From Diprion similis (taxonomy: Eukaryota; Arthropoda; Insecta; Hymenoptera; Diprionidae): a stretch of 64,000 bases of DNA. The notes beneath the pieces were generated by a model, which was not told the DNA's origin, made no database searches, and worked only from the letters and a program-made list of their open reading frames with translations. The position numbers and the translations under genes were made by a program. The stretch covers positions 15,336,001-15,400,000 of the forward strand of contig NC_060110.1 in NCBI RefSeq assembly GCF_021155765.1. Direction: 5' to 3'. Positions 1 to 64,000 of the stretch are shown one piece after another (position 1 is the stretch's first letter; every line of letters starts with the position of its first letter).

Positions 1-2166
1 AAGTAGATCAGTAAGATTTGCAAAATCAATTTACATGCTGATAGATATTGATTGACAAACATTTGTCATCGATGATAACGCAGCGTTTGATGGAAATAAA
101 AGCGCAATTTGAGCTCACAATCAATCTCTGATGGTACGGCTGACTTGATCCTGAATAAACAACGACAGATGGGCGAAAATGAGTGTCGTTGTTTGTTGGT
201 ACAAGAAGCCTGTATCACAAGAGACGTCAATGATAAGCAAATAATATCTATCATGATACAGATCAGCATGAATCATTTGATAATGATTTAGCACAGAGAG
301 AGAAGAGGTATTTCCGAAGCAAGCTGCTCTTCAATGAATACCTTCAACTGCTGCCTTGGCTTTTCGTGGCTTTCTTTCAGGCATTTGCCAGAATTTTTTT
401 CTTTAATTCTTTCTTGAACCATCATTATTATTATTATATATAATAACGGAAAAGCGAATGTCGAGACTGCGTCTGTATTTCGTTACGAGTTCAGAGAATA
501 GTTTTAATTCGATTGCAATCGTCTTTATTTTTTTTTTTTTTTTTATTTTAACTAATTGCAAGAGATGCGAAGACAATCGTGCCGATGCTCCTTATTTTTC
601 TTCGATAAATTTATGTTCTAATTTAAGTGGTCATGTATTAATTAACTACGATGATTAATTGTAAGCTTGCTAAATTTATGGTGTAGAAATATGTGCGTTG
701 CGAATGCGCGCAAAGTTCAATTTCCAATATTCGTTAAACTTCACTCTTCCTTTACGTACGCGCGGTTATTTCCTTGACCGCGATAATGTCATTGTGACGG
801 AACAAGGATTATACTCTGAACTTTCCGCGTATGCATTAATTTCTTTTCTTCATTCACTTTACAACAACGTCATAAACTTTGCGGTTGATTTGCCAAGTCG
901 TCATTAATCGACACATTATTAAATTTTAGACAAATTAAATATTGTTAATCTACTATGTGATAAATTTTCTAGCTTTTCACGAGACGATGCATATATGTAT
1001 ATACTTTCTGTAAACTTTGAGTTCTGTATATAATACAGTTATGAAATACGCGCGCGAAAAATTCCGCGTATTGTTCTATCGCATAAAATTCGTAATATTT
1101 TATCAATTTTATTTTATTTGAAGAATTTTTTTCCCGTTTGTCTTCTTCTTTGTTTTTTAGGTACACATATCTCTGTCGCACTTCCGTCCGAGTATAAATT
1201 TGCGCAAGTTATGTAATAACAACGTAAAATAAAGGGTTCGTGTTATATTCATTACCCGTAATTTATACCGCCGCAATATCTCCGTCGTCATTATTCAAAG
1301 TGCAGACATTTTTTCACGCGTATTATATAATAACACGATTCGTTTAAATACATGCGAAATTAAAATTTTGAACTTACTGGTTTCCCAACTAGAGCTTTCC
1401 GGACACATTTATATACGTGGAAATTGTTGAAACTGACCATAACCGGTACGTCAAGTCCTAACGACACATATGTACATATACCTGCACGTATGCTTGTTTC
1501 ATAAATATTGTGATGTACTTATTACAGTACCAGTTATAAATATTATCACGTATCTTGGTTGGTAAAAACCGGATTAAAGTCGTTACTACATTAGTTGGTA
1601 TACGTGCGGTGTCTAATTGTTTCGGAAGTAACCGATGTTTGTAATAACATTTATTAATCATTTCCTTTTATTCGATCCTATTAGTCTTTCTTTTCGAACT
1701 AGGTCACATGATATGATAATATAAAATATGAATTTATCTCAATTGATTTGTTATCATAAACAAATTCAGACTTGTATTTCGAAATCAATCGCGATTACCT
1801 ATTCGCAGATCGTATGAGTAATTATTTAGCCCCAATCACCGCAGGCGGATTACCCAGTTATTGATTTATGATTTGACAGCGAGAGAGGGAGGAAGAGAGA
1901 GAAAGAGAGACGGAGATGAGGGTGTTCGTAGTAATTCGATGCCGCTAATTGAGCTAATTGCCTTGTTCCTAATACAACGAATCGATGTGCCGATCAAAGT
2001 AGAAGAACCTACGCAGATTCTTCAATACTATATATGCTATCGATGCGTTACAGGTACAAAAAAATCTCGAGGAGAATTGCTGCTGCTATGCTGTTGAACC
2101 GCATGACGAGGCGGGAGAAATTTAATACGGCGTTTATATTGTTTACTAATCGATCAACACGAAATA

Positions 2167-2170
<4 letters not shown>

Positions 2171-2239
<69 letters not shown>

Positions 2240-2249
2240 AGGGGGGGGG
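2171..2249. repeat. (GA)n microsatellite followed by a G run
   Basis: About 32 uninterrupted GA units run from 2171 to about 2235, followed by a short AAGGA link and nine consecutive G from 2241 to 2249. The open frame through it encodes only alternating Arg-Glu, a product of the repeat and not a gene. Confidence 0.95.
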
Positions 2250-2760
2250 AGACTTGTGCAGGTTTACACAGCAGCGTTTGAATTCCGCTATCAACGACAC
2301 GACCAACGAATTGTTAATGAGGCGCGTGGCGACGTCGAGCCAAGTTCACGAGGTGATCTCGTTGCTTATGCAAAGTAAAATATCGAAGTATCGAGCGGAA
2401 ATATTTTACGCGTGTGATTTGTAGAGGAAAAGGAAAACGGATATAAGGGAAATGCAACAAGCTGCGGTCATAGTTTAATATAGAAAACTAGAAAGCATTA
2501 ACACCTTCGCGTCTATTTTCATTCCGCGCTCTCTCGCCTTCAAGGAAATATTGTTATAGGTCTTACCACAGAAAAACAAGAAAGAAATAAAAAGGAAAAA
2601 GTAAAGGAAGAAGAAAAAAAAAAATTGGAGTCGAGAGGGAAAAAAGACATGCGTCTAACGTAAAGCCCGACTGATGATGTAGTCTCTTCGTTTAAAGTCC
2701 GAGCTTGGCGTTGGGCCAGGAAGTTGTAGCAATACCGTGTGTTCGTCGTTCAAAGACCAT

Positions 2761-2761
2761 G

Positions 2762-2787
<26 letters not shown>
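2761..2787. repeat. (CTG)9 trinucleotide repeat
   Basis: Nine perfect GCT/CTG units in otherwise unrecognised sequence. The frames through it give poly-Cys, poly-Leu or poly-Ala with no flanking conserved protein, so I treat it as a simple repeat. Confidence 0.9.
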
Positions 2788-2792
<5 letters not shown>

Positions 2793-3189
2793 ACTGCTGA
2801 TGTATCGGAATTCCACACGTTTAATAACTCGCGAATGCCTGTGGAGTACTGCAACTCACTTCCGTTAACTAAATTTGAACCACTGTCGTTGGTAAAGTTG
2901 GTAAATCTTATATGTATATACGTACGTCGTACTCATTGGCGGCAAACTGGGTATTCTGCTTGTGATGGGCTTACGTACCTGTACCTCAACCGAGGTGTAG
3001 TAATAGGCAATTCATTCGTAAGCTGGACTGACCATCGCCCCATGGTTTTAGATAAACTTGGACGCTGAGTGCAGCGGCGGTAAAATTCATTCGGTTTCAT
3101 AATTTTTTTTACGACTCAGTGCACTTACAGCCAAGCCTTGGCGCGATTGCAATTGTGTTTAATATCGCAGAGAAGGAAGAGGTGGAATC

Positions 3190-3219
3190 GGAAGTGGAAG
3201 TGGAAGTGGAAGTGGAGGA
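3190..3219. repeat. GGAAGT hexanucleotide repeat
   Basis: Four tandem GGAAGT units end in a GGAGG variant. In one frame they read as alternating Glu-Val, but no splice context or homology supports coding. Confidence 0.8.
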
Positions 3220-6200
3220 GGGTGCAGTACATATGAACGATAATTCTCAACGCCCCGGGGCGGGGGTGAAAGTCAAACCTATAATAAAAAGGACCGGTCA
3301 TTGTTATAAGAGAGCATTAAAAAACATTAAAAAAGCATAGTTGTTGTACGAGTTGTAATGAACAATGTCCTGTCTGCGTTGTCCCTGTACGACGAAGCGG
3401 TGATCTCTGAACGGAGGATCTGACACCACTTCACATATGATGATGAGGAAACGCCTGATTTGGCTTCATATTAGTTGGACTTGTCAGAGGAGGGGTCCAC
3501 TATATTCACATTACTGACGCTCCACTGACAATGAGATGACGATCGTTATGCAACGAGCACGCTTATTATTGCATTAATATCTCTTGTAGAAATTTTTATC
3601 AATTTCTTTCCTAGTCAATATTTTCTCACCTCTAGCAATGTTCGTTAATCGTTTGTCTCTCTTGTCTCACTTACGTCGCTAGTCATTAGCACCAAATATT
3701 TGACGAGATTAGACGAGAAACTCTGTTCAGTTTTGACAAAGAAGAAAATGAAATATGGTAAACCACTGGAAATATTCTTCAGTGAACATTGCTGCGAGCG
3801 AAATTTACTCCTGAGCACGTCAAAGTTCACACCCTATATATTATACGAAGGACCAACGCTTTACATACGCGTCGTGATGTTATTCAATGCCTGAACGCTG
3901 AAATGTACGATCTAGACGATATCTAGATACGTGAATAAACGCTTGCAATGTAGAGCCGGTCAGCTGATTGGTGGTGAATAATTTTTTTGTTGGTGTGTTT
4001 TTTTCTTTTTCTTTTTTTTTTTTTGACTGAACGGAATTGCATAGCGTGACGCATATGGTACTATGATGTCGACGAGTTTTGCCAGATGGCAGACTGTTTT
4101 CAATTTATTCGCAGTATTATTATACACGTTTCGCGTAAATGATGCGCATCGTTTTGTCGTTTTCATTACGAGTTCGTTCAAGTTCTGACTGTGACTGTAC
4201 CTACGCGTCTTGCGCTCCAAATTACACGCATTTGCAACATCAGCAGCAACCAGCAGCAGCCACCTTCATGTAATGATACATATACCGTCGCTGCGGGAGA
4301 AAATCCCGCTGAGTCTCATTGCTTTTCAAGTAAATAGCTCATTGATCTCAAGGACGACCAGGTGGCAATGTAAGGCTGTCATGCTCGGCCTCCATACCAG
4401 CCATTTCACCATTACGAATGAAAAAGCACGCGGCGTCGCGATATTATCTGCATCATCGCTATTTGAAGTCGAAGTCGAAATTATTTTTGTATTTTTTCAT
4501 TTTTTTTTTTTTTTTTTTTTTTTCATCGTTTGAAACGAGAACAATTAATTTTTGATTTAAGTCATTACTCGAAATGCTTTTAAAATTTGTCTAAAAAAAA
4601 TTGAGTAGATTTATACGATGTAATGCTCAAGATAAAACTTAACGATGATTTTTTTTTACAAGTATTGCTCTTTCATCGAAATTGCCTTTAAAAGACACAA
4701 AATTTTGTGATTTGTGGGGTCTAATCTAAACGGCCGTGTCCCAAACAGATAAAAGCAAGTGGATATTGCACGATTCACTTGTTGTTTATTGGTAGAACGT
4801 GTCCAATATTGAAGACATTAGTGATAAATATTTAACATAGATTATACAAGGTTTTTGATGTTAACCTTGCTTCGACGTGCGGAACAACAATCTCGACCGG
4901 AACCAACGACTAAAGGAATTTACCAATCTGGCATAATAAGGCGACAAGCTTAAGGCGACACTGATCTTGATGGTAGAAAACGCTTCTCGCGTGTTTTCGA
5001 GTAACCATAGACTGGATTATTCCTTGCTCAACTATACGGGGGAAGGGAAGTCCGTGCAGTTCGCTCCTTGCAACGCTGCTGGGATCCTCGGACCTGCTTC
5101 AAGGACCTCGTGTGCTCTTCCAGGATCATCGAACCTTTAGCGAAATCGAGATGCCTGCTTGGGTCAGAGTCCTCGCATCTCGAGCATTCGGCGTAGAGAG
5201 GAATAAAACTATACACCTCAGACTTGTGGTTACTTCGAAAAACGTGAATCGCTTTTCTACCGTTTCTGGTATAGATCATTGTGTTACACGGTTGTCGATA
5301 TTCGTGATTTGTATCGTCTGTCTATCTTGTTGAGCTTCTTGTACCAATAACCAAATTCTCCTCGACTATCCGTGTTCTTATTTCGTAGAAGAGGTTTATT
5401 CAACTGACGATGAGCGTTTTGCTGTTTTGAACAGTACTTAGTATTTGATGTCGTGTAATATCAACGTTTGACTTTTTCTTCAGCAATCTACTCACCGTAT
5501 AACTTTTTTTTACCACAATCACCGTCAGTTTAGAAAGTTGGAAGAAGAAGCAAGAAGTGTAAAATACGATTTTGTGAATTTCACTGTGGAATTCAAAGGT
5601 CCGAAATCTCCCTTAATCGGCATTCAGGCTCGTCGAGAATTCGTCTGGAATGCCCTGTACATTAATTCGTCAAGCTCCTTCATCGCCTGGTATGCCTACA
5701 GTATAATCTCCCGCCTCTCTTGGCTGCTCGATGGATGGAAGGTCATGCCGGGGACACATTGTGGGAAATTTGAATGAATATTCATGGCATTTCAGAAACA
5801 TCGCGCAGGCGGCGACGGAGGAAGACAAAGCTGATTATTCTCCATCTCGCACGCAGCTTGAAATTCTGGGCCTTTCGTGGTCAGACTGCAAACGCGCGTC
5901 ATATATGGGGACAGGAGAAAATTTGAATCAAGCTCGTTCCTACGGGAGCTGCTGGTTAAATAAACTGTAACTCCTGATCCCTGGAGAGGATGAAACGAAC
6001 GGAGGATTAAGGAAATAGAGAACTCTGTCTAGCTCTTTTACTTTACACTGTCACCTTGTCTATTTTAACTGTCTGTCAGACCTTCGAAATGGCATTCGGC
6101 AACCGCATATTGCTGGAAACAATTGCGTCTTACGATTAACCGACGTGCAATTACAAGCTACAGACATTCCCACTCAACAAGTTAAAACCGAATTTTAATT

Positions 6201-7325
6201 AGGTTGTTGAACATTACTTTACGCCAATTTTCTCTTATCTTTGTACTCAGTTGTTCTTTGTTTTCCTGCTCGAATCGTACGTATTCTGAAATTAACGTCA
6301 AATCATATACGCCTGAATTTGTGCTCTTTACGTACTTTTTGAAAATTCCAATAATTATTATAGGAATGGAAAAATAATCTGGTGATACCTCGCAAAGTGA
6401 ACGATAATCAGTTCGATAAATGACCGAACACAATTATTTACTTTGAATGTGTTTTTTGGAAGATATTTATTCAGTGGAAAATATAAGACTGGATCTTCAT
6501 AAATGATACTCGCAAATTTGCTCCGGTAATCGAATATTAATCATCATCAGCACCCCTGTGCTAAAAAAACTTACTGATTCATAATTAAATAACATGTTCA
6601 TTATGCATTCAGTCTAATTTATTCACTGTTTATTTGCTTTTGGCGTATGAGTCTGATTGTGAAATTTGTACCGCTACCTTTCTTCTGAAAATCCATTTCC
6701 TCTGATAAAAAAAGTTTAAAGAGCATACTTTTCGTCTCCTTATTATTACACATCCATGCGCTCACAGAATATTTGATTAACAACCCTTATATATACTTCA
6801 GCGAATCCTGTATAGCAGGTATAAACGATGAATCACAATTGACAGAATTTTCATTCGTACAACGTACTTAAAAGTCTTGTCTCGCACCACCACCTTAATT
6901 TTTGAACGTCTGGAGCCTCGTTACGAGGAAGGAAAATGTGCGCCGTTACTTCTGGGTTGTTTTAAAACGACACGGCGTGATAGGTATATAGGCACTTCCT
7001 GAATTATACAGTGCGTGCGCCTCGTGCTTCTTCTGCACACGTGTGTAGCCGCACCACAACAGCATCGTACCATATATTATTACACCGCTAACCGCAGCAC
7101 GTGGTGGACTATGGACCACCACCTCGTCGTTAATAGATTAACCGTACTTTTCGCACGTGTCGTAGATACGCTTTTTCGTTCACAAGAATGAAACTTTGTC
7201 TGGAGGGACATCGGGTGTGAACAATTTATCTACGGATACATTTACAAATTTGAAGTATAGGTTCAACGCGAGGGATCAACAGAGTTCGTCCTGATAAAAT
7301 CCTTCCAAGTTATATCAGAGAAAAG

Positions 7326-7403
7326 TATAAATCTGAAGCTAGCAGCCAGAGTTATCAGCCGAATGTGTTGAACTTTTTGCAAATAGAAAAATGCAGTGAA
7401 GTT
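7326..7403 (+). promoter_or_regulatory. Candidate TATA/Inr core promoter with short first exon
   Basis: TATAAA at 7326-7331 is followed by TCAG at 7355-7358. The A at 7357 lies 31 nt after the first T of the TATA box, the spacing expected of an insect TATA/initiator pair. A GTAAGT donor follows at 7404, so a 47-nt non-coding first exon (7357-7403) is possible. It could be the start of EEIG1 or of an unrelated transcript. The motifs are seen; their use is inferred, and such short motifs also arise by chance. Confidence 0.25.
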
Positions 7404-9720
7404 GTAAGTTTTTCACCAAATTTTGATCATCGGACTTCGCTACCTCATTCGAAATCTGCAATGAATCGTATCGATAGACAGACGTAGGTTCATAATTGTA
7501 TATATAACTAATATATGAAAGGTTATCTGCAATAATTGCAATATATTCCTTTTATTTTTTGTTCACTTAATCTTCGCGACTTTGTCTGTGAGAATGTCAT
7601 GAGACGGCTTTTCGCGAGGCAGAAACTTCTCCATCAATTTTCTAACCGTTGAGAATTAACCTCGTCGAGGTTCAAGGAAACGTCGACAGCTTTGATGGAC
7701 GGACACGACACGACACTCGTTCAGAGTTGTCGCACTCTTTAATTGCGCGACCAATAAACCACAAGCAGCTCAACTTAACTATGACGTTTCCACAATTCAG
7801 CTTTGTACTCCAAACAGAACCGACGACCGTTTCGTCCGTGTCGAATCCTACTTTTTATTCCAATTACTCTCCACTCCTGTAGCTGCATGAGCTACGTATA
7901 CATATATTGTGTATAGAAATACGTTGCTTCTAATTCATCTTGAAGAATATCCGACTGACTTGGACTTGGTTTAAGAATGCGAAATGACTCTTTGTCTCAA
8001 TGTCAAGCGTCGGTGGACGATGACTTTCTCGTTTTGTCTCTTCAAATTTTATCATGTTTTTCCTCATTGCATTGACGCCCACTTCAATCTCTGTACCAAA
8101 AGACGTGATCAATGTCATTTTTAGACTTTTTGCATTCAGGGTCAATTCGACACACGTTTGACGTTAATTTTCTTTGCACTCCCCCACTCTTTAACCCCAA
8201 ATTTTTCCCAATAGTGTAGCTATTTCTGTTAGTACTGCATTTGCTACATACATATGGAAGTTTTGATTAAAAAACACTTCGTTGATGTTAACTGCCGTTT
8301 TTAAACGACACGGCACGTGCAGCGGTGACATGTAAATATATATATATATTTATATATACATATATATAATAGCTTGCAAAGTGGATAATAGTCTGAATTA
8401 ATTTAATGTGGTCAAATTCTCCGTAGAATTTGCATCTATGCATGTATTTGCAGTGTACTCTTACAGCAAACGTTTCGCTTACTATATAATACACCGTTAT
8501 TATAGCTAATGATTCACGTGTTGCTCCGCACATGTGCATCCGGAAAGTACGTCGATCATTCGTCTTGTTATTTGAAGATCGAACGAACAAGTGGTTAGAG
8601 GATAATGATGTTAAATTATCGGTAAAAGCGGTGCAGGTTTGTGTAATACACTGATTAAATATTGTCTCGTTTACGGGTAAAAGTACAGCTACGTATGCAT
8701 CTCGAACAGCGTTTGTGCATCAAAGCTACGTTCGATCATTTAGCTGTTGACTATAAACTTAATCCGCGATGTGAAAGTATGTAACCGTAGCAGCGAAGAG
8801 ACTGGAAAAGTGAAAAGAAAACTTTAACGACGATTGAGAGCGGAATTAAATGAATTCTGGAACTGCGGTTAATACTGTTAATCAAATGATTTTCAGCCGC
8901 AGATTTAAATAAATAGTTTACGTTCGATAATTTTTATATTCAAAAGTACGTGGTATAAATTTTGTAAATTTTTTTTTTGCTTTCTTAGACTAAACTTTTT
9001 TTTTCAAACTTTGTCGAGTCACTTCTCGGTTCGAGAAAATTGCCGGTAGCAGTTACGGAGTCGTCTTCTTCTCGTGGAATAATAGGAACAAAAATGGATG
9101 AAAAAAAAGACTCAGTTTGCGCGCATCTCGCAAAGAGTGTTTGTCTTTCGTCTAGGTACATGCAGCGAGAGTGTATGAAAGGAGCAGAATTGTCTCTGTT
9201 ATAATTTAACAAAGAAACGTTCACACGTAGCTGGCTTTGTAATAAAAAGGTGACATGCACGCTATTATTATTGTCTCTGAAATGTGCGAGGAGAATGCGT
9301 CTTTGAGCATCTGCCCTTGAATATTTTTTCCTGTAACAATAATTCCTAAATGAAATTCTTGGCGAAATTTTTTTCCCTGAAGGAAGCGTTCATTCGCCCA
9401 CACAATTTGTCCAGAATATATATATCGAGGTTGGGATTATTTTTATCGTAATTTTATTCTGTTTTTTTTTTCCCCCAAGTCATAGCCGCATTGCGTTTCT
9501 TGTCGTTAACGTATCTACTTATTTTTGAAATATAGACGAATCGCGCTAAGTCAGCATGCAGAAATAGTTTATTTTTTCGCCATATGAAAACTGGCATCTG
9601 GGATTCAGTTTAGAGCGATATTGATGATGTTTTCTTGCATAGCAAACTTGTTATAAAATCGTTTTTGACCGAGTTTTAAATTAGCGTTTAAGTTATTGAT
9701 TTTTATCAACGATAAACCAG

Positions 9721-9721
<1 letters not shown>

Positions 9722-9793
<72 letters not shown>
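9722..9793. repeat. (AT)n microsatellite
   Basis: About 35 uninterrupted AT units. The minus-strand open frame crossing it reads as alternating Tyr-Ile, which is an artefact of the repeat. Confidence 0.97.
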
Positions 9794-9794
<1 letters not shown>

Positions 9795-10696
9795 CAGTTA
9801 TTAAATCTTGGTTTAGAAATTTGAAAGCAAATGAAATTTTTTTCACACGAATGGTAATTGAATTTTTTTAGTTTTCGTATCATTGTACCTTTCACGCGTT
9901 TTTGGGCACATCGAAATTGAGGTTTTATCTTGCGGGACTCGATTTCGTGTAAAATAATGATTTGTGAATTTCGTAAAATTATTGAAACGGGTCGCAAATT
10001 TTTTACTCAATAACCTGAAAACTGACCATAACGACTTTGTTTTTTTTTTTTTTTTTTTTATAATCTTTAATTCTCAGGAATTACGTGCTTGCGAGCGTGC
10101 TTGAACGTTTTTTCTTCTCTTCTTTCACTCTCGCTCTCTCGTCTATATCGCAGTGTACAAAATTTATAAAAAACTAAGGTTTCAAATTGCGAATTATGTA
10201 CTGCATAACTCTAATAAAAATAATAATTATGTACTACATAATTCGCGATTTGAAGAAACCTTTTGTAGATGAAACGCAAAATTTTTGCAACAAAATCTGT
10301 AGTTTCTTCTCAAGATGTCTCCGCAACAGCAACAGCAACAGCAGCAGTTCTATCAACAGACTCTCACCGCCAAAGATCGCACAACAAGGCGTTTTGCCTT
10401 TCATTTCGCAAAGTTTACTCGCCGTCATGTTTTACACTCGCGATGAGAAGAAGAGAACGAAAGAACGAAAGAACGAAAGAACCAAAGAACGACCGACGAA
10501 AATACCGCTCGTTTGTTACGGTCATTGCCTCAGCTGTTCTCCGCTATCGAAATTTCACGATACCTGCCACGCTGCTTGCTGTCCATTTCCGTCGATCGTT
10601 GGTCAACCGATTCTTGTTATGTAACCCTGCGTAATTAGGATCGCGGCATCTCGAGGATATATTTTGTACGTCACATATTCCCGTTTCGTCGAGTTG

Positions 10697-10720
10697 CAGC
10701 AGCAGCAGCAGCAGCAGCAG
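10697..10720. repeat. (CAG)8 trinucleotide repeat
   Basis: Eight perfect CAG units ending at CGGCGG. An imperfect CAACAG stretch lies about 370 bp upstream, near 10325-10345. No conserved coding context is visible. Confidence 0.9.
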
Positions 10721-11540
10721 CGGCGGTATTTCAGAGAGGCGGCAAGATTTCTCTTCTCTCAATTCCCTCTCTGTTTGAATTCGTTATAAAAAGCTTAGGT
10801 CTGTATTATTATGGGCAGAAAAGATTTCTCGTCCGTCAACTCTTATCGGTAATTTATTATCGATATCGTTATACCAAAATCAAATTCACATACTTGACTA
10901 TATCTTGTCGTATCTCAAATGATTCAGTGCAGACATTATATATTTATATATATATATGTATATGTATATGTATATATTGCATACGCACGGTAATCGGAAT
11001 TCCGGCTTCGACGAATTTTCACTCGAAAACAACCCGATATATATTATAATCTCCGGTTAAACTTCTTCCCGGATACCTATATATTAAACTTATGTATATC
11101 TGATTCCTCATCATCGCGGAGCCATCCAAATATTACGTCACTGACCCGACTTATGCTATTTTAGATCCACTTCCATCATCCTGTGATATACACTACATAG
11201 AGTATAACGTCATCCGAATGATCGTCCCAACGTCTTGTACCTTAAATTTGACGCCGCGTATTCGGACGAGTTTTTGCTTCTACAAGATAAATTAGAAAAA
11301 TTACTTTGCTACGTAATTCGGTATATTTAATGGATGCGTGCTGATTATTATTGGCTGCAGTTGATGATTTGAATGCTCGCCGACCGTAGTGAAAAAAGCT
11401 ATACGTTATAGCACCAAATATAAATCATATAAAAATTTAGGTACGCTTATTCTTGATGCTAATTGATTTGTAGACAACTTTGACGTAACAATGTCTCCAT
11501 CGTCTGGGTCAAAAGCCCTGGCATTGGTCTCGGAGCCGTT

Positions 11541-11564
11541 GTTTGTTTGTTTGTTTGTTTGTTT
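11541..11564. repeat. (GTTT)6 tetranucleotide repeat
   Basis: Six perfect GTTT units. Confidence 0.9.
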
Positions 11565-14500
11565 CGTTAGTCAGCCGAATATTGCACCAACGATTATAAT
11601 CCTCGATGTTGATACCGCTTATTGTTGCGCATGTTAATTGCCAAGACAACAAATGCGGTTCAAGATAGGCATGTTGCTATATTTAGTTTAAAACGTTTGG
11701 CGATTTATCTTCACTTATAATATCAGTGACGTCGTGATAAATCGTCTTGATCGATAACGTAAAATGATGCACTTGTAGGAATTTTTTACATATGTAAAAA
11801 TATATTCTTCATAAGGATTGAAATTTGCCGAATATACGAATAATATTTTTACTGAGAAAAAAATAAATATATCATTACACGCTCTAATTTATTACTAATC
11901 GTTGTTCACTATTTTCCCTTTTTTCTTCTCTTCAATTTGTTTTTCTTTTTCTTTTTTCTCTCTTTATCTGCTAACGACATTTTCACTTACTCCGATTATT
12001 TATTTAAGAATGCACACTATGTTTATATGTAAAGGCACTTTAGGGCATGATTTGATCGATCAGTAATCACTTGGTTTAAAATCCAATAAAAATTAGAGCT
12101 TCTCTCCGCCTCGACTTTTCTACGTCTTAAATGTAAATTTATTGATCGATGTATTTTTCTCGCCGCGTATCTATGCACAAATTTAATTGATTTCTTATCG
12201 GATAACCGCCTTTTGTCTCAACTTTTTTCAGGTCATCGTTTAACGTTTGCAAAGGTGGCCCACCACTTTTTAAAAACAAGTTAGCACAAGTTTAGCACAA
12301 CTCAGCACAATTTTTATAATTATTATTTTCAAAACCTGCTGGGGCAGCTTTGCAATTTTTGAAAATATAAAATTTTCATTTGGTCATTTTTTTTTTCTGT
12401 TTTCCGGCACTTATTTATACTATTATTAAAAGAAAGTCAAGTATCATGTACCGAGAATGTTTTGAATTTACAATTCTGACAAATTGAAGTACCTACAGTT
12501 ATACGAATCCACTAATGTAAGAAGGATCTCTTCAACAGATTTCTCTTATCGCGCATCGCTATAGATTGAATATCACTCGCACGGCTCTTTTTTTTTCCTA
12601 GTATAATTTTGCAGCAACGCGCATAATTTATTATTTATCATACGCCACTAGCCATGCAGAATCTAATTATCCTTGACTACATTTATCGACTAATGTAACC
12701 TGCTTCGTATGTAACATATATCGAACGATGATAAATCAAATTTTCATTAACAACATCAAATTGTCAATAATTATTCTCTCTGTGCGGGACTTGCGGACAC
12801 TTTGCCATATCATATATCCCAAGTCTATTTTATGATGTGGGGGAAAAAAATTAAATAAATAAATAAGAGAAGAGAAGAGAAAAAAAAACCAACAACATCC
12901 GAACACGTGTCTAATTTACGTTATACGTATACTTGCTGGGCGATTATATATTCCGTTCACGTTTAACAGTGGTAATAAAATTCGATTATTAAAGCGACAT
13001 TCGAACGAACTTGAACCCTTGCGGTAATTGCCGATGCTTACTTCTATCTGAGAATTCTCTCTTCGCGGTGTTAATCTAATCACATATATAGACAATAGTG
13101 TGAGATTTTTTTGGGGCTATGACGGCTCGCGGTGATGCTGATTTAGTATTCGCGGATTCCAGCGCGATTGTGATATCAATACCGTAAACGTCCTCCGCTT
13201 CTACTCCTCGTCGTTGTTTTTTGCTGTAAAATTAAGCTCCGCAAAATTGTTAGGTATTATTTTCTGCTAGAGGAGCTAATCTTTATCTATTCACGTGTCA
13301 CGATCGCACCACCTGCAGCATGCTGCAATTATTTATTATTTTTTTTTTATCTTCGAGTCCGGAGTCGTCTCCATATTCGCGCGACAACGACGTTCTCAAT
13401 GTTACGTCAATGTTTAAAAAAAACTTGTGCGTATACGGCCGACTACGTCGAGAGGGGGGAACGAGGTATATATTTCTCGCTCGTATTCCGCATAACAAAT
13501 GCGAATTGTCTATACATACCGTATATCTACATGTATATAATCTTCCGCGTATCGACGTCGAAGTTTAGAATTTATTTCAACGAAGGTATGTACTCAAACG
13601 AAATTCTTAGCATATAGGGTCAGTTCTGTGTTTAATCGTTGTGCGAATGCCAACAAAGTCATGTGTATAAATACCTAAGCATGCACGATATTATACCGTG
13701 GTCATTGGTTTTTTCTCTGAACGCGATCGTCTTTTTTCATGTACCTAAATATATTATATTATTTTAACAGCTTGTACCTATTTTCGATTATAATCATAGC
13801 TTTTGACGATAGATTTATTCTATACGATTGAGATAGGAAGAAAAAACAATGCGGTGCCACGTGACTTCGTTGTTAAAATATATTAATAATCAAATTACGA
13901 AATATGATTCTTGCAAACTTAACATCATTTTTTGTGGTAAATCCAGGGACGAAGTTATCGTGCCATTTTTGCTGTAACGATTTCTTCTTAGCTAACGTTC
14001 TTTTTTTTTCAACATTAATGACATACAAGTGTGTCACTTGAGTATGTCAAATGAGATAAGTTAATTAATATTCATTTAGTATCGTTATTTACGTGTTTTT
14101 GTTTTCTTCTTTTTTTCTTTTCTTTTAAGTTATCGATTGTTGTACTAAAATGAAGAAATTTCATATTTCGTTTAACATTCCTAAAAAAGTTTTCGCTTAA
14201 ATTTTTTCTGCATACTTCACGCAAATGATAGTAGCTTTTGATCGGAAGGGCTAAAGAGACGGTGATAAATAAAAATTGGTTTGTTTAATTTGTATACAGC
14301 TGTCATCGATATTTCTGAACCTGATGAAGGAATTGAAACGAGTTTCTTTTTTGCGAGACCCTCATTTCTACTATAAATACCAAATAATTGTTCGCAATAT
14401 TTGAAGAAAATTGAATTTTTCACTCAAACAATCACGATAATTAATTATTGCACAGTGACTTTACAATGTTCGATTTTATACCAGTTTTTTTTTTATCATT

Positions 14501-14772
14501 TTACATGAAAACTATAACAATTGTAAATATTTGGCCCGCGTATCAAGAATTATATTTAGATGCAACATGATATGTGTTACTCTTTATAAAAGTGAAAATT
14601 TATTTATAATTTACCTTGTGTTTCCAGTCTCTTAGCGTTATTCAATGATATGGAGTTAACTTGCCGTTATACTAACTCACCCTCGATTACTTTATATGCG
14701 CAAAGAACCCACAAGGCTTTTCCCCTCTTGTTATGTATAACGTACAGAGGGATGACGAAAGTGCAGTAAAGC

Positions 14773-14799
<27 letters not shown>
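14773..14799. repeat. (GA)n microsatellite
   Basis: About 13 GA units. A shorter GA run lies about 170 bp downstream, near 14968-14983. Confidence 0.9.
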
Positions 14800-14804
<5 letters not shown>

Positions 14805-15187
14805 TTTTTATCTATACCTTGTTTATACCTTCAGGCAAAAAAAATTGTAAACAGTGGTAACAACATTGGTTAGAAAAATTGTATATAATAATTATATAAT
14901 GACACTACATTAATAATTGGCTATAAATAAATAGTAGAACGCAGATATTCGCGTAAAAGAGGATGAAAGAGAGAGAGAGAGAGACAGAGTTCGCCAATGC
15001 AACGCGGACGATATCGCTTCCAAACTAATCGTGTTCGCCTAACCGCATTTGCGGCATAGTTAGCTATGCTGAAAGCGACTATATCCTATATGTATACCCG
15101 TCAACCGCAAAGGGGGTGACGTCCTTAATTAATGCTGCATTTACTCGCAATTTACCAAATTCATCGTCATTATACCTAGAATATCTC

Positions 15188-15210
15188 TATATATATATAT
15201 ATATATATAT
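15188..15210. repeat. (AT)n microsatellite
   Basis: About eleven AT units inside non-coding DNA. Confidence 0.85.
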
Positions 15211-16308
15211 GTCGTGCCGTCTATGGACATTATTTTGCAGTAAAATAAAATTATTTATACATCTTAATGCTGAGAAACTTAATATATATATGTGCAATAT
15301 ACACATGCGGTTATTGGTCTCATTAATGTAATGATTCGATTATGCCGTTTGAATTTTTACGTAAGTTTGCGTAAGCGTTTTAGGCCTCCAGCGACTGACA
15401 ATTTTGTTTCAACAATCGTTAGAGTTAAATTTCCAGAATCAAGTATGCACAGTCTAATTGTCCGTTTCTCTACTTCGCGTGTCTGTCTTATAATTATACA
15501 AACATCATTCGGTAAATATACACTTTTGTTTTTCTTTCCTTCATTATTATAGTCGTAAGAAATAAAATAAATAGCTGACCCGAGGAGTATATATTGAAAA
15601 GGAGACTGAGAAACAGCTGTAGGTACCATTTTTTATTTTTTATTTTTTTAATTCTCCCGTCGTTTCTAAGTCTCGCAACTATTTTCTCCGTTTTTTTTTT
15701 TTTTTTTTTTTGTTTCTTTTCTTTTCTGTTGCAAACACTTTCAGCCTTTTTTTTTTCCTAATCCTCCTCTTCACTTGTTCTACACAGCACCTACGCGTGG
15801 TTCGTAGTTGCCGATTTTATTTGGTATAGAAACTTTCGGGAGATTCGGACGCTCGTATACATCATGCCCCACCCAGTCTTCTATATTTAGAACTTACAAT
15901 CTGAACGCGTGTTAGAAGACCGCGTAGGTAAAGATCTGCAGCAGGGGATTTTTATTATTATTATGTATGTGTACAGGATTACGCAACGCCGTAAGAAAAA
16001 AAAGGATGAATTTGTTATCTTTGAAAGACGATTTTTAACATAGAATCGTTAGGCTGCACGGACCTTTAAAAAAAAAAAAAAAAAAAACGAGAATGGATTT
16101 TCTTTGTAGACACACAGATTATATAATATCACCCATGATACGTACATATGTATACCATGTGCTTTGAAAAATATTATAATGTAATATAATATCATACGCC
16201 GTACATACCTACTTGCGAAAAAAGGAAGGTCAAGGATGCGTGTCGCGTTAGTGAAATGCAGTCGTTGAAGACACTGCAGGGGATTTTATGGGGAAACAAA
16301 ATATTTGT

Positions 16309-16326
16309 ATATATATATATATATAT
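16309..16326. repeat. (AT)n microsatellite
   Basis: About nine AT units. The Tyr-Ile runs in the frames across it are artefacts. Confidence 0.8.
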
Positions 16327-19300
16327 TTATGGCCTTTTGAAACTCTGTATCTTGATACCAACCGTTGTTCCAGGTTATTATTATAAACGCGGCGAGACAC
16401 CGGGTATATAATAATATTATACAGGTACAAACCCAACAAGGGACAAGTGTAGGGTAATTGCTAACCGAGTACCGACCCTTAACGTCTTTTACCACCATTC
16501 GCGTTAAAATCTTACAGGATAAACTACGGCTTATCGATTCGACGCGTAGTAGGTACGTGCCTAGGCTCGTGCCTTGTGTTATATTATCTATTTTGCTACA
16601 CGCGTATTCGCAGTAATTTTTATATGCAAATATATGTATGTACAACCGAGATGACTCGTGAAACGGTAGTAAGTGACAAAATTATGGTTATACATACATG
16701 TACCTATAGTGTGTATCTCTCGCACGAGCAAGTGTCACGAATCGATAAGACGATGCGACGACGTGAATTTAGTTCGCGTCGACTTTTTTTTTTTTAATTT
16801 TTTCTATTTTTATTTATAAATATGTCACAGCTTGACCAAGCGAGAGATAATTTTAATGCTGCATTTAAGATTATAAGTTTCGTCGATGTGCGGTATTTTT
16901 CTTTCTTTTTGCGCGCCGTTTATTTTACACTCTCGTTGGGAAAAAACTCGCTGTAAAGTGTTTAAACACCTGTTTGATATGAGGGACAGTGAAAACGATT
17001 TCTCTCGATGTTTCTTTTTTAAAAATGAACCACACGCTACAAAGTGCAAATCATCAATCAGTTGTGGTATCTTAGAAGTTCTTTTTTTTTTGGATTCAAT
17101 TGATTAGGAAAGATAACACTTATTATAATTGATAATTGTAAAAAATAATCTTACATGATGAGCGATTTCAGCAGCTGACTTGGTATCATAGCCATCGTTG
17201 CTGTGTGACATTTGTACTTGTGACACTTGGAAAATAGTGTTTATTCTTTTATAAAAAATTTTTTTTTTTTTATCGCATTCAAAATCTCATGAAAACCGAC
17301 TCACGAAGAACGCGACGTAAATTTTTATGTTACCACGATTAGTTTCACCGCAGGTTGTATGCGTATGACAGTTCGTGTACGTACACACATGATCGCTTCG
17401 CGGTTAATACTGAGACGAGTCGATTTTTTCAGGCTACTGTTAGCCTGCAGTTTGAATTAATATCGCTACAGTAAATATAAAAAAATAATACATAAAACAG
17501 ATGACTTAGCCGCGCAAGTGCTCTCTTGTGTTCGTAATCGTCACTCACTTGATAATTAATTTTTCATCATAAATTCCTCCGGATGATTATAATAATAATC
17601 ACAGACGCGTCCAACACACGTACGCTCTTTTATATGCATTCACATGTATGTATATATACGCGTATATGTATTACATATATCGTATTAGTTTTTACTCGCA
17701 CATCGCTGTACCAACTCAACTCGATGTGTTATTCTAGCCTTGTTACATGTTTTCAGTACGTATACAGGCATCTGGCATTAATAGTCGTTAGCTGGGACGG
17801 AACATTATTTTTTTTTTCATCAATTTCTATTTTTTGCTTTTTCACGCGCGTCTAATATTTCATATCAACTTTTCTTCCGCGGATCGATTTTTATTTTTTT
17901 TTTATTTTTTTCTTTATCTTTTTCTGAATCCCTTCCGCTGGCTTGGATCTTTGACAAATAATCTACGTTTCAGAATCTGGTGTTGGATGTCTGAATCGGC
18001 TCGACGATACCAGCTGTCGGTTTATCCCTGAGAAAATTTATTATACGAAAGCTTTTTACTGTGTTAATTATATATAATCCGTGTTTGTAAATTGTGCGTT
18101 AGAAGCTTTGCGGATCGTCGAGCGTGCAATATTCAGATCTCGTGACAAAGAAAGTTCGCAATAATATTCGAGAAAATTAATTAATTCAACTTTCGATATT
18201 GGTAAATTAATATCCTTTCATTGTTTGATTTAAATATTTCTTTTCTCTTTCACTTCGTCTTAATACGTCAGTCGAGAGAAATAACTCCCGGGTGAAAAAG
18301 AGGGAGACAGATAAGTTGAAAAGTGAAGAAAAAAATGCTTTTATCATCTGCGTCAGGCGGTGCTTGACTTTTTTTTTTTGTTTCTTTTTTTTTTTTTTTT
18401 GCAGAGGTTTCCCTCGCGTCGACGGCGGCATGATCGTTAAAATTTCGTGCAAATTTCGTGACCTATATTCTCAGTGTCAGACCAACGGATCAATGCAACC
18501 TTCGTTTTACTATATCGTTAATCAATCTCCAGTGTCGATATCGCTGCATTATTTTTCACGAGACGTTTTTTCATTAAAAACTTTTATACAGGCTTTTATA
18601 ACATCGATCTAAGGAAATATTATTACGTGTATAAACGAATGGATCTGGTCTTACAGGTGAAATTTTTTTACTCGTGCTATATGTGCTTGTTATTTTGTTA
18701 AAATCTGTACACGAGACACGCAATAAATACTTTTCCTCCAGAGAGAGCGTATTAATGACGGATCTACGCGAACACGTATTACGCAACGTTATATTTACCA
18801 CCATGCTGAAGGCGATGCAAACGAAAATTATAACTCTGTCATGGTTCCACTTGTTATTATTGCCCCGTTTCTAAAGCAGAATAAAATGAAAAAAATAATA
18901 AAAACAAAACGAAGCAAAAAAAAAAAAAGGAAAAACTTCACATATTCAAATTGCGTTTTCCACAGCGAGATAGGAAATGAATGGTATAAAATAACCAGAT
19001 GGCGAACGAAACGGTTGCGAAACTCGATAACATTCACTTGACGGCGAGTCAAATTTAATTTACTAAATATAAACAGCCATAAACATGAGCAAAACAACGA
19101 TGTTGAAGTAAGTAACGTTAACGTTACGAAACATCGGGAAGACATTTGTTATTTTACAATTTTACGATCACTTTCAAAAATTTGGCTTTTAAAAAATATT
19201 CGTAGGTTTTGTTCAGTATGATGTACTTAATTTCTGACAATTCTATAATGGCGCGAAATAAAGATTTTTCCTGAACATTCGTTGTTAAAGTAGCGATACT

Positions 19301-22300
19301 AACTTCGAGCATATAACGCTTTCATTCCCAACGTAACATATATCGTAAATATATTAAATTCTTGTAAACCATACTCGAAAACCAATGAAGTGCTTCCGTA
19401 ATTTTTCGTTATGAATCGCTATTACACTAAAATACTTGCGACGCTACGAGAGGCAACGAATTACTTTGTTATAAGCCGATTATCGATTTTACAAGATTAT
19501 GTATACAACTTGAAAATAAAAACTGATCCGCTTTTCAAGGATCCGCGTCTTTCGGAGTCGGGGTGAAAAAATAGTAAGGTCAAAAAATGGAAGGGCCATA
19601 AATCTAATTTATAGATTTTAACAAATTGTGTAAAGAGTAGAGAAAAATAGAGATCAGAATATAGAATGCCAAAATGTAGAATCGTGTACTGATTATAAAT
19701 TTTTTGCTTCTATGTTTTTTAAACCTTTCTATTATATATTTCTGGAATTTTCAAATTTTCATTTTCATTGTATGTCCTCGCGTCTTTGAAAATTCGATAT
19801 TTTAGTCCTTCCACAAATCGGCCATTATGATTTTTTAACATCATCCTCCGCCACTCACGTATCACATGCGTACTTTAATCCTATGTATTTCAAATTATCG
19901 CCCTCCGATTACGTCGTACAAATTCGTAAAAGTTTTATTCCAATATCAAGATCCGCGTTTCACGCAGACGCAGCAATCGCAGCATCGAAACGTTTTCTCC
20001 ATCGAATTTTTGCCAAGGTTAACCCTGCCTGCCGAGAGGTTATAGCGACAAAATTTTTATATCACACTTCGGTTCGACCGTTTGCTCTGCATGGAAAGAG
20101 ATTGGTTAAAGATTACACCCGAGGTATACGGTTATCTACACGTTACTATAGACCTCGAGACACGTTCATTCCTAAAGAATTGCTTATCGGCTCTCCTTGC
20201 GGAGGGTGGATTCTTCCGAATATACACGTGTATGTATATTCGTTTACAAATCCCCATATAGGCGAGGCGATCAAGTCTTCTTGTCAGCTCGGCGTTTTCA
20301 ATCTTGAATCTAATCTTTTCTCTCGGATCGGGGGGGCTTAAGGGGGACTGCCAATAAGGTGAGAGCAGTGGAAAAGAATGATGATTTGATTTAATGTTTT
20401 ATTGCGACTAGAGTAATGGACGGAGCAGATTGAATCGAAACGCATTTGAAAGCTGCGGATTTCCGCTTTGAAACACGACGGAGTATTTTTAAATTATCCC
20501 AAAAAATTTACTCCAATACGTCGTCCGTTCAAGTGGAGATCGTTATATCGTTTTAACGATATTATTTGACTCGTTGTAGCCTTACAGTTGATTCATTTCC
20601 CTGCATAGATTATCTTTCTCTTATGCAGAGGAGGAAGAAGAAGAGGAAGAAAAAAAAATCGATTTGCATTTGCTCAATCGCGTCAACTACAATCTCATCA
20701 ACGCGTTTATGCGCACCCAGGTGAGCAAGGGTGGCAGATAATATATCTACTTATTTGCATATATAGGCCAAGAATCTCGGATGGACGACTCGATTTCCGA
20801 AAGTTTAATCGACTACTTTCAGAAATATATTTTGCGATAGAAAAGACAGTTTATGTAATTTATATATCGAACAAATATTATGGTCATGCTGTTTAGCCGA
20901 ACAGAGTACGATGCACTTGCACGAATATACATGTATATGTATATATATATATTATATATATGTGAAGTTTGTACGAGTTGGCATTTCGCCATCGTACCAC
21001 CGAGCTTTTGTCAAGCTTTTACTTGCCTCGGATTTTCCTGAGGCTTCACCGTCCATTCTTACACTATCTAGGTGAATGAAACTGAAGTATAATATACCTA
21101 TGTATATACAATCGATTTTTACTTTTTTGTTTTTTAGGTTATACGTTATATATAGAAGAGTACTGCAGATATACGGAGGAATTGAAATTTCTTTCTTTTC
21201 TTTTTTTTTTAAATGTCCACACGATGTAGAGTGGTTAAAATATCGTGGAGTGCAAGAAAAAAATCTAATTAAAGGAGTTTGAAAACGTGTGAAAGCGAAT
21301 TATAGAAAATTCTATACATATATGTAAAAAGTTCAAAGCGTATAGACAGTATTAGAAATCCCAAGTATAGAACCGTCGGAATGAATACGAATATATATAT
21401 ATATATTTTTTTTTTTACAATTAATTTTTTTTACATCGTAATGCTTATCGTACTCGTATTATACAATATGTTGTAGAATGGGGAAGAAAACATTTGCAAT
21501 GATACGAATTGCCTTCGTTAGACAATTCGATTTTTAGATCACTCATCTTATGTAGCTGTACATATATACCGCATATATACATATAGTATATATGTATTAT
21601 GTGACCAAAGATTTATCGCCGCTGAGTGTTTCTCCCTTCAAACCCCGTCTCGATACTACGCGTCTATTTCTACCGGAGGAACGGTTTTTTCCTTCTCCTT
21701 TTTGTCTCTCCTTGGTCTTCCAATTGATCGAAAGGATCGACTCCTCGATAACGCAATCAAGATCAGAGTGACGACGCAATTCCAAGTGTCTTACGGAAAA
21801 CTAGCTTGCCACAGATACAGATACACATACACGAACAAAAAAAAAATCAATCTTCTTTATATCTCGTCATCACCGCCATACGGAGAAGAATTTTGCTGAG
21901 TTCTTTAATTAGGGCGGGCGATTAGACGAGTATCTAAGCAATTGAGGAAATAATTATCTAATCAAATTAGACAAGAAGCTTATTGTTACAGGAAAGTTTC
22001 ATGGTCGAAACGATGTGTATAATACATCTTATCGTTAGATTTAGGGAAAGAGGTAAGAAGTAAATCGTCAATGCAAGAGATTGCGATGGTGAAATGACGC
22101 AATTTGATTTGGATAATTTTTCGCCATTTTATATGTACATATATATCCATATTTTTCCATTGCATAATTTTATTTTGTACGTTAACTTATCGAGGGTTCT
22201 TCGGCACTTCACGAAATAGTGCAACGGTGCAACTTACTATTAGAGTCGTTGCACGTAGTATCAATCATCATTGCAACGTACACAGAATGCAGATTATACG

Positions 22301-23676
22301 ACACTACACGGAGGCTTAACCAATGCAACGTTGCACTGCTTGGTTGCTATTGGTCGTGGGGTGTCCTTAATTGAAGATATCCCAACTACAGGTTGACCGC
22401 ACTTTGCCGGAAACGGAGTTACCAATATGGATGTCGTATAGCCTTTCATCCAGGAAATTTACTTCCGCGTTTCCCTTTCTCGATCGTCGCGATTTCTGTG
22501 ACGAATCGTAAGACTGTGTTGAAGTCGTCGGGCGTCGAGGGTTTTTTTTTCCCACTTTCTTCAATTTGAAAACACGCGTCTTCGGTAGATGATGAAATTA
22601 TAAACGTCTGTAAGGTGAACGGTTTTGATTTTCTCCATCTTATTACGTAAAATCGATTGTAATCCAAATGAATTTAGTTACACAATTGATCGTCTGCAAT
22701 TTGATTCGAGCCTGCATACGCAATTCAACGATTATCGCTTTATACGAGCATATAACTCTTATATACTCATATGTTCTTCCTTATTGTTTTACGACTCGAA
22801 GGAGGATTAGCACTATGCAGAATCGAAGACTATCGCGTAAGACTGACTCGTTTACGCATCATTTTATTGACGTAGGTAATATTGGAAGTTTTTAATACGT
22901 AATGCGGTAATTATCCTTTTTATTATACACGCAGATATGTGACTCGTATTTTAATTTTACGTAATCTTTTCTTTTTTACTGTAGTTTCTTGAAAATGTTT
23001 GCTGCGTTTTTTTTTTTTTAAATTTTTTTTTCAAATTCATTTACCGAACGCGTCTATGTTTCCTCGATGCAACTGATCGTTTGCTTATAATTAATCGTTT
23101 CTTACGCGACGTGAATAAACATCTTGTTTTCCCTCGACTATCCAGCGTCATAAGATTCATTCATTCGCATATTATCGCCTTTACAGTCTCGTCGCTGTAT
23201 CTACAATATTATATCCCCTAAGTTCTTTGCCGCGAGGATAATGCAAATAACAAACACGTATATTATACAAGCGATGAAACTGTTTAGCATCGCATAACAT
23301 GTGTTGTACGTACAGACTATACTTATTTCTTACCTGCCCGGACATCATGCTTAACCGACTAAATATAGATTAATTATGTTTGCACACCGCTTCTAGTTAT
23401 ATTTACCTACATTTATCGACATAGCTATAGCTAGCACGTACATATATGTATACATACATATTCATATACATAAATAATGTACGATGCACGTGAAGTGGAG
23501 AAGCGGGCTGTAAAATGGTAAAATCTTTTGACAAACAAACATTATCCGACATATCTAAGTCAGCAGCATCGAATGGATGGAAATAATGAATGGCGTATCG
23601 GTACGTACCTTGAATGCGACTGCGGCCAAATCGATACACTCTCGTCATCCATGGCACTGTACGCCCACACGTAGAA

Positions 23677-23699
23677 TATATATATATATATATATATAT
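23677..23699. repeat. (AT)n microsatellite
   Basis: About eleven AT units. Confidence 0.85.
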
Positions 23700-26600
23700 C
23701 TCTGCCATGTCATTGTCATGCGAATCCGTACAACAGTTGTTCGCATTCTGCATGCGTTTCGTGAATTACTATATACTAAAGAATATTATACGTATAATAG
23801 GTATACCTATATACCTATATAACGACGCAGGGTGCGAAAGTTCGTGTCTTTGTTGAAATTTGAAAACTAACTGAGGAGGAAAATTATAAATGAGTGTTGT
23901 TTACGGCGTACCTGTATGCAGAAACTATAACAAGTACCGCTAATTTCACTTGGAAAGTCGTGCGATCGACGATAAGTGGATTCGAGGTTCTCCCGGATAA
24001 TTGTACACTAGGTATAATTATACCATTTTATTTCTTACATCAAACTCATGTCCGACAGTTTCTTTAACATTTACTTCGTTCCCTCGGCTTGTGTTTTAGC
24101 TTTATTGCACAGGTTTGTTTCCACTGCAATTCGCGAAGAATTTGAGAGAAATAATATCGATCTGCATAAGTACAGTATTACAGATTCAATAGAAAAACGT
24201 ATTTTAATAATAACAATCTTGCTGTCTCCAAATGACACGGAAGCTTGTTCCGTTCTGTCATTTTACAATCTTTTAAGTCTTCAAAGTTTTTCACGCACGA
24301 ACCTTGAAGACCGAGTTCAAAACTATCGCACGAATTTGGGCGATGCATGAAGTTCGTAAAAAGTCGAGCGGGCGATTCTTTTTTCGCTACTGTAGCCATG
24401 TGTAATATTTTAACCAGACGTATACGTAACAATTATACGGATGATCGAATATCCAACGACGGTTAAGTATAAATTTCACGTAAGATGTCGGGCTGTTTAT
24501 TGTTAATTGCAGCATTGTTCTCATCTCGGAATAAAGAAGGATTATACTTGGAACCCACGCGTGCAGACCAGAAACCGTCTTTTGCTTCTGTATATTTTTT
24601 CGCACAGTAATGCGAGCTGAAGAATTTAACATTACATAAAACAGGTATATCGGCCTATCCATTCGACGCGTAAAATTACCTACGACTCGTTGACTACTAA
24701 TAAACTAGACTATACTTTACCGCTGGTCTCAAAGTTTTATATATATATATATGTATATATATAAGCAGTTTACACAACTACGCGTATTACACGTTAAAAA
24801 ATTGATCGAGTTATAGTTTTTGCCAATTGATCAACGAGCGAACATTTTTTCTTACAACTCCTTGAACCTGTTTTCGTTTTTTCATCTCCTTGGAAATTTT
24901 TAGTAGATATAATATTGCCGCAGAAATTTTCTCGGCTCGGTTCTGTATTCACTGGAATTTTAATTCTCTATATACTAAAAACGTTACAAAACTTACTTGC
25001 TTAAAATGAAGCAAACAACCTTGAAGACAGCCTTGCCGCAGGCACTGTCATACCGTAAGAACGAATCGACGCTCCAGCCATCGTGCCCCCCTACGGTTTC
25101 ATGTAATATCTGGCGCCACATCACGCCATGCCTTGCCTTGCCTTACCATGCATCGCATTGCTCTCCATCTCTCACTGTCTTCCTACCTTATGTATACATG
25201 CACAGCAGACGCTCGTCGTACGATTTCACATGCGATCGACGACGCTCGCCATTTTAGAAATCCGTACGCGCCAACCGGCCCAGAAAATGTGTAGCTTTTC
25301 GAAATTCTGTATAGAACGCTGCAAGTGGTCGTTGCCTGTACGGAATTTCATTCGAGAATGGAATTCACTAGCAGCTGGCGCGAAATGTTTTCGCAGCATT
25401 GCGTTATGTATACGTATACGTGGTCGTTGCATAGCTTTGAATATATTTCAATCCAACTAAACTCGGTGATTTCATTTTCAAATCCTCTGGCACCTGTCCT
25501 GCATTTCTTTCTTTGAAAGTTTGAAATTTAATTCACGTCGTTGAGACATCAATTGACAACATTAATTTTCCGACGTAATTTAATCACACCGCTTATCCGT
25601 TCGTATAACTTTTGTCGTCTATTAGAGCAGTTTGATTCGAGAAACAAACCTTCAGACGTAATTATTTACTCTCTAAACGGAAGACCTCGTCACGCGGTTC
25701 CTCCTCAGAGTTATCCGAACTAGATCACGACTCTTGATCCTTTGTTACATACCTAATGTCTATAATTTAGTTGAAGCACCTTTTCAACGTAGGTGTTAAC
25801 CAGCGTTCTCCTATAGTTTCGGAACAAGACATATACCAGATACGATGCAGTATATGAAGTGTAAATTAATTTGTATTCACGGGATTGTTATCGCGAGTAA
25901 ACTCCACACAATTTGCAGTACGTATAGTTACTCTATATATTCAGTAAGTTATTGAATGTCTTCTGTAAAGAATTTCTATTTGAAATTGACATCAATGGAA
26001 AAAGTAAGCAGTGCAAAATCACTATCTACTAACTTTAAGTGAAAATGATTACTTTTCTGGAGCATATCGAGTGAAGTTTTTGAAAAACCATGTCACCCTA
26101 CTCCCACTGTCGTTCTTTTCACTCTATGAGTCTATGACTGTTCTGCCTTGTACCGTCGCAACTCCGGCGTCTGTTAATTGTTGTTCGTTGCCATTCCTGC
26201 ATTCGTGTACATTGCACATGTATCGTTCGATCGATCCACTGACGTGCATACATCTACAGACGCTATTGTCCCGACACCGACTATGCATGCATATATACTT
26301 GGGAATAAAATTTCGTTCCGAGGATTTGGATCGCTCCTCGCCATCGTGCCCTCATCCACATTCCGTGGAGCCTAGGATGTGTTACGAAACAAGGACGGTC
26401 GAAGGTTGTCCCTTGACCCGACGACGCGATGAAGCGACGCGGTTTTAGTTCTTCATCGTCTCTCTTCTATTTCAATGTTTTTACCTCCACGTCCCACGGA
26501 GACGTTTCTTTCTTACACCATTTACTACTAAGTACTCTATTTTCCGTGGCATCAATGGCCTTCTCACACTCTACGATCTTATAAGAATTTCAATGTCCTC

Positions 26601-27824
26601 AATGCACATTTTTTTGCGGTGAGCTTTCGATATTTTAAACTAATTTTTGACCAATTTTTCATCCAATTTCATCGGTGTAGTTAACCAACTGTACGACGCA
26701 CCACTATTTATTTCTATGGCATGATTTTCACCTTCTCCCTACTCTATAGTATACTTGTATTTTCATAATTTTACCCTCGAAGTCTTAAAGATTTCTTGAA
26801 AGGTACTTCAACTTGTTACACACGCTTCGCACGCACCTTTGTTCTATCGTCTAGCTACTGAACACCTACCAGACAGACGGAACCTTGTGCATCCCGCGAA
26901 CATTGGTACAACGATAACGTAATAAAACATGGCAACTGCCCACCGCTAAAGTATTATATTGTATACACACTCTAACTTCTTTCACTCTGCAGACTCTCTC
27001 GTTGGTCTTGTGTAGCGATTTGTACGAATAGTGTATACTATTTCAAATATCTCGACAGTTGGCAAGCCTGGGCTGCACATGTATAATTTATGAAATATAC
27101 TGGTTTATATTTCATTCCACGTAACGTATCGATTGGCCAATTAATCAATATCTTTCGTTGCCTTCGATATCTTTCGATAACTCATTTTTCGAATAAATAA
27201 TGTAACTCTTACCTTATATTATTTTTTTACAAATCCAAGAGGTTTCTTTCTTTTTTTTTTTCAACTCGGTGAAGAAAAGTGAGCGTGCATTAATGCTCGC
27301 ATGAAAATAAATTGGGGGTATATTTTATGGTCAGATTTCAAGTCGCGTAATCCATCGCATGTCAGCCAGGCATTGCATGAAAATCCATTTACAGCAGTAC
27401 CCAGTTGTTGTTATAGGTCTTTGACGCATGCACATTCAATTGTGGAACTACCGTCCACCATGCGAACATTTTATATTATTATTATATTAGTATACTGTTT
27501 CAGACGCTCGAACTGCACCTAGTCAAATTGATTAATTTCATAATAACGTGTCTGCGTAGAACTGAACAGTCGGTATAGAATCTTTTCAACTTTGTTTCTA
27601 TGCAGACGTCAACAGTCGTCGCGCGTCACGTCACGTCACGTCCAAATATTGAATTAAGATTTTGCGATTACTATATTCAATTAAGCTTCGGCGACATGGC
27701 AGAGAAATGTTGAGGACATAGGACTGTTGGCAGCCACATTTACATATATACTACTTACGTTGATGAGGCTTGGCTCAGGAATATTTTGGCTTCTGCACAT
27801 ATTTAAGGTAAAAAAAAAAAACAA

Positions 27825-27848
27825 CAAACAAACAAACAAACAAACAAA
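27825..27848. repeat. (CAAA)n repeat after an A run
   Basis: A run of A from about 27810 is followed by six CAAA units. A poly(A)-like tract with a short tandem repeat just before the reverse-transcriptase remnant at 27885 could be coincidental. Confidence 0.8.
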
Positions 27849-27884
27849 ATAAAAAGAAGAAACAAAGCGATCAACGAATTTTTT

Positions 27885-28151
27885 TCAGTCCATTTTCAAC
27901 AGCAGGTGTTCAATACGTGTGTATACCTTCCGTGCTGCAGTTTGAGACAAAACTAGAAAAACTTTTGGGAAAGGATCGAGAAATGTCCCTCGGGACGAAC
28001 TCCACTGGGACAAGTTTCTTGTTTGACACTCAGATATTTTCGCCTTCCAGCGATACTTGCGGAATGTATTGATTCGGGAAAGTTTGTCCCATCTGGAATA
28101 AATACAATTTTGCTGATTGATGACCGCTTTTTCAATATCGAGGAATATCAA
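27885..28151 (-). pseudogene. Decayed non-LTR retrotransposon reverse-transcriptase fragment
   Basis: On the minus strand one frame opens with FLDIEKA, resembling the LDIEKAFD block of jockey-type reverse transcriptases. About 35-45 codons later another frame reads GRRKYLSV and then SGVRPEGHFS, which resemble the GR-F-V and AGVPQGS blocks that follow in that family. Because the matches sit in different frames, the copy would be frameshifted and dead. No endonuclease, 5' end or target-site duplication was seen. Chance resemblance is possible, since each block is short. Confidence 0.35.
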
Positions 28152-41806
<13,655 letters not shown>

Positions 41807-44800
41807 CACAAAATCAATTTGACGAGTCGCCAACATTCGCGCCACGTCACAACGTTTTCACTTGCACTGGTGCCAGAGTTGGTGTACGAAGCTTATGAGC
41901 CCAGGTAGTAATAAGACTATAATAGTGATTAAGTCAAATGCTGATTTATGAATTTTGCATAACATTTCGGTTGAAAATGTTAACTGCAAGAAAATACACT
42001 AGATGCGGAGAGTATCCACCAACAAGCAGCATCTCCTCAATATTTCTTTGGACGTAGAAACGTACTCATCTCTGAAAATAGCATTTCTTAATACCTTATA
42101 GTCTATATCTACGAACTGTCTACATGAAACGAAGTGATAGTGTTACAAATTTTTAGTACGGTTATCAGTAGCTACATGCAGGCAGGTAATTTTCATGGTA
42201 TTTGTCACTCGTATCTAATGGTTCCTTAAGTTACTCGACACATTCAAGGGAACCTCAACGAGAATGTAATTTGCTACGATGATTCGATTTTGACATAAGA
42301 CTGTATCTGTAGTTTAAAAAGAAGTTACTTCTCGGTACCCACTCATAGCGTATCAGACTATACAAATAATTCTTGTAAAAATGATGAAGAATATCAAAAT
42401 TTTTGTTGTTACATGAAAATGTATTATAATTTATAATCGAACTACAAATCTGCAAATATTCTCTCCTCAAGATCTTATAGTTAAACATTGAACCTTAACA
42501 GTATCCTTTTATTTACCATTTAAAGAAATGTCAAAAAAGCTTGAACATAATAAGTTAGACAAATGCTCCTTCAAAATATGATTAAGTCACGCATAGCTGC
42601 ATAAAGTAAGTTTTAATTTAAGTCGTTTTAAAATTCAAAAAGCAACAAAGTGCTTAAACAATAAAATAAATATTTTCTTCCATAATAACGAAGCACAAGA
42701 GGCCCCTGTGTTTCTAAATGGAGAGTTAGTCAATATTTAGCAAGATATTCAAATGTAACAAACAATAATAGTTATAAAACAATGCGACATGGACAGATGT
42801 GAAAACTGATAAGTGTTAAACTATTAATCAATATGGAAGCTGTGTATGCACCAACGCATCTGTCAAAATTTTCATAAAAATAAATCAAAAACGATTATAA
42901 CGAAAGTGTGACGTCAATTTCTTTCCATCACGTACAATATATACATATACATGTTGTTAAAAAATTTCATGTTCGAAGGTAAAATCTGATGTGATCAAGT
43001 ATTACGGGTGTTAATTAAAATTCGTAGGATATTGAAAATAATTGTGTACAAATCATCAAATCAGACTTGACTTGAAAATCTTGACTACACAGAAGAAAAC
43101 CGGTACATACATTTACTATCATATTAATCATTTATTTTAACCTACAATTATCGTTCGTCACAAATTTCAAATTTTGTATTCTATAATGATATATTTTCAA
43201 ATTCAAATATATTGATTGTTAAACATTGCATTCAGTATTGACTGAAGTTTTCACCGTTGGTGCAACCAGCTGTATAATAGCGACTTGTATATAAATAGAA
43301 TAGTAATTGTTATGTAGCTAAATGGCAGGTGTTATACATTCTCTGTATTTAAATCCATACCGTGTATATTACTATTGGAATGGTACTCAATTTGGCTCAC
43401 GTGTGTCAGTGCGTGTGTAAAATAATGTATGTATGTTTTAACTTCAAACGTGTGTGATAGTAATCAGTTTCCGTTCTTCAACCTTAAGTAAAAATCTGCA
43501 AGCTCGATACGATATATTATCATGTTATAAAAAATTCATAAAATTGTATTAATATTGTGAACATTCACGATTGGCAATGTAACGCGTCGTTTGTTAATAA
43601 TAATTACTGGCAACGAACTACAAGGGTGTATCAGATATATTAATGCTAGTTCTTATGAAATTTAGATACTGAGTAGGAGCTTATAGATTCCATCGCATAA
43701 TTTCAGTTCTGTATATTTCCTTGAGTTTCGCGCATTTACTGTATCGACATACACATATTTCGAAAAGGATAGTTACTCTGGCGATTCATGCAGCTCATTA
43801 TTTTTGCTATTAATTAATAACTTAAATTAGGTATTAATGTGACAATTTTGAAATATCGATACCAGTGTTACTGCTAGAAAATAATAATTTATTAAATTGT
43901 AGGTAATAAATAATCATAGTTAATACCGAAGGTTTGAAATGATTTTTCTCATATGTATATTACTTCAATTTTTTCTTATCACTCAATGCCAAGGTCGGAA
44001 TCACACTACGTGAAGTATTCGTAACATAAATGCATCAAGCACAGTAAACCCTGTATTTTTTTACCTAATATTTACCTTTCCCGAATTCGTCCTGCCACTC
44101 TGTCTGTTTCTGGCGGACACTTGAAGAAATCATCCAGTTTTTCCGACGACTCCGCTAATTGTATCATAACACAAGCAACCTTTTGTTTCGAACATCCCAA
44201 GAGTTGTATAAAAGAAATGCAGGCGTTACTGTAGCAACTATAACCATTTCAATGGTTTGGGTTACCTTAAGAAGTCACGCAAGAAAATTGATAAGTTAAG
44301 TTTGACTTGTCAATCCAATGTTGAGCGTTGTGATATTTTACATGATTGTAATAATTAATATTACGGTATTATTACTGTAGTACTGTAATATGATTTTTAA
44401 CTTTCTGGCCCAAACATTTTTCAAGAAATGTTCGTTTATTAATTTTTTAGATTAATTTCTATAATTTACTGTTGTTGAAATTTCATGTATCTAATAATGC
44501 GGAAGGAGAAGAACTTCCATGTGCTGATAATAAGATAACATGCTGAAAACCAGAAGTTCAATTTAATCAAAAAACTTTAATGCCTTTATTTTACTCTTAT
44601 AAAGTACGTTACTGTACTGTATACAGGAACACAGAAAGTATTGCCTCCATTTTTCATAATGTTGTCGTACTACAATTGTCGAGGTATGAAATATATTCTT
44701 ATACAAAGTAACTACAGGGTGGGGGAAAAAACAATAGCAAATTCTACAATAAGAAACAATTAGCTGAAACAATGCCACAGAGTCACTTAAATTAAAACTA

Positions 44801-45268
44801 TTCTGATAATATCACGATTTAAAATCGGCAATAAAACTGTAAACAATTACAAAGGGCTTTTACAAGAAGTTGTACCGAAATTTGCTGTGTAATGAAGAAG
44901 ATCCAAGAGGTTGACGGGCAAACAGGTGAAGTTTACAAAAGCAGCCCTACGTATGAATGAAACCATTATTCATGCGTCAGAAGCAAAAAATATAAGTCAG
45001 TAATAATTTAATGATTGTGATCCAAATTAGGCGGTTAATTGCAAACGTTGTCTCCGATGGTAAGATACATAAATCGTACGTGAATCGTCCTCACCTACTC
45101 ATCTCTGGTACTCATCTCTCAATTTCTTTCACCTCGTTACGCGACATCTCTTACGTTTTATCGCAAGCTACGGCAAATTCTGTTTTATCGACTGCAACAG
45201 CTCATGCACATGCGTAAGTAATAATTCTCTGATCTGAAAATACGTATGACCGTGTGTGTGCGCGCGCA
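41807..45268. other. EEIG1 3' UTR and intergenic DNA
   Basis: No coding exon is evident. Overlapping AATAAA signals at 42660-42670 lie about 850 nt after the EEIG1 stop and are a plausible poly(A) site; later A/T-rich signals exist too. The last few hundred bases should contain the Rsu1 promoter and 5' UTR. A GTAAGT donor-like site at 45214 could end an untranslated exon, but I see no good partner acceptor. Confidence 0.5.
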
Positions 45269-45307
45269 ATGAATCAGACTCCAGTATCGTGTATTCCGAA
45301 TTCGAGG

Positions 45308-47614
45308 ATGTCAAAAGCAAAGAAAGTGATCGATGAGGCCCGAGAAAGCCAAAATCCTGAGCTGGATTTGGCTGATAAGGGCATTTCCACATTCGAGGAA
45401 ATGCCTGGACTGCGTGAGTAAAATACACTTGCATCCTTCACTTGATCATTGCCAAATTAGGCAACTTGTCAAGACTGGTTTTTTGCACCAATAAAACTAC
45501 ACACTGCCATTAGGGATACTCATGGGCGTGGACAGCCCTACACAATTTATACAAATACGTATTGCTATGGTTTTTATGTGTTTGTCAATGAATTTCTAGA
45601 TGATCATTTCAGGAAAAATTGACAACACAGGAACTCATTAACCATATATTATGTATCATTCAACAACCTATATTTATTACGGAAAAACAGTGTTTTTAAA
45701 TCCAGCTGATCATAAGTTTCAGATCATCTTATTATTTATTTAAACTATTTTTTGCTCCTACTTTTCATACAATCACCATATATTATAACATGGAAATTGA
45801 ATTATCATTAATCCATCGTTTCATTTTTCCTAATTTTGCCTGTATTTTGAATTGTATTTTTTCAGTAAATATGCTGCAGATCACCAGGCTGACGCTTAGT
45901 CACAATAAACTTCAAGGTACATACATAGAGAAAATACATATATTGCCAAGCTGTTCGATCCTATCGTATTATGCATGTCACAGCAAATAATGGAATGATA
46001 ATTTTTCAGTTGTTCCACCTGGTTTGGCAAATTTAATCAATTTGGAAATTTTGAACCTGTTCAATAATCACATCACTGAACTTCCAATTTCCTTATCACA
46101 AATGCCTAAGTTAAGAATCCTCAACGTTGGGTACGTAACTGCGCCGCGATAAAATGATATTTCGAAATGTACATAGTTACGTTTGTATTTTTTAACTAAC
46201 ACCATTTTGATCTTGGTATATCCGCTCTGTTTATATTTCTTGTTTATATTCCACATAACCTCTAGTTTGTAAGTCGTTGGAGATAAAATCTGCAATGCTT
46301 GTCTATGATGATAAGGACGATAACTTTGATGCAACATTTTTTGAACTTATAACCTGCCTTCTTATGTTGAATCAATTTCATATTTTATCGCTGAATAAAT
46401 ACCAACATCTATCTGCTATTTAATAACAACCTTTTTATTCTAAAAAAGAACACAAACAGATAATAAATATCTAGTTTAAACAGTATTCTATGTTATTTTT
46501 CAGAATGAATAGATTAGATTCCCTTCCACGAGGGTTTGGTGCCTTCCCAGTGCTCGAGGTGTTGGATCTCACGTATAATAATTTGAGCGAAGAAAATTTA
46601 CCTGGAAACTTTTTTATGATGGGTAATCAATGAATTTGATGCATTACAATAATTAATTTATTATTGATTATATGCACAATGCATACCCTAATTTTACTTT
46701 TCTTCTTCAGAGACCTTGAGAGCATTGTATCTTGCTGATAATGATTTCGAGTACCTGCCCCCTGAGATTGGCCAGTTGAAAAATCTGCAGATTGTAATAA
46801 TTTCATTATACTGTATGAAATGAGAATACTTGTAGGCAACACCGATAAAACACGAAAAGTATACCGAATAAAAATTTATTTTACAGCTTGTGCTTAGGGA
46901 AAACGATCTGATCGAGCTACCTAAAGAAATCGGTGAACTCACCCGACTTCGAGAACTTCACATTCAAGGCAATCGACTCACAGTTTTACCACCAGAAATA
47001 GGTAAATTGATACTCTACCACCACTGGTGTACTATATTAGCATGCTCTTATCTGAGTAATTCTTAACTACCTATAAATTTGAATTGCCATGTCATATTGC
47101 TGAGCTCGGGAATTCTTTCTATTTATTCATTTTCACTAGCAGGATGTAGATGACTAGCCCTGTGATGACATGTATGGTAACAATGATATTTTTAAACCTA
47201 ATCACAGGTAATTTAGATTTGGTGAGTAACAAAGCAGTGTTCAGAATGGAATTCAATCCTTGGGTTACCCCTATTGGAGATCAATTGCAAGTAGGAATTT
47301 CTCATGTGATTGACTATATTCGTTCGGAAACCTACAGATAGTAAGTCTAATACAAAAATGAATAACCATTAATCAGTTCACTCATCCATCATCGATTTGT
47401 GGTTGATTTTGGTGGATTTCTAGTCCTCATTTCAAACCTACAAGTTCCTGTAATATGGAAATACGTTAAATTTTTCAAGTAAAATATCCTGCTGAACAAT
47501 AGATGATAATTATTATTTTATTATTACAGCCTCTATAATCGTCACCTCAGTGCAAAAGGACCTCCACCACCAATTGAAAACGACAAGAGCAAGAAAATCT
47601 CACGTGCTCGCTGA
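45308..47614 (+). CDS. Rsu1: Ras suppressor protein 1 (icarus), leucine-rich repeat protein
   Basis: Eight coding exons: 45308-45413, 45866-45916, 46010-46130, 46504-46622, 46711-46793, 46887-47001, 47208-47340 and 47530-47614. All junctions are phase-consistent and give 270 residues (human RSU1 277). The start MSKAKKVIDEARE aligns with the vertebrate start. An in-frame ATG at 45269 would add 13 residues and looks less likely. About seven leucine-rich repeats follow, with family-diagnostic blocks MNRLDSLPRGFG, LEVLDLTYNNLSEENLPGNF, LRELHIQGNRLTVLPPE and a C-terminal cap FNPWVTPIGDQ...YIRSETYRYLY. The tail NDKSKKISR is also conserved. RSU1 binds the LIM protein PINCH in the ILK-PINCH-parvin complex at integrin adhesions; Drosophila icarus mutants have wing-adhesion defects. 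That role is family knowledge. A poly(A) signal AATAAA lies at 48357-48362. Confidence 0.97.
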
Positions 47615-48521
47615 AAGAGACAAATGTCACAAATCAACGTATATAATGACAATTTTAATGCCAATGACTAATCGTTAATACCTATATCTAAATTTACTAA
47701 TTTGAATGTTACCATCAATTGACAATCAAATTTATCAGATCACGTGGTGCCTTATGCCAAGTAAACTACCTTGAAGAATCTGCCTTGAAGGTACTTTTAT
47801 TAATATTCTTTATTAATGTTATGCTTAAATGTTTTTATAACAAATTTAGAACTAAATTAAATGGAAAGAATATTTTGGTGAGTCTAATGTTTTAATACAT
47901 TAACAAATGAATTTCACCATAGCCACAGGTATTAAGTTTTTCCGTTAAGTTATTCTTGCTCGTACAAGTCACAGTCGTAATTTATTTCTGTAATGTAATA
48001 ATGCTAAGAATCCGAACTCTGACTGCGTCGACGATAAAAATTTTATCCAGCTTTGATTTGAATATAAAATTTATACACAAAATGAATCTCTGCCAGGTTG
48101 TAACACTTTGCACATTTTAATTACCTACTTTTAATATGGAATGAATAACGAAGATGGTGCAAATGATTTATTGATCTATAGTGGTATACCTTTCAGTTTT
48201 TCATATGACACTTGTTGAGCCTTTAATTGGTATGCACAAAAATTCATTCATCTATTTGTATACATCATTTTGAATTGTATTGTATGTATTAAACTACCTA
48301 TTAAGAAAAAATTACTTGGAAAATTTTAATTATTTATGATTTAATGAAGGGGTTTGAATAAACAATTTCACATCATAAAACCTACACGTTCAACTATTTT
48401 GCGTAAATAACTTCAGTAGAGATGCAAAATCGTCTTATCAGTTTGTAATGCTAGAGTTGAGAATTGAAATATTTATAAAGCTTATGTTTACAACTATGTT
48501 AGCAATTTCGCTTCAATCAAG
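47615..48521 (+). other. Rsu1 3' UTR and short intergenic spacer
   Basis: Non-coding. AATAAA at 48357-48362 lies 743 nt after the Rsu1 stop. Only about 150 bp then separate it from the next start codon, so the downstream promoter is compact or overlaps the Rsu1 3' end. Confidence 0.6.
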
Positions 48522-49993
48522 ATGCAGAAAACTGCAACGAAATCATTTGTTGGTATAGAAAACAAGTACGTATAATATTTTTAGTTCTTTAATTGAGCCG
48601 TAGATACCGCAATGTCATTTTTGCATATTTTCACAATCTTTACATGTACATACGTAGGATGGCAAGATTAAAACAGAAAACCCTGAAACTTGCAAGGGAA
48701 GAATATTTGAAAAACCAATCTAAAGAAGGTAATTTTAAATAGTAAAATGTTACATATTGCCAATCTATATTCGGTGAATCGAATTGTACACGATTTTTTA
48801 TAAAAATATGTACAATTTTTTGAATTCATCAATAATAATTTATTTTTCATTACAATGGCTTGACAGATGAATCTCTAGAGATAAGAATGGAAAAGGCGAC
48901 CTGTCCAAAATGTAGAGGGGATGGAAAAGAGTCTTCTGGGACACATATACAAGATTTATGCCCTGCTGATCGAATGAAGATCACGCAGCTCATTTCTGAA
49001 CTTGCAAGGTGAAAAAGTACTTGATTGCTATATTTGTTGATACTGTATACAAATAATCAAGTTCTGGTTCATTACGTTAAAAGTGATCTCGGTCGAATTT
49101 ATATAATCTTATTTTTATTAGTGTAGGTGCACACAAGAAAAACACAAGGTTGAAGCTGATCTTGCAGTTAGCAGGGCAGAAAACGAAGCATTACAAAACC
49201 AGTTTCAGATGCTTAATAACCAATCGGAAGGTGATAAAAACAAATTAGTTTCACAGGTACAATTTTTTTGGAATTATAGCATTTATGAGACTTACTAAAG
49301 TTCTGTAACATTATTTCACCATTAAATTCTAGCTATCGTCGACAAGGGTAGAAATGAACAAACTTAAATTGCAAACATCTTATGCACTAAAGCTTTTAAC
49401 GCAGCAAATAATGGCATTGGAAAGACAATCGAGGAGACTTGTTGAAACTGTGAAAGATTTATTAAATGACAAAATGCATCTACAGGATGCATTAATGAAT
49501 CAAAAAATGAGAGTCCAAATTCTAGAGGGTAGGATAAAAAAGATAAAAAATAGTAAAAACGTTCAGAACCTACTACCGGTGAATCAACAAATGATGAATC
49601 AAGTTTTACTAAAGTTTGACAAAGATTGCCAAACTGAAACCCTGGAAAACTTGTAAGTTATCTAAAAAAATTCATATGTGAAAAATCCAATCGTATATCA
49701 TGAGTCTTTTTGTAACGATTAAGAATTGTTTAATTGTGTGTCAAAAGTAATGTAATCTGAGTTCCTCATACTTTGTAATTTTTAGACCGGAAATATACAC
49801 ATGCTCCAGATTAAAAGTTTCGAAAACTAGCCAAGACTCCCATAGGTGTACAAAAACTACTCAGATTAAAAGCAAACGTGATTTAGACGAGTCTTCCATG
49901 GAAGCTATACTGTTGCGTGAACTATTTTTCAAACGCCCAAGCATAGATGAGAACGAAGGGTTGGAATTACTTACCATATTTCCAAGAAATTGA
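48522..49993 (+). CDS. Unrecognised coiled-coil protein with a CPKC motif
   Basis: Six exons join in phase: 48522-48565, 48658-48728, 48867-49008, 49127-49256, 49333-49652 and 49786-49993, giving 304 residues. I do not recognise the family. The N-terminal quarter is basic (MARLKQKTLKLAREEYL). A CPKCRGDG motif at about residues 51-58 resembles half of a zinc knuckle, with further Cys at DLCP and ARCTQ. About residues 70-210 are rich in heptad-like leucines and charged residues (ADRMKITQLISELA; IMALERQSRRLVETVKDLL), suggesting a long coiled coil. The C-terminal 70 residues are polar. Every junction has GT/AG and an intron of 76-138 bp, supporting a real gene. The start is the first ATG of the open first exon; an earlier exon cannot be excluded. 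Poly(A) signals lie at 50092-50097 and 50118-50123. Confidence 0.85.
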
Positions 49994-50535
49994 GTATCTT
50001 TTTCACATTTGTTACTGCATCATTACATACAATAATGATGTAACGTGCCGGGCTACAAGGATTATAGGAAACCGGTATTTTAATAAAAAATATATTTTAT
50101 TCGAATTATTAATTGACAATAAATACTTAATTACAAATGCAATTCATAATTATATTACAATGTCAGTCGTTTATAATGTGACAGGTCAAGTACATGGAAA
50201 CTTGGAAATTAAAACACTCTAAAAAGATATTTATTAAATTTAATATGAGCATAAAAATCCAATCACATAAAATCTGATCTAACACAAAGTAGTATAGACC
50301 GTATTTGCCACTTCATATCCTCTTGTCTGTAAGCTTCAAATTTTCACTAATACTCAGCCGCTTCCACATCTTACTCTTTCACCATAATGCAATACTTGAT
50401 TTCTTCAGTTGATAAACAGCTTCTTGATTCTCAGAAGTTACTCATATTTTCTGTTTTGTACACTCAACTAAGACAGCCAGAAGAAATACTCTTACCTAAT
50501 TTAGAACTAATATTTTTTTTCCTTAGCATTGAGCC
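49994..50535. other. Convergent 3' ends of the coiled-coil gene and NEMP
   Basis: The plus-strand signals AATAAA at 50092-50097 and 50118-50123 and the minus-strand AATAAA (TTTATT at 50230-50235 on +) face each other within 150 bp. The two 3' UTRs therefore end almost back to back. No other gene is seen. Confidence 0.6.
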
Positions 50536-53211
50536 CTAATCCGAATCTGTCAGTATTAAACCACCTTCATCATCGGTATATTCGCACTCTTCTAGCAGGC
50601 GTGTAGTCTCAGTCTCGTATTGCAACACTTCGTCATCTGCCAAATGTGAATTACCTTCCATGAAGTTAGCAAATCTATAATTCAATAAAAATTTGATAGT
50701 AATATCTGGTTCTCTATATCTGCAAGTGCATTATGTTCATAATCAAAACCACATAAACTAAGGTAAATCATTTCAAGTCCTCATCACATCATATTTTCTT
50801 ACTCGGTAAATGTCTTGAAAATATAGCGTACCTTACAATAGCATCTATTTATGATTAACGTGTATACTTTCATATTAGCTATGAGTTTTCGATAAATGGG
50901 AGCATAGATTTGAAATTCAGGGGGGTCAAATACAATAATTACTAGTCTAACAATGATGAAATTTGGCAATAAAAAACCTTATGGGATCTTTAAGTCTCAG
51001 AACTGTTTTCCATTGGTTGCATTCAGGGCTGGAGCAAAACTCTCTCAGAGAACTTAGTGCTACTTCTGTTTCTCGTACTCCCTCCTCGTGATACTCATCC
51101 TCAGTAAGTAATTTTCGGCGTTTAGGAAATCGTGCTCTCCTGATAAAGGACGAATTATAAGAAAAGAAAAGACATATTAGAAAAATTTTATACTCGACTT
51201 CCAAATACAACTTCGAAATATTATTAATATTTGAATAAGTATGGCGCAAATAAATTCAGCATTACAGGAAAGTTTTGGTTTTTAGCCACGATTTATTTTA
51301 CAAAATTATAAAATATAAATCAACAATATTTCTTTATGCAAATTTTGGAGAATCTCGAAATAGTTACAAAATCCGATCAGAATGAGCTCGGTCTAAAAAA
51401 AGAAAGAAAAATCCTTTGGAGTTATACGTTTAGACAGAATGGGGTTTTTTTACTTTATTCAAAAATTGAGATGTGTGAGCTAATTAGTAAATAAATTAAG
51501 CCGTCTGTAGAATCTATATGGCATCACAATTCTTGAGAAATGATAACCAATTGCTCTATTTCCATTTCTGAACAACTTTGAGAAAATACGTTTTGCACCA
51601 ACTACTTATCAGTTGCATAAATAAAAAAAAACTCACCAATAAGATTTACCCTTTTGCATCAAGGCATGTGGAAAATTGTATCCCAGAATTAACAATATGC
51701 AAATTCCAACAGCAGCCTCGTCAAAATAACTACTACAATATATCATTAAAAGACTTGATGCCTGAAATTTAAAAGTAAACAGATCAGTGATGAAAAATTG
51801 CATTGAAAAATAATAATCGATAGTAAAACAAATGTGTTTATATAAATACTGATTTTATATTGGGAGTGTGTTCTGGCTACGTACTAGTGTTTAATGATAT
51901 ATTTACCTGTAAAAACCATTGTATGATTTTTTTCGTACGTTTGTTCGTAACTGGGCCCAATCGGTAACAGACTATAAAGCTTACTAGAGAAGAGATTACT
52001 ATATACCAAATTACATATTCACGATACTGCATAACAATCATTCGGGCATTTTCCCATAACAGTTGTCCAAGATAAATGCTGACTGTCCATCCTCCAGCAG
52101 CTAATAAATACATAGATTTTCCCTGTCAAAGTCATATATGTAGATGAATTAGAAAGACGTCGATAAATTTTTTAACGATTATTCAGATTACAAGTGGAGA
52201 CAGCAATAAATGGCTGAAATTACATTCTGGACAGATGTACTTACTTTGGGAAGTAATCTACTAATGAGGTATATAAACACAAGTAACGAAGTTGTAATTC
52301 CAAGCGTTATACCACATATGTAATAAAATATGGGATCATAGCTCAATTTTTTTGCCAAGAGGAATACCAGGATACCCAATATCAGTAGCGTGACTTTCCA
52401 AAAATCGATTCCTAGTTATATAACATAACATTATTTCACTGTATCACGTTATATGTCTCATAATACTGATACAACATGGACGAGTTCATCGATATTATGA
52501 ATCACTATGTTCATATTGACTTATGGTAAGTCCAAGATTAATTATTTCATCAAAAATACTCACCTATCAATTTTACAGATATTCTGTATTCATGACTGGT
52601 ATCAATGCCAATGCAACTTTGCTGGAATGGATTCAATTTGATTTCCTTTTTCTTTCTACTGAAAAAATTTATGGACCACGAAGATCGATGTTCTTCAAAT
52701 TTTTTCACTACTTCCGCAGGCATGTTACCATCGTATTGACTATACGACTCTCCGTTCACATCTAGATTCATCTATCAATAATAGTAAATAATAATCAAAC
52801 TACGAATACTGTTAAGCTTCAGAAAATCATTGCATGCGGGTAGGTGAGCTTCATACTGATTTCGTTTCATTAGAAAACATAACTCAGGTACAATTTGTCG
52901 CTACATCAGTTTCAATTAATTTTACTAGGAAGAATTATCTCACCAGTACAGTTTGCCATATATGAATCAAGTATTTCGGCCTTCCTCTATAGCAATAAAT
53001 GTGCAATCCTCTCACTTCTTTTACGATATTGTCACCATCTTCCATATAAGTGACTAAAAATGTAATAGCATTAATGATGTACGCGAATGTAAATAAAAAT
53101 ATAGGTTATACAAAAATGCAAAGGTCTACCTGTGCCTCTAAGTTCCGCCTGCGTTTCAGTCAACGTACAAATGACGCAGATTAAGAAAAATTCGGGTATA
53201 AAAGTCCTCAT
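50536..53211 (-). CDS. Nemp: Nuclear envelope integral membrane protein (NEMP/TMEM194)
   Basis: Eight minus-strand exons: 53130-53211, 52944-53053, 52564-52771, 52245-52411, 51907-52122, 51637-51761, 50978-51139 and 50536-50674, giving 402 residues (human NEMP1 444). The N-terminus MRTFIPEFFLICVICTL is a signal-peptide-like segment, followed by a lumenal region with CYRGRPKYLIHIW. About five hydrophobic segments follow, with the family signatures SRLLPKGKSMYLLAAGGW and FIVCYRLGPVTN. The nucleoplasmic tail holds KLLTEDEY, LREFCSSPECNQWKTV and an acidic end, the conserved C-terminal block of the family. NEMP proteins sit in the inner nuclear membrane, stiffen the envelope and are needed for germline fertility in animals; that is family knowledge. 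The penultimate exon ends in a weak GTTTTT donor; reading through adds nine residues and a stop. The gene is divergent from the snoRNA host gene. Confidence 0.95.
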
Positions 53212-53477
53212 TCTGTGAACTTATATCTTATTCCGTCATAAACAGATACTCATCGGCTTAAACAGCATTGAAACAGCTCTATTATCCCGACCGCTACGCT
53301 ACAACATCCGGCAATCGGCGTCCGTTTCGGTGAGTGCCGGCTTGCACTGATGTATCCATATTCATGTAGTACACATACATACCATCTACATCTGTGGTGC
53401 CGGGTGGCGCAGATTTTGAATTTCGACAACTTCAGACTCGTGGAGTGACCATCGATCTATCGGAAGGTCGATTCAGA
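53212..53477. promoter_or_regulatory. Bidirectional promoter interval, NEMP / snoRNA host
   Basis: About 270 bp separate the NEMP start codon (minus) from the proposed host-gene start (plus). The interval is richer in CG dinucleotides than the flanking introns. At its plus-strand edge, ATTCAGACTTTTCTCG (53471-53486) combines an initiator-like TCAG with a C plus pyrimidine run (CTTTTCTC, 53478-53485). That resembles the 5'-TOP start typical of snoRNA host genes. Start sites are inferred, not observed. Confidence 0.5.
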
Positions 53478-53684
53478 CTTTTCTCGAACGAGCTGTGAAC
53501 AGTTCCGTTGCGAGTTTGGATTCTTTCCGGTTTTCGGAGTCTTCCTGTTCGTAGTGTTCATCGGTCACTTCATCAAGCGACGCCACGAGGAGAGGTTATC
53601 CAAAATCTCAGGTGAGCATACTCGAAGCAATTCTTAGCGTCCGTTGAATCAATTTCCAATATTATAATTCCGCTATCTACGCAT

Positions 53685-53754
53685 CACTAATGATGAAAAT
53701 ATTTGTCTCGTTCGTATGAACTGTTGTATGATTATAACTACAAACCTGAAAATC
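53685..53754 (+). ncRNA. Box C/D snoRNA U30 homologue (intron 1)
   Basis: C box ATGATGA at 53690-53696; C'-like ATGATTA at 53728-53734; D box CTGA at 53746-53749. The guide GTCTCGTTCGT lies directly before ATGA, which serves as a degenerate D' box. It is complementary over 11 nt to 18S rRNA ACGAACGAGAC. The fifth nucleotide from D' pairs with the A of ACGAACG, the site methylated under U30 guidance (human 18S Am1383, numbering from memory). Ends are placed 5 nt outside the boxes. No clear terminal stem is seen. Confidence 0.75.
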
Positions 53755-54472
53755 ACGTGTAATGTGTACTCTACTCTGAGAGAATGAACTGACTCTGTTT
53801 GCTTAGTAATTTTTCCTATTGCATTTTCAGTTCCACAACGTAGCTGATCTATCAAGGTATGCTTTCTAATTGCAAATTACCTCATAATTTTCCCTCAATT
53901 CTCTGTAACATCATTTTTACACATTTCGTCCGCGACGCCACGTGTAACGCGCTGTAGGCTTGGCCATCCTCTGGTTGTACCGAGCATCGATTTATCAATT
54001 TGCAAATCCTCTGAACACGCGCTTCTGAAACATTTGGCTGAGAATTATGCAGTCTTTTTCGTATTTCTGATGAATTTTTCGTTATTCTAATTTGTCGAGT
54101 GAAAGTATGATCGAAATTTCCGGTACTTGTGATTTCCAATGGCCGTTATTTCAAGTGGAAAGCGACACTGGTTAAATTTTACAACTTGAAATAATGGGAC
54201 AGAACGTTAATTGGCTCATTCTTTGTTCTCGCCTTACTGGATTATTTACTGATCAGAACAACTGACATAAGTTTCTCAAAAGATTTTTTTTTTATAACGA
54301 TTTACCTTGATCTATTCATTTCGTCGTCAGAGAAAAAAAATTGAAATTTCACGTTCATTTCTATACCATTAAATATTCAAGTCAGTTTTAGGTAAAGTTA
54401 TCATGTATTACTTTTGAAATTATAGATACTGGTTCCCCAGATTTATAAACTGCTGAAATTTGATGCAAATTC

Positions 54473-54551
54473 TTAACATGATTAAGCTTATACCGCCCCA
54501 GTCTGATTTCTGTGACTGATTGGTTTACTCAATGATTTTGTCCTGTTTACT
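54473..54551 (+). ncRNA. Divergent U31 snoRNA copy A (intron 2)
   Basis: ATGATTA (54478-54484, imperfect C box) is followed by the guide ATACCGCCCCAGT and a perfect D' CTGA at 54503-54506, then TGTGACT as C'. The expected D box is degraded; CTGT at 54543-54546 is the best candidate and fits the intron spacing. The guide is complementary to 28S ACTGGGGCGGTA, the U31/snR67 target (human Gm4166 from memory). The copy may be functional through its C'/D' half only, or decaying. Confidence 0.55.
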
Positions 54552-54762
54552 TATCTTTTCTAATTCATTTGATAGCATTCAGTATCTAATTTTTACAATT
54601 ATCAATTTGCAGAGAATCATTAACCATGAGGGAAGTTAGCTGCAAGTTTCCACAGACTGAGAAAAATGAACGAGTAGGTATTTTATATTCTTTGATATAT
54701 TTTTTTCATTGCAATAATTGCACAACATTTTTTTGGTGTGTCAACACTTTCAAATATAGATT

Positions 54763-54834
54763 TTTTAATGATGAATTTTATATCGCCCCAGTCTGATTAC
54801 TGTGATTGATTGATTACTATATGTGCTGAATACT
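54763..54834 (+). ncRNA. U31 snoRNA copy B (intron 3)
   Basis: C box ATGATGA at 54768-54774; guide TATCGCCCCAGT; D' CTGA at 54793-54796; C'-like GTGATTG; D box CTGA at 54826-54829, 74 nt before the acceptor. The guide pairs with 28S ACTGGGGCGGTA over 12 positions with one G-U, and the fifth nucleotide points to the second G of ACTGG, the U31 target. Copy A shares the same core, so the two arose by duplication. Confidence 0.85.
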
Positions 54835-55124
54835 CAAAGTTCCACACATTAGAATGCATACTCGTGTTCTTGCTTCAAATAAAATTTTAATTATTGTTCA
54901 CAGATTCGTATGACTGTACATTTGCAGCGAAAAAGAAAAAAGATGACGTGATACAGTGAGTATTTCATGCGAAGTTTTTGAAATTATATAAGCGATTTTG
55001 TAAAATTGTTGAATAATTGAAATACTTCAGTGAGATCGTGATTCAGTAAAAATCTTCTGAGATTTTGATAGTTAAATTTTTATCCATTGAAATCAATGTC
55101 TTGTAAAACTATACAATTACCTAT

Positions 55125-55188
55125 TCTGAATGATGTTTTGACAAGCATATGTCTGATAATCGTGATGCCATATTTAACCCTGACTCTC
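55125..55188 (+). ncRNA. U27 snoRNA copy A (intron 4)
   Basis: C box ATGATGT at 55130-55136; guide TTGACAAGCATATG; D' CTGA at 55153-55156; C' GTGATGC at 55162-55168; D box CTGA at 55180-55183, 69 nt before the acceptor. The guide is complementary to CATATGCTTGTC near the 5' end of 18S rRNA, the U27 target (human 18S Am27). Vertebrate U27 carries the same GACAAGCATATG core. Confidence 0.88.
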
Positions 55189-55401
55189 ATTAGTTGTTAC
55201 AGCATCATAATGTGCTCATTATAGCTGTTATATGTAGTGTTCGTTTTTTCAGGGAGGAGGATTCAGATGGTGAAGAAAAACTCTTACCCACTTATGCAAA
55301 TGGTAAATACCACAATATTTTAACACTTGACATGTTATTATTTGCAACTCAGTGTATTCTAAAATTATTTGCTATAAATTTTTGTGAAAATATCGAATAT
55401 T

Positions 55402-55468
55402 TAAACGTGATGAATACTTGTTATCCCTGTCATACAATTATGTGGTGATACTGTACTGCCTGAATTTA
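55402..55468 (+). ncRNA. snR38 (SNORD1)-type snoRNA copy A (intron 5)
   Basis: C box GTGATGA at 55407-55413; guide TTGTTATCCCTGT; degenerate D' CATA; C' GTGATAC at about 55445-55451; D box CTGA at 55460-55463. A 5-bp terminal stem is possible (TTAAA 55401-55405 with TTTAA 55465-55469). The guide pairs over 11 nt with 28S ACAGGGATAAC of the peptidyl-transferase region; the fifth nucleotide points to the middle G of AGGG (yeast Gm2815, human Gm4392, from memory), the snR38 target. Confidence 0.82.
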
Positions 55469-55747
55469 ATTGACTAAACAGTTTGCTTCTTGGTGTTCAT
55501 ACTCTCTTCTCACGCACTTTTTTTCTCTTGCAGTTTGAAATATCAAGGTCAATTAGAGCCCTGGATCAATAACTACAAAAAAGTCTGATTTCAGCCTATA
55601 GTGGTAAGTTTTGTTAAAAACCAATTCACCTCTATGAAATTTGTACCATTCAATTGTATTGAATTTAGAAATGTTTTTTACTACATATTCTGGTTTATTG
55701 TTCAACCTGCAATTATTCGTCTCTTGATTGAAGCATAGATATGTTGA

Positions 55748-55817
55748 TTACAATGATGAATAATGTTAGTTATCCCTGTCTTACTCAACTGTGGTGACCA
55801 TATTAACACTGAAACGA
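55748..55817 (+). ncRNA. snR38 (SNORD1)-type snoRNA copy B (intron 6)
   Basis: C box ATGATGA at 55753-55759; guide TAGTTATCCCTGT; D' CTTA, one mismatch from CTGA; C' GTGACCA-like at about 55793; D box CTGA at 55809-55812, 71 nt before the acceptor. The guide matches 28S ACAGGGATAACT over 12 nt and points to the same G as copy A. Confidence 0.85.
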
Positions 55818-56047
55818 GAATGAAGATTTAATACTCATCACTGAAATGTGTTGTATCTTATAAAATGGCGTATTGTTATGCAGGGTTATCATGAATTCGA
55901 TTGGAACGGGCACTGTCAATGGCAGCAGAGACAAGGTGAAATTGAGGTAAATAACGTTTGAAGTCTACACTATTCAAAAGCTTGAATTATGTAATTGATT
56001 GTAATATCCTGTTTTAAAAATGATTTGATTACCATATTAACAGTTCT

Positions 56048-56114
56048 ATTAAATGATGATTTATTGACAAGCATATGACTGAAAATATTTGATGTCTCAA
56101 TTATTCTGATTAAA
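56048..56114 (+). ncRNA. U27 snoRNA copy B (intron 7)
   Basis: C box ATGATGA at 56053-56059; guide TTGACAAGCATATGA; D' CTGA at 56079-56082; C'-like TGATGTC at about 56090; D box CTGA at 56106-56109. A 4-bp terminal stem forms between TTAA 56049-56052 and TTAA 56110-56113. The guide is perfectly complementary to TCATATGCTTGTC of 18S rRNA (human Am27 site). Its boxes are closer to consensus than those of copy A. Confidence 0.9.
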
Positions 56115-56373
56115 TTTCTCCACATTATACGCGTGATTCATCCCTATCGATCAGTTAATAATATCCTACCTTCTCCATGTTTCAGAACCATCCAAATGCA
56201 GTTTGCATAGAGCGGCATTTCCATCATTTATAATAATGTGAGTATCTCATTGAAGAAAACAGCATTTCTCAGTAAATTCATTGAAATAGAAATTGGACAC
56301 AGCGGAAAACCGCGGTTCAATGTAGTTCTAAATGTTGATGCTTAGTGAATAAAATGCTTTTCCGTTATTAAAA

Positions 56374-56445
56374 ATATCATGATGAATCCAACAACGCTCC
56401 AGTCAATCAGATTGCTCAGTGGCGAAATGTTGTATACTGAAAATT
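56374..56445 (+). ncRNA. Orphan box C/D snoRNA (intron 8)
   Basis: C box ATGATGA at 56379-56385 and D box CTGA at 56437-56440, 62 nt apart end to end and 78 nt before the acceptor, matching its neighbours. A CAGA at about 56408 could be a poor D'. The stretch before D (GGCGAAATGTTGTATA) and the stretch before CAGA match no rRNA segment I can recall. It may guide an unusual site, a spliceosomal RNA or nothing. Confidence 0.6.
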
Positions 56446-56740
56446 GTTACACTAGATCAGCTCTTAGAAGTTTGCAAAGTCTATTGTGACTTACGCGTCT
56501 TTTTATCTGTTTTTACAGGACTACCTCAAGCTGCCTGGAGGTACATAATTCTCGAAATGGTAAGTGCATTGTTCCAATCGTGAAAGTTGGCCTGTATCTA
56601 CCTAGCACATATTAACTTCTTCAGTAAAAAATGTAATCGTTTCTTGTATGCAAATTCAATTGCTCAAATTACAGCGCTATCACTTGAAATTTGAAGAATT
56701 TTTTCTAAAGTCTACTTCTACTATAGATTTACTTACCCTG

Positions 56741-56817
56741 CAATTATGATGATTCAATAATATACGCTAATATTACCATTTATTTGGTATGATTATAACT
56801 TGCCCTCTCTGATAATT
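56741..56817 (+). ncRNA. Dual-guide C/D snoRNA for 18S rRNA (intron 9)
   Basis: C box ATGATGA at 56746-56752; ATTA as degenerate D'; C' ATGATTA at 56789-56795; D box CTGA at 56809-56812. AATT 56742-56745 and AATT 56814-56817 can form a short terminal stem. The guide before D (ACTTGCCCTCT) pairs with 18S GGAGGGCAAGT, its fifth nucleotide pointing to GGAG-G. The guide before D' (TATACGCTA) pairs with 18S TAGCGTATA and points to the first G there. The two Gs are 43 nt apart in the remembered 18S sequence, agreeing with human Gm601 and Gm644. Confidence 0.75.
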
Positions 56818-57560
56818 TGGTGGATAATATCGACATTGATTCTTTCCAATTCAAACTTATAACAATATGCATTGTTGTGTCTATTTAGGAGGACCATTTG
56901 ACACGTTCGATGGAAATGCCAGATAAAAATGTAAGTAAAAATCTGAAGAAATGTACTACCATGATAACGATTCATTTGGTGACCAATATCTCAAACGCGT
57001 CAGGCCGCAGTAATTGCGCGTGTCTAGAAATTTATTCGTAAACTTATTCATCATATTGCCAGATATCGCGAAGATCAATTATTCAGGGTGGACATAAGAT
57101 CTAGAAATTGGTTAACCAAGAAAATGTCAGAGAATTGGTACGGTCTAGAAAAGTCTAAGAATGTAGTGTATTCAACCAAAAGTCGGAAATATTTTTTACA
57201 AAAACGTTTTATGCATTTGAAGGCTATGATGTGCCTGAGGTGATATGGGGCAAGGCACTGCCTCTACTGAAATGGAGTGTATATTTATAATTTTGATGAA
57301 GCCCGCGCCACCTTTGCCATGGATTGATAATTCATAAGTCACGAGTTTGTAACAAAATAAATATTATCTGTATAATGCAAAATAACGGACAAGCAAAAAG
57401 AATTAATTGTCGTACTGGAAAAGCTGGAAAAGTTGGGAAATTTCAAATCTCAAATTTTATGACCACACTGATATTCCAATCCCATCTTTCGAGCGCCGAA
57501 TATAGTTTTATATCTTCCAAAAAAGTATCTTGAGATTCAACCAAAAAGAGTAGATTGGAA

Positions 57561-57632
57561 ATAGTATGATGTTACAAGTATATACGCTAAGATGATCAAG
57601 TAGATGATTTCGTCGTGCCCTCACTGACTTCA
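57561..57632 (+). ncRNA. 18S-guide C/D snoRNA paralogue 2 (intron 10)
   Basis: C box ATGATGT at 57566-57572; guide TATATACGCTAAG before ATGA (D'); GATGATT as C' at about 57603; D box CTGA at 57624-57627, 69 nt before the acceptor. It shares TATACGCTA, the C' region and GCCCTC-A/T-CTGA with the intron-9 RNA. The D' guide for 18S TAGCGTATA is kept, but the D guide (CGTGCCCTCA) is reduced to a core of about 7 bp, so the second target may be lost. Confidence 0.68.
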
Positions 57633-57808
57633 ACATAATAAATTTAAAACTCTTTGAGGTCTTTCAAATTATTCACACAAAATTGTATCGTTTCAGGTCT
57701 CAACGAGTGACTTGAATTCTTTCGACATGCATCTGATTTGACAGAAGCTGGTTTCCAGTTTTTATTAGTAAGTAAATTTGAACATAAGTTGAAATTACTT
57801 TTATTTTT

Positions 57809-57870
57809 TTACAATGATGACTTAATATACGCAATGATTACCTATGAAGATAAAATGTTGACTGAATTTC
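57809..57870 (+). ncRNA. 18S-guide C/D snoRNA paralogue 3 (intron 11)
   Basis: C box ATGATGA at 57814-57820; guide CTTAATATACGC; ATGATTA supplying ATTA as D'; D box CTGA at 57862-57865, 72 nt before the acceptor (a second CTGA lies at 57873). The guide is complementary to 18S GCGTATATTAA over 11 nt and, using ATTA as D', points to the same G as its two paralogues. The D-side guide (AAAATGTTGA) has no target I recognise. It is shorter than typical (52 nt between boxes inclusive). Confidence 0.55.
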
Positions 57871-58040
57871 GTCTGAATTAATATGTAAGGAAGTATCTCT
57901 TAGACCATATGTGGACAATTTCGTTGAAATGTTTCAGATTAACGGAAACTTAACTCTGATGAAGATAGTATCCCCGGGTATCGGATTCTGTAATCAATAA
58001 TAATGTATTTCTGTGCAATTAAAAAAAAAAAATACATAGA

Positions 58041-58349
58041 AACATATATATTTGGAGTATTTTCTTCTATCAAAAGAATAGTTTCTAAACGTAAAATTGT
58101 CACGCGGTAAAAACCTTTAAACTGATAACTTCCAGATTGCTGTTGAGAAAACACGGTTTCGTAGTTTTTATTGGAATTTTCCAGGGAGCAATTATAAGTT
58201 ATAATTTATGAGTTTGAACAATTTTGATATTGTCACAAGTAGTACAGTACTACAGTAAACTCCTGTTTTGAATCGCCCGATTTTGTATATAGTGTTGGAA
58301 CACTGTAATTATATTTAGGAATTGGGAGAAAGATCGGCTCGTTAAAGAA
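58041..58349. other. Spacer between host gene and sulfotransferase 3' ends
   Basis: AT-rich, no gene seen. It may be the rest of the host-gene 3' exon if the AATAAA at 58351 is used instead of the AATTAAA at 58017. Confidence 0.5.
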
Positions 58350-58368
58350 CAATAAAAACTTTTTATTG
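58350..58368. terminator. Palindromic bidirectional poly(A) signal
   Basis: CAATAAAAACTTTTTATTG is an almost perfect 19-nt palindrome giving AATAAA on both strands: 58351-58356 on + for the host gene, and 58362-58367 (TTTATT on +) on - for the sulfotransferase, 143 nt past its stop. It lies where two convergent units meet. Use for either strand is inferred. Confidence 0.5.
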
Positions 58369-58509
58369 GTGCACGATATCAAACGATACACTGTATTCAT
58401 ATATATTGTAATACTTAGATTGCTAAGCCTGTGGCTGTTTGTTGGAATGTATGTTGAACATGAAATAACATTTTCATATCGTTACATACTTCGGCATAGT
58501 ATATTATAA

Positions 58510-61500
58510 TTATATTGTATAATCTGTTACTGGATTGAATTCTCTCTGATGAGAAACGTTCAATGCTGGCACGTAACCCCAGTGTTTCATTGCAACAAGG
58601 CAATGATGTTGAATTTCTTCGACTTCTTCGAAGTCTAAATCTTGTCTCCAATGAAAGGGAGCGGTCTTTGAATTTCTGTAACTACTGAACTCGTTACCAG
58701 TGTCAGTTTTCGTATGAGTGTCCAGAAACTTTTTAACGTTCGGATGAAAATTGAGTCCATAAAATTGAAAAAGTTCTTCCACTTGTTTATACGGCTCCGC
58801 ACAAAGATCTTCATATCTTAACACTCTGTAATGATGATAATCTCATTATTTGAGTCGTGTATGGGATGGGGCTTGTCCAAAGAGATTTGTGAGACTATCT
58901 ATCCCAAGGGTTCAAAATTACTCAATAATAAATAAAACCATAAAAACTTCACACCTAACTTTCAAAAAACTGTAATAAACTAGTTGTCTTTTCATTTTTT
59001 CCCATTTTGTTTCGTATTTCACATACCAATAATTCATTTCATCTGAATACTTGGAGCACAAAAGATTTATTGAAGAATGATCTGATTGTGATGATATTTA
59101 TTAAAAAATGTGAGAAAAAATGACGTAAGTAACTATCGAATCGTCCATACGGTATGATTACTGCGACTCTACTCTTAAAACAAAGGTGATTTGAAAAATC
59201 TGCTTACCTAAATGTAGAGGGATATTTATTTTGCAGTTCCACCGCGGCGTTATAATCTGACACTAAGTCCGCGCAAAGTAAACCTGCATCTACACAGTCC
59301 CGACCTCTTTGGCAAAAAGGAGTATGTTTTCTCGACTGAAGAGTTCCACGGGGATCCCTTACCAAAAGTAGCAATCTCACAGCCAATCTGGAAACCGACA
59401 GCCGGTGAAATTCAAAATATTGCCAAATAATTAACGATATTTTGCCATTTAAAAAACGGTACGGGGTTCAGTCAAATACCAGAGCAAAAGGGGGAAATTT
59501 AGTTTTCACCACACCTGCGCGGAATGCACAACTTTTGGCCCCTCGCTTAAACGCGAAGTTGTACTTTCCGATGCAGGGGATGGTGAAAAATAGTATACGT
59601 CACACGGGAGTGAAAAAGGCTATTCCAAACTACGTGGTTTGTAATAGTCATTTTTCCCTCCCTGGGTGCGTAATAAACTATTTCATGAAATCAAATGCAC
59701 TTGAAAGACTAGCGAATTATTTTCGAAGTCAATTCCTTTCGGATAATGGATTGCAGTTAAAAATCCACGTGTGGGGTATAAATGAATATAAAATCACATG
59801 AAGTAATCTTTCAACGGAAATGAGATTCACACTGCAAAATTGTTCCGTCAGCCGCGTTATTCGTCATCAAAGCGACAGGAAATCACTAAACCTCTTTTTA
59901 ATGCTTGAATCGCAAGTGTGCATGATGGCTGGTTCCAATGGTTACTTGTTTTAGATGTTAATACATGTCGGACTGATTACTTCACTAACTTTTTGTCTGC
60001 AAGAAGTTCCTGTACGATATGTAACCTCAGGCGTATAAGCTTCACTAATTGGAATGGAAATAGTTTACACATCTCGCTGAGAAATCGGCGATTATAGCAG
60101 ATGCTTTCGTGAGCTTGGCATTGAGTCCCAAGAGGTGGATTAACCTGAAAAATCCAAGGATGAGTCTTCACCCATTCTATATGGTGACCTGAAAAATATA
60201 ATTAGTTATAATGTCATTTTAATGCACGTACTATACAGCCTTTGAGAGTACAAATATTGCAACTCAAGTAAAGCGCATATATATTCTTGTCGGGCATAGC
60301 TATACAAGAATACTAAAACTGTCCTCAGTGAGTTTTCAAGCAACACTCAACCTGTTATGTCCTTACTAAAAAAAAAATTTCCTCGTAATTACAACTATAT
60401 AACCTAATCATTTTCTGAGTAATTCGAAAAATGTGATTTTCCGGTTGTAAATTTTTTCAACTTGGATGTCCATGATGGACTTTTGTTGATTTTTTTTCAA
60501 ATACTTAGCAAAAAAAAAAAACATCAAACAAATAGCTTTTCAAATATCGACTGAAAAAAAGAAAATTGAAAATGGCCATTTCTACATGTTCCTTTTGGGG
60601 TACAATTATAAAACTTACATCAAATGTTTTTCGTTCACTTTCTTAATTCAATCACTGGTTTTGTATGTTCCGTCACTCAGGATTTTTTTAAAATTTTATC
60701 GATGTATAGATGCACATTGGAAAAAATATAAAAACGACCTCTAAATTCAAGTCAGATCTCGCCATATCAATTCAAAAACTCGTTGCAAATATAAACCTCA
60801 GTTTCATCGTTAACTCTAAAAAATTTCATTGGGAGAATATCGAACGCTCCATTGAGAATCGGATCGAAAGCAAAAAATCAAGGCTGAAGCTCTGGCGCAC
60901 AGCAATAATAAGTTTTCAAATATTACCCTTTTGGCGTACATACGCAGTGATTTATGGTATAAACGATTGCCAAAAGCTTCAGAACTCATTGGAAAGAAAG
61001 ATTATGTAAAGGAAATTTTTTTCTGACACCTTGAGATCTGGTTGGGGCATGTTTTGTGAGGGGAAAACAGCTCATGAACTCTGGAAAAAGAGGAGCGAAC
61101 GTTACATGTAAATTCATTGGCGCTAATGGCCGCATTTGTAGAACTAAAATTTTTTGCAGTAGACATAAAGAATTACGAAATACTTTTCAGAGTCTACAAT
61201 TCACATAGAAAACCAGTATTTTCCGAAAGTCTTATAATTGTACCTTATTAGGAATACATTGGAATGGCCATTTCCAATTTTCTTTACTTTGTTAGAAATC
61301 AAGTTTTGCTCCGAAATATTTGAAAAGCTATTTAATTGATGTTTTCGTCGTTAAGTATTTGGAAAAAATGAACCAGAATACATCATAAATATACAGAATA
61401 AGAATATAGCATCTGAAAATCACATTTTTCCTATTACTCGCGAAATAAAGAAAGAAATTTTTCTTTTCAGTCATGATATAATCGTGTATCTCCCTCAAAA

Positions 61501-63421
61501 TCGATACCTCCCTTGATCTATTATTTTCTGCATTGGGAGTAGTGGCACGAAGGTGCATAACCGACATTTACGAACCCTACAAAAGCAAAAATTTTTTTTC
61601 TCCAGTACGAACACAATAGGTTGAGTCTTATTTTAGTATTCTTATCTGGCTATGCCATGCCCTTCACTTAAATGTGACAGATTCGTATATAAATGCGACA
61701 TATGTCACTGCATTTTTTACGGTCATTCAGACATTACAGAGATATGCAAAATGTACGTTCAATTAGATGACTCGCGTTTACTTCAATTGCATTTTAAACT
61801 AGTAGTGGCACATGGATTACCTGCGTTCGCATATTCGCAGTTCATCACCGCCCTGAGATTTGTCATAGCTGGGCCAGCAAGTGGCGGGCCCCTGATTTGA
61901 ACAACGTCAAAATCCGAAAGCGGCTCAAAGTGATAAAAAACCCCTGGATGCGCCGCCAGAATACGCCCAAGAAAGTTACTCCCACTACGCCAGGTTGTTA
62001 CGATGATACTCCTCATCGGATTTCCATCGCTCTCCATCACCAGGTCTTCAAGTTTACTGCAATATAAAACGGATTGTTATTCACAGATGGTAAAATTCGG
62101 ATTACTGTGGAATCGGGAAGTTGGAAAGAAATGGTATAATAATGTATTGTGTGATTCGTGTGACTGCAAACTTGACACTCGTCGCAATTGGCAACTTTTT
62201 ATTAATTGAACAAGTGAATAAATAGCGGTGGGGATTAGCGTGGCACTTTTGTTGGAAGCAACTTTACCATTTAATGGCAAACCGTCGAAGAAAATGAACG
62301 AAACTCTTTCCAACAGACGAAAGTAAAACAATTGTGGTGATGCATGCACGAACCTATATTCACAACAGCCAAATGGTATTGGCCGGTTTTGTCCCGCTAA
62401 TCTGCTACATACGTAAAGCCCTTCTTTTCATGCAAATTTGATAAAAAAAAATAGAAAATTTTTTACTTAGCACTTTACTATACCCTCCGTTAGGAAATTG
62501 GTAATCTATCATCTCTTCGTAAATGGTACTTCGTTGTAGATCGATGACCTGCTGAATTTCACTTAACGTAGAATTTGAATCTTCGGCTTCCTCGATTTCA
62601 TCCGTCTTCTGTAATGAAGCGAAATTACATGTATCTTAGGGATTCAACAAAGAAAGAATTTGTCAAATACTTGAGCAAGCGGCTTTCAATTTATCAGTGA
62701 GAAATACATACACCCATGAAAACTCGATTCTGAACGGAACTATATTTCTCGACACTCTCATTTAGGGTTCTTGCATATTATTAGGTAACTGACCGGGTAA
62801 TTTCATTCGTTTTTTCAATGGAAGATCGTATTCGATTTCGTACTATTTATTCTATTTGCTCGTCACACGAATATTTTACTTCGCTGTAAAAGTATATCAA
62901 TTATGTACGTTTCATACTATACTCGAATTCAGATTATCGTATCAAAAATATTATACGTCATAACATATTTTCAAACTTTCCAAGTCATCCTGTATACGTG
63001 AAAGAACTCCCCGTTATTTTTAAATGGGAAATAGCTATCAATAATGTATCCTACTAAATAATTTTCACACACTATATCGATCGTGAGACAAGTATAAAAA
63101 GTCTGTTTCTCGGACATTACTAGTAATGTCAATATTCACAGATTTGTTCACAGATGCACGAACTCAATACGGCTTTTTGTGAACGTGCGTGGAGCGAGAT
63201 TACTATGAACGAAAATGTTTCGCCTACGTATGGTTTTGAATAAATACAAAATAATCTGTTGTCATTTAACTTAAAAAACTTACCTCCCAGAATTTTACCG
63301 CTTCTACTAACCCTTCTATTCGGGTTCTCACTGGGCTACCGTACAGTTGGTCGTAAAGAACAATTACAAAGCATAGAGATCCGAAGCCGATTAGCCCATA
63401 ACAGATCGCCCGGTAAACCAT
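58510..63421 (-). CDS. Golgi carbohydrate sulfotransferase (CHST1/2/3/5-like)
   Basis: Six minus-strand exons: 63284-63421, about 62467-62608, about 61821-62045, 59981-60188, 59208-59387 and 58510-58825, about 402 residues. The N-terminus MVYRAICYGLIGFGSLCFVI is a type II signal anchor, then a stem. TTWRSGSNFLG is the 5'-phosphosulfate loop for PAPS; LLLLVRDPRGTLQSR holds the 3'-phosphate-binding Arg/Ser. FYHFEPL, MCKLFP, LIRLR, LRYEDLCAEP and WR-DL...HWGY are further marks of the GlcNAc/Gal/GalNAc 6-O-sulfotransferase family. It should transfer sulfate from PAPS to sugar 6-hydroxyls in the Golgi lumen; the exact acceptor cannot be read. The exon 2/3 junction is uncertain: the best acceptor (62056) is out of phase with the visible donors, so I use 62045, or a small exon is missing. 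Confidence 0.9.
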
Positions 63422-64000
63422 CTTAAGGCCCCGCTGACCTGGCATGTCATATATATATTTCGTGACGTCAGAAGCGGGGAAATTTGGTGAAAACGCCTAT
63501 ACGAATCCTGCGATAACGAGAGTATGAATATTACTCGGAAATATTTTAAATCGTAGCTTGAATAATAGTGTACGTGTGAATCTCAGTCACTGCTCAGGCA
63601 AATCGCTGATAATGTTTATAATAAAGAATGATGAAGTGAATAAAATCACGCGACAACAAACATGGCCGATCGGAGCTACCGCATGTTGAATATTCACTGA
63701 TTGCACTGTTCCACAATTTCTTTCACCCTCGCCAGGGAGATTCACACGTACAAAAGCACACACGTTATCCGGGAAAATTTATACTATTAGTTATTTCTTT
63801 GTAAACATGGCTCGATTCGTATACGCGTTTTTCATGTGACAGCAGCCCGTTTATGGTCCACTAGAAGTATGTTCCGATCTGTAACTGACATCATTGGTTG
63901 GATCTAACAGAACAAGCCAATGAAATCAGCGGCCTTAGTTCACCGTTCAACGTTCAGAGGCGCTGCACGTATTTATGACGTCACGATTTGATATTTTCAA
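63422..64000. promoter_or_regulatory. Sulfotransferase upstream region with two CRE palindromes
   Basis: TGACGTCA, the full CREB/ATF palindrome, occurs at 63463-63470 and 63976-63983. The first lies 42 bp before the sulfotransferase start codon and next to an AT run at 63448-63458. The stretch is otherwise non-coding, and the promoter of a divergent neighbour beyond the window may begin here. Binding is inferred from motif identity only. Confidence 0.4.

Follow-up and report, generated by a model that had tools for sequence, protein, structure and literature searches.

A predicted non-coding host gene with a box C/D snoRNA-like element in every intron in Diprion similis

Architecture of the candidate host gene

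The window analyzed here comprises 64,000 nucleotides of the Diprion similis genome (assembly GCF_021155765.1, contig NC_060110.1, forward-strand positions 15,336,001 to 15,400,000). TTAGG arrays at the start of contig C1 of this genome are in keeping with an insect. At 53478-58040 on the + strand the window contains a candidate snoRNA host gene whose 12 short exons are separated by 11 introns, every one of which begins with GT and finishes with AG. The model of a non-coding host is built on these splice sites and on the gene being matched only once in its own genome, and the transcript ends are putative. Splice-site analysis places exons 1 to 12, all on the + strand, at 53478-53611, 53831-53856, 54613-54673, 54904-54955, 55253-55302, 55534-55603, 55884-55946, 56186-56237, 56519-56559, 56889-56930, 57697-57767 and 57938-58020; the 3' end of the last is a prediction, for which 58040 would be equally possible. 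The presumed start falls on the pyrimidine-rich stretch CTTTTCTC (53478-53485, +), a possible 5' TOP start. Such starts are a feature of UHG/SNHG-type non-coding snoRNA host genes. Eight of the 11 introns have a CTRAY-type branch-point motif in their final 65 nt, often at unlikely places.

Two CACGTG E-boxes are present in the first two introns, and because the window holds 18 such motifs we make no claim on them. Two side structures were considered and rejected. For the inverted repeat at 54143-54197 in the long intron 2, taken as an H/ACA element, the fold does not surpass that of shuffles (z -0.42), and the same holds for a structured RNA in intron 10 (z 1.60).

Placement and boxes of the intronic elements

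Every intron carries one box C/D element (I1 to I11); as one element was chosen per intron, this is not a blind count. An earlier note on this DNA had claimed C and D boxes at snoRNA spacing in eleven consecutive introns, and the claim is borne out. In all 11 cases a distance of 69-81 nt separates the D box from the 3' end of its intron (SD 3.8), a tightness equalled in none of 200,000 random placements, and the 5' spacing varies from 46 to 635 nt. To gauge enrichment, exact C (RTGATGA) and D (CTGA) boxes 48-64 nt apart were counted in the 4.54 kb of the gene and in the other 59.7 kb of the window. The gene yields nine pairs (eight C boxes) on the + strand and one on the - strand, compared to one and none elsewhere. 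With one C-box mismatch allowed, the numbers are 15 (+) and 2 (-) in the gene versus 14 (+) and 15 (-) in the rest.

An exact C box together with CTGA is found in eight elements. I4 and I10 have ATGATGT as C box, and I2 combines ATGATTA with ATGA as D box, changes that probably compensate each other by turning a G-C into a U-A pair in the k-turn. The D' box is an exact CTGA in I2, I3, I4 and I7, deviates by one mismatch in I1, I6 and I10 and by two in I5, I9 and I11, and has three mismatches in I8. Terminal stems of the 11 elements are at chance level (mean 2.5 bp versus 2.6), with stems of 4-5 bp in I5, I7 and I9, and external duplexes flanking the elements are no better than chance. The Rfam consensus of SNORD31 itself has only two terminal-stem pairs.

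Family matches and rRNA guides

The earlier note had named U27, U30, U31 and snR38 guides and proposed a search with the corresponding Rfam models, which gave a divided answer: two U31 matches exceed the cut-off, and the U27, snR38 and U30 matches stay below it. The former are I2 (U31a, 54473-54540, +) and I3 (U31b, 54763-54834, +), which reach 51.9 and 52.3 bits with SNORD31 (RF00089, cut-off 40 bits) and carry the 28S guide, which pairs over 14 nt in both. I1 and I4-I8 match a likely family below its cut-off. For SNORD27 (RF00086, cut-off 52 bits) these are I4 (U27-type a, 55125-55188, +) with 27.4 bits and I7 (U27-type b, 56048-56114, +) with 34.3 bits; for snoR38 (RF00213, cut-off 45 bits) they are I5 (snR38-type a, 55402-55468, +) with 39.8 bits and I6 (snR38-type b, 55748-55817, +) with 35.3 bits. 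Despite the low scores their guides are intact, so that I4 and I7 would work like U27 on 18S A28 (12 and 13 bp), and I5 (11 bp) and I6 (guide score 13.4) like snR38. I8 (56374-56445, +), a diverged U31-like or orphan element, scores 18.8 bits with SNORD31, below the same 40 bits. Of the 23 positions that follow its C box, 13 agree with U31 (shuffle P about 0.001), but 122 sites elsewhere in the window do as well, so that descent from U31 is no more than a possibility. No Rfam family fits I9-I11: a stray SNORD103 match near I9 has 16.3 bits (cut-off 45), and U54 (RF00206) is not among the matches listed for these three.

The pairing analysis agrees with the claim that most introns carry rRNA antisense guides. 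In 10 of the 11 elements the D' guide matches a conserved methylation site in the organism's own rRNA with a score of at least 10, and each of these is equalled in at most two of 60 shuffled-rRNA runs, the shuffles being conditional on a D' register fixed beforehand. The guides comprise two each of U27-type, U31 and snR38-type, one for the 18S Am1383-type site and three for the U54 site; all these sites are methylated in other eukaryotes according to the table in PMC3511168. A first scan with free choice of D', run on rRNA lacking the 3' part of 28S, had given a modest excess over expectation, with 13 versus 6.5 at score 10, 5 versus 2.2 at score 11 and 3 versus 0.67 at score 12. The D' guide of I8 has no clear rRNA target (17 of 60 shuffles equal it). 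In 10 of the 11 elements the D-box guide is at chance, with between 24 and 59 of the 60 shuffled runs doing as well; for I9 three do, and its D-box guide may perhaps direct methylation of 18S G575.

Introns 9-11 share a D' guide for 18S G618, whose equivalent is assigned to U54 in the table of PMC3511168. The elements lie at 56741-56817 (I9), 57561-57632 (I10) and 57809-57870 (I11) on the + strand, the latter two being similar to I9. These three predicted U54-site guides are new here, and the '18S sites' mentioned previously can now be named as G618 for all three and perhaps G575 for I9. The U30 assignment fares less well. I1 (53685-53754, +) is U30-like by an Rfam match to SNORD30 (RF00088) that is weak, with 21.5 bits (cut-off 40 bits), a little lower than its 24.1 bits with snoU18 (cut-off 47). 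Its D' guide pairs through 11 bp to the Am1383-type site of 18S (A1394; yeast A1326), whereas the U30 site is 28S Am3804 (table in PMC3511168), a region absent from the 28S that was scanned; I1 might serve both sites.

A dedicated host and its relatives

From its sequence, we read the locus, with a probability of about 95%, as a dedicated non-coding snoRNA host gene whose introns are predicted to release rRNA methylation guides. Alternatively, it might be a decayed host gene in which several elements are pseudogenes that are no longer made. The non-canonical boxes of I2, I4 and I10, the poor D' boxes, the weak I8, terminal stems without signal and nine elements below Rfam cut-offs would suit such decay, but 10 of the 11 elements have intact guides, spacing is kept in all 11 and the changes in I2 appear compensated. 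Furthermore, a search of the organism's own genome (269 Mb) returned no U31 family match or U27 guide outside the locus, and we consider decay improbable. The host gene likewise has no other match in that genome. For the guide of I1, a 13-base pattern has 12 exact genome matches including this gene (backward control: 1; chance expectation about 7 by hand estimate), and of the 11 others six were examined, none of them preceded by a C box at a distance of 30 nt or less.

Still less likely is a protein-coding gene with intronic snoRNAs. Precedent exists in Drosophila S2 cells, where 95% of expressed snoRNAs lie in host introns and ribosomal protein genes host 30%, according to data in PMC13228274, and the longest stop-free stretch of the spliced RNA here spans 63 codons. 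Its longest ATG ORF, on the other hand, has 31 aa in 745 nt (shuffled mean 42), a length matched or exceeded in 74.65% of 2000 shuffles, and a coding gene at 53478-58040 is rejected on this ORF test as very unlikely. Outside the gene the window has about 0.24 one-mismatch pairs per kb, which might speak for a chance resemblance to C/D boxes in AT-rich introns, but this reading is hardly credible given the spacing, the guide results and the two SNORD31 matches. Thus, ORF, guide and spacing tests agree with the previously proposed non-coding, multi-intron UHG-type host with one C/D guide per intron.

By its tested features, the dedicated host appears to work like, and to belong with, the UHG/SNHG non-coding host genes, of which flies and vertebrates have provided earlier examples and this locus provides a fresh one. 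Like Drosophila Uhg1-Uhg8 (dUHG), it has no long ORF and one snoRNA-like element per intron; unlike them, it has 11 introns and a set including three U54-site guides. The Drosophila cluster at 54E contains U27, U29, U31, U76 and snR38. Uhg genes are described as having no recognisable ORF and up to 16 introns, with a single snoRNA in all but two, and Uhg1 as having 16 snoRNAs for five exclusive rRNA positions (PMC4430873), so guides are repeated in Uhg1 too, as here. Similarly, the two U27-type copies recall a Drosophila family with three isoforms, two of them predicted for 18S Am28 (PMC13228274). Vertebrate SNHG1 is listed with six snoRNAs, among them U27, U30 and U31 as the earlier note had stated (Table 1 of PMC3676775), and the RNA described here resembles it in its U27, U30-like and U31 guides. 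It differs in that Rfam scans of the gene list no U22, U28 or U29 match, and in its snR38 and U54 guides, both absent from the SNHG1 list in that table.

In the proposed mechanism, RNA polymerase II would produce one transcript, splicing would release each intron, and core C/D proteins would bind the element, which sits about 74 nt upstream of the 3' splice site. Trimming would then leave snoRNAs of about 62-77 nt, with the spliced exons as a by-product. These snoRNAs may direct 2'-O-methylation at 18S A28, G618 and A1394, perhaps also at G575, and at two places in 28S, the U31 site and the snR38 site. Tentatively, and less probably than not, the gene may descend from an old animal UHG that kept U27, U30-like and U31 together as in SNHG1. 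On this reading it could be the sole source of the U27 and U31 guides in this insect and possibly of the snR38 guides too; the additional copies would serve as insurance, and introns 9-11 would have gained a U54-site subfamily.

The analysis provides a well-defined predicted insect non-coding snoRNA host gene and predicts, site by site, which rRNA positions it would mark by methylation. Since no other genomic source was found for some of the guides, deleting this one locus would test the role of a few conserved rRNA methylations.

Architecture and surroundings of the host gene

The proposed non-coding host gene is predicted to run on the forward strand from 53478 to about 58020-58040 and comprises twelve exons of 26-134 nt split by eleven introns, all with GT-AG ends (11/11). 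The spliced exons amount to 745 nt, in which the longest ATG-initiated ORF has 31 aa, a length equalled or exceeded in 74.65% of 2000 shuffles, and stop-free stretches reach at most 63 codons. A pyrimidine run, CTTTTCTC, lies at the predicted start of the gene. Such runs at the transcript start are a trait of TOP genes.

The host gene and a gene with a NEMP-family exon (50947-53211, reverse strand; Pfam match 50947-51255) are arranged head to head; the likely first codon of this neighbour falls ~270 bp upstream of the host start, its extent and first codon both being read from the sequence. Directly downstream, again on the opposite strand, follows a sulfotransferase-domain exon (Pfam PF00685, 58510-58842). 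CACGTG E-boxes, of which the window holds 18, occur at 53754 and 53939 in the first two introns; Myc binds some Drosophila Uhg genes at E-boxes. The long intron 2 also contains a near-perfect 14-nt inverted repeat (54143-54197), a region that folds no better than shuffles.

Box C/D elements and their families

The proposal of a C/D snoRNA in every intron fits the sequence, with a C/D element in 11/11 introns, though one element per intron (I1 to I11, numbered by intron) was picked by the analyst. Their distance from the 5' splice site varies from 46 to 635 nt, and that from the D-box end to the intron end is nearly constant (69-81 nt, mean about 74); 200,000 random placements gave no spacing this tight. 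Boxes C and D are both exact in 8/11 elements, the final base of box C is altered in I4 and I10, and I2 carries ATGATTA as C and ATGA as D. Because C-box base six faces and pairs with D-box base one in the k-turn, the replacement of G-C by U-A in I2 would be a compensating change. Exact C/D pairs number nine (eight C boxes) on the host gene's own strand and one on the other, versus one and zero on the two strands across the remaining 59.7 kb of the window. Against the snoRNA reading count terminal and external stems at chance level, a D' box exact in only 4/11 elements, and the 9/11 elements that fall short of any Rfam cut-off.

Of the families named in the earlier note, U31 passed the Rfam search, its matches in I2 and I3 (SNORD31) being the only two above cut-off in the whole window, but the U27, U30 and snR38 models matched only below it: SNORD27 in I7 and I4, snoR38 in I5 and I6, and SNORD30 in I1, slightly outscored there by snoU18. 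I8 gave a sub-cut-off SNORD31 match. For I9-I11 the scan of the host gene returned no fitting family; a SNORD103 match of 16.3 bits (cut-off 45) partly overlaps I9.

When introns were compared with each other, similarity restricted to the snoRNA linked I2/I3 (E 6e-11), I4/I7 (2e-6) and I5/I6 (0.002), so the U31, U27 and snR38 copies are paralogue pairs. I9/I10 (0.002) and I9/I11 (0.02) were linked likewise, and the same comparison also yields four chance-like pairs of 12-17 nt (E 0.008 to 0.1); for the kinship of I9-I11, their common guide is the better sign.

Predicted guide targets on the organism's own rRNA

In a first scan the D' box was left free, the references being yeast 18S and partial 28S sequences from other eukaryotes; matches numbered 13 versus 6.5 expected at score >=10, 5 versus 2.2 at 11 and 3 versus 0.67 at 12. 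The second used the organism's own 18S and a 3' part of its 28S, with the D' register fixed beforehand from families and paralogues. Here 10/11 D' guides scored 10-14, each equalled in at most 2/60 shuffled-rRNA runs, a correction that does not cover the register choice; the I8 guide was at chance on this rRNA (17/60).

By this pairing there are two D' guides each of U31, U27 and snR38 type, families that the earlier note had named. Those of U31 and snR38 type are predicted to target 28S G residues that align with E. coli G2251 (I2, I3) and E. coli G2446 (I5, I6), those of U27 type 18S A28 (yeast 28; I4, I7). The predicted 18S targets of the other D' guides are G618 (yeast 595) for I9, I10 and I11 and A1394 (yeast 1326) for I1. 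Among the eleven D guides only that of I9 stands out (3/60 shuffled runs), aimed at 18S G575 (yeast 552), which we take to be human Gm601.

The table in PMC3511168 lists as methylated U27 Am27/28, U31 Gm4166, snR38 Gm4362, U54 Gm644 (Arabidopsis Gm597) and Am1383 (Arabidopsis Am1327). Yeast 595 and 1326 would thus be the U54 Gm644 and Am1383 sites, given the small Arabidopsis/yeast numbering offset. The same table assigns 28S Am3804 to U30; the suggested U30 in intron 1 keeps its sub-cut-off family match, and within the 18S and the 3' part of 28S scanned its guide pairs with 18S A1394.

Copies in the genome and insect counterparts

In the 269-Mb assembly, which includes the window and has TTAGG arrays, as in insects, at the start of contig C1, the host gene matched only itself. 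SNORD31 was found at E 0.001 only as I2 and I3 (best 61 candidates scored), and the top two snR38 matches lie in the host gene, the third, elsewhere, reaching 26.9 bits (best 62 scored). An exact-pattern search placed both genomic occurrences of the U27 guide plus D' box in the host gene; the I9 D guide plus box occurs once. More diverged copies may lie elsewhere in the genome. A 3' part of 28S rRNA lies at 2469-3591 of L020, inside a 14.3-Mb contig, the only place where the exact 28S search pattern was found.

Among the papers listed by a literature search for an insect counterpart, none dealt with this host gene, a scope too narrow to call the gene unpublished. According to PMC4430873, the Drosophila genes Uhg1-8 lack a recognisable ORF, their introns number up to 16 and carry one snoRNA apiece, and loss of Uhg1 slows growth. 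The present locus resembles them as a multi-intron non-coding host with a single predicted snoRNA per intron, and its reading as an ordinary example of such non-coding snoRNA host genes is well supported.
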